DNA of 64,000 nt, from positions 124,001 through 188,000 of the forward strand of contig JAHBXN010000006.1 in NCBI GenBank assembly GCA_019636475.1, in the 5' to 3' direction. The translations under genes and the position numbers were made by a program. The stretch comes from Phycisphaerae bacterium (GTDB lineage Bacteria > Planctomycetota > Phycisphaerae > UBA1845 > UTPLA1). Within the stretch, counting starts at the first letter, position 1. Each line of letters starts with the position of its first letter. Shown here piece after piece: positions 1 to 64,000 of this stretch. A model generated the notes under the pieces. That model saw nothing but the letters and a program-made list of their open reading frames with translations. It searched no databases and had not been told where the DNA came from.

Positions 1-1125
1 TATGCACGCGAGCTGGTGGATTTGTGGCGGGAGCGGTGCGGTCCCTGGGGACAATGTGCTGGCGTTTCGCGGAATGTGATCAGTTTGTCGGGCGGAAAGG
101 ACTCGCGGATTGTCGCGGCGATCTTGTCGGACCTTAAGCTGCCTTACACGGCCACGACATATATCGACGTGCATCGCGACGCCAGCGCGGATGCAAAGTG
201 CGCCGAGGGACTTGCGCACGCGATCGGTTTTGACTGGCGGCTGCTCAAGATTCCAGCGCCGTCGCAGGCGCAGGTCGATTTTCTTGTTCGCGCGACGGAT
301 GGGATCAATCCCGTCGCGAATGCGAGGATGCTGCCTTATCTGGAAATGATCGTCGGCGAATTCGGCCGATCGGCGATGTACATCACCGGCGACGGGGGCG
401 ACTACATATTTCCTGACCTGCGATTGGGCTCAAGGGTCCGCTCGCTCGACGACGTGGCCCGGGCGTTTCTGGGATTTAATCCGGCGGCGACGCCGGCGGC
501 GGTCTCGGAGGAGATGATGGGCCTTTCTCGCGGCACGCTTGAAGGCGAGTTGCGGGATTTGCTGGCGTCGTATCCCGAGAAGCAGGTGATGCAGAAGGCG
601 ATTCACTATCGCGGATTCGAGCGCGGACAGAACTGGGTTTACGGCGGCGAAGAGCGGGCTCGTTTCTTTCTCTGGGAAAGCTCGCCGCATTATCTGTTCA
701 GGATTTTCGAACGATCGATGCGCATTCCGGACGAGGTGAAATCAGACGATGCGTTGTATATCGAATTTCTGCGGGCGCTCTCGCCGCGGTGGGTTGAGTT
801 GCCGGAGGCGAATTATGGACTGCCGCTATCGAGCCCGCTTCGTTCACGCAAGATGAAATTGAAGAGCTTCGCGTTCGGGCTGCCGCTGCCGTTGCGCGAG
901 GCCGTTCGTTTCGTGCTGAAGGGGCGGCGCAGGCCGTATGTACCACCGACGGACGTGGCTGCATCGATCCATGAGCAACTGTCGAAGCAGTCAGGACTCG
1001 GAGGCATCATGAATGCGGACGCTGTTCGGCGGCGGCTGCCTCGGATGAGCCGGCATGAGTTCGAGAATTTTCGCACGCTGGTTGTTCTTGAGCGGCTGAT
1101 GAATTCAACGGGTGCGTTCGGGTAA
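1..1125 (+). CDS. asparagine synthase-like amidotransferase domain protein (5' truncated by window edge)
   Basis: C-terminal synthetase half of an asparagine-synthase-family protein. The reading frame is open from base 1 (residues YAREL precede the first possible GTG at 16), so the N-terminus, normally the glutaminase domain, lies outside the window. The ATP pyrophosphatase loop SLSGGKDS sits about 28 residues into the visible part, and a GDGGD motif follows near residue 125, both expected for the AsnB synthetase domain. In the family this domain activates a carboxylate with ATP for amide transfer; many such paralogues sit in exopolysaccharide or peptide-modification clusters rather than making asparagine. 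The substrate cannot be told here. The next gene is convergent. Confidence 0.75.
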   Translation, partial: YARELVDLWRERCGPWGQCAGVSRNVISLSGGKDSRIVAAILSDLKLPYTATTYIDVHRDASADAKCAEGLAHAIGFDWRLLKIPAPSQAQVDFLVRATDGINPVANARMLPYLEMIVGEFGRSAMYITGDGGDYIFPDLRLGSRVRSLDDVARAFLGFNPAATPAAVSEEMMGLSRGTLEGELRDLLASYPEKQVMQKAIHYRGFERGQNWVYGGEERARFFLWESSPHYLFRIFERSMRIPDEVKSDDALYIEFLRALSPRWVELPEANYGLPLSSPLRSRKMKLKSFAFGLPLPLREAVRFVLKGRRRPYVPPTDVAASIHEQLSKQSGLGGIMNADAVRRRLPRMSRHEFENFRTLVVLERLMNSTGAFG

Positions 1126-1134
1126 AAACGACAT

Positions 1135-1156
1135 CGGCCGAGCATTTGCCCGGCCG
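1135..1156. terminator. inverted repeat between convergent genes, possible terminator
   Basis: CGGCCG/CGGCCG outer arms and GCA/TGC inner arms around a TT loop, with one A-C mismatch, starting 9 bases after the asparagine-synthase-like stop codon. No T-run follows on the plus strand. On the minus strand a short T-run comes about five bases after the hairpin, so it might also act for the S46 peptidase transcript. Confidence 0.3.
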
Positions 1157-1359
1157 AGTCGCGGCTTGGAAGGTCCCCTCACATCGCTGTGCGTGCAACT
1201 GGTGATGACGACCACTACTTTTGTCGGTCAGCAGGCTCGCCGTCCTGAGTCTGGCGCGGCCGATTGCCGCACTACTCGGTCCATGAACGCGGACGCCGCG
1301 GACCGTGCCGGTCGGGCGATTTTATCGCGCAAGCCCGTCGAACGCGGGGCAGACTCGCA

Positions 1360-3480
1360 TCAGCCTTTTTTACCCTGCAGTTCGTCGGCCAGGGCCCCCG
1401 CGTTGTACACGTTTCTCAGTGCTTCGATGATGGCTTGCGAGTGAACAGCCAGGGCGCGGCCGCGTTCTTCGTCGAACTGGAAGTCCCATACGAGGCTGTG
1501 AATGTTCCCGTCAAAGATAAGTCCGACGACTTCGCCGCGTGTATTGATCATCGGGCTTCCAGAATTGCCGCCGATAATGTCATGGGTTGTCACGAAGTCG
1601 AAGGGCGTGGCGAGATCAAGCCGGTCCTTCGTTGCGATCCAGCTCTGGGGCAGCGTGTAGGGCGCTTTCTGCAGGTGGCGATCGGCGGTCTCGAAGGCGC
1701 CTTCGAACGTGGTCATCGGCGCGATTCGTTTTCCTAGTTCATCGTAGCCCTTCATGGCGCCGAATGCGAAGCGAAGCGTGAACGTGGCGTCGGGGTAGAC
1801 GCGCTCGCCGAGCATTTCAAAACGCGCTTTCGCGATTTTCGCGTAGGCGGATTTCTCCACGGCCTCGAATTCCCGGTCGTATTTCTCTCGCAGCGGCCGG
1901 GCGTGCTGATCCATCTCGCGGGCGAATCGGATCATCGGGTCATCGCATTCCTCAATCGCGACGGAGCCGCCCTCATAGAGTTTCTTGCGGAAGGCCACAT
2001 CGCGCAACTTCGTGCCGGCCAGGAGTGACGCCGCACGCGATTGAGCGTCGCGGCCGCCGAACGCCGCCATGACGGCCGGATGCTGGCCGCCGAGAATTCG
2101 TCCGAGGCGGATGAGGCCGTCTTCGAGACGAAGCTGTTCCAACTCGTCGTGAATGGGCGCGGTGGAGAAGAGGTCTAATTCGAGCGAGGTGAGGTTGGCA
2201 TCGCGGTACTCGGAAAGTCGTTCGCCGTCGGGCTTGCGGCGTTCGTCGGCCGCCCGCACCAGCTTGGCGGCGATGTCATGCAATCGGCACAGCTTGGTCC
2301 GGCGATTTTCCAGGAGGAAGTAGGCGGCGAAATAAGGCTTGACGTTCTGTATGGCCGAGGTCAGCGATTGCCAAGCCTCTCCGTAGGTCGCCTTGCGGGC
2401 CTTGTCGGCCTCGACAAAGTCCCGGAGGGCGGTCTCTTCCGTCTGCTTGCGGGCCATCAGTGATTCATCGAGCAGGCCGGCAAGAATGCCGCTGAAGGCT
2501 TTGCGCCCGTTCTGGATATAGAGCAGATCCTCCATGGCGATTCGATTGTGTTCGTCGCTTCGGGCGGCGAACTGGATCAGTGCGACCTCGCGCTCGTTGT
2601 ATGCCTGAAGGATGAGCGGCATCCACACGTCGCGAAGGAATCGCAGATGGTCCATCGTGTTCAATCGCTGCGTTCGGCCCGGGTGGCCTGAAACGACGAG
2701 CAGCTCGCCTTCTTTGGGGCCCGCAGCGCTCCACTTGAGGTAGTGCTCGATTTTGGCGGGCTTGTCGTTTTCGTAAGCGCGAAAGAAGCAGGCATCCAGG
2801 CAGTACCGCGGGAATTCAAAGTTGTCGACATCGCCGCCGAAGTAGGCCGCGCCCAGTTCCGGCGCCATGACGAGCCGCACGTCGGTGTATCGCTTGTAGA
2901 GGTAAAGATCGTAGCGAGCCCCCTGGAACAGCGTGACTATCTCAGGCGTGAGGCCGGTCTTCTCGGCTTCGCTCTCAATTTTCGACATGGCGATCTTGCG
3001 GGCGGCCGCGGCGTCTGCCGCGCTCATGTCGGGGGTGAGCGCTTCGTTCACGCGGTCGGTCACTTCCTCGATCCGGATAAGGACATTCAGGTCGAGGCCC
3101 GGACACTTGACTTCATCCGCGCGCGTTCGGGCGTAGAAGCCGTCACGCATGTAATCGCGGTCCTTGGTGCTGAGATTCTGCACGGCCTCCGAGCCGACAT
3201 GGTGGTTGGTCATGACAAGTCCGTCGGGCGAAACGAATGAGGCCGATCCGCCGTCACTGAATCTGACCGACGCCCGCATGATGTGATCGACCCATTCGGA
3301 GGTCGGCTCGAAGCCGTATCTCTCCTTTAACTGGGCCGTTGGCAGCTTGTTCGGCAGCCACATTCCTTCGTCGGCGAGGGTGGCCGCGGCGGTGAGTGCG
3401 ACCCCGAGCGTCGCGATCATCACGAGGGCCGATCGGTTACGATGAATCAGGTTCGAATGCGCACGATGGGTTTTCGGCAT
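1360..3480 (-). CDS. S46 family dipeptidyl peptidase, exported
   Basis: 706-residue serine peptidase of the DPP7/DPP11 (S46) family, which removes dipeptides from peptide N-termini in the periplasm or at the cell surface. The start at 3480 (MPKTHRAH) is chosen because a signal peptide follows (hydrophobic stretch to about residue 36, ending AAATLADE); a longer in-frame N-terminus back to 3654 has no signal-like character. The mature protein begins EGMWLPNKLP, the usual S46 opening. The catalytic His lies in TNHH (residues 92-94) and the Ser in GGNSGSP (about residue 640), followed by the GEVVGLIFDGN segment. Length fits the family. Substrate preference (hydrophobic versus acidic) was not deduced. 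Confidence 0.9.
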   Translation of the reverse strand: MPKTHRAHSNLIHRNRSALVMIATLGVALTAAATLADEGMWLPNKLPTAQLKERYGFEPTSEWVDHIMRASVRFSDGGSASFVSPDGLVMTNHHVGSEAVQNLSTKDRDYMRDGFYARTRADEVKCPGLDLNVLIRIEEVTDRVNEALTPDMSAADAAAARKIAMSKIESEAEKTGLTPEIVTLFQGARYDLYLYKRYTDVRLVMAPELGAAYFGGDVDNFEFPRYCLDACFFRAYENDKPAKIEHYLKWSAAGPKEGELLVVSGHPGRTQRLNTMDHLRFLRDVWMPLILQAYNEREVALIQFAARSDEHNRIAMEDLLYIQNGRKAFSGILAGLLDESLMARKQTEETALRDFVEADKARKATYGEAWQSLTSAIQNVKPYFAAYFLLENRRTKLCRLHDIAAKLVRAADERRKPDGERLSEYRDANLTSLELDLFSTAPIHDELEQLRLEDGLIRLGRILGGQHPAVMAAFGGRDAQSRAASLLAGTKLRDVAFRKKLYEGGSVAIEECDDPMIRFAREMDQHARPLREKYDREFEAVEKSAYAKIAKARFEMLGERVYPDATFTLRFAFGAMKGYDELGKRIAPMTTFEGAFETADRHLQKAPYTLPQSWIATKDRLDLATPFDFVTTHDIIGGNSGSPMINTRGEVVGLIFDGNIHSLVWDFQFDEERGRALAVHSQAIIEALRNVYNAGALADELQGKKG

Positions 3481-3732
3481 GTCATCTGCTCCGTTGAAGG
3501 TGGATCCTGGTCGGTTTGATCGGTCGCCGTTGTCGAGCGGTGGCCGCGCATGCGACTCCTGATTAACGGGCCGCCGTCGCCAAGCTTTCATCATACCGGA
3601 CGCGGGGGCCGGAAGCGATGCGATGGACCGGGGGCTGAATCTCGGCGTCGGCACCGGGCGATCCGGCGACTTCAGCGCAAGCGTGCCGGGTATCGCGTAG
3701 AATGGTGTGTTGATATTCGACCCTGTGGAGCA

Positions 3733-4326
3733 ATGATCCGTATGTTCAAGGCCGATTTCGTTACGATTGTTTCCGGTCTGCCGCGGAGCGGCACATCCAT
3801 GATGATGTCAATGCTGGAGGCCGGCGGGGTGCCGGTGTTGTCGGATGGTGTTCGGACCGCTGACGCCGACAACCCGAAGGGCTACTACGAATTTGAGCGC
3901 GTGAAGAAGATCAAGGACGACAAGGCCTGGCTGCCGGAAGCGCGTGGCAAGGTTGTGAAGATGATCTCGCAGCTACTGCTTGATCTGCCCGAAGACGGCT
4001 CCGAGTACAAGGTGATCTTCATGCGGCGACATATTCACGAGATCCTTGCTTCACAGAAGCAGATGATGATTCGCCGCGGCACATTCAAGGAAGGGGGGCC
4101 GAGCGACGAGGAAATCGGCGGCCTGCTGATGACACACGTCGACGCGGTCTTGAAGCGGATGGGCTCGCGAAGCGACGTGGACCTGATCGAAGTGGATTAC
4201 AACGCGATCATGAAGGGCGATCAGTCGTGCGTGCCGCGGATCAATCGACACCTTGGCGGCACGCTGAATGTCGAAGCGATGGCAGCGGTCGTCGACAAGA
4301 ACCTCTATCGCCAGCGCAAAGACTGA
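3733..4326 (+). CDS. small sulfotransferase-family protein
   Basis: 197-residue protein with the PAPS 5'-phosphosulfate loop SGLPRSGTSMM near residues 12-22, and a later VIFMRRHIHEILASQ segment that fits the 3'-phosphate-binding Arg/Ser region of sulfotransferases. It is short for the class and lacks a clear signal peptide, so it is probably cytoplasmic. Start: ATG at 3733, with ATG 3742 as an alternative better spaced from the GGAG at 3727; a longer open frame back to 3550 is arginine-rich and not protein-like. It is divergent from the S46 peptidase and convergent with the CoA-binding gene. The acceptor is unknown; small single-domain members often act on carbohydrates or are uncharacterised. 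Confidence 0.7.
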   Translation: MIRMFKADFVTIVSGLPRSGTSMMMSMLEAGGVPVLSDGVRTADADNPKGYYEFERVKKIKDDKAWLPEARGKVVKMISQLLLDLPEDGSEYKVIFMRRHIHEILASQKQMMIRRGTFKEGGPSDEEIGGLLMTHVDAVLKRMGSRSDVDLIEVDYNAIMKGDQSCVPRINRHLGGTLNVEAMAAVVDKNLYRQRKD

Positions 4327-4352
4327 GCGCGACGCGACGGGGGGCTGGGGGG

Positions 4353-4742
4353 CTAGTCGTCCGGAAATTGCCCGGGCGATGCGCCGACATCGATGATGCT
4401 GCATGCGAGAATGGGGTCGAGCCCCAGCGCCTGCGCCTTCTCCACCAGTTCTTCGCTCTCTGCGCCAGGGTTCACGAAAAATTCCGTGGGCTTTGCCGCG
4501 GCGATGTCCGCCATCGCCGTGACACCGACGGCCGGCGGCAGGTAGAGCGAGATGCGATCGATCGGCCCGGGGATATCCTTCACGCTGGTATAAACCGTCA
4601 GGCCTTCAATCGTGCCGCCCCTGGGATTGACGGGGTAAACCTGCCAACCCTGTCGAAGGTGGGCGCGGATGGATTTGTTGCTGTATTTCGAGCGGTCGGC
4701 CGATGCGCCGACGATCACCACCGATTTTCTGCGGTCATTCAT
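4353..4742 (-). CDS. CoA-binding domain protein (YccU-like)
   Basis: 129-residue single-domain Rossmann protein of the CoA_binding_2 type. The N-terminal VVIVGASADRSKYSNK glycine-rich turn, the middle VYPVNPRGG strand-turn and the later FFVNPGAES segment match the family. Family members bind CoA in vitro but have no agreed function. It begins 5 bases downstream of the stop of the exported coiled-coil gene on the same strand (4748), so the two may be co-transcribed. Confidence 0.8.
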   Translation of the reverse strand: MNDRRKSVVIVGASADRSKYSNKSIRAHLRQGWQVYPVNPRGGTIEGLTVYTSVKDIPGPIDRISLYLPPAVGVTAMADIAAAKPTEFFVNPGAESEELVEKAQALGLDPILACSIIDVGASPGQFPDD

Positions 4743-4747
4743 TCCGA

Positions 4748-6001
4748 TCAGTCTTTCGTGGGCTCCGCCTTTTCTGTGGTCCCGGGGTTTTCAGTGGGCT
4801 GTGTGGCGGGTGCGGGTGTCTGTGTCTCAGGCGTTGGCGCGACTTCCGCGTCCTGCTTCTTCTCGCTGTCGGGCGCGACCTTCGACGGACCACCGGATTG
4901 GCTATCAGGAATGTTCTTTACCGGGTCGCCGGCCAGTCGCCGGTGCAGGTCTTCCAGGGCCTTGCGATCCGTCTCGCTGACTTCCGAGCGCTGCTTGCTG
5001 GAGGGCAGTGATTCGAGACGCCGGCACATTTCGATGAAGAGCCGGCGCACAGGCATTTCGAGGTCATTCTTCTTGCGATCCGCGTCGAGGATTCGCTTTG
5101 CGCGCTCTTCCGGTGACATCTCGCTGGTGACAGCCTTTTTCTCGTCCTCGACCTGGCGGAACTTGTCCTTGTTGGCCTCGCGATACTGCTTGGCTTTTTC
5201 AAGCTGGTCCTTGTGGATCTTCTCGCGAGCGGCGATTTTCTTGGCGTCGTCGAGTTTGTAGGCGCTGATGAACTTCTCGACATAGGCGACCCACTGATCC
5301 TCGATCTCCGGCTTTCGCATGATCTGCGGCGGATTGTTGGAAACGCCGCCGCCCGCGCGACCGGTCTGGGCATCAAATATGGGTTGCCCCTTGCCTTCCT
5401 GCCAATCTTTCAATTGCCGGGTGACGTTGGTGAAATTCGTCTCCATGAGGCGAAGATCGGTGGTGTGGATCTTCTTCTGCTCCTCGTCGAGAATCTGGCC
5501 CCACTCGTTGTTTCCGTCCAGGATGGCTTTCTTTGCGGCCTCATAGACGGGCGCAGCGCGCACGGCCCATTGCACCATGACGTTCGGATCGCCGCCCTTG
5601 CGGCCCAGCCGCATGTCGATGGATTCCTGAAGCAGTTCGCGAACATCCGTTTCATATTGATCGAGGAACTCGCGGACGCGCATCTTCAGGTACAGCCGCG
5701 TGTATTCTTCCTGCTGCGGCGTGAGGTTGTACCGCTTCGAAATCTGCAACACCGCCTCATCCATCATCTGTTCGGCATCCCAGAGCATGGGATCGTTCGG
5801 ATGGGTGCGAGCCGTCGGCGGAGCGCCTGTCGGTTGCGCAGGCTGACTTGCCGCGGGCTTGGCCGGCGGTGGAGCGATCTTCGCGGGCTGTTGTGCGGCG
5901 GCCGTGACGACTGAAATCGCAATCGTCGCGGTCAAAACGGCCACTTGCAGCGCGGAGTTGCGATGTGGGACATGCTGTCTGCTTGAACTGTTGGGGATCA
6001 T
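4748..6001 (-). CDS. exported coiled-coil protein, function unknown
   Basis: 417 residues from the start at 6001 (MIPNSSSRQ). A hydrophobic signal segment (about residues 17-35) ends in AAAQQPA. Next comes a Pro/Ala-rich linker (PPAKPAASQPAQPTG) and then a long helical, charged body from about residue 60 to 340, containing runs such as QLEKAKQYREANKDKF. The tail is Pro/Thr/Glu-rich and low in complexity. I recognise no enzyme motif; parts of the helical region recall Spy/CpxP-like or heavy-metal-resistance helical proteins, but only by composition. An in-frame ATG at 6025 is an alternative start; neither has a clear Shine-Dalgarno. Likely periplasmic. Confidence 0.6.
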   Translation of the reverse strand: MIPNSSSRQHVPHRNSALQVAVLTATIAISVVTAAAQQPAKIAPPPAKPAASQPAQPTGAPPTARTHPNDPMLWDAEQMMDEAVLQISKRYNLTPQQEEYTRLYLKMRVREFLDQYETDVRELLQESIDMRLGRKGGDPNVMVQWAVRAAPVYEAAKKAILDGNNEWGQILDEEQKKIHTTDLRLMETNFTNVTRQLKDWQEGKGQPIFDAQTGRAGGGVSNNPPQIMRKPEIEDQWVAYVEKFISAYKLDDAKKIAAREKIHKDQLEKAKQYREANKDKFRQVEDEKKAVTSEMSPEERAKRILDADRKKNDLEMPVRRLFIEMCRRLESLPSSKQRSEVSETDRKALEDLHRRLAGDPVKNIPDSQSGGPSKVAPDSEKKQDAEVAPTPETQTPAPATQPTENPGTTEKAEPTKD

Positions 6002-6303
6002 TTGAAACACCGCTGACACACCCATTCCATTGCGAGGGACACCAGGCAGGGCCAACCCCTGCCGATCACTTGTACGGGTTTGGGGGCCCTCGGTTGCGAA
6101 CGAAGTTATCGGAGCAGACCGCCGGGCGGTCAAGCGGGGCCCCCTTTCGTCCATATCGGCGTTAGTTGGGCCTGTCGCGCGATATATCCGCCACCTGCCC
6201 TGACGAAATTATACGAACAGCAGCGTTGCCGAAGGTCGCGACGGCGTGCCGGGAAGGCTACAGTGGGGGCGATAAGCTTAAATCCGGCGGTTAAGAGGCG
6301 TGT
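6002..6303. other. 302-bp divergent intergenic region
   Basis: Lies between the exported coiled-coil gene (minus) and the metallo-hydrolase (plus). It includes AT-richer patches GATATATC near 6180 and AATTATAC near 6207 that could belong to a promoter, but I cannot pair convincing -35 and -10 boxes. No coding sequence is supported. Confidence 0.4.
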
Positions 6304-7728
6304 ATGCTCAAGCTCACATTTCACGGGGCGGCCCAGGAAGTCACCGGCTCCATGCACCTGCTCGAGGCGGATGGCATTCTGGTCGCGTTGGATTGCGGAT
6401 TATTTCAGGGGCGGCGCGAGGAATCGAGCCGGAAGAATCGCGAGTTTCCGTTCGATCCGAAGAATCTGCATGCCCTGGTGCTGTCACATGCCCATGTCGA
6501 CCACTGCGGGCGAATTCCAATGCTCGTGAAGAACGGGTTTCGGGGGCGCATCTATGCAACGCCGGCCACCCGAGACCTCTGTGCGTTGATCCTTCGCGAC
6601 TCGGCCCATATTCAGGCTGAAGACGCATTCTATCTGAACAAGAAGCGCGAGCGCAAAGGGGAATCGCCGATCGAGCCGTTCTATGATGACGATGACGCCA
6701 TCGCGGCACTCCGCTTGTTTCACGCCGTTTCACCGAGGCATCCCTTCTGGATTACGCGAAGGCTCCGCGCCGAGTTTCTAATGGCCGGCCACATGCTGGG
6801 CGCCGCGATGATTCGCCTGGACTATCAGCATGGCGGTGGAGGCGGGGCGCAGGGGGCGACCTCGCTGCTTTTTTCCGGCGACCTGGGCCGATTTGATACG
6901 CCCCTCTTGAAGGATCCATCACCCTTTCCGGAGTCCGATTATCTGATCTGCGAAAGCACGTACGGCGGCCGGCGGCATCCGCCGACGAGCGATCTGCGCG
7001 AGCAGCTTGCGGATGTTGTGAATGATACGTTTCGTCGCGGCGGCAAGGTTGTGATCCCGGCGTTCAGCGTCGGGCGAACACAGGTGATCGTCTATTTCCT
7101 GCATCAACTGGTCGCGGAGCGGCGGATTCCGGACATGCCGATTTATATTGACAGCCCGCTGGCGGTGAACGCGACCGAAGTGTTCCGGCTGCATCCGGAC
7201 CTGTTTGACCAAGAGGCATTGGCGTTTCAGGCGCAGGCGGGCGACATACTGGGCGGCGATTGCTGCACCTATGTCAGAGATTCCGAGCAGAGCAAGGCGA
7301 TCAATCGTCGTCGACGACCGTGCATCATTATTTCAGCCAGCGGGATGTGTGAGGCGGGGCGCATCCTGCACCACCTGAAGAACAATGTTCAGAATCCCAG
7401 GAATACCGTGCTGATCGTCGGTTTCCAGGCGGCTCACACGCTCGGAAGGCGCATTGTGGAGAAACAGCCGGAGGTTCGAATTTTCAACCAGACCTACAAG
7501 CTAAAGGCACAGGTTGCGGCTCTCAATGGTTTCAGCGCCCATGCCGACTCGGAAGAGCTGGGGCGACTCTACCGCCCCATTGCGAATTCGTGTCGCGGGG
7601 CATTCCTCGTGCATGGCGAACCGGATCAGATGAAGCCGCTTGCCGCGGCGATGCGGGACGCCGGGATGCCCGACGTTCAAATGCCAATGCCGGCAGATTC
7701 ATTCGTGCTGGATGCCGACGGCCGCTAG
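6304..7728 (+). CDS. beta-CASP metallo-beta-lactamase-fold hydrolase, RNase-like
   Basis: 474-residue protein of the MBL/beta-CASP group, which includes archaeal CPSF-like and bacterial RNA-processing nucleases. The metal-binding motif is SHAHVDHCGR (HxHxDH at residues 62-67), preceded by ALDCGLFQG. Further metal ligands are in MAGHMLGAA and FSGDLG. beta-CASP motifs follow: ESTYGGR, FSVGRTQ, ISASGMCEAGR, and the C-terminal GFSAHAD. The AAGAGGCGTGT stretch before ATG 6304 gives a usable ribosome-binding site. It stands alone as a transcription unit. An RNA 5' exonuclease or endonuclease is the most likely activity; the exact RNA targets are unknown. Confidence 0.9.
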   Translation: MLKLTFHGAAQEVTGSMHLLEADGILVALDCGLFQGRREESSRKNREFPFDPKNLHALVLSHAHVDHCGRIPMLVKNGFRGRIYATPATRDLCALILRDSAHIQAEDAFYLNKKRERKGESPIEPFYDDDDAIAALRLFHAVSPRHPFWITRRLRAEFLMAGHMLGAAMIRLDYQHGGGGGAQGATSLLFSGDLGRFDTPLLKDPSPFPESDYLICESTYGGRRHPPTSDLREQLADVVNDTFRRGGKVVIPAFSVGRTQVIVYFLHQLVAERRIPDMPIYIDSPLAVNATEVFRLHPDLFDQEALAFQAQAGDILGGDCCTYVRDSEQSKAINRRRRPCIIISASGMCEAGRILHHLKNNVQNPRNTVLIVGFQAAHTLGRRIVEKQPEVRIFNQTYKLKAQVAALNGFSAHADSEELGRLYRPIANSCRGAFLVHGEPDQMKPLAAAMRDAGMPDVQMPMPADSFVLDADGR

Positions 7729-7996
7729 CGGCGGGCGCCAGGAGCGGGCCGGCTCGGGCTCATTGGCAACAACCCGCCCCTGCGCACGCGCAGCTCAGCG
7801 GGCAGACTATGTGATGATCACAGACTTCCCGCTGCGCAATATATCACCGCAATCCCCATTCCAGCAAATCTCTAGTATCGTGCGAATTCGGCGACGTAGA
7901 CGCAAATATATGTAATGCAACCATTTATGTCCTCAAGAATTGGAATCTGGTTCGCCGCGCACATGGTCAGTTAATTCGGATGGGTAATGAACACCA

Positions 7997-8689
7997 CTAT
8001 TTCCCATTATCGAGTATCGCCTTGATGCGCAGCGGATTGAGTTCCGATAAGGCTCCGATGATGGTGTTGGCTGCGGACAATCGATCGCGAGGGTGGGAGC
8101 TGGTTAGTGCGACGCACCGGATGCCGGCCCGGCGGGCTGCTTCGATTCCGGCCGGTGCGTCCTCAATCACGATGCAGCGATCGGGTGGCAGCATCATCCG
8201 CTCGGCCGCCAAGGTGAAAACCTGCGGATCGGGTTTCCCACGGCTGACATCGGCGCCTGTGATGCAAGCGGCCAGTCGGTCATTGAGTCTCAGTGCGTCG
8301 CGGATGAGTTCGACGTTCTCCGGTGGACCGGATGAGCCGATGGCGATGCTTGCGCCGGCGGCGTGAATTGAGGCGATCAGATCGCGAGCACCGGGCATCT
8401 CAGGCACGTTTTCTCGGATGATATCGCGGTAGAGCGACTCTTTGCGGTCGTCCATTTGCCGAATCGCGGCGTCATCGTGGGTATGGAAGAGTTGTTGGAT
8501 GATCTCGCGGCTTGTGCGGCCGAAGGTTGCGGCGAATTGGGATTCATTGAGATCGTATCCCAGCTCGAGAGCGAGGCCCCTCCAGCTCTCGAAATGTGGT
8601 CGATAGCTATCGACCAGGACGCCATCCATGTCGAAGATGACGCCGAAACCGGCGAGGATGGGCGTCGATTCGTGTTGATTGCGGGGCAT
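7997..8689 (-). CDS. HAD-superfamily phosphatase / beta-phosphoglucomutase-like
   Basis: 230-residue HAD subfamily I protein. Motif I is FDMDGVLVDS (nucleophile Asp and acid Asp), followed by a helical cap domain. Motif II is IGSSGPPENV, the lysine comes in SRGKPDPQVF, and motif IV is VIEDAPAGIEAA. This pattern is typical of beta-phosphoglucomutase and small sugar-phosphate phosphatases. Both Asp residues of motif I are present, so it should be active; the phosphorylated substrate cannot be inferred. The start at 8689 lies downstream of the rplT terminator, so it probably has its own promoter. Confidence 0.85.
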   Translation of the reverse strand: MPRNQHESTPILAGFGVIFDMDGVLVDSYRPHFESWRGLALELGYDLNESQFAATFGRTSREIIQQLFHTHDDAAIRQMDDRKESLYRDIIRENVPEMPGARDLIASIHAAGASIAIGSSGPPENVELIRDALRLNDRLAACITGADVSRGKPDPQVFTLAAERMMLPPDRCIVIEDAPAGIEAARRAGIRCVALTSSHPRDRLSAANTIIGALSELNPLRIKAILDNGK

Positions 8690-8709
8690 GATTGCTGACT
8701 GGGCGCAAG

Positions 8710-8740
8710 AAAAAAGCGCCGTACGCGAACGTTCGGCGCC
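8710..8740 (-). terminator. Rho-independent terminator of the rpmI-rplT operon
   Basis: On the minus strand a GCGCCG / CGGCGC stem with a 12-base loop is followed directly by six T residues. It begins 25 bases after the rplT stop and precedes the HAD gene start on the same strand, which separates the two transcripts. Confidence 0.75.
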
Positions 8741-8764
8741 TGGGGTTGATTGGGGCAAGAGCGA

Positions 8765-9133
8765 TCAGGCCGCCTTGGATGCGGCGTGTTTCCTGGCGAT
8801 TTCGACGATTGCGTCGAATGCCGTCGGGTCGGCGATGGCGATTTCGCTGAGCATCTTGCGATTCAGATCGACAGTGGCAAGCTTCAGGCCGTTGATGAAT
8901 CGGCTGTAGGAGATGTTTCTTGCGCGGCAGGCCGCCGTGAGCCGTGTAATCCAGAGCCGGCGGAAATCGCCCTTTCGCGCGCGTCGATCGCGGTAGGAAT
9001 AGACGCCGGCGCGGAGCACGGTATCGCGGGCCACGCTCAGCAGTTTGCTTCGCGCGCCGTAATAGCCTTTGGCCGCCTTGAGTATTCGCTTCACCTTTTT
9101 GTGGTGGGCGACGTGTGTTTTGGTGCGTGGCAT
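8765..9133 (-). CDS. rplT: 50S ribosomal protein L20
   Basis: 122-residue L20, matching the usual 115-125 residues. It begins MPRTKTHVAHHKKVKRILKAAKG and contains the conserved RRLWITRL and YSRFINGLK segments that form the rRNA-binding globular domain. L20 is needed early in 50S assembly. It follows rpmI on the same strand with a 79-base gap, and is followed by a strong terminator. In many bacteria L20 represses its own operon through an infC-rpmI leader; here infC is not adjacent. Confidence 0.97.
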   Translation of the reverse strand: MPRTKTHVAHHKKVKRILKAAKGYYGARSKLLSVARDTVLRAGVYSYRDRRARKGDFRRLWITRLTAACRARNISYSRFINGLKLATVDLNRKMLSEIAIADPTAFDAIVEIARKHAASKAA

Positions 9134-9212
9134 GAGTCAATCTCCAGCGAGTTCAACATGGGCCGAGCGAAATCGGCGCAGATCGCGGTTCGCCAGTGGC
9201 GAGCGATCGGTG

Positions 9213-9410
9213 TTATTTACCCATCATCCGGCGGATTCGCTTGGCAAGCGGGGCATCGAGCAATTCGACGTGTTTACGCATGCCGCGCCGGCGCGAAGAG
9301 CTCTTTCCGCTCATGAGGTGGCCCGCGCCACTCTTGTTGTAGCGCACCTTGCCTCGTGCGGACACCTTGATTCGCTTGACGAGTCCCTTATGCGTTTTCA
9401 TTTTCGGCAT
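9213..9410 (-). CDS. rpmI: 50S ribosomal protein L35
   Basis: 65-residue basic L35 starting MPKMKTHKGLVKRIK, with the C-terminal RMMGK end typical of the family. The start at 9410 is chosen over an upstream in-frame ATG at 9443 because MPKMKTHKG is the invariant N-terminus. It heads a two-gene operon with rplT. A promoter-like pair of boxes lies at 9455-9483, giving a short leader of roughly 40 bases. Confidence 0.96.
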   Translation of the reverse strand: MPKMKTHKGLVKRIKVSARGKVRYNKSGAGHLMSGKSSSRRRGMRKHVELLDAPLAKRIRRMMGK

Positions 9411-9849
9411 GGCCGATACATCCTCGGATTGGTTTGATTTCAAACGAGCCCCGCAGTGTAACGGCCGGGCTGTGATTCTGCAAGGCGCGCGACTTCATGG
9501 GGCTTTTCGGCCATGCCGATCCGCGGTCCGGGCAGCCTGGGAAGGCGACTCGAATCCATGTGGGCCCAGTGATGCCTGTAACAATCTGTGAATGATAAGC
9601 TTATTGTGTCTGTCGGGGTGGCTCGTGCGGGGCTGCGATTTGGTCGGCGGGGGAATAGGCGGGGCCGGCGTCGATTTTTCGGACGACCGGGACGGTTTGT
9701 GAGTCGTAGAATAGGGATTAACGGGGAGGGAACTCGAGCATTCGGTTGGTCGGTCGTCGCATGCGCGGTTTGTGCGGCAGGGGCGTTGTCGGGCGAGGGC
9801 GGATTGGACCTTGAATCCACCTCATCGCTAGAAACTGGGAGCGTTTGAC
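9411..9849. other. 439-bp divergent intergenic region
   Basis: Between rpmI (minus) and an exported unknown (plus). The rpmI-proximal part holds a promoter-like sequence. The rest is GC-rich, with short open frames of arginine- and glycine-rich composition (for example at 9588-9848) that do not look like a protein. infC, which usually precedes rpmI, is absent. Confidence 0.5.
9455..9483 (-). promoter_or_regulatory. sigma70-type promoter for rpmI-rplT
   Basis: On the minus strand TTGCAG (9483-9478) and TACACT (9460-9455) are separated by exactly 17 bases. The predicted transcript start would lie about 40 bases before the rpmI start codon. Confidence 0.5.
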
Positions 9850-10734
9850 ATGTCGAGTTTATCGAAGCGTCGCCTGATTGATCTATTTTCAATTACGGCG
9901 ACGGTTGGACTGTTTGCGGCGGTTTGTTTTGGGGATTTGGTCGCCCGTGGCCGTTTGTCCGGCCCGCGGGCGGAGGGCCGGCAGCGCATCGCGTCGTTGC
10001 CGGAGATCGATCCTTCCGTTCGATTCGAGGCGTGCTTTGAGTTGAAGATCGACGACGCGACGGTGGGCTTTGCCGTTTCGCGCGTCGAGGGAGAGAAGTC
10101 GGAATCGGGACCTGCCTACCACTATTCAGACTTCAGCATGATTCGGGGCCCGAGTGGCGCGAGGACGGAGCTTCGCACCTCCGGGAGGCTGGACCGATAT
10201 TTTGAGCCGATCAGCATTGTCTGGGAGACCACCCATCGCGTGGCGATCGGGGCCAGCCCGCCGATTCGCGAGTCGCTGATCGTGGATGCCAAGCAGGCGA
10301 CACTTCAGGTCGTTGAGGAGAAGCAGCCCAAGGAGATCGTGGTGGCGCGGCCGGCGGATCGGTTCATTCATCCGACGGGCCACTTGTTTCGGCTGTTGAA
10401 GCTGGAAGCCGGGCAGCGTTTCGCCTTGCGGGATTTTGATACGGAGCTGAAGAAGTTCCAGTGGCGAATGTATACGGTGACGCGCAAGGATGATGGCCGG
10501 CTGCGCGTGGGCGTTGGAGATGCCCGGGGCCTGAATGAAATGGCGTATTACATTCTTGACGCGGACGGGACAATGGTTCAGCACGGCATGACGGGGGTTC
10601 CCTTCGTGTTCAAGAAGTGTGATCCGGGTCGCATCGAGGAACTGCGGAAAGAATGGGGCATCGGACCGGAAGAGATGCCCGCGACCGCCGGGTCGACGAC
10701 CGGGGCGGCCGACAAGGGGAGTGCCGGTCAGTGA
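9850..10734 (+). CDS. exported or membrane-anchored protein, function unknown
   Basis: 294 residues with an N-terminal hydrophobic segment at about residues 11-30 (LFSITATVGLFAAVCFGDLV), which is a signal peptide or an uncleaved anchor. The remainder is soluble and strand-rich: FELKIDDATVGFAVSRVE, several short beta stretches, and a charged C-terminus with a Gly/Thr/Ala-rich tail. The pattern of a substrate-like domain reporting on 'FELKID...' and 'RFALRDFD' resembles uncharacterised lipoprotein-localisation-like (beta-barrel half) domains, but I cannot name a family. It stands alone, divergent from rpmI. Confidence 0.6.
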   Translation: MSSLSKRRLIDLFSITATVGLFAAVCFGDLVARGRLSGPRAEGRQRIASLPEIDPSVRFEACFELKIDDATVGFAVSRVEGEKSESGPAYHYSDFSMIRGPSGARTELRTSGRLDRYFEPISIVWETTHRVAIGASPPIRESLIVDAKQATLQVVEEKQPKEIVVARPADRFIHPTGHLFRLLKLEAGQRFALRDFDTELKKFQWRMYTVTRKDDGRLRVGVGDARGLNEMAYYILDADGTMVQHGMTGVPFVFKKCDPGRIEELRKEWGIGPEEMPATAGSTTGAADKGSAGQ

Positions 10735-10781
10735 TGTATCGGGCCGGCTCGTCGCGCGGACTTCAGAGCCGCCCTGACCGC

Positions 10782-11969
10782 TTACATGACGGATTTTGCT
10801 GTTTCGAGCAGTCGATGCCTATGCTGTTTGAGGAGTGCATCGAGTCTGTCACCAAGTCCCGGGTGTTGTCCGTCGAAGCGGACTTTTCCGGGGGCCTGTG
10901 AGAGGGCAATAAACCACTTCACAAGATTGAGATAATCACGCACATCGATTGATTCCGGGGCGATCTTCTCGGCGGCCGAATCCATGTTGTGGTAGTTGGC
11001 GAGGGGGAGGCAGATTCCCGTGGCGTCGTAACCGTGGTGGCAGTAGGCGGTTGATTCGCATGTGCCACCGTCCATGAGTTTTCGCTGGTAGCGGAATGTT
11101 TTGTCTTTCTGTTTGAGCTGATCGGCGACGACGTGACAATAGGCTGTCGCCGCGGGGGTGAAGACGGTGGCCTTGTCGCCGACGCGCAGGACGGGGCCTC
11201 CGCCGATATCGACGCCTGTAATCGCCTTGCTGTTTTCGACGGCGACGACGACGGTGTTCATTGGGACGGATTTGTCGGCAACAGCGGCGAGAGCGCCAGC
11301 GAATCCGACTTCTTCGGCGCGAGTGAAGAATGCGCGGGTCGCGACTTTCGCTCGGCGGCGACAGATTTCATCCAGCATGGCCAGGATTGCGGCGAGCCCC
11401 GCGAGGTCATCGCAGGCTCGGGCATGGAGGCGCGTGCCGCGGATCACGGCATCATTGAGTGCCCACATGCCCGGGCTGTGCGGTTCGACGGGCGATTTGA
11501 CGCGGGCGATGATGCCGTCCGGCGGGCCGTCCGCGCCGAACGACCTGGCGCTGGCGGCGGCCTGTCTGGCTTCGGCCCGGGTTGGCGTGTGAAGCTGGAC
11601 CTCTTCAATGACGGCGGGGATCCATCGGTCGGCGGAGTGGAATTGAATCTTCCGGCCTTTGAAGTAGGCGGACTGTACCCAGCCGCGCCATTGGGCGTGT
11701 ACGTGCTTGTCGTTGAGCATTTTTGTGGCGACGAATCCGGGGTGGTCCATGTGTGCGGCGAAGAGGACCGGTCTGCCGGCCAGCCGGGATTTTTTTTGAT
11801 CCGGCGGCGTGTAGGTTACGAGCAGGTTGCCGAACCGGTCAGGCTTGAGCTTTAGCGCCGATCTTTTTGAGACGAACTCCTTGATGAATCGGATGACATG
11901 GGTTTCGACGAATGGCGCGGTCGGCAGATCGACGACAGACCTGAGCAGTTTGAGCGGATCGGTTGGCAT
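10782..11969 (-). CDS. M42-family metallo-aminopeptidase
   Basis: 395-residue M42 (glutamyl aminopeptidase / FrvX-like) peptidase. Co-catalytic metal ligands are in AAHMDHPGF (His), ACDDLAGL (bridging Asp), TRAEEVGFAGA (catalytic and metal Glu) and NYHNMD (C-terminal His). The MDGGTCESTAY segment is also conserved. These enzymes form large cytoplasmic tetrahedral complexes that trim short peptides. All metal ligands appear present. The C-terminal 40 residues, ending LLKQHRHRLLETAKSVM, extend slightly beyond the usual core. It is a single-gene unit. Confidence 0.88.
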   Translation of the reverse strand: MPTDPLKLLRSVVDLPTAPFVETHVIRFIKEFVSKRSALKLKPDRFGNLLVTYTPPDQKKSRLAGRPVLFAAHMDHPGFVATKMLNDKHVHAQWRGWVQSAYFKGRKIQFHSADRWIPAVIEEVQLHTPTRAEARQAAASARSFGADGPPDGIIARVKSPVEPHSPGMWALNDAVIRGTRLHARACDDLAGLAAILAMLDEICRRRAKVATRAFFTRAEEVGFAGALAAVADKSVPMNTVVVAVENSKAITGVDIGGGPVLRVGDKATVFTPAATAYCHVVADQLKQKDKTFRYQRKLMDGGTCESTAYCHHGYDATGICLPLANYHNMDSAAEKIAPESIDVRDYLNLVKWFIALSQAPGKVRFDGQHPGLGDRLDALLKQHRHRLLETAKSVM

Positions 11970-12071
11970 GGGCCGTCTCCTGTGCCCCGGGAGTTGATCG
12001 GGAGCATCCGCCCGGGTCCGAGCGGGGCGAATTTCTGTAATCGGTCCGACGGTTCAGCCGATTTGACGTGA

Positions 12072-12839
12072 ATGCTACGGGAAATCGCTCGAAAAGGAAT
12101 GCGCCGCCGCCGGGCAGTCTGTTTTGCGCTGCAGCGTCGGCACTACGACTCTCGGGGCTGGGTTCACGCGTACCGGATTTATGCGCGGGAGGTGATGGAC
12201 CGGCTTGCCGCGGGCGGCGCGGTGCTGGATATCGGATGCGGCCGGTCGTTTGAGTTTGCGTCGGCGCTTTGCGAGCGGACATCCGACGTGCACGGGATCG
12301 ATCCTGCGGCGGAGGCCGGCGCGGTCATGGTTGCGGGCGCGCGGGTTTATCGAGCGCATGGTGATGCGCTACCGTTTGCGGACAGGCGGTTTGATCTTGT
12401 GGTTGCGCGGTCGGTGCTGGAGCACCTTGAATCGCCTGAGCCGGTCTTTCGGGAGATCGCGCGGGTTCTGCGGCCGGGCGGCGCGTTTGTGTTTCTTACG
12501 CCGAGTCGCTTCGACTATGTGTCAGTGATTGCATCGATGGTGCCCAATATGTTGCACCCAAAGATCGTGCGATTCGCGGAGGGCCGGTGCGAGGCGGATA
12601 CGTTTCCGACGCGGTATCGCGCCAACACGGGCGGCGCGGTGCGGCGGCTGGCCCGGGCTTCGGGACTGCGCGTCGAATTGATCCGGTATCTGCATCATTG
12701 CCCGACATCGTTGATGTTCAGTCCGGCGCTGTATCGGCTTGCGACGCTCTACGACAAGGCTGTGTGTTCGTACGAGCGGCTTGCATTTCTTCGCGGGTGG
12801 ATGCTGGGGGTGGTGCGCAAGGAACCGAGCGGGGCGTGA
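12072..12839 (+). CDS. class I SAM-dependent methyltransferase
   Basis: 255-residue methyltransferase of the Methyltransf_11 type. The SAM-binding motif I is VLDIGCGRSFEFA, motif II gives the acidic residue in VHGIDPAA, and the post-motif regions are GDALPFADRRFDLVVARSVLEHL and ARVLRPGGAFVFLTP. The C-terminal part, with LHPKIVRFAEG and CPTSLMF, is the variable acceptor region. Similar proteins occur in polysaccharide and lipid pathways, but no such genes are adjacent. The substrate is unknown. Confidence 0.85.
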   Translation: MLREIARKGMRRRRAVCFALQRRHYDSRGWVHAYRIYAREVMDRLAAGGAVLDIGCGRSFEFASALCERTSDVHGIDPAAEAGAVMVAGARVYRAHGDALPFADRRFDLVVARSVLEHLESPEPVFREIARVLRPGGAFVFLTPSRFDYVSVIASMVPNMLHPKIVRFAEGRCEADTFPTRYRANTGGAVRRLARASGLRVELIRYLHHCPTSLMFSPALYRLATLYDKAVCSYERLAFLRGWMLGVVRKEPSGA

Positions 12840-12862
12840 TTGGCGGCGGGAGTCGGTCCGTC

Positions 12863-14548
12863 TCATCCGGGCCCGATGTTCGCGCTGCCGCTTCCGGGAC
12901 GGCCGGCGCCCATGAGCGGACTGTTTTTTCCGGGGCGGTAGCGTTCGACGATGTGTCTTCTGAATCCGGCCCGATCGTTGTCCTGCAGCAGTTTTGCCTG
13001 CCGAGCGAGTTCGTTCGCCCTGAATTCCCGATCGTCCGACTCAGTCCGGTTCGCGAGCCCCAGATCCATTATTGACTTGAAGGCGTGATCGCCGTTGCCC
13101 GGTTCGGTTTCGGCCGGATCGAAGCGATCGTATTTGCGCCGCGGCGGCGGATAGAAAGCGTTGAAGCCGGCGGTGAAATCGTCGATCGGGCCGCCCGACT
13201 TGTTAATGACAATGTTTTCGAGCCGCATGAACAGGTTGTTCTCGATCGCGATCGGGACGGGGCGTCCTGCGGCATCGAGTTCCACGGCCCATGCCGTATT
13301 GCCGGCACCGTCGAAGACGTTGTTCTTAATTGTCGTCCGGCGGCGTTCAGGCTCGGAATCGGCGCCGGGGCTACGCATCGGCCACGGTGCGAGCATGGCG
13401 CCGGTGGGGCCGATGAGGTAGTTTTTTTCGAATCGCGCACCTTGCGGAAGCGAGGCGACGAGCTTTCGCGATCGCGGCTGATCGAATGAATGTGCGGCAG
13501 GGGGTTGGGCCATGATGATGTTGCCCATCATGGTTCGCGGTCCGGCGAGGACGCACGTTTCCGCGCCGATGATGATGTTGTTTGTGATGGTGCTTGCGGG
13601 GGAATTCACGCTCAGTGCGTAGGTTCCGGGCGTGGCGGCGCAGCGGCGGTTGAGTAGATTGTCTTCGATTCGAGAGCCCGTCCCGATTCGGCTGGTGATG
13701 AGCAATGAGGCGGAATCGCCCGCGATTGTGTTGCCGACGATTTCACCATTGACGCCATCAAGCATGATGCCCGAGTTCAGGTTGTTGTCTCGAATGTCGA
13801 TTTTGCCGGCGAAATCCGGTCGCGCGGTTCGGCTGATCGTGAGCGATGTTGCATCGACGGCGGCCAGTTCGCAATCGGTGATCTTGATCCGCGAATCCGC
13901 GCCGGCGCGAATGAGCACACCGCTTCCATCCGTGAATCGGCAGTCGTCAAGCTCGACGGTCGTGCCGTTTTCGGCGCAGTTCACCGTGATCGCCGGCACG
14001 CGTTGAGATGCCGTTTTCGTGGCACCTTTCCGGTCGGCTCTTTCGAAGCCGACACCGGTGAAGCGGACGCCGCGCCAGCGGAATCTCGAGCCAGCGGCCG
14101 AATCGTTGGGGGGCGGTGGCGGGAGATAGACGATGATGGCGCCGGGCTGCGCGTGTTCCGCGACGCCGAAGTAGACGGGTCGCGCCTCATCGGGGGCGAG
14201 GCGGATGGAGCCGTGCTTCTCTTCGGCGGATCCGACGGTGAGAACCGGATTGTGGCCGGGCTCGGCTCCGGCGAACAGAATTTCCGTGCCGGGCTCGATA
14301 TCGACGACCGCGCCTATTATCTGGGTGTCGCCGATAATGAGGATTCGTCCCGACCAGGTCTGGTCCTGGTGGATCAATCCTCGAATGCGGCGTGCGGAGC
14401 CGTCGCGGTCGTTTGTAGCGGGTTTCTCCGGCGAGTTCGGTTGCGTCGCGGTCACGAGCGGGTTAGATAGAATGAACATCGCGAGGGGAAGAAGCGCGAG
14501 CTGCGCCCGATTCCGAAAGAGTGATTTGCGCCTTCGCGAGTATTGCAT
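12863..14548 (-). CDS. exported right-handed parallel beta-helix protein
   Basis: 561 residues. The N-terminus MQYSRRRKSLFRNR followed by a hydrophobic core to about residue 34 is a signal peptide. The body has many short strand-turn repeats with Asn and Asp ladders, such as ITVNCAENGTTVELDDC, IKITDCELAAVDATSLTIS and IEIRDNNLN-like turns, typical of pectate-lyase-type and NosD-like beta-helices. No catalytic residues can be assigned. The start codon lies only 14 bases from that of the divergent small acidic gene. Likely extracytoplasmic; binding to or processing polysaccharide is an inference from the fold. Confidence 0.7.
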   Translation of the reverse strand: MQYSRRRKSLFRNRAQLALLPLAMFILSNPLVTATQPNSPEKPATNDRDGSARRIRGLIHQDQTWSGRILIIGDTQIIGAVVDIEPGTEILFAGAEPGHNPVLTVGSAEEKHGSIRLAPDEARPVYFGVAEHAQPGAIIVYLPPPPPNDSAAGSRFRWRGVRFTGVGFERADRKGATKTASQRVPAITVNCAENGTTVELDDCRFTDGSGVLIRAGADSRIKITDCELAAVDATSLTISRTARPDFAGKIDIRDNNLNSGIMLDGVNGEIVGNTIAGDSASLLITSRIGTGSRIEDNLLNRRCAATPGTYALSVNSPASTITNNIIIGAETCVLAGPRTMMGNIIMAQPPAAHSFDQPRSRKLVASLPQGARFEKNYLIGPTGAMLAPWPMRSPGADSEPERRRTTIKNNVFDGAGNTAWAVELDAAGRPVPIAIENNLFMRLENIVINKSGGPIDDFTAGFNAFYPPPRRKYDRFDPAETEPGNGDHAFKSIMDLGLANRTESDDREFRANELARQAKLLQDNDRAGFRRHIVERYRPGKNSPLMGAGRPGSGSANIGPG

Positions 14549-14562
14549 TTGAAAGGTCCGTC

Positions 14563-14820
14563 ATGAAGAAGAGAAGCTGGCTTAATGCGTTGATGGTCGG
14601 CGGTTTGACATTTGGATTACCGTTTTCGTCCGGGTGCGGTCTGGTCTGCGACGACGACGATGATACCGAAGAATGCGTCGAGAATCTTCTGGATATTCTT
14701 GATGAGCTCGGGTTCAACCAGGACGACGACAACGATCTCGAGGATTTTCTGGATGACCTGTTCGACGGCGATCTTGACGAGGATGATTTTGAAGACTTCT
14801 GGGACGATCTGTGGGACTGA
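14563..14820 (+). CDS. small, very acidic exported protein, possible lipoprotein
   Basis: 85 residues. Residues 1-24 form a signal peptide (MKKRSWLNALMVGG then hydrophobic), and FSSGC at 21-25 is an imperfect lipobox. About half of the remaining 60 residues are Asp or Glu, arranged in repeats such as DDLFDGDLDEDDFEDF. No domain is recognised. AAAGG lies about 7 bases before the ATG at 14563. Possible roles are metal (calcium) binding or charge shielding, but this is guesswork. It is followed 111 bases later by ppc on the same strand. Confidence 0.6.
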   Translation: MKKRSWLNALMVGGLTFGLPFSSGCGLVCDDDDDTEECVENLLDILDELGFNQDDDNDLEDFLDDLFDGDLDEDDFEDFWDDLWD

Positions 14821-14931
14821 CGATTGCCGTATGGGATCGCCAGTCCGCCGGAGTCACTGTGCGCGGGTGTCGAGCCGCCTTCATTTTGGCATGAAGGCAA
14901 CGGCCTCCGGGAAGTTGAATGCGAGGGCGGC

Positions 14932-17643
14932 GTGAGCCTGTCACGGGATATTGAGCTGCTTTCCGGTGCGGTGGTCCGGGTGTTCGAGGCGCATTGCGGC
15001 GAGGCTGCCGCCCGGCGCCTCGATCGGATGGTCGCCCTGTGCCGCAGAGCGGATTTTTCGACGGCGGAACCGTTTGCGACGCCTCGGTCGGAAGCGCGGC
15101 AGCTGGCGGACGACGAGATTCATGAGCTACTCAAGACGCTCACGATTCGATTTCATCTTGTGAACAAGGCCGAGCAGGTCGCGATCGCGCGAATCAACCG
15201 CGATCGAGAGCGTCGGGCGACGCCGGAAATGCCGCGCGCCGAGTCGATAGCCGAGGCAATTCATGCGTTGAAACAGCAGCGGCTTTCGGTCGATGAGGTG
15301 CTCAGTGTGCTTCGCCGAATCGACATTCAGCCGACCTTCACGGCGCATCCAACGGAAGCGCGTCGTCAGACCGTGCTCCGACAGCAGCAGGGAATCGCGG
15401 AAGCGTTGTCGGATTCGCATGATCCTGAGCTGTCGGTGGCCGAGCGCGAGGCGATCGGGAGCCGGCTCGTTCGGGACATTCAGTTGATGTTCGCGACGGA
15501 CGAGCTGCGCGTCGAGCGGCCGCGCGTGATCGAGGAAGTTCGGCACGGTCTGTACTTTTTGAAGGGGCCTGTGTGGCAGGCGATCCCCCAGCTATATCGC
15601 GATTTGCGGAGGGCGATTTTCGAGCAATACGGAGTGACGCCCGTGCTGCCGAGCATTATTCGATATCGGACGTGGATCGGCGGCGATCGGGACGGAAATC
15701 CCCGGGTCACGGCTGCCGTGACGAGGGAATCATTCGCGGAACTTCGGAATGCGGTGCTGGACCTGTATGACGAGGAGCTGACAGCGCTTCGCCGCGAGCT
15801 TTCTGCATCGCGGCTGCGCGTTCAGGTTCCCGCGGCGCTGGACGCGGCGATCGAGCGCGACCGGGCGCTGTATCCGGTTGCTCCGCGTGATGAGCGCGTG
15901 ATGGCGAATGAGCCGTTCCGGCTTCGCATCACACAGATGATTGCGAAGCTGGGCCATTCACGCGTTGAGCCGGGGGCCTATCGCGCGGGCGAACTGGTAT
16001 CGGATTTGGAGGAGCTATCGCTCGCCCTTGAGGGCTGCGGAATGGCGCTCGTTGCAAGCGAGGGGCGCCTATTTGATCTGATTTATCGCGCGAAGTCGTT
16101 CGGTCTTCACATGGCAGCGCTGGATATTCGGCAGCACTCGCGCGTTCATGCCGAGACGGTGGGTGAATTGTTGCGCCTTGCCCGCGTTTGCGACGATTAT
16201 GCGGGGCTTCCGGAGTCAAAGAAGCTGGAGGCGCTGCGAGCGGAACTGCGAAATCCGCGCCCGCTGCTTCCGGTCGGCGCGCTCTTGTCCCCGACGGCGC
16301 GGGATATGCTGGACACCCTTCATGTGATACGCGAAGTGGTTGACACGACGCCCGATGCGGTTGGCGGTTACATCGTGAGCATGACCCATGAAGTGAGCGA
16401 TGTGCTGGCCGTGATCGTTCTGCTCAAGGAGGTCGGGCTGTGGCGAGATGATGGCGAGCATGTGACATGTCAGCTGGACCTGGTACCGCTTCTGGAGACA
16501 GTGGAGGATCTGACGCGCGGACCGGATCTGATGAGCGCGCTGTTTGCCGACGAAACGTATCGACGGCACCTGCGCGGCCGCCGACAGTTTCAGGAGGTCA
16601 TGCTGGGCTACTCGGACAGCAACAAGGATGGCGGTTACTGGATGTCGAACTGGGGACTTCAGCGTGCTCAGGCCCGCCTTGCAGACGTGGCTGCGAAGCA
16701 TGGGGTGGAGTTGCGTTTGTTTCACGGCCGTGGTGGAACGATCGGTCGCGGGGGTGGTCGGGCGAATCGGGCGATACTGGCTACGCCGAAGCAATCTCGC
16801 AACGGGCGGATTCGTTTCACGGAGCAGGGCGAGGTCATTACGTTTCGTTACGCGATGTCGGCGATCGCGCGTCGGCATCTTGAGCAGATCGTCAATGCCA
16901 TGATTGTGGCGACGGCGGATGCGGGCCGAGTTCCCGACTCGGATGGTTGTGATTACATGGAACAGGCCGACTGCCTGATGGATCAGATTGCGGAGGCGTC
17001 GATGCAGGCCTATCGCGGGCTGGTCCGCGATCCGGCGTTCTGGCCCTGGTATGCGGGCGGAACGCCGATCGAGTTCATCAGCGATCTGCCGATCGCATCC
17101 CGGCCCGTGGCCCGGGGCGGGGGGGATGTGGACCTGGATCATGTGCGGGCGATTCCGTGGGTTTTTGCGTGGACGCAGACGCGCTATGTCGTGCCGGGCT
17201 GGTATGGGCTCGGGTCGGCGATTGAGTCGATCTGTCGCGACGATTGCGAGGCAATCGGCCGGATGCGTGATCTGTATCGAAACTGGAGCTTCTTCAAGAC
17301 GTTGATCGACAATGCGCAGCAGGAGATGGCTCGGGCCCGGCTGCCGATTGCCGCGCTGTATGGTGACGGCGGCTCGACGCGGCATGTGCAAATTGCGGCG
17401 GAGTTTTCGAGGACAAGTCGCATTATTCTCGAAATCACGGGGCAGTCGCGTCTGCTGGATAATAATCGCGTCATTCAGTCCGCAATCGATGCGCGGAATC
17501 CTTTCACGGACGTGATCAACATTCTGCAGCTTGAACTGATCGAGCGATTTCGGCAGGCCGATGACGCGCGGCGGGCGCGCCTGAAGCCGACAATTTTTTT
17601 GAGTATCAACGGCCTGGCAGCCGCGATGCAGAGCACGGGATAG
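14932..17643 (+). CDS. ppc: phosphoenolpyruvate carboxylase
   Basis: 903-residue PEPC, which makes oxaloacetate from PEP and bicarbonate to replenish the TCA cycle. GTG at 14932 is taken as the start because GAGGGCGGC precedes it and the family N-terminus begins there; an ATG at 14824 would add 36 unusual residues. Catalytic motifs are FTAHPTEARRQT with His139, the GGDRDGNP segment, LGYSDSNKDGGY, and FHGRGGTIGRGGG. The C-terminus ends MQSTG, matching the conserved carboxy-terminal (N/S)TG that sits in the active site. No regulatory gene is linked. Confidence 0.96.
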   Translation: MSLSRDIELLSGAVVRVFEAHCGEAAARRLDRMVALCRRADFSTAEPFATPRSEARQLADDEIHELLKTLTIRFHLVNKAEQVAIARINRDRERRATPEMPRAESIAEAIHALKQQRLSVDEVLSVLRRIDIQPTFTAHPTEARRQTVLRQQQGIAEALSDSHDPELSVAEREAIGSRLVRDIQLMFATDELRVERPRVIEEVRHGLYFLKGPVWQAIPQLYRDLRRAIFEQYGVTPVLPSIIRYRTWIGGDRDGNPRVTAAVTRESFAELRNAVLDLYDEELTALRRELSASRLRVQVPAALDAAIERDRALYPVAPRDERVMANEPFRLRITQMIAKLGHSRVEPGAYRAGELVSDLEELSLALEGCGMALVASEGRLFDLIYRAKSFGLHMAALDIRQHSRVHAETVGELLRLARVCDDYAGLPESKKLEALRAELRNPRPLLPVGALLSPTARDMLDTLHVIREVVDTTPDAVGGYIVSMTHEVSDVLAVIVLLKEVGLWRDDGEHVTCQLDLVPLLETVEDLTRGPDLMSALFADETYRRHLRGRRQFQEVMLGYSDSNKDGGYWMSNWGLQRAQARLADVAAKHGVELRLFHGRGGTIGRGGGRANRAILATPKQSRNGRIRFTEQGEVITFRYAMSAIARRHLEQIVNAMIVATADAGRVPDSDGCDYMEQADCLMDQIAEASMQAYRGLVRDPAFWPWYAGGTPIEFISDLPIASRPVARGGGDVDLDHVRAIPWVFAWTQTRYVVPGWYGLGSAIESICRDDCEAIGRMRDLYRNWSFFKTLIDNAQQEMARARLPIAALYGDGGSTRHVQIAAEFSRTSRIILEITGQSRLLDNNRVIQSAIDARNPFTDVINILQLELIERFRQADDARRARLKPTIFLSINGLAAAMQSTG

Positions 17644-17702
17644 GTTCTCGCGGCGAGAAGTGGATCAGGGCGCAGGTCACGGCAGCGGCCGGATTCTGCC
17701 GG

Positions 17703-18734
17703 TTATCGATAGCTCTCCAAGACATTGTCATGGACCGCGTCACTGATTACGCCTTCCGCGAGGAGCTGGTCAAGGGATGACTTCATGGGTTGCATGCCGT
17801 AGCGCTGGCCTGTCATGATTGCATTTCGCAAATGGAAGGTCTTGCGATTTCTCAGGACGTTTCGGACGGCGTCGGTCGCGACGAGAGTTTCGGCCGCGAT
17901 GCGTTTGCCGCCGTCGATGGTGGGTAGAAGTTCCTGGTGGACGATGCAGAGCAGTGCTTCGGCGAGCAGCGTGCGGATGTGGCCATCTCCGCCGTCGGGG
18001 GCGTAGGAGAGCAGTCGTTCGATGATCTTGTCGATTGATATAACGTGCAGCGTGGAGAGAACAAGGACGCCGGTTTCCGCGGCGGTGAGGGCGATTTTGA
18101 TCGTGTCGTAGTCTCGCATTTCGCCGATGGCGATGACATTGGGGTCCTGCCGCAGCGCGGCGCGCAGGGCGCGGACAAAGGAGCGGGTGTCTTTTCCGAT
18201 TTCGCGTTGCCTAACGATAGAGTTTTTGTTGGTGTGAACGTATTCAATCGGGTCTTCGATGGTGACGATGTGTTTTCGCGCGTTCCGATTGATGTGATCG
18301 ATCATGGCGTTGAGTGTGGTGGTTTTGCCCTGGCTGGTGCTGCCGGTGATGAGAATGAGCCCTTTTCGAGCCCGGGTGACGCGCGTGGCGATTTCCGGCA
18401 GGTGGAGGGAATCAAGAGGCACGGGGTCGCTGGGAAGCAGTCGTATGACTGCGCCGACACGGCCGTCGTTGTAGCTGATGTTGACCCGATGGCGGTTCCG
18501 GTCGGAGTCAGCCATCATGAAGTCGATATCGCGTTCGCTTTCGAACTCAGCGATCTGTTCGGGTGAGAGCAGGGCGTAGCAGAGGTCTTTTGAGATTTTG
18601 GCCGTCAGCGGTTCTTTGGTTGCGGGTTGAAGGTCGCCTTCGATTCGGAACAGAATCGGCGCATTTGCGATGATGTGAATGTCGGTTACCCGCCGCTGTC
18701 GCGCGGCGGTGAGAATTTCCTGAATTTCCTTCAC
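17703..18734 (-). CDS. PilT-like twitching motility retraction ATPase
   Basis: 343-residue secretion ATPase of the PilT group, which drives pilus retraction as a cytoplasmic hexamer. Walker A is GSTSQGKT at residues 131-138, where PilT usually has GPTGSGKS. The Asp box is REIGKDTRSF, Walker B is IAIGEMRD with Glu205, and the His box is LSTLH (His230). The C-terminal AIRNRKTFHL-like segment (RNVLRNRKTFHLRNAI) resembles the AIRNLIRE region. No other pilus genes are present in the window. The gene stands alone and converges with ppc. Confidence 0.85.
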   Translation of the reverse strand: MKEIQEILTAARQRRVTDIHIIANAPILFRIEGDLQPATKEPLTAKISKDLCYALLSPEQIAEFESERDIDFMMADSDRNRHRVNISYNDGRVGAVIRLLPSDPVPLDSLHLPEIATRVTRARKGLILITGSTSQGKTTTLNAMIDHINRNARKHIVTIEDPIEYVHTNKNSIVRQREIGKDTRSFVRALRAALRQDPNVIAIGEMRDYDTIKIALTAAETGVLVLSTLHVISIDKIIERLLSYAPDGGDGHIRTLLAEALLCIVHQELLPTIDGGKRIAAETLVATDAVRNVLRNRKTFHLRNAIMTGQRYGMQPMKSSLDQLLAEGVISDAVHDNVLESYR

Positions 18735-18900
18735 GCGTGGTCGGCCCCTTGTCTTCGGCGTGGTTGGCGAATTCGTGGTCTTTGGCGAGTAATCGCGATT
18801 ATACGCGATTCAATGTCGCTAATGCGAAGATTCTTCGCCGGAATTTCCTGTTTGGGCGAATGTGGGCGAAGTTGTCTCCGGTGATGCGTGTCAAAAAGGC

Positions 18901-18933
18901 AAAAGCCCGCGGCAGGGGGTGCCACGGGCTTTT
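18901..18933 (-). terminator. Rho-independent terminator of the peroxidase operon
   Basis: AAAAGCCCG-C-GGCA / TGCC-A-CGGGCTTTT stem with one mismatch and a G5 loop. On the minus strand it is followed by GCCTTTTTGA. It lies 54 bases beyond the stop of the di-haem peroxidase gene. The hairpin is symmetrical enough to act in both directions. Confidence 0.7.
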
Positions 18934-18986
18934 GTGTTTGGGTTCGGGTCGGTCCGCGGGCCTCAATTGGCGTGGGCCCGGCATTC

Positions 18987-20114
18987 TCAGAGTGTGCCGT
19001 CTGATTTTCGAGGAAGGTCTCGGGGCTTTTCGACCTTGATGGGTGACTCGGATGAAAGCGCCTCGAGGAATGCGATCAAGTCGTCCATTTCCTGCTCGTT
19101 CAGTGTGAACGGCTTGAGGAGCGTATCCTTGTTGGCGTGGTCGCCGGCGCCCTTCATGTAGAACTCAATGACATCTTCCAGGGTTTCGAATGCACCATTG
19201 TGCATGTAGGGCGCGGTCCACTTCAGTTCGCGAAGCGAAGGCGTCTTGAATTTGCCACGGTCGGATTGGCTCTTGGTAATGAATTCGCGTCCGTAGTCGC
19301 TGTCGACCTTTCGCGGGCTGGGGTATTTCTGGTCGGTGGCGAAGAAGTGCCGCGTCGCGACGCGGTCGGCGTCTTTCGTAAGCTCGGGAATTTCGGGAAC
19401 GCCCGTCGTGTGAAAGCCGTGATCCGTGAGGAGCGGGCCGTTGTGGCATGCGATGCAGTTCGCCTTGCCGGTGAAGATTTCCATTCCGCGTTTCTGGGAA
19501 TCGTTCAGCGCGGATTTGTCTCCCATGAGGAATTTGTCGACGGGGCCGGGCTTCGACACGATTGTGCGCTCGAAGGCCGCAATCGCCTTGGCAAGGTTAT
19601 CCATCGTGACATCATCCTTGAACACCCTCTGGAATCGCTCGCGGTACTCGGGGATGTTGTCCAGCTTCTCAACGAGGTGTGTGTAGTTCTGATTCATTTC
19701 AATCGGCGCGGCGATGGGGCCGATGGCCTGGGCTTCGAGTGTGTTTGCGCGGCCGTCCCAGAAAAGCTGCTGTAGATATGCGGCGTTGAGAACGGTTGGG
19801 ACGTGTCGCCAGTGCTTGGTGCCGGGATAGGCGTCGGACATCTGCAGGCCGTTTGAGAATCCCTTTTCGGGGTCGTGGCATTTGGCGCATGCAATGCTGC
19901 TGTCGCCGGCGAGACGCGGATCGAAGTAGAGCATGCGTCCGAGTTCGATCTTCTCGGGTGTCATGGGGTTGTCTTTGGGGATGGCGACGGGCGGCAGCGG
20001 CTCGAGTTTCGGGGTGGCGGGTCCCTCGGCGATCGCACTGTCGGCGCGGGTGAGAGTTGTCGCGGCGAATGCGATCGCGAGCGCTGCGGCTTTGCAGAAA
20101 GCTGATCCTGACAT
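18987..20114 (-). CDS. di-haem cytochrome c peroxidase, periplasmic
   Basis: 375-residue CCP/MauG-family protein. The signal peptide covers about residues 1-30 (ending ADSAIAEG). Two c-type haem sites are CAKCH at 76-80 and CIACH at 220-224. Between them lie FWDGRANTLEAQA and PIAAPIEMN, typical of bacterial CCPs; TPSLREL and YMHNGAFETLEDVI follow. In the family it reduces hydrogen peroxide using electrons from small c-type or copper proteins. It is the last gene of a probable three-gene operon after a PerR-like regulator and a cupredoxin-like protein, which suggests peroxide-induced expression. Confidence 0.92.
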   Translation of the reverse strand: MSGSAFCKAAALAIAFAATTLTRADSAIAEGPATPKLEPLPPVAIPKDNPMTPEKIELGRMLYFDPRLAGDSSIACAKCHDPEKGFSNGLQMSDAYPGTKHWRHVPTVLNAAYLQQLFWDGRANTLEAQAIGPIAAPIEMNQNYTHLVEKLDNIPEYRERFQRVFKDDVTMDNLAKAIAAFERTIVSKPGPVDKFLMGDKSALNDSQKRGMEIFTGKANCIACHNGPLLTDHGFHTTGVPEIPELTKDADRVATRHFFATDQKYPSPRKVDSDYGREFITKSQSDRGKFKTPSLRELKWTAPYMHNGAFETLEDVIEFYMKGAGDHANKDTLLKPFTLNEQEMDDLIAFLEALSSESPIKVEKPRDLPRKSDGTL

Positions 20115-20196
20115 CTTGGGGTCTCCTGTCTTGTTTCAGAAATCGAGGACGATTCTTTTCAGGGAATATGCGAGGCGTTATTGGTTGGTGGCGAGG

Positions 20197-21123
20197 CTAC
20201 TGGCGCTCTTTGGGTGCTTCCACTTTAAGATCGAGCCGCGCTGTTTCGCCGTCCTTGACCTCGACCTCAACGAATTTTTCACCAAACGTTTCCTGCCAGA
20301 CGGCGAGCTGGTATTTGCCGGCCGGCACGCCTTCGAGTTTGAAGGCGCCGTCCTGGGCCGTGACGCAATAGTATGGATGTCGAAAAACCCAGACCCAGGC
20401 TTCCATCCAATCATGGACGTTGCATCGGATATGGACGAGGCCCGGCCGGTCAAATTTCTGCGACGCCCGCATGTCCTTCTGCGGCTGGAGGACGTTGAAT
20501 AGTGTGTAGATGCGCTGAGATGCGTTGATATTGTGGGCAACCGGGTCACTATTCAGGACTTCGACGGGCTCGCCCGCCTTGACCGCCATGACGTGCGGCT
20601 GAAATGTGCAGTTAGTTTGATCGATCACCGGCGGGCTCTCTCGCTTTGGGAAATCCCGTCCCTGGGTGATGTCAAACAGGTACACAACGGCTTCCGCGAC
20701 CCGTCCTTTGCCGTCCACTTTGATCGCGGATCGTGACTTTTCGCCCTTGTCGCAGGTTTCGTGGTCTTTGACGATATTGAGCACCTTGGCGTCGGGTTCT
20801 TTGCCCTCGAATTTGACCACGCCTTCGATCGTGCCGCCGCGTTCGACGGGGACGACTTTGTAATTCGGCATGGCGCGTTCGCGTCGCCGGCTCGATTGCT
20901 GTCCGGGCGGTTCATTCAGCGCGACATACTCCATCGTGGCGGAGCGTGCCAGTTGCGCTGGGACCGCGTTGGTCGACGGGGTGTCGGTTGCCTTGCAGCA
21001 TGCGGCCCTTGGCTGCGTTTCGGTTGATTGCTGGTCCTCGGCGAAGGCTGCGATGCTGACGGCGGCGAGGGCCGTGATCGCGGCGCACACCCGGCAGGTC
21101 CGGCCGATGGTTTGGAATGTCAT
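20197..21123 (-). CDS. exported cupredoxin-like protein with carboxypeptidase-regulatory-like domain
   Basis: 308 residues. The signal peptide covers about residues 1-28 (ending SIAAFAED). Residues 95-250 have a plastocyanin-like arrangement: His197 in VAHNIN and Cys234-Asn-Val-His237-Asp-Trp-Met240, giving the His, Cys, His, Met ligand set of a type-1 copper site. The C-terminal part (AFKLEGVPAGKYQLAVW) is a carboxypeptidase-regulatory or transthyretin-like beta-sandwich. Its start overlaps the stop of the Fur-family gene by ATGA, so the two are translationally coupled. Being next to a di-haem peroxidase, it may be an electron donor to it, but this is inferred only from position. Confidence 0.75.
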   Translation of the reverse strand: MTFQTIGRTCRVCAAITALAAVSIAAFAEDQQSTETQPRAACCKATDTPSTNAVPAQLARSATMEYVALNEPPGQQSSRRRERAMPNYKVVPVERGGTIEGVVKFEGKEPDAKVLNIVKDHETCDKGEKSRSAIKVDGKGRVAEAVVYLFDITQGRDFPKRESPPVIDQTNCTFQPHVMAVKAGEPVEVLNSDPVAHNINASQRIYTLFNVLQPQKDMRASQKFDRPGLVHIRCNVHDWMEAWVWVFRHPYYCVTAQDGAFKLEGVPAGKYQLAVWQETFGEKFVEVEVKDGETARLDLKVEAPKERQ

Positions 21124-21629
21124 GGTGCGGGTTCTCCTTCTGCGGATGGCGGCTGCGCTTCGTTTTCGGGCGGTTGCTTCCCGGCCCGGCAAGTCGCACA
21201 GACGCCGTGAAAGTGGATGGAGTAGTCAACGATATCAAAACACTTTGCCTGTTCGCCGAGGAACGGCGACGGATCGATGGGCGAGCCATCGTCTTCGATG
21301 TCCATGACCTGGCCGCAGTTGACGCAAACCAGGTGGTGGTGGCGGTGAATGTTGGGTTCGTACCGGGTCGCGGCGCCGAAGTGGCTGGGTTTTCCGATGA
21401 CGCCGAGTTGCACCAGCGCGTCGAGCACGCGATAGACGGTGGTGCGCGACACGTCGGGGATTCGGAGCCTGACATCCTCAAAAATCTGATCGGCGGTGGG
21501 GTGATCGTCGCGGGAAAGGACGGCCTCGAGCACCACGCGCCGCTGAACCGTCAGCGCCAGTCCTCGCTCGCGGCAGCGCGCCTCAAAAAGGCGAATGCGA
21601 TCGGTAATTCTATTCGAATGCGATGACAT
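21120..21629 (-). CDS. Fur-family regulator, PerR-like
   Basis: 169-residue metalloregulator. The winged-helix domain has the recognition-helix segment SRTTVYRVLDALVQLG (residues 61-76). The dimerisation domain has the HRHHHLVCVNCG motif, and the structural zinc site is C102xxC105 with C144xxC147. The C-terminus carries a 20-residue Pro/Glu tail. Heading an operon with a peroxidase argues for a PerR-type peroxide sensor rather than iron-responsive Fur, but the ligand residues do not settle this. Upstream, 21630-21660 is unusually AT-rich (TATTTTATATTAT), where an operator and promoter would be expected; I could not fit a clear Fur or PerR box. Confidence 0.85.
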   Translation of the reverse strand: MSSHSNRITDRIRLFEARCRERGLALTVQRRVVLEAVLSRDDHPTADQIFEDVRLRIPDVSRTTVYRVLDALVQLGVIGKPSHFGAATRYEPNIHRHHHLVCVNCGQVMDIEDDGSPIDPSPFLGEQAKCFDIVDYSIHFHGVCATCRAGKQPPENEAQPPSAEGEPAP

Positions 21630-21712
21630 ATTGGATGGTATTTTATATTATCTGGTTCATTTGTCCATCCAGTCGGATGGCGATTTGGCGGCTGCTGCCC
21701 AGAATCTGTTGA

Positions 21713-21741
21713 TTGACGGAAAGTTAGGCTATTTCTAGACT
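21713..21741 (+). promoter_or_regulatory. sigma70-type promoter for the aquaporin gene
   Basis: TTGACG (21713-21718) and TAGACT (21736-21741) with a 17-base spacer. The gene starts at 21914, implying a leader of about 165 bases whose content I cannot interpret. Confidence 0.45.
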
Positions 21742-21913
21742 TCCGTTCGTTCTTGGTCGCGAAGCGCGAGAACCTCGGGCGTTTTTGATTCTCGCGAGCT
21801 CGGCCGATTTGTTTCAGTGTTCGGGCATGTACGCGCTCAATCGGAGTGTTGAGCGGCGAGCCCCGCCGAGTGTTTCCGCATCCGCGTCCTATCTAGACAG
21901 GAGTCAATATCTT

Positions 21914-22639
21914 ATGGCGAACATTTCAAAATTCTTGGCAGAATTGATCGGCACGTTTGCGCTGTGTTTCGTCGGAGCGGGCGCGATCTGTATCGCGACG
22001 ATGCAGGACGCGGGGTACGCGGGCCTGGTCGGTGTGGCGGCGGCTCATGGATTGATTCTCTCCATCGGTGTGTCTGCGGCGATGAATGTGTCCGGGGGAC
22101 ACCTGAATCCGGCTGTCACTTTTGCGATGCTCGTGACGCGGCGGATCAATCTCACCGACGCGATTCAATACGTGATTGCCCAGTGTGTGGGTGGCGTGGC
22201 CGCGGGAGTGTTGATTCTCTTCATCTTCAAGGGCATGCAGACGCCCGGCGGGGCGCAGGTTCTCGAGGCATGCTCGATCGGCACGCCGAAGTTCGATGCA
22301 GGTCTGATCAGCGCGCCGACGGCGGCACTTGTTGAGATTGCGATGACTTTCCTGCTGATTTACGCGGTCTTCGGGACGGCGGTCGATCCGCGTGCGCCGA
22401 AGATCGGCGGCTGGGGCATTGGTTTGACGGTTGGCGCGTGCATCTTCCTCGGTGGTCCGCTGACGGGTGCGGCATTGAATCCGGCGCGATGTTTCGGGAC
22501 GGGCATCGTCGCAGCGCTTTCGCAGAATCACGCGGACTTCTGGGCGCAGCAATGGGTTTATTGGGTCGGCCCGCTGGCCGGCGGAGCGATCGCCGGAATG
22601 ATCTATCACAACCTGATTCTCGAGAAGAAGGGCTCTTGA
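21914..22639 (+). CDS. aquaporin (MIP family channel)
   Basis: 241-residue channel with six membrane segments. The two NPA motifs are HLNPAVTF and ALNPARCFG, and the Arg after the second NPA belongs to the selectivity filter. The family passes water and sometimes glycerol or other small neutral solutes. AGGAG at 21899-21903 supports the start at 21914. The preceding in-frame stretch back to 21785 is not membrane-like. Which solute it passes is not deduced. It is divergent from the peroxide operon and convergent with the antiporter gene. Confidence 0.92.
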   Translation: MANISKFLAELIGTFALCFVGAGAICIATMQDAGYAGLVGVAAAHGLILSIGVSAAMNVSGGHLNPAVTFAMLVTRRINLTDAIQYVIAQCVGGVAAGVLILFIFKGMQTPGGAQVLEACSIGTPKFDAGLISAPTAALVEIAMTFLLIYAVFGTAVDPRAPKIGGWGIGLTVGACIFLGGPLTGAALNPARCFGTGIVAALSQNHADFWAQQWVYWVGPLAGGAIAGMIYHNLILEKKGS

Positions 22640-22705
22640 ATACGCTTTTCCGGATCGGCGCCGAGGAGAATCGGGCCTGCGGGTCGCCCGGGCGGTTTAA
22701 TATGA

Positions 22706-25270
22706 TCAGGCAAAGGGGGCGGCCCGGCGCGTGATGAGCAGCGAACTCGGGCAGTCGCGAGCGATTCGCTCCGCGCGCCATCCGAACAACTGAGACGTCA
22801 GTCCCCATTCTTCGGCGACGCCGATTGCAACGAGGTCGAAGGGCTTCGCGTATTCCAGCACGGCGGCGATGGGGTCATCGCTTTCGACGACCTTGAAAGT
22901 GACCGGTACAGGCTGGGTCGGGTCGGCGAACACCTGCTCGGAAGCGCCTTTCGCATTTAGTTTATCATCGGTTGTCGTGCCGGTTGCTCGTCCCGGCTTG
23001 ACGATATGCAGCATCGTCACGGCCGCTCCGGCGTTGCGACCGATCCTCGCGGTCAACTCCAGCGCGAGCTTGTCGTGCGGGCTGCCGAGGTAGGGGACGA
23101 GGATGTTTCGGGGTTTCCCGTGCAGGCCGCGATCAATGAAGATGCCGACGTTGGTCCTTGCCTCCTGGAGCACGCGGTGGACGGTGCCCCCGAGAAAGTT
23201 TCGGCCGATGACCGGATTGTGAAAACCCATCAGAACCAGTCTGACCTGATTCTCGAATGCGACTCGAGCGATGTCGGCGGCCGGATCAAGTGAGACAAAA
23301 GCGAGCGGCTCAATCGGTATGTGAAGCGACTTGGACTGCTCAATGATCAGGTCGATGACGGAGCGGTCCTCGGCGCTTTCGTCGTTGATGGCTGCTCGAT
23401 AGGCCTCGTGTTCCTCCGCGCGTCGCAAGTGCAGAGCGATGATGTTCCGCTTGTTTTCATCGGGCCCGGCGATGACTTCAGCGAGGCGGAGCAACGGCTT
23501 GGCGCTTCGGGGGAGCGAGACAGGCATGAGGATGCCATACGCATCTGCGGCGAGTTCCCGCTTCCGTGTCGCGCGGAGAAGGCGATCGGGGTAGACCCAG
23601 TTGAGAATGGGTGTGGTGAGGAATGTCGTGGCGACGGCCATGATGACCATCATTGCAAAGACGGCGTCCGTGATCACGCCAAGCTCGCGACCGATATTGA
23701 GGATTACGAGTTCCATCAGTCCGCGCGTGTTCATCAGGATGCCCACGGCAGACGCCTCGCGCCAGTTCATGCCGCACAGCCGGGCGGCGACGGCTGAACC
23801 GCCGAACTTGCCGGCGCATGCCACGGCGACGATGAGCAGGGTGAAAAGCCAGAGCTCGACGGTGTTGAGCAGCCCGATCTGGGTGTGCAGTCCGGTGTAG
23901 GCGAAGAAGATGGGCAAGAGGAGTACGATGACGAAGTCCTCGATTTTGTCATTCAGCTCGCGGACGAATTTGGAGCTCTTCGGCATGATTGCGCCCATGA
24001 GGAAGGCGCCGAAGAGCGCGTGAATGCCGATGGCCTCGGTTGCGGCGGCGCTGAGAAGCACGAGCAGAAAAATCATTCCCACGAGCACGCGGCTGATGGA
24101 CCCCCGGCGATCAAAATGCTTCTCGAATCGCACGAGCAGCGGGCGGATGCAGGCAATCATTCCGACGAGATAAAGCGCCGACCATCCCGCAGTGAGTGCC
24201 GCTGAACCGAATCCGCTGGACCGGGTGAAGGCGATGATGAATGGGAGAATGCACCATGCTGACACGTCGTTGACCGCGGCGCAAGTCAGTGAGACGGCGC
24301 CGACGGATGTCTTGTGCAGGTTTCGTTCCGTGAGAATTCGGGCCAGCACGGGGAAAGCGGTGATGCTCATGGCGGTGCCCATGAACAGCGCGACGGGAGC
24401 GAACCCGATTTGCTGCCGGTAGGTGAACAGGAGCGGATACAGCGCGGCGGCCAGCGCCCCTCCGAGCAGGAACGGGGTGATGACACTGGACTGGCTCACC
24501 ACAAGCGCCGTGTGTCCGCGATTTCGCAGCAACCTGGGTTCGAGTTCGAGGCCGATGAGAAAGAGGAAGAAAATCACGCCGACCTGGCTGAGGATGTCGA
24601 GGTACAGGGTTGTCCCCGGCATGAAGAGCATTTCGGACGCGGAAGGCCATAGCCAGCCGAGCAGGCTGGGCCCGAGCATGATGCCGGCGACCATTTCCCC
24701 GATGACCTTGGGCTGTCGAATCTGCTCAAAGATGCGCCCCATGAGCTGGCTGGCGGCGAGGATGACGGCGATCTGGCACAGCAGGCGGAGAATCAGGTGG
24801 TGCTTTGACGGCGTCGGGGCGACAGCGCCGCCATCGGCCGGCGATGCTTCGGGTGATGTGGTGTCCTGTGTGGGTGCGTCGGCCCTTCGGCGGCCGGAGA
24901 CAGTCGGAGCGACGTCTGTTGCGCCGCCGATGGGCCGAAGGGTGAGTTGGGTTCGGTCGGCGGAGAGAACGACGGCGTAGGGCCTGGTCAGGCCGATGAG
25001 TTGGAAGCTCTGGTTGGCGTCATCGGCGGAGACGGGTTCGAGTTTACAGTTTTCGGATGTAGCGTGGTTCCACGAGACCCGGAGGAATCGGCCGGATTGT
25101 TCGATCCGCAGGGAGATGGGGGGCTTGTTCGTGTCGGGCTCTCTGAGGGTCCATGTGCCGGAGAGATCCGGCGGGGCGTGCATGGAGTCGGCGGCCGCAA
25201 GGATGGCCCAGATACCGGCTGCCCCGGCGAGGATCATGAAGATGTAGAGAATGGTTGCGCGGTTCTTCAT
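22706..25270 (-). CDS. CPA2 cation:proton antiporter with N-terminal extracytoplasmic domain and tandem UspA-like tail
   Basis: 854 residues in three parts. Residues 1-28 are a signal or anchor segment; 30-130 form a soluble strand-rich domain (LSGTWTLREPD, LRIEQSGRFLRVSW) not usual for this family. Residues about 160-580 hold about 12 membrane segments of a Na+/H+ exchanger, with motifs GEMVAGIMLGPSLLG and LIGLELEP, ending near ILNWVYPDR. Residues about 590-854 look like two universal-stress-protein-like domains in tandem (the second starts NILVPYLGSPHDK). The antiporter-plus-USP arrangement recalls plant CHX-type transporters. The ion and direction are unknown. Confidence 0.85.
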   Translation of the reverse strand: MKNRATILYIFMILAGAAGIWAILAAADSMHAPPDLSGTWTLREPDTNKPPISLRIEQSGRFLRVSWNHATSENCKLEPVSADDANQSFQLIGLTRPYAVVLSADRTQLTLRPIGGATDVAPTVSGRRRADAPTQDTTSPEASPADGGAVAPTPSKHHLILRLLCQIAVILAASQLMGRIFEQIRQPKVIGEMVAGIMLGPSLLGWLWPSASEMLFMPGTTLYLDILSQVGVIFFLFLIGLELEPRLLRNRGHTALVVSQSSVITPFLLGGALAAALYPLLFTYRQQIGFAPVALFMGTAMSITAFPVLARILTERNLHKTSVGAVSLTCAAVNDVSAWCILPFIIAFTRSSGFGSAALTAGWSALYLVGMIACIRPLLVRFEKHFDRRGSISRVLVGMIFLLVLLSAAATEAIGIHALFGAFLMGAIMPKSSKFVRELNDKIEDFVIVLLLPIFFAYTGLHTQIGLLNTVELWLFTLLIVAVACAGKFGGSAVAARLCGMNWREASAVGILMNTRGLMELVILNIGRELGVITDAVFAMMVIMAVATTFLTTPILNWVYPDRLLRATRKRELAADAYGILMPVSLPRSAKPLLRLAEVIAGPDENKRNIIALHLRRAEEHEAYRAAINDESAEDRSVIDLIIEQSKSLHIPIEPLAFVSLDPAADIARVAFENQVRLVLMGFHNPVIGRNFLGGTVHRVLQEARTNVGIFIDRGLHGKPRNILVPYLGSPHDKLALELTARIGRNAGAAVTMLHIVKPGRATGTTTDDKLNAKGASEQVFADPTQPVPVTFKVVESDDPIAAVLEYAKPFDLVAIGVAEEWGLTSQLFGWRAERIARDCPSSLLITRRAAPFA

Positions 25271-25417
25271 GGAGTCGGCTGAAGATACATCAAAAGCAGG
25301 GATGACGAAAGAATGTTGGGTCGTGCTGAAGGATTGCCGGGCGGAGATTTGCCGTTGCGGCTTGCGACGGTGCGGATTCGGGCTTACATAGTTAGGAGGG
25401 GGCGTGAGTCGATTTCT

Positions 25418-26506
25418 ATGAATCTGAATGAGTTACAAGAGGTGCTTTCAAGAATTGCCGCCAGCGCGGAGGCCGCCATTCAGGAGGCAGGAACGGTTGA
25501 TGCGCTTCGGTCGGCGGAATCGCGCGTGATGAAGGGCCCGCTGGCGGACATATTGAAGCAGATCAAGTCTTTCTCGTCGGAGGAACGAGGGCTTGCCGGC
25601 CAGGCGATCAACCAGACAAAGAATGCCGTGGAGTCCGCGTTTGCCGCGGCGCAGTCGCGCTTGCGCGATGCGGAAGTGTCCGCGGCGCGGCTGAAAGCGG
25701 CGGCATTCGATCCGACCCTGCCTCCGCCGATGATCCAGCGAGGCTCGCTGCATCCGGTGACGGCCGTCCAGCGCGAGGTGGAGCGTGTGTTTACGGGCCT
25801 TGGATTCGCGGTGGTTGGCGGCCCGGAGATGGAGACGGAGTATTACAACTTCGAGGCCCTGAATATTCCGGACACTCATCCGGCGCGGGATTCGCAGGAT
25901 ACTTTCTGGTTGACAAATGGCTGGCTGCTTCGGACGCACACGAGTCCGTGCCAGGTTCGTGCGATGAAGCGGTTCGGTCCGCCGATTCGGGTGATCGCTC
26001 CCGGCCGCTGTTTTCGTTATGAGGCGATCGACGCATCCCATGAGAACACGTTCTTTCAGCTTGAGGGGCTGCTGATCGACAAGGACATCTCGATCTCTCA
26101 TCTGATCGCGTTCATGAAGCTGCTGCTTCGGGAGGTCTTTCATCGCGACGTGAAGGTTCGGCTGCGGCCGGGCTTTTTCCCGTTTGTCGAGCCGGGATTT
26201 GAGCTGGATATGAGTTGCGCGATTTGCGACGGCACGGCGGTCAATGCGCGCGGGGAGCCCTGTGCGACGTGCAAGCGCAGCGGCTGGGTTGAAATTTTAC
26301 CGTGCGGAATGGTTCATCCCAACGTGATTCGTCATGGGGGCATCGATCCGCACGAATACACCGGTTTTGCGTTCGGCCTGGGGTTAACGCGGCTGGCGAT
26401 GATGAAATATGGCGTTGCGGACATTCGAATTCTGAACAGCGGCGATCTGCGTGGCATTGTGCATCCATCGCGGCTGGGGGGCACGCCCGTCGGCTCAGGC
26501 CAATGA
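25418..26506 (+). CDS. pheS: phenylalanine--tRNA ligase alpha subunit
   Basis: 362-residue PheS. The N-terminal coiled-coil covers residues 1-95 (LSRIAASAEAAI through LRDAEVSAARLK). Catalytic class II motif 2 is RTHTSPCQVRAM with FRYEAID following, and motif 3 is GFAFGLGLTRLAMMKYG. A four-Cys cluster, C267xxC270 and C282xxC285, is a likely zinc site. The start at 25418 is chosen from the family N-terminus. An AGGAGGGGG stretch 17 bases upstream is far for a ribosome-binding site. pheT is not adjacent; its C-terminal part lies 37 kb away at the right edge of the window. Confidence 0.95.
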   Translation: MNLNELQEVLSRIAASAEAAIQEAGTVDALRSAESRVMKGPLADILKQIKSFSSEERGLAGQAINQTKNAVESAFAAAQSRLRDAEVSAARLKAAAFDPTLPPPMIQRGSLHPVTAVQREVERVFTGLGFAVVGGPEMETEYYNFEALNIPDTHPARDSQDTFWLTNGWLLRTHTSPCQVRAMKRFGPPIRVIAPGRCFRYEAIDASHENTFFQLEGLLIDKDISISHLIAFMKLLLREVFHRDVKVRLRPGFFPFVEPGFELDMSCAICDGTAVNARGEPCATCKRSGWVEILPCGMVHPNVIRHGGIDPHEYTGFAFGLGLTRLAMMKYGVADIRILNSGDLRGIVHPSRLGGTPVGSGQ

Positions 26507-26572
26507 TGCGTTGATGGCCGCGGTCGGCTGGGGGCTTTACTCGGTTTGACGCGCGCCGGTAATCTGTCGCTC

Positions 26573-28849
<2,277 letters not shown>

Positions 28850-28914
28850 TGAGTTCGTGAATCGGTCGCGCGTCGGGCCAGGCGGAGCTGTTCGCGCGGG
28901 AAAGCCGAATTTCC

Positions 28915-29718
28915 ATGTCTATATCCTCCGATTCTCGCGATATCCGGAAAGAGATCACGATTCTTGCGCGTGCCGATCGCGTGTGGCGGGCGCTCACCGA
29001 GGCGTCTGAACTGATGCAGTGGTACTCTTTGAGTGCCGCAGTGGTGCCGGGCGGCGGTGGGGTCGTTCGGCTGTCGTCTCCGGGTGTGCATGAATTCGAG
29101 ATGCCGATTGCCGCGTGGGAACCGAATCGCCGGCTCGCGTGCACGCAGGCCGGGCCGGGCGCGTCCGCGCTCGAATTCGTCCTGGAGGAGAGCGAAGCCG
29201 AGACACGGCTTCGGCTCACTCACTCAGGCTTTTCGGCGCCGGAATCGGCCGACTTTTATCTCGAGCGCGCGGTGAGGGACTGGGAGTTCTATTTACAGGC
29301 ATTGAAGCTGTATCTCGAACGACACGACGGTACGCCGAGGCGTTGCGTAGTCTGTCAGGCCGAGGCTTCGAACGCGGTGCCCGCCGGAATGTGGTCGCGG
29401 CTCTGGAGCGAGGCCGGGATGCTGCGGGTGACTCATCCCGAGCCAACGGCCGAGGGCCGACGATATGCCATAACGACGGCACAGGGCGATCGGCTGGAGG
29501 GCGTGGTGCATACCTGGTCGCCGCCGATGGATTTCTCCGCCACGGTAACGAATCTGAATGATTCATGGCTGCGTGTTCATCTCGTGGATCTGCGTTCGCA
29601 GGGCCGGTGCATTGTGAATCTCTGGCTATCGACCTATGGTGTGGAGGCCCGGAGGGTATTGGAACTTCAGTCGCGATTTGATCGGATGTTTGCCGAGCTG
29701 TTTGGCGAAGCCGGCTAG
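28915..29718 (+). CDS. SRPBCC (AHSA1-type) domain protein
   Basis: 267-residue cytoplasmic protein. Residues 8-140 match the START/SRPBCC helix-grip fold of the AHSA1 group: EITILARADRVWRALTEASELMQWY, then the hydrophobic pocket strands, then the long C-terminal helix AVRDWEFYLQALKLYLE. Residues about 150-267 look like a second, more degenerate copy (strand-rich, with VLELQSRFDRMFAEL at the end). Family members bind hydrophobic ligands or help Hsp90. Nothing links it to its neighbours beyond co-orientation 65 bases after the E1 gene, so the ligand is unknown. Confidence 0.7.
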   Translation: MSISSDSRDIRKEITILARADRVWRALTEASELMQWYSLSAAVVPGGGGVVRLSSPGVHEFEMPIAAWEPNRRLACTQAGPGASALEFVLEESEAETRLRLTHSGFSAPESADFYLERAVRDWEFYLQALKLYLERHDGTPRRCVVCQAEASNAVPAGMWSRLWSEAGMLRVTHPEPTAEGRRYAITTAQGDRLEGVVHTWSPPMDFSATVTNLNDSWLRVHLVDLRSQGRCIVNLWLSTYGVEARRVLELQSRFDRMFAELFGEAG

Positions 29719-29725
29719 GCGGCGG

Positions 29726-30568
29726 CTATTCCGGGCTCGCCGGGTCCGGTGCGAGGGCTTCGAGAAGCTCCTGGTGAAGTGTATTGTTCGCGCTGGTCAG
29801 AAGGCTTCCGCTGTAAACGATGTTTTTGCGTTCGCCGGCCAGGCTCGTGGCCGTGCCGCCCGCCTCTTCGATGCACGGAACCAGGGCCGCAATATCCCAC
29901 GGTTGCATGATGGTATCGATGGCCGCATGGATTCGACCTCGGCAGACGAGGGCGTGCTGGAGGCAGTCGCCGCAGAATCGAAGTTTCCGCGCTCGACGGA
30001 GAACGCGGCTCAGACCGTAGCGAGGAGAGTCGATCTCGGGTCCGATGTCAGTGGCGTGAACGCCCGATGCGGACACGAGCGCGGCGCCTAGGCTGTCGCA
30101 CGCGGCGACCCGCACGCGGTCAGCCTCTGCGCGGCCGGCGCGAAACCAGCAGCCGTCGCCTTTTGCGGCGAAGACGGATTCATCAAGCGCCGGCATATGT
30201 ATGACGCCGACGACGGGTTCGTCATTGATGACGAGCGCGATGAGCGTTCCGAATGCATGAATGCCCCATGTGAAGGAGGTCGTGCCGTCGATGGGGTCAA
30301 TGATCCAGAGCGGTCGTCCATCGGATCGGGGCGCGGCCTCGGCGGCTTCTCGACCGAACTCTTCTCCGAGTATGTCATGGTCTGGGTGGTGCTTTGTGAT
30401 GGCGGCGCGGATGAGCAGTTCGGCTTCGCGGTCGGCGACCGTGACTTCCGAGCCGTCAGGTTTGTAGTCGGCGTCGCAGCGCCTGAAGTGTGACATAATC
30501 AGGGCGCCCGCGTCACGGGCCGTAGCCAGGGCGAAGTCGAGGTATGGGCCGAGCGGCTGGGTGTGCAT
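29726..30568 (-). CDS. inositol-monophosphatase-family phosphatase
   Basis: 280-residue lithium-sensitive Mg-dependent phosphatase family member (IMPase, CysQ and HisN share it). Metal-binding motifs: GEEFG near residue 70, WIIDPIDGTTSF (canonical DPxDGT), and QPWDIAALV near residue 230. All three are intact, so activity is likely. The start at 30568 (MHTQPLG) removes an unrelated arginine-rich N-terminal extension. The tail is convergent with the SRPBCC gene (8-base gap). No histidine or inositol genes are nearby, so histidinol-phosphate and inositol-phosphate remain equal options. Confidence 0.85.
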   Translation of the reverse strand: MHTQPLGPYLDFALATARDAGALIMSHFRRCDADYKPDGSEVTVADREAELLIRAAITKHHPDHDILGEEFGREAAEAAPRSDGRPLWIIDPIDGTTSFTWGIHAFGTLIALVINDEPVVGVIHMPALDESVFAAKGDGCWFRAGRAEADRVRVAACDSLGAALVSASGVHATDIGPEIDSPRYGLSRVLRRARKLRFCGDCLQHALVCRGRIHAAIDTIMQPWDIAALVPCIEEAGGTATSLAGERKNIVYSGSLLTSANNTLHQELLEALAPDPASPE

Positions 30569-30672
30569 GGGGTGGCAATATCCTTCTGTGCGGAGATTGT
30601 GGCGCGTGCGACAAGTCTCGCCAAGTGCGTGGATCGCTCTGATCAGCACTTTCGGCCGATTCAGTGTTTTTC

Positions 30673-30701
30673 TTGTCCCCGGGGAATTCAGGCGTTACAC
30701 T
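30673..30701 (+). promoter_or_regulatory. sigma70-type promoter for the cysteine-rich exported gene
   Basis: TTGTCC (30673-30678) and TACACT (30696-30701) with a 17-base spacer. The start codon and a strong AAGGAGAG ribosome-binding site follow within 55 bases. Confidence 0.45.
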
Positions 30702-30753
30702 GACGCCATCGGGCGCGAATCAAATACCTGCTTTAAGGAAAAGGAGAGTTCCT

Positions 30754-31237
30754 GTGGCCAATCACAAAAAAAAATGGAGTCGCGGTCGTCCTAGTGCTGG
30801 CTGTCGTCTGTGGGAATAATTTCGTCCACAGAATCACAGCCTGTCCACCATCGGGGTGCGGCCCCGGCGCCGAATGTAAGTGGAATCCAGTCTTTTCGGA
30901 AGCGACTTGTTCGGGTTGGTCATATCCGGAATGCACGTTCGACCAAGGTGTGTTTCCAGTTACCTGTCTTGCCACGCCCGACGCCTATGAAGGCTCTTAT
31001 GAGGTGGAGGTAATCGCAGCGGACGCGAGGCCGGAGGGGCCGTGCATTCGGATTAAGTGCGGCATCTGTGTGTCCACGTACCAGGAGCGTGTCTGCGGCC
31101 ACTTCTTCAGTTGTCAGGAAGTTTGTGACGAGTTCGGCGTGGTGATTGATTGCATCTGGGTTCCCAGTCAGATTGCATATTGGACAGGGCGATGGGTATT
31201 GGAGGAGGAATCCAAATGTTGCCTTGATGCCTACTAA
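30754..31237 (+). CDS. cysteine-rich exported protein, function unknown; start split by an A9 tract
   Basis: GTG 30754 follows AAGGAGAG by six bases and begins MANHKK. The continuation into a typical signal peptide (VAVVLVLAVVCG) lies one frame away, across a run of nine A residues at 30766-30774. Eight A residues would join the two frames. As read, the GTG frame stops soon after, and the downstream frame could start only at an internal GTG at 30794. The remaining ~148 residues are Cys-rich (about 17 Cys, many in pairs and CxxC), typical of a disulfide-bonded secreted protein. No family is recognised. It may be linked to the following 442-residue gene, 98 bases away. Confidence 0.55.
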
Positions 31238-31335
31238 CGCGGCTCGGCGATAGCCGTCGCTGTCTGTTGCACACCTGTTACTTCGCACGTCAATCGACGG
31301 GGTTTGTATGTGAATTTGAATGGGAGGCGTGACCC

Positions 31336-32664
31336 ATGTGTTATTTGTCGGTGATCGCGGTCCTCACGGGGCTGTTCGCGGAGATGCCGGTTCCGCCGGA
31401 ATTGCGACAGGCGTTTCATCAGCGGAATGATTACCGCTCGATCAGCATGTCGTTCGTGATCAGCGAGGTTGAGCATGGGGGAGCCGAGAAAATTCGTCAT
31501 TTTGAGGCGCTGGCGGTCCGAGAGGATCTCATGCTTGTTGATCGCGGAGATGCGGACGGAATCCGGCTGCACCGTGATCTGGAGGAGCGCCGCCCCGCAT
31601 TGGGAGTGTACGGCGCATGTCATCCCCAGTATCACCTGTTTCGAAGGGAGCCGCTCGAGACGTGGTCTCGGTACGACGGGCCGGGCTGGGTGGGGCTTGC
31701 GGAGGGCGGGATCAGCGCGATCCACGAGGATCCACGATTCATCGGGGTCGCGCCATGGAGCGCCCAGAACTTGTCGCCTTCGGAACAGCTTGATCGTCTC
31801 ATGCGGCTGGATGTCAGGAAATGGGAAGTTGAGCATCGCGGAAATCTGCTTGCGGTCATCGGGTGGCTCAGCAGGGACGATTCAAGCGGATATGCCTACG
31901 AGTGGCTGCTTGACCCGTCGGCGGACATGGCGATTGTAGAAGTCGCCACCATCAAAAAATCGGCCGAGATTCGGCGCAGCATTCTCGCCCGGCATGAATA
32001 TCAGAAGGTGGGCGAGAATTGGTGGCCGAAACGGTCATTCATTACCAATTACGGTCGCGGTATCCGGCGGACGGTTGAGTACAGCGATGTGAAGATTAAT
32101 GACAAGAACCATCCGCGAAGTCTGACGCCAGAATCCATGGGCGTGCCGCTCGGGGCGGTTGTTCGAGTCGCGGGAGCCGGGACCGGAGGCGAACGGCGTT
32201 ATGCCGGCTCTGGCCGAACGATGTCGCCGGAGGAGTTTGAGAGAAAGCGGTCGTCGCTTGATCTGAGCGCGTATGAACGGTACCAGGAAGCGCAGCGGGT
32301 GATGGGACCGGGATATTATCCGTCCTGGTGGGAGGATTCATCGGGCCGGCTCGGCGTGAAAGACGTCGAAGCGAAGCCGGATTCATGGGAAGTCTATGTG
32401 CGCCGATGGAAGCTCCGGCATACTGAGAAATCCAGTCACCCGCTGGGATGGAGGCAGATTCACGCCGCAGACTCCGCGCTGAAGGACTGCCGCCGCCGGG
32501 CGCGAAACCTTGTTGATTCCGGCGGGGATTCAGATACAGCCAAACTGAATGAGCAGATCGCGAGAATTTTCGAGGAGTTGAAGCAGCGATTGGGCGTGAT
32601 CCTGACGACGGAGCAGCAATCCACGGAATCGACCGGCCGAGCGGCGTCGAAAGCCGGGGATTAG
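31336..32664 (+). CDS. exported protein of unknown function, follows the cysteine-rich gene
   Basis: 442 residues from ATG 31336. The N-terminal MCYLSVIAVLTGLFAEM is a short hydrophobic signal-like segment. A globular body of mixed strands and helices, rich in Trp and charged residues, follows, then a helical C-terminus (about residues 385-442). I recognise no enzymatic motif. Co-orientation and spacing with the cysteine-rich gene suggest a pair acting together outside the cytoplasm. An outer-membrane-lipoprotein-like periplasmic domain is possible on composition only. Confidence 0.6.
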   Translation: MCYLSVIAVLTGLFAEMPVPPELRQAFHQRNDYRSISMSFVISEVEHGGAEKIRHFEALAVREDLMLVDRGDADGIRLHRDLEERRPALGVYGACHPQYHLFRREPLETWSRYDGPGWVGLAEGGISAIHEDPRFIGVAPWSAQNLSPSEQLDRLMRLDVRKWEVEHRGNLLAVIGWLSRDDSSGYAYEWLLDPSADMAIVEVATIKKSAEIRRSILARHEYQKVGENWWPKRSFITNYGRGIRRTVEYSDVKINDKNHPRSLTPESMGVPLGAVVRVAGAGTGGERRYAGSGRTMSPEEFERKRSSLDLSAYERYQEAQRVMGPGYYPSWWEDSSGRLGVKDVEAKPDSWEVYVRRWKLRHTEKSSHPLGWRQIHAADSALKDCRRRARNLVDSGGDSDTAKLNEQIARIFEELKQRLGVILTTEQQSTESTGRAASKAGD

Positions 32665-32699
32665 ACCGGAAGATCGCGGCAATCCGTCATGCGGCCTCG

Positions 32700-34646
32700 T
32701 TAACTGCGCGCGTCTTCAAGGTAGGTGTAGCCTTTGAGGCCTTCTTCGTAGAAACGAAGGAGTTCGGCTGATTCGCGGAAGTTGATTCGCTTTTCTCGGA
32801 CGGCGCGTTCGACGGTCTGTCGGAGGCGGGCGACGAGATTTTCCGGCGAGAACTGAACGTATTGCAGCACTTCTCCGACGGTGTCGCCGTCGATGACATG
32901 TTCGACGAAGTATTGTCCATCGTCCTTGACTGACACATGAATGGCGTTCGTATCGCCGAAGAGGTTGTGCATGTCTCCCAGGATCTCCTGGTAGGCTCCG
33001 GTCAGAAAGATTCCAAGGAGGTATTCGTCGCCGTTGTTGAGCGGGTGCAGCTCGATGGTTGTCTTCACATCGCGCAGGTCGATGAACTTGTCAATCTTGC
33101 CGTCGGAATCGCAGGTGATGTCGGCGAGGATGGCTCGGGCCGTGGGCTCCTCGTTCAGGCGATGGATCGGCATGATCGGAAGCAGTTGGCCGACCGCCCA
33201 GCAGTCAGGGACGGACTGGAAGATGGAGAAGTTCCCGTGGTAGGTGACGGCGAGCTGTGCTTCGAGTCCCTGCAATTCTTCGGGGACGTACTCCTTCTCT
33301 CGCATGATGCGGATGATCTTGCGGCAGGCTGACCAGAAGATGGACTCCATGACGGCGCAGTCCTTGAGCGTCAGGTATCCGAGCTTGAAGAGTGTCATGC
33401 CTTCGTCGCGAAGCGCGAGGGCGTCGTGATACGCCTCCTGGAAATTTTTGGCTGAAATGCTGTCGTGCATCTCAAGCATGTTGTGCATGACGTTGTGTGA
33501 GTCTTCCGGCAGCGATTGCGGCACGGGATTCTGCGTCAATTCGGTCACGCCGAGGATGTTGAAGATGAGGGCGGTGTGGTGCGCGGTGATCGCGCGACCG
33601 CATTCGGTCACCAGGGTCGGATGGGGCAGTTCCGCGGAATTGCATGCCTGAGCGATGGCATCGACCACGTCGGAGACGTATTCATCCATCGAGTAGTTCG
33701 CGCTGGAGTCGAAGGTGCTGCTGCTGCCGTCGTAATCCACGGCCATTCCGCCGCCGACGTCGAAGTACTTGAGGCCGGCTCCCATTTTCGCGAGCTCGAT
33801 GTAAATTCGGCTGGCTTCGGCGAGGGCGTCCTTGATCATTCGAATGTTCGTGATCTGGCTGCCGAGGTGGAAATGGGTGAGAACGAGGCATCCGAGCATG
33901 CCGCTCTGTTCGAGCAATTCGACGCCGCGCAGCATCTCCGTGAGCGTCAGGCCGAATTTTGATTTGGCGCCGCCGGACTCCTGCCATCGACCGGAGCCGC
34001 GAGCCGCCAGCTTGGCGCGAAACCCGATCAGGGGCGAGACTCCCATGGCATTGGCGCGTTCGATGATGCGCGGCAACTCGCCGAACTCCTCCACGACGAC
34101 GATGACGGGCTTTCCGAGCTTGGTGCCCCAGAGAGCGGTTTCGATGTATTCGATGTCCTTGTAGCCGTTGCAGATGATGAGAGGCTCCGGCGATTCAAGC
34201 ATGGCGAGAACGGCAAGCAATTCGGGCTTGGAGCCGGCCTCGAGCCCGAATCGGTATCGGTCTCCGTACTTGACGATCTCCTCGACGACGTGGCGCTGCT
34301 GGTTCACCTTGATGGGATACACGCCCATGAACTGGCCGGTGTACTCGTGCTCAAGAAAGGCCTTGGCAAATGCGCTGTTAAGCTGCTCGATCCGCGTTCG
34401 GAGGATGTCCGAGAAGCGAATCAGCATGGGTAGTTCGATGCCGCGCTCGCAGAGCTCGTCGACCAGTTCCTTCAGATCGAAGGCGGGGCCGTCGGGGCCG
34501 CGCGGGCTGACGCGGATGTTGCCCCGCTCGTTGGCGGAGAAGAACCCGGCACCCCATTTGCGGACGTTGTAAAGATCGATCGAGTCTTCGACAGTCCACT
34601 TATGCAAAATGTCTGATCGCGGGGCGCTCTTTGTCAGTCCTGCCAT
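32700..34646 (-). CDS. speA: biosynthetic arginine decarboxylase
   Basis: 648-residue PLP enzyme that turns arginine into agmatine, the first step of one putrescine route. The PLP lysine is in YPIKVNQQ (Lys113). Other fold type III and SpeA features are FGLEAGSKPELL, ICNGYKD, HFHLGSQ, DVGGGMAVDYDG and ECGRAITAHH. Length matches SpeA. GGAGG at 34657 on the minus strand, ten bases before the ATG, fits the ribosome-binding site. No agmatinase or agmatine deiminase is in the window. Confidence 0.95.
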   Translation of the reverse strand: MAGLTKSAPRSDILHKWTVEDSIDLYNVRKWGAGFFSANERGNIRVSPRGPDGPAFDLKELVDELCERGIELPMLIRFSDILRTRIEQLNSAFAKAFLEHEYTGQFMGVYPIKVNQQRHVVEEIVKYGDRYRFGLEAGSKPELLAVLAMLESPEPLIICNGYKDIEYIETALWGTKLGKPVIVVVEEFGELPRIIERANAMGVSPLIGFRAKLAARGSGRWQESGGAKSKFGLTLTEMLRGVELLEQSGMLGCLVLTHFHLGSQITNIRMIKDALAEASRIYIELAKMGAGLKYFDVGGGMAVDYDGSSSTFDSSANYSMDEYVSDVVDAIAQACNSAELPHPTLVTECGRAITAHHTALIFNILGVTELTQNPVPQSLPEDSHNVMHNMLEMHDSISAKNFQEAYHDALALRDEGMTLFKLGYLTLKDCAVMESIFWSACRKIIRIMREKEYVPEELQGLEAQLAVTYHGNFSIFQSVPDCWAVGQLLPIMPIHRLNEEPTARAILADITCDSDGKIDKFIDLRDVKTTIELHPLNNGDEYLLGIFLTGAYQEILGDMHNLFGDTNAIHVSVKDDGQYFVEHVIDGDTVGEVLQYVQFSPENLVARLRQTVERAVREKRINFRESAELLRFYEEGLKGYTYLEDARS

Positions 34647-34734
34647 TGAGGGGCTTCCTCCATATGTGTGTGGGCCGTGCGAAGCGCGATCGGCCGTCCT
34701 GATGGTGGGTCGGCCGAAGAGGGACGAATCTTTG

Positions 34735-34743
34735 ATTGTATCA
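34735..34743 (-). promoter_or_regulatory. extended -10 promoter element upstream of speA
   Basis: TGATACAAT on the minus strand (TGn followed by TACAAT), about 90 bases before the speA start; no convincing -35 accompanies it. Confidence 0.3.
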
Positions 34744-34886
34744 GAGCGACTGAAGTGAATCGAGTGGCTCTGGGGAAGGCGGACAGGGATTCCCGGAGCG
34801 AAATGCTCCGCCCTCGGGCGCCCCGGACTGGGACCGCGGGGCCGAGGCTGGCCGGCGATCTGTTTGGCGTCCGCGCCCTCGTCCGT

Positions 34887-36584
34887 TCAGATCAGCGACC
34901 GACCGGTCATTTCGGCGGGCTGCTCGAGTCCGGCGAGTTTGAGCAGCGTGGGGGCGATATCGGCGAGTCGTCCGTCAGGTTGGAGTGCGATGCCGTTTGT
35001 CCGCGTGGTTTCGCCTGTCGGCTTGCCGGAGGTGAGGTCATAGCTGCCCTTGTAGCGGTCATCGACGACAATGAGATCGACGTCGTAGGTCGTGTGCGAG
35101 GTGTGCGGGCTGCCGGTGTCTGGATCGATCATCTGCTCGCAGTTGCCGTGGTCGGCGGTGACGATGGCCGCACCGCCCCTGGCAAGCACGGCATCCACGA
35201 CGCGACCGACGCACGTATCAACGGTTTCGACGGCGCGAATGGCGGCGGGAAGAACGCCGGTGTGTCCGACCATATCACCGTTGGCATAGTTCAGCACGAA
35301 GAGGTCGTACTGATCGCTTGCGATGCGCCGGAGCATTTCCTCTGTCACACCAAAGGCACTCATCTCCGGCTTCTGGTCGTAGGTACTGATATCACGGGGG
35401 CTGGGGATGATCTGCCGCTCCTCCCCTGGAAAGGGCTCGTCGCGGTAGTCGTTGAAGAAGAACGTGACGTGCGGATACTTCTCGGTTTCGGCGCAGCGGA
35501 ACTGGGTCAATCCGAGTGACGACCAGTGGGCGCCGAGAATCCCCGTCATCTTCGGCGGCCGCGGGAACGCGACGTGGACAGGCAGGCCCTTTTCGTAGTC
35601 GCACATGGTGCAGAAATAGAGGTTCTTGATTTTCGGACCGCGATCAAATCCGTGCCGAACCGCCGCATCGGCCGGCTGATTCGGATCCGATTTTGCCGGA
35701 AAGGGAAACTCATCGTAGACGAACGCCTTGGTGAGCTCGCGCGGACGGTCTCCACGAAAATTGAAAAAGAACACGGCGTCGCCCGCGCGAACGGGGCGCG
35801 GCTCACCCACGATCGTGGCTTCGATGAATTCATCGCCATGCAGGTTCGCGTCCGTCGGGTGGTCGTAAAAGTACCGGAATGCGGCCTCGGCGGCCGACGT
35901 GCCCGGCGCAGGCGGCGCTTCAATGCGAACGCCCCTGGATTCGGTCAGCATGCGATACGCTTTCTCCACACGATCCCAGCGGTTGTCGCGATCCATGGCA
36001 TAGAATCGGCCGATGAGTGATGCCACACGTCCGACACCGATGGCGCGCATCTTCGCCTCGACCTCGCGGATAAACTCAATTCCCCTGGTCGGCGGCGAAT
36101 CGCGGCCGTCGCCGAATGCGTGAAACAGCACCTGGTTTCCACGGAGTCCGTTGCGGCCGGCAAGCTCCAGCACGGCGTAAAGGTGCTCCAGTGCGGAATG
36201 CACGCCGGCGTTGCTGCACAGCCCCATGATGTGAAGGACGCCGCCGTTTTCGATGGCGTGAGCGCAGGCGGCCTTGAGAACCGGGTTTTCATGGAAGGTT
36301 CCGTCGCGGATGGTGCGCGTTATGCGCATCTGTTCCTGATCGACAATTCGCCCGGCGCCGATGTTCTGATGTCCGACTTCGCTGTTACCCATGACGCCAT
36401 CGGGCAGGCCGACGTTTTCTCCGCTGGTGTGAATCTGCACCCACGGATAGCAGGAGCGCAGTCGATGATCGACCGGCGTTTTTGCAAGGTGGACGGCGTT
36501 GGCGCGATTCCATTCAGGATAGGGATTGTGTCCCCAGCCGTCGCGAACAATCAGCAGAAGAGGGCGCTTGATGAGGCTGGACAT
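34887..36584 (-). CDS. gpmI: 2,3-bisphosphoglycerate-independent phosphoglycerate mutase
   Basis: 565-residue metal-dependent mutase interconverting 3- and 2-phosphoglycerate in glycolysis. The N-terminal metal site is LIVRDGWG (Asp15), and the phosphoserine nucleophile is in MGNSEVGHQNIGAGR (Ser68). The phosphotransferase part ends with VTADHGNCEQM. GGAG at 36593-36596 on the minus strand supports the start at 36584. It follows the CHASE2 adenylate cyclase gene on the same strand, 57 bases downstream, so they may share a transcript. Confidence 0.95.
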   Translation of the reverse strand: MSSLIKRPLLLIVRDGWGHNPYPEWNRANAVHLAKTPVDHRLRSCYPWVQIHTSGENVGLPDGVMGNSEVGHQNIGAGRIVDQEQMRITRTIRDGTFHENPVLKAACAHAIENGGVLHIMGLCSNAGVHSALEHLYAVLELAGRNGLRGNQVLFHAFGDGRDSPPTRGIEFIREVEAKMRAIGVGRVASLIGRFYAMDRDNRWDRVEKAYRMLTESRGVRIEAPPAPGTSAAEAAFRYFYDHPTDANLHGDEFIEATIVGEPRPVRAGDAVFFFNFRGDRPRELTKAFVYDEFPFPAKSDPNQPADAAVRHGFDRGPKIKNLYFCTMCDYEKGLPVHVAFPRPPKMTGILGAHWSSLGLTQFRCAETEKYPHVTFFFNDYRDEPFPGEERQIIPSPRDISTYDQKPEMSAFGVTEEMLRRIASDQYDLFVLNYANGDMVGHTGVLPAAIRAVETVDTCVGRVVDAVLARGGAAIVTADHGNCEQMIDPDTGSPHTSHTTYDVDLIVVDDRYKGSYDLTSGKPTGETTRTNGIALQPDGRLADIAPTLLKLAGLEQPAEMTGRSLI

Positions 36585-36641
36585 ATCAGAGTCTCCGAAA
36601 CTCTCAGTCGCATCGGATTGGGAGATACTTCGCGCTGGCGT

Positions 36642-39600
36642 CTATTTCTCTTTCAATTCTAGTGCGCCGGCCCAATCGTCTCCCGGCGGAAATGTCTTCA
36701 GTTCCTGGCATGCGTCGATGTAGCGGCCTGCGCCGGCGTCATCAGGGCGTCTCGCGAGGATGCGGGTGAAATGAACAATGCACTCGTCCCACCGGCGTTG
36801 TTTGTACAACTCCACGCCGGCCTCGAATCGCCGGGCATATTCGAGGACGGTCGCGTCGACGTCGCCCCTGCGGCCAAGCAACTCGAACACGGGCGTGGTT
36901 CTTGATTTGCCTTTGACCTGAAGTTCGGCGAGGTAACGGAACTCGTATTGATCGCCGACCCGGTCGTGCAGGTCGCCGTTAACCAGAATGCTCGTGCCGA
37001 AGACCTTGTTCGCCGGCTCAAGGCGCGCCGCGAGATTGACGACGTCCCCGATAACGGTGTAGTCGGCCTTCAGCTCTGATCCGAGATCGCCGTTCATGCA
37101 GTGGCCGGTTGCCATGCCCAATCGCATTTCAAGCCGGGCGAAAATCGGTGAATCGCCGCCTGCAATTCGATCTTTCTTGAGCTGATCGAGTGCATCGATG
37201 GCGTCCAGCGCGGTTTCGCACGCGGCCTTTGGGTGCGCTTCGAGCGGATCGACGGAAGGGTTCAGAATCGCCATGATCCCGTCGCCCATGAATTTGTTGA
37301 TCATGCCGCGGTGTTCCCAGATCACCTCGCTCATTCGCTCCAGATAGACATTCAGTACATGCTGGACCACTTCGGCGTTTTCCTGTTCGGAAATGGTTGT
37401 GAAGCCCTTGAGGTCGCTGAAGAGACATGTCAGGTCGCGCTTCTGGACGGCCTTGAAGGCCCGCGCGGCTTCCGGGCTTTCGGCGATTTTGGCGGCGATC
37501 GCGGGCGACGTGTACTGGCTGAGCTGCTTTCTGAACAGCCGCTTGTCTCGCTCGGCGGTGAGTTGCCGGAACAGGGTCACGAATGCCCACGACAGTGCCA
37601 TCGTCAACACGCTGGGCACCACGGGCAGGAGCAGACCGTTCTGTCGAAACAGCAGAACCGCATTGGCATACACATATGCGGCTGCGATGAAAACGGTGGC
37701 CCCCAGGGCGAGTGCCGGCCCACGAGTCGCGGTGATGAGGCCGACGATCGCCCCGAGGAACAGGCAGATCGCCGCGCCATACCCAAGAGGAAAGGCCCGG
37801 ATGAACGATCGCTGGAGAATGGAATTAAGAACATGGGCGTGGCACATCACGCCGTTGGTCCGCGGGTCGATCGGTGTGGCGACGATGTCCCCCTCGGCCG
37901 TGGCGGCGTAGCCGAGGAACACGTGCTTGTCCTTGAGAATCGGCGAAAGCTTCTTCCGGGAGGATTCGAGGGCCGCGGCGAGGTGCTCATTCGCTCGATC
38001 GATCGCGGGAATTTTCTCGACCACGATGTCGCGCGCGGGCAGAAACCGTGCCGCACTCTGCCGGAGCTCTTCGTCTGATTCGAGCTCCTCGGCCGAATAG
38101 GACGCCAGATCGTTCGCACTTAATAGCACGTGGCCCGTGCAGGCTTCTTCCTCGGCTGAGATTTTCGCTGCAAGGTCGGCCGCTTCGCGCGCCCAGTCAT
38201 CTCGTTGCGCGGCGTCGATTGAGACAGCGCCCAGTTCAGATCGGCGGAGCTTGCGGCTCAGTTCGATATGACGGTTGACCATTTTGCGGTAAGCGGAGTC
38301 GGCAGGGATGGTTTCCTCGCGGGCGTTTTCCCCTTCACCGACCATGCGCTTGAAGACGCCCTTCGAAGCGGCGACGACTTCGGCCATGAGAACGCGCTTC
38401 AGGCGTTCGTTCTGCCGAATTTGCCTTCGGGCGTCCGCAATGCTCCACGCGCTGGCTGCGGACACATGGGGAAAATCGTCGCCGCGGCGCCATCGGGGCG
38501 CGGTCCGCGTCCAGTGGATCAGAAGGTTTCCGTCGCCGTCGAGCGGCAGCCGAAGCACGTCGGAGCCGTCGTGGGTGGGAATCTCGATTAGCCACGGGTC
38601 GATTGCCCTGGCTCGCGAAAAATCGAGGCCCATCGCAGTCGCTGCGGCCGCAAGCCCCATGTGCTTGATCACGCCAAGCGACGTGTCGATCAGAATCGGA
38701 ACGCGGCGAACGACGCCATCCGGATCGCCGCGAAAGCTCACGGCGGCAATGTCCATCGCGGCTTCCGCAAGCAGTGGATGCAGTGGAACAATATTTTCCG
38801 CGCGCGACGCACGCATCTTTAGCGCGGTCCCGTGCAGGCCGTCGACCGCGGCCTTGCGCAACTGGCGCATCCCCAGTGCGACGCGATAGGCCGCCCGGAT
38901 ATCGGCCGAGTCAGAATTGTGGCGCAAGTGGCCTTTCCCCATGATCGATCGCAATGCGTCTTCGACCTCCAGCGCTGGATTGCGTTCCAGTTCATCAGCA
39001 ACGCGCTCCTCCGCCACGCGCCGCTTGACTCCGGCAATGACGGCGGCAATCTCCTCCTGGGTGACGCCCAGTGCCGCTCCGAGGGTGGCCTCATCAAGCG
39101 TGAAATTCGAAAGCAACCGGTCGCGAATGCGGAGCCGGGTCATCTCCCGTGCGACAAGATCGCGCGTCTCCGGCGCGGAGTCGAGGTTCAGCGTGGCCAT
39201 CGCGGTCGCGGTGTCAATTTCGGGCGAGCGCTCACGGAGGCGGCGCAAACGCTCGGTGAGTGCCGGCGACGATCCTGGTGCAATCGTATCCATCTGGACC
39301 GCCATGATGACACGGTCCACCACGCGCACGGCCCGCGCGAGTTCGAGATCAGGCTCGATCAGATTCTCCGGAGAAAGCTCGCCGATGACCGCCTCGGCCC
39401 GATCGCCCGGGCCGGCTGAGGATTCGTCGGTCAGCAGCTCAGGGTCGATATAGGGCTGTTCCGGTTCACTGAAAAGGAGATCAACCATGATCTGCTTTGC
39501 GCCGAGTTCGTGCAGGACGCTGATCAGCTCCGCGGTCACGTCGCGATGCCACGGCCATCGCCCGATTCGGTCAAGCGAGCCGTCGTCGATATCGACGTGG

Positions 39601-39767
39601 ACGATGGGCGAGGTCGGCGGCAGGTCATTGAAATCCTGCATTCGCCAGTCGATGGCCTGCAACTCCATTTGCTGAAACCGGGATAGATTGAAAGCGGCGT
39701 AGGTGGAGATGATCGAGACGAGCAGTCCGACGAGCGTGCCAGTAAGTCGCGGACGGTGTGCTCGCAT
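36642..39767 (-). CDS. CHASE2-domain adenylate cyclase, membrane-bound
   Basis: 1041 residues. An N-terminal anchor (residues 8-28) leads into a long extracytoplasmic CHASE2 domain (VHVDIDDGSLDRIGRWPW near residue 56; later FLGYAATAEGD), then about three membrane segments around residues 660-750. The class III cyclase domain starts near residue 777. Metal ligands are Asp785 in FSDLKGFT and Asp829 in FMGDGIM. Lys825 (INKFMGD) and Asp902 (DYTVIGD) match the ATP-specifying pair, so adenylate cyclase is more likely than guanylate cyclase. N911 and R915 (VVNLAAR) complete the site. The signal sensed is unknown. Confidence 0.9.
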   Translation of the reverse strand: MRAHRPRLTGTLVGLLVSIISTYAAFNLSRFQQMELQAIDWRMQDFNDLPPTSPIVHVDIDDGSLDRIGRWPWHRDVTAELISVLHELGAKQIMVDLLFSEPEQPYIDPELLTDESSAGPGDRAEAVIGELSPENLIEPDLELARAVRVVDRVIMAVQMDTIAPGSSPALTERLRRLRERSPEIDTATAMATLNLDSAPETRDLVAREMTRLRIRDRLLSNFTLDEATLGAALGVTQEEIAAVIAGVKRRVAEERVADELERNPALEVEDALRSIMGKGHLRHNSDSADIRAAYRVALGMRQLRKAAVDGLHGTALKMRASRAENIVPLHPLLAEAAMDIAAVSFRGDPDGVVRRVPILIDTSLGVIKHMGLAAAATAMGLDFSRARAIDPWLIEIPTHDGSDVLRLPLDGDGNLLIHWTRTAPRWRRGDDFPHVSAASAWSIADARRQIRQNERLKRVLMAEVVAASKGVFKRMVGEGENAREETIPADSAYRKMVNRHIELSRKLRRSELGAVSIDAAQRDDWAREAADLAAKISAEEEACTGHVLLSANDLASYSAEELESDEELRQSAARFLPARDIVVEKIPAIDRANEHLAAALESSRKKLSPILKDKHVFLGYAATAEGDIVATPIDPRTNGVMCHAHVLNSILQRSFIRAFPLGYGAAICLFLGAIVGLITATRGPALALGATVFIAAAYVYANAVLLFRQNGLLLPVVPSVLTMALSWAFVTLFRQLTAERDKRLFRKQLSQYTSPAIAAKIAESPEAARAFKAVQKRDLTCLFSDLKGFTTISEQENAEVVQHVLNVYLERMSEVIWEHRGMINKFMGDGIMAILNPSVDPLEAHPKAACETALDAIDALDQLKKDRIAGGDSPIFARLEMRLGMATGHCMNGDLGSELKADYTVIGDVVNLAARLEPANKVFGTSILVNGDLHDRVGDQYEFRYLAELQVKGKSRTTPVFELLGRRGDVDATVLEYARRFEAGVELYKQRRWDECIVHFTRILARRPDDAGAGRYIDACQELKTFPPGDDWAGALELKEK

Positions 39768-39854
39768 TCGATTCAGCCCTATGCCATTCGTGTGGCATCC
39801 AGCGGTCGCTGCGCGGCGCCGGCGACAGGCCGTGCCGGTGTACGGGCGACCATT

Positions 39855-42134
39855 CTACTCCAGCGATCCGATTCGGTCGCGGATTCGTTGGATTTCCTCC
39901 GGCGGCATTCGGTTCGGCTGCGATACATAGACGCGATTCGATTCAAGCTCCAGTGCCGCGCGCAAGCTGTCCGCCGCCTCGCGACGCAGCCCGGTCGATC
40001 TCGTGGCTTCGCCGAGCTGGACGAGTAACTCCGCGAGCTGGATGCGCCGCGCCGGTGCGGTCGGATAAGCCGCCACGCAGCGGCGGTACAACTCGACCGA
40101 TCGCGCCAGATCGTCGACATCGCGGGTCAGATGAAATCGCTGCTGATACAGTTGGCTCAATTGCTGGACGATGAGTGCGTTGTCCGGATCGCGAACGCGA
40201 CCCTCTTCCGCCAGGCGGATCGTGCGATCGGAATGCGCGAGGGTGCGAACCCGGGGGAATAATTGTTCCGTCCATTCCGTGACGGCCGTTGCATCAAGTG
40301 GATAGCAGGCGTGCGCCGACGCATAGGCGATGCCGCCCGGTGAACGCTCATAGATTTCCCATGGTGTTGGTTTGACGGCGGCGCGGGCGACGGGGAGCTC
40401 CGCGGCGACTTTCGCGGCGGACAGAGCGAGCCAGAGCAGAATTGCGCCGGATGACGCCGCGAAGACGGCCGCGGCAATGAGCGGCGCGCGCGGCCGTCGA
40501 GACGCCAATGCACTCGGCGGAGGCGGTTGCACGGTCGCCTCGTGGTCTCGGGAGGCCAGCATGACGGCGGCGAGTGCGAGGAATGAGGTTGCCGGACCGC
40601 CCGCGAAAAGCGCCAGATCGATCGACGTATGAACCAGAAATCCGATGACCCCGGCGGCCGCGATTAGCGAGATCGGTCCCGTCCGCGCATCAGAAATGCC
40701 GGGTGAATCAGTGAATTCGAACGCGCTAGCCAGCGCGCCGATAAACCACGGAAATGCCACGAGTCCGGCACTAAGTGTGAGCAGGGCCGGTTCGTCATTT
40801 CCGACGATGGCCAGCCACGGGATAAATGTGCATGCGAACACCGCCGAGATCCGGAGAATCATTGACGAGCTTTCGCCGGCCGAAGTCGTGTCGTGATCGG
40901 CTGGCCCGGTTGGTTCGGCCGCGCGACGGGAGACGCCGATCGCCAGAATGAGAAATCCGGCCAGTCCCACGACGCCCCACTCGGTCGCTAATTGCACCGG
41001 CCAGCTGTGCGGTGATTCCACTTCTTCGGGACACTCGACGGGCTTGAATCGCGTGAAGTGACGCCCGAAATTATCCGCGCCGACGCCGAGGAGGCCGAGT
41101 TCATGCATCATGTCGGCGGCGCCTTGCCAATACATGTAACGAAAAAGGATCGATCGACCCAGCACATCCGGTTTTGCCCGGAGCAGTCCGACGACTGCAG
41201 CGGCCGCCAGTGCCGCGACGATCCAGCCGAGGGCGATTGCGCGATTGGGCGGCAGTCGCAGCCGGCGAAGCAGCGAATGGCCGATCCAGAAAACGGCGCC
41301 GATCAGACAGGCCGCCATCGCGCCTTTGCTTTGTGTCCCAAATAGCACTGCGAAGAGTGCGAGTATCAGCAGTGCGGGCATGGCGATCGCGGCCGGGCGG
41401 ATTTTGCGGCTGAGTCGATCCGCGATGAGCGACACGACAGCCGCGATGAAAACGATCAACTGGCTGGCGAGGAGATTGGGATGGCCGTAGAAGCCGGTGA
41501 CGGCTCCGGACCTCATCCGCATTTCAAAATCATGTGTGAATCCTGGGGACGGCTCGCCGTTGCTGGCCGGCCCCATGAGCTCGGCTCGGTGCTCTTCGAA
41601 ATATCGAATGGTATCAGGCAATTCGACGAAATGCTGCCATGCCGCTTTGAACACAATGGTCGCGGCTGTGCCGGTCAGGACGTACAAGGCAAGTCGAATG
41701 TGCCGTGGTGATGTCAGCAGTTGCCGCAGGGCGAAGAAGTAAACGAGTCCGGAGAGAAAATCGATCGTGCCAATCAGCGCGAGGTGCTTCTGACCGGCTC
41801 GGGTCGTGGAGATGATGGCCGCGACCGCGAGCAGCGCAAAGCCGAGTTCGCCGCCGGTCGTGCGCGGTTTTAGTCCGCGTTGGAATTGCCGGACAAGGAC
41901 GGTGCCGGCGACCGCGATGATGATCGCATCGAGCACGAATGTCGTCGCCGGCTGCACTGTTCCCGGCGCCTGCAGTGTGCGCATAAGCCGCGGGGACTCG
42001 AATGTGTGTGTTTCGTTGATGATCGTGCGCAGGGGAATGAGCGCGAGCAGAATGAAAAGGAGCACATGGCTGATACGCTCGTTTGATGCGATCTCTCCGC
42101 GCGGGGGTGGTCTTTCGGCACGTCGATCACGCAT
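39855..42134 (-). CDS. O-antigen ligase/polymerase-like membrane protein with C-terminal TPR region
   Basis: 759 residues from ATG 42134 (MRDRRAERPP). About 12 membrane segments span residues 20-560, with the periplasmic loop containing HPNLLASQ and a second motif ELGLLGVGADNFGRHF, typical of WaaL/Wzy-type polysaccharide enzymes. The last ~160 residues hold helical TPR-like repeats (DPDNALIVQQLSQLYQQRF, YPTAPARRIQLAELLVQLG). The start overlaps the end of the upstream WecA-like gene by 8 bases, implying coupled translation. Role: polymerising or ligating a lipid-linked glycan at the periplasmic face. The polysaccharide is unknown. Confidence 0.78.
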   Translation of the reverse strand: MRDRRAERPPPRGEIASNERISHVLLFILLALIPLRTIINETHTFESPRLMRTLQAPGTVQPATTFVLDAIIIAVAGTVLVRQFQRGLKPRTTGGELGFALLAVAAIISTTRAGQKHLALIGTIDFLSGLVYFFALRQLLTSPRHIRLALYVLTGTAATIVFKAAWQHFVELPDTIRYFEEHRAELMGPASNGEPSPGFTHDFEMRMRSGAVTGFYGHPNLLASQLIVFIAAVVSLIADRLSRKIRPAAIAMPALLILALFAVLFGTQSKGAMAACLIGAVFWIGHSLLRRLRLPPNRAIALGWIVAALAAAAVVGLLRAKPDVLGRSILFRYMYWQGAADMMHELGLLGVGADNFGRHFTRFKPVECPEEVESPHSWPVQLATEWGVVGLAGFLILAIGVSRRAAEPTGPADHDTTSAGESSSMILRISAVFACTFIPWLAIVGNDEPALLTLSAGLVAFPWFIGALASAFEFTDSPGISDARTGPISLIAAAGVIGFLVHTSIDLALFAGGPATSFLALAAVMLASRDHEATVQPPPPSALASRRPRAPLIAAAVFAASSGAILLWLALSAAKVAAELPVARAAVKPTPWEIYERSPGGIAYASAHACYPLDATAVTEWTEQLFPRVRTLAHSDRTIRLAEEGRVRDPDNALIVQQLSQLYQQRFHLTRDVDDLARSVELYRRCVAAYPTAPARRIQLAELLVQLGEATRSTGLRREAADSLRAALELESNRVYVSQPNRMPPEEIQRIRDRIGSLE

Positions 42135-43230
42135 GTTCACCCGTGCTTTCGAGCAGGGCGACAAGGCAGACCACGAGCGCAGTGTGGATGAGGATGCCCC
42201 ATGCCTCGGCCCAACCGGCCTTAGGTAGGAGCAATGCCGGCATGGCCGTGACGGCGGTCGCCAGCCAGATCACCATAACGGCACGCGGCACGCTCATTCC
42301 GCGTTTGACGAGTCGATGCGAGAAATGTCGGCGATCGCCCCGCCAGAGCGGCACGCTCAGCCGCCAACGGATCAGAAAAACCGACAGCGTGTCATACAGC
42401 GGCACGGCCATGACGACGATCGGAGAAAACACGGCGAGCGGACGATCGCCATGAGCCGGAGCCACGAAGGTGGTCATGATCGTAAAGACCCCGAGCAGCA
42501 TGCCGACGACGGTGCTTCCGGCATCGCCCATGTAAATGCGCGCGGGATAAAAGTTGAACGGCAGGAAGCCCAGCAGCGATCCGACCAGAAGCCAGCAGCA
42601 CGCCGGCACAAAGATCTGCCCGCCGAGCATGGAGGTTATCGCGAACACGGCCGCGGCGATCGCCGCCACGCCGGCTGCAAGCCCGTCCATGTTGTCGAGA
42701 AAGTTGAGCGAATTGGTCAGCGTGACGATCCACAGGATCGAAAGGATGATTGATATCGGCTCGCCGAGATGGGAAAGCAGTCGCAGGTTGCAGAAAAGCA
42801 CGAGCAGCGTCGCAACGGCGCCTTGAATCAGAAATTTGATTCCGGGCCCGAGCGGCCTCCGATCGTCCCAGAGGCCCATTATGCACAAGGTGACCGCGCC
42901 GGCGCAGATCGCCAGCGCTCCCGGTGTTTTCGCCGCGATGCCCGCGAGATGTGGCGCCGCCGAATCGGGAATCCATGAAGGCGGGGTGGACGCAAAGGCG
43001 CACGCGAAAATTGAAACAAGAATGATCGGCAGCACGATCGCGGCGGTCACCCCGACGCCCCCGCCCAGCGCGATGGGGGCGGCGTGACCCTTATGGCCGC
43101 CAGGCTTGTCGGTGAAGTCGAGGCGGATGGCCCATCGGCGCATGAACCACGTCGCCGGCGCGGAGAGCGCGAAGCCAATGGGGGCAGCCAGGATCGGTAA
43201 TGTCGAATCGCTGATCACGCGAAAGCCCAT
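42127..43230 (-). CDS. undecaprenyl-phosphate sugar-1-phosphate transferase (WecA/MraY family)
   Basis: 367-residue polyprenyl-phosphate transferase with about ten membrane segments. Motifs in order: DKPGGHKGH (cytoplasmic loop), MGLWDDR, NSLNFLDNMDGL (catalytic Asp region), IYMGDAGS, and HFSHRLVKRG. These fit WecA/TagO-type enzymes, which start an undecaprenyl-linked glycan by adding a HexNAc-1-phosphate, better than MraY. It heads the two-gene polysaccharide unit with the O-antigen-ligase-like gene and is divergent from the formyl-THF cyclo-ligase gene. Confidence 0.88.
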   Translation of the reverse strand: MGFRVISDSTLPILAAPIGFALSAPATWFMRRWAIRLDFTDKPGGHKGHAAPIALGGGVGVTAAIVLPIILVSIFACAFASTPPSWIPDSAAPHLAGIAAKTPGALAICAGAVTLCIMGLWDDRRPLGPGIKFLIQGAVATLLVLFCNLRLLSHLGEPISIILSILWIVTLTNSLNFLDNMDGLAAGVAAIAAAVFAITSMLGGQIFVPACCWLLVGSLLGFLPFNFYPARIYMGDAGSTVVGMLLGVFTIMTTFVAPAHGDRPLAVFSPIVVMAVPLYDTLSVFLIRWRLSVPLWRGDRRHFSHRLVKRGMSVPRAVMVIWLATAVTAMPALLLPKAGWAEAWGILIHTALVVCLVALLESTGEHA

Positions 43231-43309
43231 GCGCGCCGGATGCGGCGGACGGCCATTGAAAGCGTCCGGGCAATTCTATATGGTTACGGAGAAGCGAAAA
43301 GAGGGTTTG

Positions 43310-43876
43310 GTGAAAAAGGAACTTCGTTCAGGACTTCGCTCACTGCTCGAGGCCATGTCGCCCGACGTGATTCGTCAGAAGTCGGGTCAGGCGGCCCGGC
43401 ATCTCTTCGCCGAGCCAATCTGGACTCGATGCGAAATCCTGATGATCTACCTCTCGCTGAATCATGAAGCCGACACGACTCCCATCGTGCTTCGAGCCTG
43501 GCAGTCCCGCAAGCGCGTGTTGGCGCCGCAGGTCGGCTGGGAGACCAAGCAGATGCTTCCGGTCGAGATCAGGAATCTCGATACCGATGTGGCCGACAGC
43601 AACTACGGCATTCGAGAGCCGGTGCGCGGCGTGCCGTTTCCGATCGAATTGATCGACTTGGTCATCGTGCCGGGCATCGGATTCGACCTTCAGGGAAATC
43701 GGCTCGGTCGCGGAAGAGGCTTCTACGATCGCTTTCTTTCACGGCCGAATTTCAAAGGAGTGTTCTGCGGATTCGCGCTGGAAGAGCAGGTTGTTCCGTC
43801 GCTGCCGGCCGACCCGCACGATGTGAAGGTTCATATGCTCGTGACCGATCAGCAGGTTCGGCATTTTGCGAAATAA
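43310..43876 (+). CDS. 5-formyltetrahydrofolate cyclo-ligase
   Basis: 189-residue enzyme turning 5-formyl-THF into 5,10-methenyl-THF with ATP. It begins MKKELRSGLRSLLEAMS (GTG 43310 after GAGGG), the family N-terminus. The conserved C-terminal motif is VPGIGFDLQGNRLGRGRGFYDR, which binds the nucleotide and folate. An ATG 30 bases upstream at 43280 is a less likely start because it has no ribosome-binding site. It is divergent from the polysaccharide genes and shares its promoter region with them. Confidence 0.9.
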   Translation: MKKELRSGLRSLLEAMSPDVIRQKSGQAARHLFAEPIWTRCEILMIYLSLNHEADTTPIVLRAWQSRKRVLAPQVGWETKQMLPVEIRNLDTDVADSNYGIREPVRGVPFPIELIDLVIVPGIGFDLQGNRLGRGRGFYDRFLSRPNFKGVFCGFALEEQVVPSLPADPHDVKVHMLVTDQQVRHFAK

Positions 43877-43921
43877 GGCGCGTCCGGCTTTACCCCCAGT
43901 TCTCTTCGTGTCTGCCCGCGA

Positions 43922-46879
43922 TTACTCCGGCCAGACAAGATTGCCGAGCGACCGCGGATCGTAGCAGTACCGCGGAGCCCGCGCCCAGTCGGAGTACTCA
44001 CCGCGCGTCGGCTCTAGCCGCGCAATGTTCAACCCCCAGACGCGATTGAAGACTGCATCGGGTCCGAACGACTCGATGGGAATCGCGACCTCCGCGGACC
44101 AGCCGAACTCCGTTCGGACGACACAGCACTCGGGCAGCGGGCCGGCCCACGGCCTTACATCCCCGATGGGTGGGTGAGTGCCGATACCACACTCGAAGCG
44201 CGGATTGCCGGTTGACTTCAGCACGATGTGATACAGGTCGCCGCTTTGCGTTCCTTTGTTCGTCGGATCGAGAATGATCTCGATGAGGTCCTCGCCGACC
44301 GGCATGAGATCTTCATATTCCACGAAATTCCGCATCGGGACCGCGCCGGGCGCATCGCTTGCATCTGTGGATTCGCGCTTGGGCGTGCCTGCGTGTACGC
44401 CGATGAAGAGCATGCCGCGCGAAACCAGAAAGTAGGCAATCGTCTGTGATTCCGCCCTGCGGCGTTCACGGCCGAGGCCGTCTCGATTTGATACAAGTCG
44501 AAAATCACCGGCTGCATTGAAGGCGCTCGGCGGCCAGTCACTGAGCTTCCCGTCGATCGTGATCGGGAGCGGCGCCCGGGGCGCTTGCACCACGGAGACC
44601 GTCGCCGCGATTTCCACTTTCCCGTTCGCGCCGGCGTCAAAGAGGATGGGCTGCACGAAATGGCCGTCGAGATCGGCGACCGGCAGCGTATCACTCTTCG
44701 CAATCAGCTGCCGCCGCGCGACGGCCCACTCATTCAAGGGCCCCACTCGCACCACGTCGCTGATATTTCGCAACCCGGTCGGCATGCCGCCAAAGCGAAA
44801 CTCGCCCTCGGCCGGGGTGCGCAGCTCGCTGCGGACGCCCGCCTCGAACGTGAGCACCCAGCCTTCCTGTCCCGGGCGTTCGTCGCGACGCAGCCGCGCA
44901 GACTCCGTCCACGCTTCGATTGTCCGGGTCTCTTCGAGGAAACTGATCCAGTCTTCGCGCGCCGCGCCCGCGACGGGTGTTTCTTCGGGCTGGGTCGTCG
45001 TCGGCGGCCGGAGCGTGTAGCGCAGTTCGTCGTCCAGAATACGCCGCGCCAGTTCCCATGTCGCCGGCGTCTCGACGCGCCGGCCAAGAAGTCCGTCCTG
45101 GTAATTGTCTCCATATGCGTCGGTGCCCGCTGCCTTGATGAGCGAACTGGCTACGAGCTTTGCCGTCTCCTTCCGGCCGCTCTCGGTGAGTTGACGAAGT
45201 CGCTGGTGGTCCTGAAGGCCAAGCTGGAGCTGCTTCAGTCGCACGGACGGCACCGGTGAAGACAGTCCGAACATCGTGCCGGGATATACCAGCCATGCGT
45301 CGGTGCGCTGTTGTCGATTGCGAATGGCCGTGTCGAACACCGCATCGGGCCAACTGGTTACGGCGTCAAGAAGAACGGCCTCATGACCTTGCAGATACGC
45401 CTGCCAGGCCAGGCTTCGCGCCTGGATCGGCGGCGCTTCGACCGCCAGCGATCCACTGTAGGGCGGCCGATCGGGAGGAAGCCATGTGCGCTTGCCGAGA
45501 GTCTGGAGTCGTCGCAGCGTGGGCGGATGCTGATAGCGGGCAGGTGTCGCCCAGATGTCAATCTGTGCGGACAGATCCTGAAATACATGCTCAAACCATC
45601 CGAAGGGCGCCATCGATTGCGGCGCCAGCCGGGTGGCAAACGGCAGGTCCGGCTCCACGAAGTGGGTCATGGTTGCCAGGCGGCGCACGCGATCGAAGTC
45701 ACCCGTCTCAGCTTCGTCGCCGCGTGGCGTGTTGAAAAAAATGTACGACTGGCCCATCCAACCCTTCTGCCGAACGTGCGCCGCGACATTCGCGAGGTAC
45801 TCGCTGAGCACCGCCGCGTACGTCGTCGAATCCACTCCGCCATATTGCGACGGATCGGGCTGCTCGAGATTGACCGGCACGGGCCATGCGGCGGCCGGTC
45901 GGCGGTCGGCGTAGGCGCTTCCGTCAATCAGGGGGCCGCACACGGCGTCATAATCGTCCCATTGCAGAAGCAGGCTGCCGTCGAGATCCTGCGTCAATCT
46001 GGGATAGATTTCGTCGGTGACGGGCGACAGGCCGTGATCGTGCAGTAGCTCGAAGGTTTCACGAATGACGCGGCGCGCATCCGGGTCGCTCGCCACGAGT
46101 CGCGGATTATTCGGATCGACACGGGTGTGGGACTTGATAATCGGGCCCAGTTGGACCTTGGCGATAACCGGCAAAGCTCGCTCCGGCTCCGTAAATAGAT
46201 CGAGCACATCAAGAATGATCGGCGTTCGAAGCGATCCGCCCGCGGCGCTGCGCACAACCAGTTCGCCCGAATAGCGTCCGACATTCGTACTGGCCGGAAT
46301 TCGAATCTCAACCCACATCACGAGATTCTCATTGCGCGGAATGACGTAGGGTTGCCCATGCTGCGGCGCGTCGATCGGCACAAGCGCATCGGGAATCTGC
46401 CGCGGCTCGCGAAGCCCGATCGATCGCAGATACCAGTTGGGATATCGATCGATCGTGATCGGCCAGTGCCGATACAGCCGAAACGCGTCCGCGGAAATCC
46501 GGCCCGCCGGCCCGGTGAGGTCGGTCGCCGTGATCTGCACACCCGCGATGGCGACTCTTTCGGCATGCAGCGCGTAGGAGAACGCGACTGTTTCGTTGAC
46601 GGCGCCGCGCAGCGATACGCTGCCCGAGCTGGCGTTGAAGTAGTCAGACTGAGTCCCCGCGGCATCCGTCGCCGCGATGGATTCCGATGGACCGGTCGCC
46701 CACGCCATCGGCATGATCGGATTCGCCTTCGGTTGCCCGCAGCCGAAAAGCAGCAGCACCGGAGCAAACGCCCCCATCACGACGAAGGATCGCCCGCCGA
46801 TTACGGATAACGCGCCGGACCGTTGGGCGAATTTTTGTGCTTGGCGGCTGGATTGTTCGGAGCAAAACAGCATGATCAT
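43922..46879 (-). CDS. DUF4091-type lipoprotein with C-terminal CBM9/DOMON-like domain
   Basis: 985 residues. Signal sequence with lipobox LLLFGC near residue 47; the first ATG at 46879 gives a long n-region, and ATG 46777 (MGAFAPVLLL) is a possible shorter start. The middle region (about 60-560), rich in Trp and Tyr, resembles the glycoside-hydrolase-like DUF4091 architecture. The C-terminal third contains ITIDGKLSDWPPSAFNAAG and FLVSRGMLFIGVHAG, typical of CBM9-like beta-sandwich carbohydrate-binding domains. A role in polysaccharide degradation at the cell surface is likely. No catalytic residues were assigned. Confidence 0.75.
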   Translation of the reverse strand: MIMLFCSEQSSRQAQKFAQRSGALSVIGGRSFVVMGAFAPVLLLFGCGQPKANPIMPMAWATGPSESIAATDAAGTQSDYFNASSGSVSLRGAVNETVAFSYALHAERVAIAGVQITATDLTGPAGRISADAFRLYRHWPITIDRYPNWYLRSIGLREPRQIPDALVPIDAPQHGQPYVIPRNENLVMWVEIRIPASTNVGRYSGELVVRSAAGGSLRTPIILDVLDLFTEPERALPVIAKVQLGPIIKSHTRVDPNNPRLVASDPDARRVIRETFELLHDHGLSPVTDEIYPRLTQDLDGSLLLQWDDYDAVCGPLIDGSAYADRRPAAAWPVPVNLEQPDPSQYGGVDSTTYAAVLSEYLANVAAHVRQKGWMGQSYIFFNTPRGDEAETGDFDRVRRLATMTHFVEPDLPFATRLAPQSMAPFGWFEHVFQDLSAQIDIWATPARYQHPPTLRRLQTLGKRTWLPPDRPPYSGSLAVEAPPIQARSLAWQAYLQGHEAVLLDAVTSWPDAVFDTAIRNRQQRTDAWLVYPGTMFGLSSPVPSVRLKQLQLGLQDHQRLRQLTESGRKETAKLVASSLIKAAGTDAYGDNYQDGLLGRRVETPATWELARRILDDELRYTLRPPTTTQPEETPVAGAAREDWISFLEETRTIEAWTESARLRRDERPGQEGWVLTFEAGVRSELRTPAEGEFRFGGMPTGLRNISDVVRVGPLNEWAVARRQLIAKSDTLPVADLDGHFVQPILFDAGANGKVEIAATVSVVQAPRAPLPITIDGKLSDWPPSAFNAAGDFRLVSNRDGLGRERRRAESQTIAYFLVSRGMLFIGVHAGTPKRESTDASDAPGAVPMRNFVEYEDLMPVGEDLIEIILDPTNKGTQSGDLYHIVLKSTGNPRFECGIGTHPPIGDVRPWAGPLPECCVVRTEFGWSAEVAIPIESFGPDAVFNRVWGLNIARLEPTRGEYSDWARAPRYCYDPRSLGNLVWPE

Positions 46880-47211
46880 TTAGTGCGCCGATCGGTAATC
46901 GGGATCGGATGCGTGCGGGTTTGTGCCGGATTCGGCGTCGCGTTCAGGTGCCGCTCGCCGCCACCGCGCTTTGCGTCTTCTAAAACATCGGACCGCCGAA
47001 CGCAAGAAAACCGTTATCACCCGCACGAAGAGCCGGCGGTTTCCGTCCAGTTCCACCCGGGGCAGGTTATTGGGACGTATTCAGGGATATTCGGCTTTCG
47101 ATCGCAATGAGATTGGGAACCGTTATGATTGAAAGCAATTCGACTTTGCACGCTCCCGGGCTCGCCGATTGCCGGGAGTCCGTGACGGGTTGGAAATAGG
47201 GAGGGGTCTCA
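46880..47211. other. 332-bp divergent intergenic region
   Basis: Between the DUF4091 lipoprotein (minus) and the dockerin-bearing nuclease-like gene (plus). A GGGAACC followed by TTATGATT lies at 47115-47130, which might belong to a promoter; the ribosome-binding site GGGAGGGG sits just before 47212. I see no coding sequence, repeat or structured RNA. Confidence 0.4.
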
Positions 47212-48639
47212 ATGTCAGGTGGGTTCGTTCTGATGCGGGCGGCCGGCGCATGTTGCCGCAATGTTCATGTGATTTCCTGTGCCATGATTTCGGCACTACT
47301 TCCGGCTGCCGCGTGGGCGTACAACCCCATTGTCGGAGACTTCTCAAAGGCCGATCCGCTGGATGTCCGCGTGATGGCGTATAACACGGCGGGGCGGTTC
47401 ATCTCAACAAGCAGCGCCGACGCATCCTTTAATCGCATCCTCACGGCGATTCAACCGGACGTCATCTGTTTCGAGGAAATCGCGTCCGGCGTGTCAACAA
47501 GCCAGATCGCCTCGCGAATGAACTCGATCATGCCGATCGGCGGCGCGGGATGGCAGGTTCACTTCGGCATTCTGGCTGGCACCCGCAATGCGATCATCTC
47601 GCGATATCCACTGTCCATGACGCGAACCGATACGGTTCCCGCCTCGTCGACGCGCGGCGTGACCATTGCGCTCGTCGATCTCCCGAATGCAAGTTATCCG
47701 CTCGACCTGTACCTGCTCGGCGTGCATCTGAAATGCTGCGGGAATGCCGGCGGCAGTGAAGACGCCAGTAGACAGCGCAGCGCCGACGCCATCGCGAACT
47801 GGCTGGGCGATGCCCGGGGCGTGGCGCGACCGGCCGGCAATAATGTGGTGCTGCCGCTCAACACGCCGATGATGGTGCTGGGAGACTTCAATCTGGTCGG
47901 AGGGCCCCAGCCGGAAAACACGTTGGTCACCGGAAATATCCAGGATGAAGCGACCTTCGGTCCGGACGTCACCGGCGACTGGGACGCCTCCTTTGTAACG
48001 GATCTCGCCCCGGCCGATCCATTCACCGGCGCCATAATCACATGGCAGGGAAATGGCAGCTTTCCGCCATCGCGGCTCGATCGAATGATCTTCACGGACA
48101 GCGCGGTCGTCGTCGCCAACAGCTTTGTGCTCAACACGAGCACCATGCCGCCCGCGGCGCTGTCGGCCGCCGGGCTTCTGGCCGGCGACACGCAGACCCA
48201 GGTCACGTCCGACCACCTGCCGATCGTGGCGGATTTGCGGATGGCGGCGTGTACGGACTCCGACGGCGACGGCATCTGTGACGACCAGGATGGCTGTCCG
48301 AATGATCCGGCGAAGGGGAGCCCGGGCGTCTGTGGTTGCGGCGTTAGCGATGTCGATTCCGACAACGACGGAGCCCCCGACTGCATCGACGCATGTCCCG
48401 GGGATCCCCTGAAGACTGTTCCCGGCCGATGCGGCTGCGGTGCGCCGGATACACCGGCCGACGGCGATATCAATGACGACGGCAGGGTCGATGGCCTGGA
48501 CCTCATGCAATTCGCCGACGCCGTTCTCTCGCAAGACGCGGACACGCAGACGATCTGCCACGGCGACTTCGACGGCGATGGACAGGTGTCCGTCGCGGAT
48601 GTGCCCGGTATGTCCAACGCTCTCATCCTGGCGCCGTGA
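47212..48639 (+). CDS. secreted endonuclease/exonuclease/phosphatase-family protein with calcium repeats and dockerin-like tail
   Basis: 475 residues. Signal peptide to about residue 37 (ISALLPAAAWAYN). Residues about 50-345 are an EEP fold: VMAYNTAG, the metal Glu in DVICFEEIASG, VHLK, MMVLGDFN and the final SDHLPIVADL (Asp-His). Thrombospondin-type-3 repeats follow (DSDGDGICDDQDGCPNDP and relatives). The C-terminus has two dockerin-like EF loops, GDINDDGRVDGLD and GDFDGDGQVSVAD. GGGAGGGG precedes the ATG at 47212. The enzyme should be a surface-associated phosphodiesterase or DNase-like protein; nucleic acid versus lipid or phosphate substrate is open. Confidence 0.85.
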   Translation: MSGGFVLMRAAGACCRNVHVISCAMISALLPAAAWAYNPIVGDFSKADPLDVRVMAYNTAGRFISTSSADASFNRILTAIQPDVICFEEIASGVSTSQIASRMNSIMPIGGAGWQVHFGILAGTRNAIISRYPLSMTRTDTVPASSTRGVTIALVDLPNASYPLDLYLLGVHLKCCGNAGGSEDASRQRSADAIANWLGDARGVARPAGNNVVLPLNTPMMVLGDFNLVGGPQPENTLVTGNIQDEATFGPDVTGDWDASFVTDLAPADPFTGAIITWQGNGSFPPSRLDRMIFTDSAVVVANSFVLNTSTMPPAALSAAGLLAGDTQTQVTSDHLPIVADLRMAACTDSDGDGICDDQDGCPNDPAKGSPGVCGCGVSDVDSDNDGAPDCIDACPGDPLKTVPGRCGCGAPDTPADGDINDDGRVDGLDLMQFADAVLSQDADTQTICHGDFDGDGQVSVADVPGMSNALILAP

Positions 48640-48797
48640 CGCGAGGTTCGTGTCGCTACCGGCGGTTTCCGGCGCGCGATCCGCGCAAATACCGATCCGG
48701 CCACGCCTTCCATCGAGTTTTGTTTCACAATGCGGAACAGTGAGCAAGCATCTTCCGTGCGCTGCCGAGATGCGGCCGCGCCTGGGAGCGCCTGCTC

Positions 48798-50132
48798 ATG
48801 GATGCCGTTCAATTCGATCCGTCGAAAGCCCGTGAATCTCTGGTCCCGCTTTTGCCCTACCAGCGCGCGGCAATCGAGAATCCCGCACGTTTTACATGGA
48901 ATTGCTGGTCGCGCCAGTCGGGCAAAAGTTTCACATTCAGTTTGCGCCGGGTGATTCGAGGACTGATCCGCCGGCGCGATCAGATCATACTCTCGGCGGG
49001 CGAGCGACAAAGCCGTGAGGTCATGGAAAAGGTTCACCGTCACTGTCATGCCATTAATGTGGCATGCAGCCTGCAATCCGGCCGGAGTGTCGCGCCGGAG
49101 CCGTCGGTCGTTCGTGGGCTTGAGGCGCGGCTGCCCGGTGGCGTGCGGATCATTGCACTGCCGGCGAATCCCCTGACGGCACGCGGTTTCACCGGTGACG
49201 TGTTCCTCGACGAATTCGCGATGCATCGCGACGATGATGCCATATGGGCGGCATTGTTCCCTTCGTTGCTGCGGGGTAATGGCGAGCTGGACGTGGCCTC
49301 AACGCCGCGCGGACAAGGCAATCTCTTTCACCGGCTGATGAGTAATCCGCGATTCGACCGCTCAGTGGTCACACTGCTTCAGGCTGTCGATCAGGGGCTG
49401 GACGTCGATGCCGCCGCCATGCGCGCGGCCGTCGATGACGAGGCGATCTGGCGCCAGGAATTCTGCTGCGAGTTTCTGGACGAGCGCACGAGTTTCATGC
49501 CCTATGCGCTGATTCAATCGTGTCAGTCCGAGGAGCTTTCCACCTGGATCAATTGGGCCGCGCTTCAATCCGACGACGCCGAAGTGTTTGTCGGCGTGGA
49601 TGTCGGCCGCGTGCGCGATCTGACGGCCGTCTGGCTCTGGCGGCGGATTGGCCGGGTGCTGGAGACGGCCGGCGTGTGGGTCATGCGGGCCGCGCCGTTC
49701 ACCGAGCAGGAGTCCGCGCTGTGCGCGTTGCTGTCGCAGCGGTCGGTGCATCGTTGCTGCATCGACGCGACCGGCCTGGGTCGCCATCTGTCCGAGAGGC
49801 TCGCCGAGCGGTACGGCGGTCATCGGGTCGAAGGCGTCATGTTCACGCCGGCGGCGAAAAACCTGCTCGCCGGCGGCCTGCGCGTCGCGGCCGAGCGGGG
49901 ACTCCTCCGCATTCCCGCCGACGCGGAAGTGACGAGCGATTGGCACTCGATTGAAAGGAGCATGGCGGCTGCCGGATCGGTTCGCATCAGCGCCGAGCGG
50001 TCTTCCGGTGGTCACGGCGATCGATTCTGGGCGGCGGCACTGGGACTGCGCGCGGCGGAAGGAAGTATGCCGCCCGGCGCGGGTTTCCTCTCGGGCGGCT
50101 CCACGCGCTTCGGGCGATCCGGTGTGTGGTGA
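48798..50132 (+). CDS. phage terminase large subunit (Mu-like head module)
   Basis: 444-residue packaging ATPase plus nuclease. Walker A is SRQSGKS (residues 38-44), Walker B VFLDEF (135-140), coupling motif ASTPRG (167-172). The RNase-H-like nuclease domain keeps three acidic residues: Asp268 in VGVDVGR, Asp323 in CIDATGLG, and Asp408 in HGDRFWAAA. Both domains look intact, so it could translocate and cut DNA. It is shorter than Mu gp28. It starts 158 bases after the secreted nuclease-like gene and leads six further head genes in the same direction. No small terminase is seen beside it. Confidence 0.87.
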   Translation: MDAVQFDPSKARESLVPLLPYQRAAIENPARFTWNCWSRQSGKSFTFSLRRVIRGLIRRRDQIILSAGERQSREVMEKVHRHCHAINVACSLQSGRSVAPEPSVVRGLEARLPGGVRIIALPANPLTARGFTGDVFLDEFAMHRDDDAIWAALFPSLLRGNGELDVASTPRGQGNLFHRLMSNPRFDRSVVTLLQAVDQGLDVDAAAMRAAVDDEAIWRQEFCCEFLDERTSFMPYALIQSCQSEELSTWINWAALQSDDAEVFVGVDVGRVRDLTAVWLWRRIGRVLETAGVWVMRAAPFTEQESALCALLSQRSVHRCCIDATGLGRHLSERLAERYGGHRVEGVMFTPAAKNLLAGGLRVAAERGLLRIPADAEVTSDWHSIERSMAAAGSVRISAERSSGGHGDRFWAAALGLRAAEGSMPPGAGFLSGGSTRFGRSGVW

Positions 50133-50218
50133 CACGTATGCAACACTGAATTGGGTGGTCAATTTCTGGTCAGACGCCGGGGCCGCGCGAGCGGCTTGCC
50201 CGCGCGACGGAGATCAAC

Positions 50219-51505
50219 ATGAATGCAATCAGAAGGCTCGTAAATGCCCTGCGCGGGCGGCCGGATGCTCCGAAAGCGGGCGTACTGGCTGGTCGAGGAC
50301 AGGAGGATCTGCTTCGGGATTATCCGGCGGACGGACTGACCCCGCAGCGGCTGGTGTCGATTTTTCGAGAGGCCGATGGCGGATCCGTTGCCGCGCAAAT
50401 GGCACTCTATGAGCAGATGGAGGAAAAGGACGCGCATCTTTTCAGCGTCGCGAATACACGGCGGCTGGCGGTGACGGGGCTGCCGTGGGAGGTTGTGTCC
50501 GCGGCGGAGTTGCCGGGATGGGGTGCGGGGCGACTGCGCGGCGCGGATCGCCGGCTGGCTGATGCCGCCGCCGCGTATTGTGACGAGGTCTTGCGCAATC
50601 TGCCGGGGTTCGAAGAGAGCCTTGTTCACCTGTCGCTGGCCAACGGACGGAACATCGCGGTGGCGGAACTGGTGTGGGAGCCGTCGGCGTCGGGTGTTCG
50701 TCTGATGGAAATTGTGCCGGTTGATTTCAGTCGAATCACATTTGACGATCGGGGCGAGCTGCGAATGTTGACGGCCGACGCGCCGGTCGATGGCGTTGCA
50801 CCGCCTCCGTCGAAGTTCATTGTTCATGTTCCGCACGCCGTGTGCGGGCTTCCCGTTCGCGGGGGGCTGATGCGCGCGACGGCCATGGCCTATCTGGGAA
50901 AGCACTTTGCGATCAAGGACTGGCTGATTTTCGCGGAGGTGTTCGGGATGCCGGTGCGCATCGCCCGTTATCACCCGGGCGCGACGGCCGCCGAGAAGCG
51001 TGAATTGCTCGACATGCTCAGGCAGCTTGGCGCGGATGCCACGGGCATCTTCTCGAAGGCCGTGGAGATTGAAATCAAGCAGACTCGGCTGCCGGGTGAA
51101 ACCAACCTGTACGAGAATCTCTGTCTTTACTTCGACCGCGAAATCAGCAAGGCCTGGCTGGGGCAGACGCTGACCGTGGACACGACGCGGAATCGGGCAA
51201 GCGCCGGAGCGGCAAGTGTCCACGATCGAGTGCGGCGCGATCTGCGAGATGACGATCTGCGGAAGGAAGCTCGGACGATTCGCCGCGATCTGCTTGAGAC
51301 GCTGACGCGCTTTGAATTCGGGCCGGACGCGCCAACGCCGCATTTCCGCCGGATTCCGGATCAGGTGTCTTCGCCCGAACAACTGATTGCCGCGCTGCGC
51401 CTGGCAAGGGATATCGGGCTCTCGGTTCCTTCGCGCTGGGCAGCCGCCGCACTGGGGATTCCGGCAACGGACACGGAAGAAAAGGATCTCGCCGCTTCCG
51501 AGTAG
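50219..51505 (+). CDS. Mu-type portal protein (DUF935, gp29-like)
   Basis: 428-residue portal of the DUF935/Mu gp29 family, which forms the ring through which DNA enters the capsid. The family signature block is at residues about 214-256: RGGLMRATAMAYLGKHF, then KDWLIFAEVFGMPVRI, then YHPGA. Further on come YFDREISKAWLGQTLTVD (304-321) and VHDRVRRDLR. GGAG six bases before the ATG supports the start. It is somewhat shorter than Mu gp29. It follows the terminase with an 86-base gap. Confidence 0.92.
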   Translation: MNAIRRLVNALRGRPDAPKAGVLAGRGQEDLLRDYPADGLTPQRLVSIFREADGGSVAAQMALYEQMEEKDAHLFSVANTRRLAVTGLPWEVVSAAELPGWGAGRLRGADRRLADAAAAYCDEVLRNLPGFEESLVHLSLANGRNIAVAELVWEPSASGVRLMEIVPVDFSRITFDDRGELRMLTADAPVDGVAPPPSKFIVHVPHAVCGLPVRGGLMRATAMAYLGKHFAIKDWLIFAEVFGMPVRIARYHPGATAAEKRELLDMLRQLGADATGIFSKAVEIEIKQTRLPGETNLYENLCLYFDREISKAWLGQTLTVDTTRNRASAGAASVHDRVRRDLRDDDLRKEARTIRRDLLETLTRFEFGPDAPTPHFRRIPDQVSSPEQLIAALRLARDIGLSVPSRWAAAALGIPATDTEEKDLAASE

Positions 51506-51652
51506 AGTCGTCATGTGTGCCTTATTTGCGGCACTTCGATTTGGTCGGCGCGGAGATGCGGAGCGCCGAGCAAGCTTACGGACGGTGTCCCGCCGGGAAT
51601 GACCTGGGGGATCAGGTCAGAGCGGGCATGTTCATTTCAAAGGAGGCTGCTC

Positions 51653-52681
51653 ATGTCAGAAACACAGGAGGCGAATCGTGTGAAGGCGGGGACGGATTGC
51701 GTGAGGCTGGTGCTCGCGGCTTCCGGCCTTGAACCGGTGGCGAACGCGAAGGCCGGGATTCCGAGACGATTGCTGATTGTTCCCTGGGGCATGGTCGAGA
51801 GTGAGTCCGGCTCGTTTCTGTGCGATGACGAAGCCGCGCGATTGACGCTGGCGGCTTTCGCGGAGCATGGCGCGGATCTGCCGGTCGACTTCGAACATCA
51901 GACGCTCGGGGGTGAATACAGCTCGCCGTCCGGGCAGGCGCCGGCCGCTGGCTGGATCACGGGGCTTTCGGCGGTGTCGCCCGTCGAGGCCGGACGGCCG
52001 GGTCAGCCTGTTGCGCCGGGGCTGTGGGCGGACGTGACGTGGACCGGCATCGGCGCCGAGCGGCTGGCGAGTCGCGAGTATCGGTATGTTTCACCGGTCG
52101 CCCTGGTTCGGCAGAGTGATCTTCGGATCGTGGGTGTCCATAGCGTGGCACTTACGAACAAGCCGGCGATTGCGGGTATGCGGCCGGTGGTGAATCAGGC
52201 GCCATCGCCGGAGGATCCGAAGTGCGGACTCGACCCCGCTGATCCGACTGCCGCGCATCTCGCTGCGCTGCGGGTTGCATTGTCGCTGGATGCAACTTCG
52301 GATGCGGCGCTTGTGCTGCGGACCGCCGTCGGCCGGCTTCGGGCCCATCAGGGGGCGGAGGCGGAACGTGCGGCGGCGGACCGGGTTGCGTCGGCGATGG
52401 CGGCTGGAAAATTGACCCGGGCGCAGCGGGATTGGGCTTTCGCGCTGGCGCTTCGCGCGCCGACGGAATTCGATCGATGGGCTGAAGGCGCACCGGTGCT
52501 GGTGGCGGCGGGACGGATGTCATTGCCCGGGCGACGACCTGAAAGCGGATCATCGGGGCCGGATCGCACGACGGCCGCAGCGGCTCGTGCGGAGTGGCGA
52601 TCCAACCGGGTATTTCTGGAGCGGCTGTGTTCGGAGGATGCCTATGCGGCGGCATCTGTCCGCGGCGTGGTGCCGGGCTAG
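51653..52681 (+). CDS. Mu gpI-like capsid protease/scaffold
   Basis: 342 residues from ATG 51653, which follows AAGGAGG by seven bases. The N-terminal half (about 10-180) matches the Mu-like prophage I protein: DLPVDFEHQT (78-84), then EYRYVSPVALV (142-152) and HSVALTNKPAIAGM. The C-terminal half is helical and charged (AHLAALRVALSLDATSDAAL; ALRAPTEFDRW). In Mu the C-terminal part of I is also produced as the scaffold Z from an internal start; the same may hold here, but no internal start was verified. It follows the portal directly. Confidence 0.85.
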   Translation: MSETQEANRVKAGTDCVRLVLAASGLEPVANAKAGIPRRLLIVPWGMVESESGSFLCDDEAARLTLAAFAEHGADLPVDFEHQTLGGEYSSPSGQAPAAGWITGLSAVSPVEAGRPGQPVAPGLWADVTWTGIGAERLASREYRYVSPVALVRQSDLRIVGVHSVALTNKPAIAGMRPVVNQAPSPEDPKCGLDPADPTAAHLAALRVALSLDATSDAALVLRTAVGRLRAHQGAEAERAAADRVASAMAAGKLTRAQRDWAFALALRAPTEFDRWAEGAPVLVAAGRMSLPGRRPESGSSGPDRTTAAAARAEWRSNRVFLERLCSEDAYAAASVRGVVPG

Positions 52682-52770
52682 ACAGCGGCCGTCGCGGGGC
52701 GGCTGGAATGGAACGATGAAACAGGAACGAGTCATTGCTTTCCGGAGGAAGAAAGGCGGAGATTGTCATC

Positions 52771-53526
52771 ATGGCACTGATTGAGAATCGGGAACTGAAT
52801 CGTTATGTGGATCAGGAGCTTCGGAGTTTTGGTGTCGCAGAGTCGGCACGGGTCTTCAGGGGGGCTTTTGTCGGCATCGAGCGTGAATCGGGCTGCGTAC
52901 GGAATTTGTCGGCGGGCGATCAGTTCGCGGGCGTTGCCTACGAAGAGATCGACAACACGACGGGATTGGCGGGTGACCGTTCGGTTCGGGTTTACACGCA
53001 GGGCGATTTCGTCGTGCCGACGAGCCTTGTGAGCCAGGCGATCGTGGGGGCTCCCGTGTATGCGGCGGATAGTGAATCGACAACGACGCAGCCGGGCGCC
53101 GGCGCCAGCTTCATCGGTGTCATCATGGCGGTGCTCGGCGCGAGCTCCAGCGTGGTTCGAATCATGCCGGTGGGCGGATCGTTCGCCGAACTGGCGGTGA
53201 ATGTGCCGCTGGTCAGCTCAACCTCGGCGGCGTCAATGCACGCGGTGCTGATTCCGCAGCGAGCCATTCGCGTGATCAGCGCGCAGGTTTCGTTCCGGGT
53301 CGTGCCGGATCAGGGGAATCTGGATGTTGGCGTGGTGACGTCTGATCCGGATGAGATGGTGGATGCGTTTGCATTGTCGACACTGACGGCGAATACGCCG
53401 GTGACGCTGACGCTGGCGGATCGGAGTTTTGAGGCGGGTGTGCCGCTTCATGCGCGGGTCGGTCAGGCATCGAGTACGGCGGGACAGGGGGGAATGCTGT
53501 CGATTCGGTACGTCGAACTGCCGTGA
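52771..53526 (+). CDS. capsid decoration protein, DUF2190-like N-terminus with a C-terminal extension
   Basis: 251 residues from ATG 52771. Residues 1-135 resemble DUF2190 capsid-cement proteins: NLSAGDQFAGVAYEEIDNTTG followed by DRSVRVYTQGDFVVP and a short strand-rich core. Residues about 140-251 are an added beta-rich domain (VRVISAQVSFRVVPDQGN, SFEAGVPLHARVGQASST) whose family I do not recognise; it could be a surface-exposed or fibre-like piece. It sits between the gpI-like protease and the gpT-like capsid gene, where a head-decoration gene is expected. Confidence 0.65.
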   Translation: MALIENRELNRYVDQELRSFGVAESARVFRGAFVGIERESGCVRNLSAGDQFAGVAYEEIDNTTGLAGDRSVRVYTQGDFVVPTSLVSQAIVGAPVYAADSESTTTQPGAGASFIGVIMAVLGASSSVVRIMPVGGSFAELAVNVPLVSSTSAASMHAVLIPQRAIRVISAQVSFRVVPDQGNLDVGVVTSDPDEMVDAFALSTLTANTPVTLTLADRSFEAGVPLHARVGQASSTAGQGGMLSIRYVELP

Positions 53527-53620
53527 TGCCGGTCGACGGGTTGTTATGTGATTGTGGTGTGAATGCGGTTGTCGGGCGGGCGGACGGCCCGATTTGAGCG
53601 ATAGCAAGGAGACAGGGCGA

Positions 53621-54535
53621 ATGGCGATTATCAACACGGGTCTATTGACCAAGGGGCTTCGCGGCGAGTTCTTTAATCGATTCGATGGGACGAGGACGCA
53701 CTTTCAGGACTTGTCGACGCGGGTTTCGTCGGCATCGGATCGCGAAACGTATCGGTGGCTCGGGACGGTCCCGCAGGTTCGCGAGTGGGGAACAGGCCGC
53801 CTCGCGAAGGGACTGCGAACCGAGAGTTACTCGATTGAGAATCTGAAGTACGAGGCCACGCTTGAAGTTGACCGGGACGAAATCAGCGACGATCAGACCG
53901 GCCAGATTCGACTTCGTGTCGGCGAGCTGGCACAGCGAGCCGCGACACACAAGGACTACCTGTTGTCGCAGTTGCTGATTCAGGGTGAATCGGCCGGTCA
54001 CAACAGCTACGACGGCGTGAGTTTCTTCAGTGCGTTCCACGCGTCCGGGGCATCGGGCAATCAGAGCAATCTAATGACGTTCGATGCGACCGCGACCGAC
54101 GCGCCGACCGTTTCCGAATTCAAGGATGCGCTCCAGGCGGCGATCAGCCGGATGCTCACCTACCGGGACGACCAAGGCGAGCCGATGATGATGTCGGCGA
54201 GCGGTCTGGTGTGCGTGGTTCCGGCGACGATGCTGTTTACCGCGACGGAAGCGGTGAACGCTACGATCATCAACAATCAGACGAATGTGCTGGCCGGCAT
54301 CGCGTCCGTGGTGTCATTCCCGTGGCTCGCGGATGCGTCCAAATGGTACCTGCTGAAAACCGACGGTGTCGTGCGACCGTTCATTTTTCAGGATCGTGAG
54401 CCGATCGAATTCAACGGGCTGACCGAGAACTCCGACGAGGGGTTCCGCCGGGAGAAGTTCCTGTTCGGTGTGCGGGCACGATACCGGATGGCATACGGCT
54501 ATTGGCAGTATGCGGTGCGAACGGATTTCGTTTGA
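53621..54535 (+). CDS. Mu gpT-like major capsid protein
   Basis: 304 residues, close to the length of Mu gpT. AAGGAG precedes ATG 53621 by ten bases. It begins MAIINTGLLTKGLRGEFFNRF and carries the gpT pattern: ENLKYEATLEVDRDEISDDQTG, the DYLLSQLLIQGESAGHNSYDG region with FFSAFH, and VVPATMLFTATEAV, then RARYRMAYGYWQYAV near the end. It has an HK97-like fold by family. The shell would be built from this protein. No truncation or internal stop. Confidence 0.9.
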   Translation: MAIINTGLLTKGLRGEFFNRFDGTRTHFQDLSTRVSSASDRETYRWLGTVPQVREWGTGRLAKGLRTESYSIENLKYEATLEVDRDEISDDQTGQIRLRVGELAQRAATHKDYLLSQLLIQGESAGHNSYDGVSFFSAFHASGASGNQSNLMTFDATATDAPTVSEFKDALQAAISRMLTYRDDQGEPMMMSASGLVCVVPATMLFTATEAVNATIINNQTNVLAGIASVVSFPWLADASKWYLLKTDGVVRPFIFQDREPIEFNGLTENSDEGFRREKFLFGVRARYRMAYGYWQYAVRTDFV

Positions 54536-54559
54536 GCGGATTCCGTGGGAGGGGAGCCT

Positions 54560-54985
54560 ATGTCGTATCTCACGAATGCGGACATTGAACTGCGGCTGGG
54601 GTCGCAGCTTTACGTGGAACTGACGGACGACGCGGGAACCGGATCGGCCGATCCTGCGAAAGTGGAGGAAGCGCGACTGGGAGCGGAAGGCGAGGCTGAC
54701 AGCTATCTCGCGGGGCGCTATCAGACACCGGTGGATGCTTCGGCGGCGCCGTCGATTGCGGCTGTGCTGAAGTCGTTTGTGCTGGACATCGCCATTTATC
54801 GGCTGCATCGTCGAAAGCCGCCGGTACCTGCGGACGTGTCTCGATCCTATGTCGAGGCCGTGACATGGCTGAGCCGGGTGGCGTCGTCCGTGGCACACCT
54901 GCCGCTTGTTTCCGAGGCGGCCTCGTCCGCGCGATCGGCCGGGCCCTCGCGGGAGATGACACGGGCCGGATTGCGCGACCTGTAA
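54560..54985 (+). CDS. Mu gp36-like head completion protein (DUF1320)
   Basis: 141 residues, DUF1320/gp36-like. YLTNADIELRLGSQLYVELTDD opens the protein, followed by ARLGAEGEADSYLAGRYQTPV and VLKSFVLDIAIYRLHRRKPP. GGGAGGGG lies just before ATG 54560. Family members act at the head-to-tail interface or head completion. In Mu-like phages it precedes gp37 and tail genes; here gp37 follows and then the module ends. Confidence 0.88.
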   Translation: MSYLTNADIELRLGSQLYVELTDDAGTGSADPAKVEEARLGAEGEADSYLAGRYQTPVDASAAPSIAAVLKSFVLDIAIYRLHRRKPPVPADVSRSYVEAVTWLSRVASSVAHLPLVSEAASSARSAGPSREMTRAGLRDL

Positions 54986-55055
54986 GGTCGGCTGATCAAT
55001 CACGCCGGCATGGTCCGGGACGTGAGCGGACCGGCGGATTTGAATGGAGGGCGGT

Positions 55056-55892
55056 ATGTCGCGCCTGGGTGATTTTGAGAATTCGATCGTAGAGAGGCTG
55101 GGGACCGCTCAGATCGGCGCGACAGCCGCCTTCCGGACCGTCGAGGGGGCGAGTGGTGGGCGGAGACCGTGGAATCGGGAGGCTCTGGCCCGGGAGCGAA
55201 TGCCCGCTGCCTATGTTGCGTTTTTGGAGGAACCGACGGCTCCGGAAACACGGGCCATCCTGCGCGGACCGAGGTTCGCGGTGTTGATCGGATCGCGGTC
55301 GAGCCGTCTGGTGTCAGATCCGAGGCACGGTGACTCCGGCTCGGCGGGCGCGTTCGCGTTGATCGATGCGGCCCGCGGCGTACTGGACGGATTTGAAATC
55401 GACGGCGGACTGGAACTTGTCTGCCTTCAGGTTCGATTTGTCGAGGCGGACGAACGGTCGGTGGTTTATGAACTTGTGTATCGTATCGGAGCGATCGTTG
55501 AGGATGTGCCGTCGGCGGGACTGACTTTTGACGGATCGGCGATTCAGGGTGCCTTGAGCCGGATGTCGATGGAAGTCGGTCCGCAGAACGCCGAAGTGCT
55601 GGAGTATGTCCATCATGAGGGCAGGGCGGTGTATCGCATTTCGCTCGAGTCGGGCAGCCGGATCGTTCGGTGGATGGGTGAGTTGCGGGCGGAGTCACAG
55701 TCGGGCTTGAGCGCGGTCGAGGAGGGCATTGAGTCGGCGATCGGCAGTCTGGCGTCGGCGACGATCGAGGAAGCGGGTGTTCATACGCTGACCGGCTGCA
55801 CAATCACCTGGTTGGTTCGAAAGGGCCCGCGACTGGTGCGCGGGGGTCTGGTCGCGCAGCCTGCGGAGATCGTGTTCGTGCAGAAGCTGTAA
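55056..55892 (+). CDS. Mu gp37-like protein (DUF1834) with C-terminal extension
   Basis: 278 residues from ATG 55056 after GGAGGGC. The N-terminal ~155 residues match the DUF1834 type by length, position and pattern (ERLGTAQIG, VLIGSRS, LELVCLQVRFVEADE). The last ~120 residues (GLTFDGSAIQGALSR to the end) are not typical of the family and include ALSRMSMEVGPQ and a beta-rich end. In Mu-like phages gp37 is near the head-tail connector. It is the last gene of the head set: no tail genes follow. Confidence 0.7.
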   Translation: MSRLGDFENSIVERLGTAQIGATAAFRTVEGASGGRRPWNREALARERMPAAYVAFLEEPTAPETRAILRGPRFAVLIGSRSSRLVSDPRHGDSGSAGAFALIDAARGVLDGFEIDGGLELVCLQVRFVEADERSVVYELVYRIGAIVEDVPSAGLTFDGSAIQGALSRMSMEVGPQNAEVLEYVHHEGRAVYRISLESGSRIVRWMGELRAESQSGLSAVEEGIESAIGSLASATIEEAGVHTLTGCTITWLVRKGPRLVRGGLVAQPAEIVFVQKL

Positions 55893-55986
55893 TTCCGGGA
55901 CCGCGGCGTTCGGTACGGCGCCCGTGCGGTCAAGCGGCCTTCCGGGCTACAATGCGGGCGTGGAAGATTCACGGACAAGCGGGGCG

Positions 55987-56829
55987 ATGAACCGGGGTGG
56001 GCTGATTCGGCTCACACGGGAGATTCGATTTTCGATCGACCGCGACTGGGCGATGGTCGCACACGGCGAAGACGGTTTTGCGCGGGCGCATCCGATTTCG
56101 AACTCATGGGGCGGCTGGCCGTCGGCGGTCGGTATCGCCCCTTTTCTTGTTCTGCGCGTGACGGTCTGCGGGACACCGAACGCGACGACGGGCTATCTCA
56201 TCAACATACAGGAACTGGACCGGCTGTTGCGGATTCATGCGATTCCGCTAACGGCATCGCGGCTTTCGACGATCGGCGCGAAGCTGACGGGCGAGTCTCT
56301 CGTGCGCGGAATTGCGCAGGCGCTTCGGGCGGCGATGGCGGAGGGCTGCGAACTGAAGGCGCTGCGCCTGTGGACGACGCCGTATCTGTCGTGCTCGGTT
56401 CGTTCGGAGGATTTCGACATGGTGGAGTTGACGCAATGCTTCGAGTTTTCGGCATCGCATCGTCTGCATGTGCCGACGATGTCGGATGAGCAGAACCGGG
56501 CATGCTTCGGCAAGTGCAACAATCCGAACGGACATGGTCACAACTATCAGGTTGAGGTGACAGTCGCTCGTCATATCATGTCGGAGGACGGCACGGTGCT
56601 TCCGCTTCCGCGATTTGAGGCCGTCGTGAAGGAGGCGGTCATCGATCGACTGGATCACACGCATTTGAATTCCGATGTGGCGGAATTCGCGTCGTTGAAT
56701 CCGTCGGTGGAGAACATCGCGCGGGTTATCTGGGGGTATCTTGAGGGCAGGCTTTCGCCTGCCGTGCTACATCGTGTTCGTGTGTGGGAGACCGCGAAAA
56801 CGTATGCGGAGTATCAAGGGGGCGACTGA
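55987..56829 (+). CDS. tandem 6-pyruvoyl-tetrahydropterin synthase / QueD-like protein
   Basis: 280 residues made of two PTPS-like halves. The C-terminal half (about 145-280) keeps the complete active site: zinc ligands His158 (FSASHRL), His183 and His185 (NGHGHNY), catalytic Cys177, Asp223-His224 (RLDHTHLN) and Glu268 (ETAKTYAEY). The N-terminal half (about 8-135) has the same strand order but no zinc His and reads as degenerate. The family makes 6-pyruvoyl- or 6-carboxy-tetrahydropterin, the latter for 7-deazaguanines. It is 94 bases after the gp37-like gene on the same strand. Confidence 0.85.
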   Translation: MNRGGLIRLTREIRFSIDRDWAMVAHGEDGFARAHPISNSWGGWPSAVGIAPFLVLRVTVCGTPNATTGYLINIQELDRLLRIHAIPLTASRLSTIGAKLTGESLVRGIAQALRAAMAEGCELKALRLWTTPYLSCSVRSEDFDMVELTQCFEFSASHRLHVPTMSDEQNRACFGKCNNPNGHGHNYQVEVTVARHIMSEDGTVLPLPRFEAVVKEAVIDRLDHTHLNSDVAEFASLNPSVENIARVIWGYLEGRLSPAVLHRVRVWETAKTYAEYQGGD

Positions 56830-56841
56830 GTCCTGCCGGAA

Positions 56842-57354
56842 TCACGCCGGGGCTTGTGACGCGGCCGTTGGGTGTTGAGGCGGTCGCTGCCCGCTTGATG
56901 TCGCATTCCTGTCACCGAACGCGAGATCGGCTATGACGGCGATTCGGGTCACGGCGTGGCGGCGCAGGGAGCCGATCGTCAGCCTTTCGAGCCATCGCGC
57001 GGCGTGGCGTTCGAAGTTTTCGCGGCTGAAGAGCAGGGCGGCGGGCTGCGGCACATTGACTGACCGGGCGAACGCGCGAAGCAGGAATCGGTCAGAGAGC
57101 CGAACGCCCATTTTCTTGAGCACGGTATCGAAGAGTTTCAGCGGGTGTGCCGGCGAGGATCGCCCGGCCTTGATTCGTGTTCGCAATGCCTGGACGACAA
57201 AGACCAGCAGGACAATGGATACGGGAATGAGGATGGCAACGATCACGCCGGTGACCTGCGTGGGATCGGTCTGTCGGTCGTTGAATCCGCCGCGTATGGC
57301 GCTGAGGCGCTCTTCGATTTTGGATTGTGCGAGCAGCAGTGGGGCGGGGTTCAT
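56842..57354 (-). CDS. single-span membrane protein, partner of HEAT-repeat gene
   Basis: 170 residues with one membrane segment at about residues 34-56 (VTGVIVAILIPVSIVLLVFVV) and a basic cytoplasmic part containing LKLFDTVLKKMGVRLSDRFLLRAFARS. The start codon overlaps the HEAT-repeat gene stop by four bases (ATGA), so the two are translationally coupled. No domain is recognised. It may dock the HEAT-repeat protein at the inner membrane; this follows only from the coupling. Confidence 0.6.
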   Translation of the reverse strand: MNPAPLLLAQSKIEERLSAIRGGFNDRQTDPTQVTGVIVAILIPVSIVLLVFVVQALRTRIKAGRSSPAHPLKLFDTVLKKMGVRLSDRFLLRAFARSVNVPQPAALLFSRENFERHAARWLERLTIGSLRRHAVTRIAVIADLAFGDRNATSSGQRPPQHPTAASQAPA

Positions 57355-59363
57355 GCCTTCACCTCCGGACCGGGCATTTCGGCTGGTGCGGTCCCGTTGG
57401 CGTTGGCTGCATTGGCCGCGGGGTTTGCGGCCGATCGCGGTGCGACCTGCGGCGCGGGCTGGCTTCCGGATCGGTGGAGTCGTCGCATGACGTGCATCGC
57501 CACGCGCACGATGCGCGGGTCGGGATCGGACTGGGCGATCGTGGCGATTCTGGGGAGTATGGCGGCGAGGCGCAGTTGGTCAACGATCCAGAGGGCCGCG
57601 CAGCGGTGATCGGGCCGGATGTCCTGTAGCATTTGAATGAGGGCGGCGGCGGACGCCGGGACGCGCATCTTAAGGAGACACCGCACGGCGGCAGACCTTA
57701 CATCGGCGTCGTCGCTGTTTATCTTCGGTGCGACGAGTTGTTCGCGTCGCTTGGCGCCCATCTGGTCGAGTGCGTTGATTGCCGCGGCCTGGACTGAATC
57801 GGCGGCATCATTGATCGCGCGTTCGAGGATTCTTCGGCTGGTTTCGCCGGCGATCTGTCCGAGCGCGGTCATGGCCGCGGCGCGAATTTCAGGTGTCTTA
57901 TCATTGGCACAGGTATAGATGTCACGCTCGAAGTGTACGGCGATGTTCAGGGCGAGTGCGAGCCGGACGGCGCGGAATCGATCGGCGGCATTTTGTGAAA
58001 GCAGCTTGATCTGCATGTGGGTGGTGAAGCCGGGTATGAACTTCAGCGCGTGGTGTCCGGCCTCGAGTGCCTGCGCCGGATGAATGTGCTCGAAGTTGTG
58101 CCAGAAATCCTCGAAGTCTTCCTTCAGATTTCCTCGATCAAGCAGGGCGGCCCATTCGTGCGGACGGCCGCGAGACTCGATCCGCCGTTGCGCCTGGCGC
58201 TGATGGTGGGTCCGGCGTTCCAGCTCGACGCGGGCGATGGAACTGATCATTGGGTTTTCGTGGGATGCGAGGCTCTCGATGGCGGCGGTGCTGGCCGGCG
58301 TGTCGATGTCGATCAGCGCCCAGACCGCTGCCCGGTTTGCCGCCGGGTTGTCGACGATGAGGCAGTTGAGGAGCAAGGCCACCTTCTGGGCTGCCGGGAG
58401 GCCGAGTGCAAGGAGCCAGCCCGGGAGTATGACCGCGGCGTCGGCGGGCAGATTGAAGACGGCTTCGAAGCCATCCTCGAGCCAGTCAAGGGACCGGATA
58501 TAGACCAGGCTCTTGCGGATTTCCTGATCTCGGGTGATCCAGTAGTGGCGGATGAACTCGGCGTAAAACTCGTGGCTGCGACATGCGGCGAGCTTCGGCA
58601 GGAGGCGGCGGCGCATTTCGGGGTGGCCGAGGGCGACATAGACGAAGGGGACGAATCGGGGTTCAAGCTCTCCGGCGAGCAGCTCGAACATGGCGTGTGT
58701 GAGCTTTCCGCGTTTGATCGTGGCCTGGTCGAAGAGGCTCGATTCGAGATCGGGCGCGACGAGCATTGCGGCTTCGACGATTTCCGGTCGGTGATGGCTT
58801 TCGTAGTGTTCGAGGGCCTCGCGCAGCGCGTTGAAGAGGAACTTGCGCTCCGCGTCGAGTACTTTGAGTGCCTCCGTGACGACACTGGCCATCTCGGGCG
58901 ATCCGTCAAGCGTTTCGCGAAGGGATTCGATGGTTCCGATTCGCGATTCGAGATGCCGCTGGGTCAGTTCGAGCATGGTGGACGCGGCTTCGGCGCGGAT
59001 TTTCTGCGAGCCGTCGTGCATGGCGTGGGCGACGAGATATGCCAGCCGCGGGTTCGCGCTGCGCCGAACGATTTCGAGCGTGTTCTGTCGTGTCTGGGGC
59101 ATGCTGTCGGCGATGCAGGCTCGCAGCGAGCCGAACATCTTTGAAGCATGGGCCACGACCTGGTTTTGCGCATCGGTCGTCAACTTGAAGAAGATGGGAG
59201 GCAGACCTTGCAGGCCGGCGTCGGTGTTGCGGAGCAGAAGGGTTTTGACGATCTCGACCTGAATCTCTGGTGCGACGTCCAGAACTCCTCCGAGCAGGGC
59301 TTGATCAGCTGCCGGCCCTGGAATTTCGGCGAGAATGTCGAGGACTTTCGGACGTTGGCTCAA
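57351..59363 (-). CDS. HEAT-repeat protein
   Basis: 670 residues of paired alpha-helices, with typical HEAT units such as DVRSAAVRCLLKM, RRILERAINDAADSVQAAAINALDQMG and RAAAMTALGQIAGET. The C-terminus (about residues 640-670) is a low-complexity Ala/Pro/Asn linker. HEAT stacks bind proteins; the partner is unknown. A TTG start at 59363 is used because an in-frame stop lies just two codons upstream; an ATG further in is possible. Coupled to the membrane protein at 56842. The product has no signal peptide, so it is cytoplasmic. Confidence 0.75.
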   Translation of the reverse strand: MSQRPKVLDILAEIPGPAADQALLGGVLDVAPEIQVEIVKTLLLRNTDAGLQGLPPIFFKLTTDAQNQVVAHASKMFGSLRACIADSMPQTRQNTLEIVRRSANPRLAYLVAHAMHDGSQKIRAEAASTMLELTQRHLESRIGTIESLRETLDGSPEMASVVTEALKVLDAERKFLFNALREALEHYESHHRPEIVEAAMLVAPDLESSLFDQATIKRGKLTHAMFELLAGELEPRFVPFVYVALGHPEMRRRLLPKLAACRSHEFYAEFIRHYWITRDQEIRKSLVYIRSLDWLEDGFEAVFNLPADAAVILPGWLLALGLPAAQKVALLLNCLIVDNPAANRAAVWALIDIDTPASTAAIESLASHENPMISSIARVELERRTHHQRQAQRRIESRGRPHEWAALLDRGNLKEDFEDFWHNFEHIHPAQALEAGHHALKFIPGFTTHMQIKLLSQNAADRFRAVRLALALNIAVHFERDIYTCANDKTPEIRAAAMTALGQIAGETSRRILERAINDAADSVQAAAINALDQMGAKRREQLVAPKINSDDADVRSAAVRCLLKMRVPASAAALIQMLQDIRPDHRCAALWIVDQLRLAAILPRIATIAQSDPDPRIVRVAMHVMRRLHRSGSQPAPQVAPRSAANPAANAANANGTAPAEMPGPEVKA

Positions 59364-59563
59364 AGCTCACCCCGCGTTGACGGCATACACCGTCTTCGGG
59401 AGATCGGCCCGCCCGCCGTCCCGCGTTAATTAAGTCGGTTGCGGACGATTCCGTATCGTCGCGACGCATGAGTTAATGTCGCATATGAAACGGTCTCGGA
59501 GAAATGGCGTGGGCCGATAAGCGGTCGCGCTTCGAATGGGCGGCGCTACCGGCCGGGCGCGAT

Positions 59564-60271
59564 TCAGTTGCCGGATCGGCCACCGAGAAGTCGGACGACG
59601 GAATCGATCGCGTAATGGTCTTCGGGGGTGGCGGTGACGATGAGCGTGCCTTGATCGAGCGTATACCGGACATGAGAGGGCGTGAAGGACAGCACGCGTG
59701 CCAGATCGGCGGCGCGACTGTCCCGGAGCCGGTAGGTTCGGCGGATGATACGTGCGTCCGTCTGGTCCGCGGTTCGTGTCGGCGAAGGGTTCGATTGAAT
59801 CATTTCAATTAATCGCGAGAGGGAGCGAATCTCTCCAGCCGTTCCGTTGAGTTCCACGCCTCCTGGTGTGCGGCCGACGAGGACGTTGACGTCGTTGGGC
59901 TTCAACAGGTCATAGAGGGCATCGATTCGGCGTTTGTCGGCATCAGCGAATCTTATCTGGAGCTGCCTCTCCGCGTTTTCATGCAATCCGCTTCCAATCT
60001 GGAAGAGCAACGGCGTGCAGATGCACACAGCGAGCGGTAATACAAAAAACATCCAGAACCAGGCCGTGGAGGGTTTCGCCGGAGCGCCGCCTATTTGGAT
60101 GCGGTCGTTGGTGTGGCTGGATCTTGGGGTATGACGGGCGACTGTCCCGTGGGCGGACAGGATGGCGGCGAGTGGGGGCGCGGCATTTCGGAGCAGTGAT
60201 TCGCCACACCGCGCGCAGAATCTCGCCCCCGCTCTGAGATCGCTTCGGCAAGTGGGACACGCTTGCGACAC
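59564..60271 (-). CDS. zinc-ribbon, membrane-span, secretin-N-like domain protein
   Basis: 235 residues from GTG 60271, after GGAGTGATG. Residues 5-22 form a zinc ribbon (CPTC...CARCG). A hydrophobic span lies at about residues 70-95 (FWMFFVLPLAVCICTPLLF). The C-terminal half is outside the membrane and contains NDVNVLVGRTPGGVELNG and RTYRLRDSRAADLARVLSF, reminiscent of secretin N1/NolW-type and STN domains. The combination suggests a membrane-anchored accessory to a secretion or pilus channel, but no secretin gene is nearby. Confidence 0.65.
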   Translation of the reverse strand: MSQACPTCRSDLRAGARFCARCGESLLRNAAPPLAAILSAHGTVARHTPRSSHTNDRIQIGGAPAKPSTAWFWMFFVLPLAVCICTPLLFQIGSGLHENAERQLQIRFADADKRRIDALYDLLKPNDVNVLVGRTPGGVELNGTAGEIRSLSRLIEMIQSNPSPTRTADQTDARIIRRTYRLRDSRAADLARVLSFTPSHVRYTLDQGTLIVTATPEDHYAIDSVVRLLGGRSGN

Positions 60272-60495
60272 GGTTCATCACTCCGGTGGTCGAAGCCGTC
60301 GGAATCCATTTTTCCTGACACGCCAGCCCCAAGCCAGTTAGTCGCGTATCGTGATTGATGGGTTCCCGGCCCGGCTGACTTCGATGTAATGATTGCTGCC
60401 TTTCATCATAATAGCACATCCGCGCGCGAAAAGTTCGTCAATCGTTGGCGGAAAGTATTTATGTTGTGCCGGTTCGAATGCGGGAGGCGCCAGGG

Positions 60496-61374
60496 TCAGG
60501 CCGCGTCCTCGGCTTCGACGATCGCCATCTCATCGGCGGACACCTCGGTTGTGGCGATCACCTCGAGGATGTGGTCCACATCCTGCCGGAAAAACCAGAG
60601 AAACGGCACATTGGGTATTCGCATCACTACGTTGCTGTTGGAGTCCAGAACGATGACGTCACCGGCTCCAAGGCCGAGGAAGGTCTCGATGAGATCTCGC
60701 CAGTCGCGTTTGACACGTTTCGCGGCGCGAGGCAGCGAATCACTCGTGCGGAAGATCCGCTTGTGGGTGATTTCTCGTGTTGTGATCTCGTAGCGGCCGT
60801 CGAACCAGGCTGCAAGGACGACGAACCCCAGAATGATGAGTGTGGCCAGGCTGAAGACGCCAGCCGTACCGGGATCGAATTTGACGTGGTAGTTTTCGAA
60901 ATAGGACTTGATGTTTGATAGTACGGGTATGCCTTTTTTGGCTTCGACGAGCATGCCGACCAGCCAGAGGATGATGATGACCGCGGCGATGGCGGCGGTC
61001 TTGTTTCGATCGGTGTCGGAGCCGATGCAAATGATCACAACGAGCATGATGGTGATCCAGATCCATCCCATGGTGCCTGCGGAAATCCATGGATTGTCTC
61101 CGGCACAGAGCCACGGTCCGACCCAGCCAATGATCATGATGGGCCAGAGATAGAGCAGATTCGAGAAGCTCGTGAAGTTCACCTTCGGGTTGCCGTGGTG
61201 CTTGCTGACGCGGAAGACGAGCGGCCGGATGATCCATGCAATCGGCGTGAAGATCGCGGTGATGATCCTGCCGATAACGGCTCGAAAGCTCGAAGATCCA
61301 TGTGCCGTCTTCGCGGATTTCGGGGCGGCAGGTGGGTTGGAGGGTTTTGAATCGACAGGCAGTTTTTCAGGCAT
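60496..61374 (-). CDS. multi-span membrane protein, PH-like soluble tail
   Basis: 292 residues from ATG 61374 after GGAGAGTT. A polar N-terminus rich in Pro, Lys and Ser (residues 1-35) is followed by five or so membrane segments (residues about 40-70, 75-100, 115-160, 185-210). The C-terminal ~85 residues (RYEITTREITHKRIFRTSD and WRDLIETFLGLGAGDVIVLDSNS) resemble a PH-like/DUF304 domain as seen in YdbT/YdbS-type membrane proteins. Function unknown. It is separated from the zinc-ribbon gene by about 220 bases. Confidence 0.65.
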   Translation of the reverse strand: MPEKLPVDSKPSNPPAAPKSAKTAHGSSSFRAVIGRIITAIFTPIAWIIRPLVFRVSKHHGNPKVNFTSFSNLLYLWPIMIIGWVGPWLCAGDNPWISAGTMGWIWITIMLVVIICIGSDTDRNKTAAIAAVIIILWLVGMLVEAKKGIPVLSNIKSYFENYHVKFDPGTAGVFSLATLIILGFVVLAAWFDGRYEITTREITHKRIFRTSDSLPRAAKRVKRDWRDLIETFLGLGAGDVIVLDSNSNVVMRIPNVPFLWFFRQDVDHILEVIATTEVSADEMAIVEAEDAA

Positions 61375-61652
61375 GGCAACTCTCCAGGCGTTAGCCGGCG
61401 CTTTTTCCGGCCGGACCATTCTAAAGGAATTGGGACGATGCCGCACGATATTGCGGCTGGTGGGAGTCGACGGAGCGGATGCCTCGCCGACCGGAGGTCA
61501 TTTTGCGAGGAAGGACTGTGGGGCGGATCGGCCAAGGTGCGCCGAGCGATCCCGGTTCGCGCCGGTTGTTCGAAGGCGTGTCGAAGCGGCCGCCGTTCGC
61601 AGGTACTGGGTGGCTGTTGGACTGGCTGGTGAGTCGAATCCGCGTTGAGCGA

Positions 61653-62894
61653 TCAGTTGTTCAGCAGTTCGCGGATGATGATGGCCATGTCGATTGCGTT
61701 CACGAGGCCGTCGGCGTTGCGATCGAATCGCTCGATAAGATCGTGGTCGAGTTCATCGGCGAGAAGGGCGCTGATTAGTTGGCCGATTCGGTTGCCGGAG
61801 AACATGGGGCAGCCGAATTCATCGACGGGTTGTCCAGCCGGCGAATCCGGGCAGAGGTCGAGGCAATCGGGTATTGTGTCGCCGTCCGCGTCATTGAAGT
61901 CGGGCAGATGGGCGCATCCGATGTTATCGCAGATATCGATGGTGCAGGGGTCGCCGTCGTCGCATTGTTCGTTGCTGGTGCACGTGAGCAGTCTTGGAAA
62001 GTAATGAATCGGCTGAGCCGATCCCTCACTGACTGTGAAGTAGCCGAGCCCCTGTGGAAAAAAGCAGACGGCCTCCCCCTGTTGCTCCCAGACAATCGGC
62101 CTGTCGCACGGCGGTCTCGCGAGGGCTGCGGCAATGGAGTCTCCCCGCGCGCGCGTCCACATTGAGATTCGATAGTAGCCGCGAATGATGATCGCCGACC
62201 CGTCGAATGAGATGCTTCCACCCGTGGGCGGCGTGGTGTTCCAGCCGTTCAATTGTCCGACCTCTTGCAGCAGATTGACCTGAGTGGTGGACTGCGGGAA
62301 TGGGCAGCGATAGACGCGGCCGGGCGTCACTTTCTTGGCCACGATATAGAGGTCACCGTTGGCGTCGACAAGGAGTGACTCGGCGTCGCGCGGGCCATCG
62401 GGGTAGGTGAGTGTGATGACATCGGCCGGAATTGAGCCACTGACGCCAAGCTGGCCGTAGGCGACGATCGGTTCGGGGGCGCGCAAAACGCGAATGCTGG
62501 CTCGCTGGCTGTTGTTGTCGCCGATGTCCCCGAAGTACAGGTAGTCCACGCCGGCGACCGGTCCGGGGCCGATGTCGAGATCCTCCGGGTCGATGACTGG
62601 CGATGGGATTTCGAGTGTCCAGGTCGCGCGTACGATTCCGTCCTGTCCTATGGCGAAAAGGCGCTGGTCGTTGTAGTTGTCGTTGTGTGTCCAGAGTATG
62701 CCGGGGCTGTTCCTGCTTGCCGCCAGACCCGACGCCTCGGTGATGTCACCTGATTGGATTGTTGCGATGGTTAATCCGGGAAGGTGTTCGGGACATGGCT
62801 CCTGGGCGCGGGCGGAGGCAAGGCCGCGCGTCGAGAGCAGGGCCCATGCCTGAAGCAGACCCAGTGACACGGTGCGGATTCGACGGTGCTGCAT
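61653..62894 (-). CDS. secreted propeller-like protein with calcium-binding C-terminus
   Basis: 413 residues. The signal peptide covers about residues 1-30 (LLSTRGLASARAQ). Residues 35-310 have strand-rich repeats of the type DGIVRATWTLEI, DLYIVAKKVTPG and FDGSAIIIRGYY that look like beta-propeller blades. C-terminal portion: a Cys-rich DPCTIDICDN segment, a thrombospondin-type-3-like motif (DADGDTIPDCLDLCPDSP), and one dockerin-like EF loop (FDRNADGLVNAID). It shares this tail type with the secreted nuclease-like gene at 47212, suggesting a common surface or sorting system. Confidence 0.7.
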   Translation of the reverse strand: MQHRRIRTVSLGLLQAWALLSTRGLASARAQEPCPEHLPGLTIATIQSGDITEASGLAASRNSPGILWTHNDNYNDQRLFAIGQDGIVRATWTLEIPSPVIDPEDLDIGPGPVAGVDYLYFGDIGDNNSQRASIRVLRAPEPIVAYGQLGVSGSIPADVITLTYPDGPRDAESLLVDANGDLYIVAKKVTPGRVYRCPFPQSTTQVNLLQEVGQLNGWNTTPPTGGSISFDGSAIIIRGYYRISMWTRARGDSIAAALARPPCDRPIVWEQQGEAVCFFPQGLGYFTVSEGSAQPIHYFPRLLTCTSNEQCDDGDPCTIDICDNIGCAHLPDFNDADGDTIPDCLDLCPDSPAGQPVDEFGCPMFSGNRIGQLISALLADELDHDLIERFDRNADGLVNAIDMAIIIRELLNN

Positions 62895-63222
62895 GAAGAC
62901 ATCCGTAAATACTTGGCGGTTGCCCGCCTGCTTCTGCGTTCCGGCGAACGGCGGGCCGGGGTGTCAGGTGCAAGTCACCATTTCCACGGCGTGATATACA
63001 TCAAGGCGCGGTGAGCCCCCGAGTCTCGGAATCAATGGGGCGGGCGTAACAATGACTTCGGGTATAACGGTCGTCACGTGACAGCGAATCCAGGACCTTG
63101 CGGGCCGTTGTCCCCGCCCCGTGGTAGTTTTCGACCTGTGTGGTCCAGTTTATTGGTCCTTTCGCCGGATTTCAATGCGCTAGGGAAAATCCCGAGTCTG
63201 TCCCAGCGAGAGCGCTCGAAGA
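62895..63222. other. 328-bp intergenic region after pheT
   Basis: Between the pheT stop and the secreted propeller-like gene, same strand. A GCCCGCC / GGCGGGC inverted repeat with a 21-base loop lies at 62922-62956, without a T-run; it could be a weak transcription end for pheT. Nothing else is recognised. Confidence 0.35.
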
Positions 63223-64000
63223 TTAACCGCGGAGTTCCATATGATTCTCTGCGAGGAAATCGCGGAATTTCGCGCTGAAGGACTGAATATCGACATCTGT
63301 CAATGTGCGATCGTCGCAGCCGATGCGGGCGCGGAACAACAGGCTCCGCTTGCCTTCGGGGATGGCGCCGCCCTCGTAGGCGCCGATGTAGGCAAGCTGG
63401 CGCATGAGCTCATGGCGGTATGCCGACAGTTGCTCGGCGACGGATTCGTACCTCTGGCCGGCGTCGACAATCACGCTGAAGTCCAGTTCCGCCTGGGGAT
63501 GGCGCGGAACCAGGGGCAGCTTCTCGAATCGCTCCAGCAGGCCCGCCGCGACGGCCAGGTCCACTTCCGCGACGGCGAACGACCACGACCGCAGACGCTC
63601 GTCTATTTTCAGCAGAAGCGAGGCCGGCAGGATGGTGGCTCGGCCGATGACCTTCCGGTCGAGAACGATTTCGGCTATTCGGTCGGCGTCCTCCCAGGCT
63701 GCCGCAGCCTTCGTGGCCTTGAATGACACGTCGGACTCGGTGATCTGCCGCGCCCAGCCGGCCAGCGCGAGTCGCAACTGGTCCCAGACAAGCGATTCAG
63801 TCTTTTTGCCCTGTTGAGCCACGAGCAGTCCCATGCGTCGTTGCTGGGAGGTTTCGACAGTGTCGTGGCCGGCTTCAAAGACCGATCCGATCTCCACGAG
63901 TTGAAAACGGTCGTGATGGTGGCGGTTGGATTCGGCCATTGCGATCAGGCCGGGCACGAGCGAGCGTCGGAGGCGCGAGCAGTGGTCAGCCGCGGGATTC
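63223..64000 (-). CDS. pheT: phenylalanine--tRNA ligase beta subunit, C-terminal part (5' truncated by window edge)
   Basis: The frame is open to base 64000, starting NPAADHCSRLRRSLVPGL, the catalytic-like core region that precedes the C-terminal domains in PheT. It ends with the FDX-ACB anticodon-binding domain (PLVPRHPQAELDFSVIVDAG, then GGAIPEGKRSLLFRARIG and TLTDVDIQSFSAKFRDFL), terminating LRG as usual. About 259 residues are visible of the usual ~800. PheT and PheS form the alpha2-beta2 enzyme that charges tRNA-Phe and edits Tyr-tRNA-Phe. It is not linked to pheS, which is 37 kb away on the other strand. Confidence 0.92.
   Translation of the reverse strand, partial: NPAADHCSRLRRSLVPGLIAMAESNRHHHDRFQLVEIGSVFEAGHDTVETSQQRRMGLLVAQQGKKTESLVWDQLRLALAGWARQITESDVSFKATKAAAAWEDADRIAEIVLDRKVIGRATILPASLLLKIDERLRSWSFAVAEVDLAVAAGLLERFEKLPLVPRHPQAELDFSVIVDAGQRYESVAEQLSAYRHELMRQLAYIGAYEGGAIPEGKRSLLFRARIGCDDRTLTDVDIQSFSAKFRDFLAENHMELRG

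Follow-up and report, generated by a model that had tools for sequence, protein, structure and literature searches.

We describe a cassette of seven head and packaging genes in the chromosome of a Phycisphaerae bacterium (class Phycisphaerae, order UBA1845), carried on the + strand at 48798-55892 of the window, by which we mean the whole stretch of 64,000 nucleotides that was analysed. With a probability of roughly 0.6, we interpret this cassette as what the host has taken over from a former Mu-headed planctomycete phage, passed on vertically and kept for DNA-packaging heads. It is best read as a gene-transfer-agent-like (GTA-like) head, here without a recognisable tail, that is predicted from its genes to package DNA, be released and transfer its content. 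As the head genes have been inherited across the order and selection maintains them also in the absence of tail genes, this suggests a virus-like particle that bacteria use for themselves. A literature search with coverage of few subscription papers, and with bioRxiv outside it, returned no account of an element of this kind from Planctomycetota.

The cassette and its surroundings

The earlier note on this DNA had recognised seven co-directional head and packaging genes, and their identities are backed by Pfam and PHROGs. The first gene encodes the large terminase, TerL (48798..50132; 444 aa; Pfam Terminase_6N 1.6e-17, Terminase_6C 1.1e-13; PHROG 5909), and is followed on the same strand by a Mu-type portal protein of the DUF935 family (50219..51505; 428 aa; PF06074 Portal_Mu 1.9e-81), a gpI-like head maturation protease/scaffold (51653..52681; 342 aa; PF10123 Mu-like_Pro 2e-42; PHROG 328), a head decoration/cement protein (52771..53526; 251 aa; PHROG 1731 7.4e-20, with Pfam matches below cut-off), a gpT-like major capsid protein (53621..54535; 304 aa; PF10124 Mu-like_gpT 7.4e-54), a gp36-like head-tail adaptor (54560..54985; 141 aa; PF07030 Phage_Mu_Gp36 1.9e-22; PHROG 195 connector) and a gp37-like neck/terminator protein (55056..55892; 278 aa; PF08873 Phage_Mu_Gp37 1.2e-6, 29.2 bits against a Pfam cut-off of 25; PHROG 490). 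All seven frames are open, with likely ATG starts at 48798, 50219, 51653, 52771, 53621, 54560 and 55056, and a GGAG stretch, judged by eye, lies upstream of each, in agreement with the description of these genes as intact and well provided with ribosome-binding sites. The gene order is that of Mu, as had been noted, but the 148-base gap between portal and protease leaves out one member of that order, which would encode the minor head protein Mu F (gp30, MuF). In TerL, the Walker A GKS 42-44, DE 138-139 and Asp 268, 323 and 408 are invariant in 20 aligned cassette TerLs. The capsid is 67-79% identical to 19 other cassette capsids, and its nearest solved relative is the gpT-domain capsid protein 8rkc.

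Ordinary chromosomal genes flank the cassette on both sides by Pfam, and the reported lack of adjoining tail, lysis, integrase and transposase genes is likewise confirmed: none of the 13 flanking proteins, two of which match nothing, hits a Pfam family of phage structural, lysis, integrase or transposase proteins, and integrase, transposase and replication families are absent from the flanking proteins searched (13 by Pfam, 10 by PHROGs). No small terminase gene, which in gene transfer agents either lacks a DNA-binding domain or is missing, was recognised in the immediate vicinity of TerL. Only 31 bases separate the gp37 stop from the start of a frame for a QueD-like PTPS protein (55924..56829, + strand; PF01242 1.7e-38), which lies outside the element and marks the chromosomal site in f1, the family of the window's host. 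Pooled GC3 of the cassette (0.72) is close to the mean of 16 window genes (0.73), and its codon usage also resembles that of the neighbours.

Distribution and descent

The cassette is nearly universal in the host order, whose available members are mostly metagenome assemblies: the portal is present in 70 of the 73 order genomes that are at least 90% complete and in 62 of the 65 high-quality ones, TerL in 33/34 high-quality relatives outside family f4, and the capsid in 39/43 order members versus 4/155 other genomes of the class. The portal is absent from G017, G019 and G489 and reduced to a fragment in G480, and few relatives lack an open frame for it. It is divided into two parts in G024 and G490, TerL is split in G023, and the tail-tip hub gene c9 (see below) carries a stop in G003 and G046; these broken copies represent either decay or assembly errors. 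G008 has TerL and the portal, plus a portal fragment, and no capsid match. In f5 the TerL-portal pair stands apart from the protease-capsid block, several f8 genomes have additional decoration-capsid copies, and f4 keeps portal, protease, decoration protein, capsid and gp36, with no cassette-like TerL detected in that family. In most f4 loci the portal is also followed by a gene of some 160-250 aa, and small ORFs follow gp37 in G007. The QueD-flanked site is common to 9/12 f1 members (those with sequence beyond the cassette); apart from this QueD-like gene in f1, no shared neighbour beyond phage-type genes stood out across many loci. A fresh prophage is ruled out by the order-wide retention and by the absence of adjoining mobility genes.

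In a portal tree of 47 chosen rows, a branch (98/82) separates 26 cassette portals, drawn from five host families, from 21 others, which include prophage-like and viral portals and that of a prophage in the window's own genome. The cassette portals of f1, f4 and f5 fall into one clade each in a tree built from the best 30 loci together with chosen f4, prophage-like and outside rows. RpoB was matched in 58/61 relatives, and its distances were compared with those of the portal in 22 genomes, those with a portal included among the 30 whose RpoB loci were taken, with frames chosen by phmmer; G040, whose portal (L147) does not group with the cassette clade of the portal tree, was left out. The two sets of distances correlate within f1 (Mantel r 0.945, n=7) and across the 16 genomes without f4 (Mantel r 0.744). 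Retention, clades and RpoB tracking thus amount to the long vertical inheritance that marks a GTA, the weak point being f5 and f4, within neither of which a correlation was found. In the capsid tree, from which L190 was dropped as too short, prophage and viral rows are intermixed at low support with cassettes of other families, and exchange with phages is therefore possible.

Tail modules and selection

In the close relative G014 the same QueD-flanked site holds a tail-tip module (a hub and further genes) that is missing in the window, and the state of the window is therefore best read as a deletion of the tail module. The hub, c9, was placed by fold search; it has a close match in 5/17 f1 genomes, and its presence and absence switch at least four times within the family. 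Some relatives carry tip type A, with the tail hub and further proteins, and others tip type B, with a tube-like protein and fibre-like proteins. Family searches returned no convincing family for c9, c10, c11, c13, c14, c8, c6 or c7, and the label 'tube-like' for c6 is tentative, because a Z below 8 may mean just a common arrangement and its model is of low quality (pLDDT 61, best Z 8.3). About 150 C-terminal residues of gp37 extend past its matched domain, and no solved structural relative of gp37 was found. Profile comparisons did not bear out this C-terminal part as a built-in tube (E 0.72 with c6) or a relationship of gp37 to c8 (E 0.4), though gp37 may share a fold with c6 or c8. Of the unlinked tail genes that the earlier note suggested looking for, neither c9 nor c6 nor a sheath was found in the window's own genome; a contractile tail elsewhere was also considered and set aside (PF04984 in 1/61 relatives and absent from the own genome).

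Purifying selection on the head persists where the tail is gone. Among seven chosen pairs on which dN/dS was computed, the tail-less sister pair G002 and G013 gives 0.039-0.196 for all seven genes, with 0.120 for the QueD-like neighbour, contrary to the relaxed selection that had been envisaged in relatives. Retention, clade structure, RpoB tracking, dN/dS and the shared site therefore support domestication, and we regard it as very probable that the cassette is domesticated and useful to its host; the earlier preference for a domesticated capsid over a fresh prophage is upheld by the same order-wide retention, descent by family, shared site and selection. A decaying remnant, in which the tail was lost first and the head genes, functionless in this lineage, are now gradually decaying, would account for the repeated loss of the tail module in f1, the capsid block gone from G008, the TerL not found in f4 and some broken copies. 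It is nevertheless an unlikely explanation, given the near-universal retention of the cassette, dN/dS well below 1 in the tail-less pair, the seven open frames of the window and a portal whose frame is open in relatives with few exceptions. The previously suggested remnant with a deleted tail, and a full Mu-like prophage at this site in relatives, hold as far as the tail-tip genes of G014 go, but no full prophage was seen there and the head genes of the tested tail-less pair are not relaxed.

Known systems, proposed working and implications

The cassette has the Mu-type portal, protease, gpT capsid and gp36/gp37 of Mu-like prophages, and it shares gene order and protein families for portal, protease, decoration protein, capsid and gp36 with G000:C9 (the prophage of the own genome) and phages such as JBD30 and Mushu; the best matches in phage collections reach 38% (capsid) and 36% (portal). 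Unlike these prophages, which combine transposase and tail genes in one element, it has no recognised transposase, MuF, tube, tape measure, baseplate or lysis gene alongside, is near-universal in the order and descends along host families. The prophage at G000:C9 encodes a Mu transposase, an AAA protein and a match to a tail-tube family, and its portal protein exceeds that of the cassette in length and matches Phage_Mu_F weakly, at E 0.01 and below cut-off. The cassette is not a recent copy of it, as TerL (31% identity) and portal (34%) differ greatly and the two are separate in the portal tree. The same low identities bear on the possibility that the cassette is a helper or parts store, its heads joined to the tails of co-resident Mu-like prophages or its capsid genes taken by phages. 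This prophage has a capsid 63% identical to that of the cassette, and viral contigs carry capsids at 49-69% identity, yet just 4/61 relatives (G000, G001, G005 and G010) have a diverged second portal of 32-35% identity on another contig, against a near-universal cassette, making such a role quite improbable. The nearest viral relative found, IMGVR_UViG_3300033153_008243 (L239, IMG/VR), has the same head gene order and a capsid, portal and TerL of 69%, 49% and 47% identity; it differs in its portal of 804 aa, in a long phage-like gene run downstream and in not joining the cassette clade of the portal tree.

Encapsulins are built from a virus-type shell protein retained by cells. The cassette resembles them as a cell-kept virus-type shell (compare PMC8346489), but it also keeps portal, protease, TerL and neck proteins, and a DNA-packaging head therefore fits better. 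A shell for non-DNA content, with TerL and portal as leftovers, would suit f4 with its head genes and no detected TerL, as well as the extra decoration-capsid copies of several f8 genomes. We consider it rather improbable in view of the invariant TerL motifs and the low dN/dS at which TerL, portal, gp36 and gp37 are retained in the window and its family. The neighbours likewise include no widely shared non-phage gene, QueD-like in f1 aside, and hence no widely shared candidate for the dedicated cargo enzyme that, with a lack of packaging genes, distinguishes encapsulins.

The head type of RcGTA is other than the combination of Mu-type portal, protease and gpT capsid. RcGTA and its kin, the alphaproteobacterial gene transfer agents, consist of phage-derived structural genes at several loci, with long host inheritance and no mobility genes (PMC11841831). 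The cassette is similarly phage-derived, inherited with its host, free of mobility genes and multi-locus in relatives, and the split loci of f5 resemble the accessory loci that established gene transfer agents have (PMC11841831). It differs from RcGTA in being Mu-headed, hosted by an order of Planctomycetota and devoid of a recognised tail in the window, and its particle and DNA transfer are predicted ones. The GTA-like particle suggested earlier thus agrees with the vertical descent and with the absence of self-propagation genes beside the structural cluster, but where a GTA combines head and tail structural genes, for particles that carry mostly host DNA to other cells, only head and neck are present.

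On the preferred reading of a DNA-packaging head, protease/scaffold and gpT would assemble on the portal into a procapsid, which the protease would mature and the decoration protein stabilise. TerL would then fill the head with host DNA by headful packaging, perhaps with little sequence preference, since no small terminase was recognised beside it; that host DNA is packaged in this lineage seems to us slightly favoured. The neck would be closed by gp36 and gp37 and, in some relatives, would take a stubby tip of type A or type B. As neither tip is detectable in the window genome, the product there might be a closed, tail-less, DNA-filled head or a head completed by unlinked, unrecognised genes; a particle without any tail we put at somewhat less than even odds. 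More doubtful still is the broader proposal that the order owns a DNA-packaging head as a cellular part and that several lineages, including that of the window, have stably dropped the tail while head, motor and neck stay under selection, yielding a tail-less GTA or a DNA-holding capsid whose DNA would reach other cells, if ever, by a route other than injection.

If the preferred reading is true, nearly every sampled member of this planctomycete order carries a GTA-like element whose head is of Mu type. Repeated loss of the tail, with selection on head, motor and neck, would raise a testable question, namely what use a packaged head has without injection. The order would also display stages of domestication side by side, from long-tailed phages through stubby-tip heads and heads alone to the f4 heads without a recognised motor.

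Gene content, flanks and phyletic distribution of the cassette

The cassette (48798-55892) comprises seven genes with open frames, all on the + strand and at the positions claimed in the earlier note: TerL, portal, protease, decoration protein, capsid, and the neck proteins gp36 and gp37. Its family assignments agree with Pfam and PHROGs matches for TerL, portal, protease, capsid and gp36, and weakly for gp37; the decoration protein is assigned via PHROGs, and a MuF gene is absent between portal and protease. Pfam families bear out the proposal that both flanks are ordinary chromosome: one encodes an endonuclease/exonuclease-dockerin protein, GH123, 5-FTHF cyclo-ligase, a glycosyl transferase, an O-antigen ligase and a CHASE2-cyclase protein, and the other a QueD-like PTPS protein, HEAT repeats, a dockerin-like protein and PheT-type domains. 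Codon usage and GC3 of the cassette are in line with the neighbouring genes. The QueD-like protein (55924-56829) has about 165 residues N-terminal to its PTPS domain, and its gene adjoins the cassette in several members of f1, the host family of the window.

The window's own genome (4.4 Mb, 18 contigs) is 95% complete. Most named relatives in which the portal was found are assemblies of Phycisphaerae or Planctomycetota, including 'Phycisphaerales bacterium UBA1845', and we take their order to be GTDB UBA1845. The portal profile matches 70 of the 73 order genomes that are at least 90% complete (all except G017, G019 and G489), 62/65 of those of high quality and 55/57 genera; G480 has a portal fragment. 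The capsid profile matches 50/61 relatives (43/47 of high quality), and in a class sample of 198 genomes it picks out 39 of 43 members of the order, counted from a kinship-ordered listing, versus 4 of 155 others, with a single strong match (G363) among these four. In a phylum sample of 292 genomes, three distant portals turned up besides the own genome.

Several families of the order carry split or reduced versions. In f5, TerL-portal is separated from protease-decoration-capsid in 9/9 genomes compared for both, either by at least 8 kb or by lying on another contig. The family f4 retains diverged portal, protease, decoration, capsid and gp36 genes (loci L134-L145), and in most of these loci a gene of about 160-250 aa follows the portal. 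Of 13 f4 genomes, only one is matched by the cassette TerL profile, at a distant locus, and with PF03237 a single f4 match exceeds the cut-off while two fall below it; TerL is found in 34/47 high-quality relatives, the 13 without it being 12 f4 genomes and G017. Extra or displaced decoration-capsid genes occur in f8 genomes (L146, L162, L163, L183-L185, L187, L188), and at L185 they lie beside a second portal, with the protease on the opposite strand.

Descent of the portal and capsid

A careful portal tree separates 26 cassette rows (f1, f2, f5, f6, f8) by a 98/82 branch from 21 others, namely six of f4, three prophage-like rows of f1, two diverged f8 copies, four viral contigs and six from other phyla. 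A quick tree with broader sampling (57 rows) recovers f1 (16), f4 (11) and f5 (8) as one clade each, and all labels require 7 changes, which is the minimum, compared with 34.8 when shuffled. Portal and RpoB distances are correlated across all 22 genomes (r 0.581, p 0.0001), more closely in the 16 outside f4 (r 0.744, p 0.0001; within-family shuffling p 0.0031) and strongly within f1 (r 0.945, p 0.0007, n=7); they are uncorrelated in f5 (r -0.12, n=6) and f4 (r 0.18, n=6).

In the capsid tree f1 is likewise one clade (99), and prophage and viral rows are intermixed, with low support, with families other than f1. The cassette capsid is 63% identical to that of a prophage in the own genome and 69% to that of viral contig L239. 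As phages with such close capsids exist, exchange between cassette and phages is possible. The viral contigs L239-L246, whose capsids share 49-69% identity with that of the cassette, are probably planctomycete phages. The own-genome prophage is a separate Mu-like element (G000:C9, about 60-86 kb; L032-L034) encoding TerL, a long portal protein with a weak MuF match, protease and capsid, and additionally a tail-tube family match, a Mu transposase and an AAA protein. PMC7947584 mentions a single planctomycete prophage TerL near RcGTA-like TerLs.

Tail blocks of relatives and the QueD-flanked site

Downstream of the neck genes, relatives have a conserved block of one of two kinds, type A (c9 of about 715 aa, c11, c10, often one more gene, c13, c14) or type B (c8, c6, c7, c12). 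Family searches gave no convincing family for these proteins, save that a c12 protein has PHROG matches of fibre-like type. The structure model of c9 (pLDDT 65) matches tail hubs such as those of PVC, Mu gp44, T4 gp27 and VgrG (best Z 18.3, rmsd 4.0, 279 residues), which places it as tail-hub-like; that of c6 (pLDDT 61) is tentatively tail-tube-like (best Z 8.3, rmsd 4.3, 115 residues). In viral contigs L240, L241 and L243, c9-like proteins lie several genes downstream, beyond ones of roughly 300-320 and 460-510 aa. We infer tube and tape-measure genes in that stretch; no counterpart to these was seen in the cassettes. Matches to c9 were found in 19/61 relatives (15 close, 4 distant; 5/17 in f1), to c6 in 5/61, all f8, and to the sheath (PF04984) in 1/61.

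The own genome has no c9 match; the relative G014 has the order gp37, c9, c11, c10, a 207-aa gene, c13, c14, QueD. In G012, G016 and the window QueD is close behind gp37, and in G001, G002, G013, G009 and G011, without c9, the first matched QueD codon comes 0.9-1.8 kb after the gp37 stop. No QueD turned up close to the cassettes of G003, G007 and G015. The presence of c9 on the f1 portal tree requires at least 4 changes, most of which we read as losses because c9 occurs in f2, f5 and f8 too.

Selection, possible decay and predicted function

The single-contig genomes G002 and G013 gave no c9, c6 or sheath match in profile searches. The per-gene comparison proposed in the earlier note gives, by Nei-Gojobori, dN/dS of 0.039-0.196 in this tail-less pair (TerL 0.123, portal 0.142, protease 0.196, decoration 0.083, capsid 0.039, gp36 0.078, gp37 0.092), with 0.120 for the QueD-like neighbour. 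The values are 0.03-0.14 between G005 and G014, both with c9, and 0.08-0.34 among the three g2 genomes, these being less exact because synonymous differences are high (pS 0.49-0.73). Signs of possible decay are the lack of a capsid match in the G008 genome, split portals in G024 and G490, a split TerL in G023, and stops in c9 of G003 and G046. In G008, L158 (C7:292001-312000) has TerL and portal, then an unrelated gene in reverse orientation and a fragment of a portal; with the capsid unmatched, it is likely a decaying copy.

We take the cassette as a domesticated, gene transfer agent (GTA)-like head-packaging module. GTA features for comparison come from PMC11841831. Searches of the accessible literature on domesticated heads and gene transfer agents yielded no report of a comparable element in Planctomycetota. 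Because the tail is missing, we do not file it as a GTA. Neck proteins under selection without a tail might either simply seal the head or point to an unrecognised tail part elsewhere. The invariant TerL motifs, the portal and the retained neck proteins speak for DNA packaging as the predicted function, and the cassette may work like a GTA despite the missing tail.
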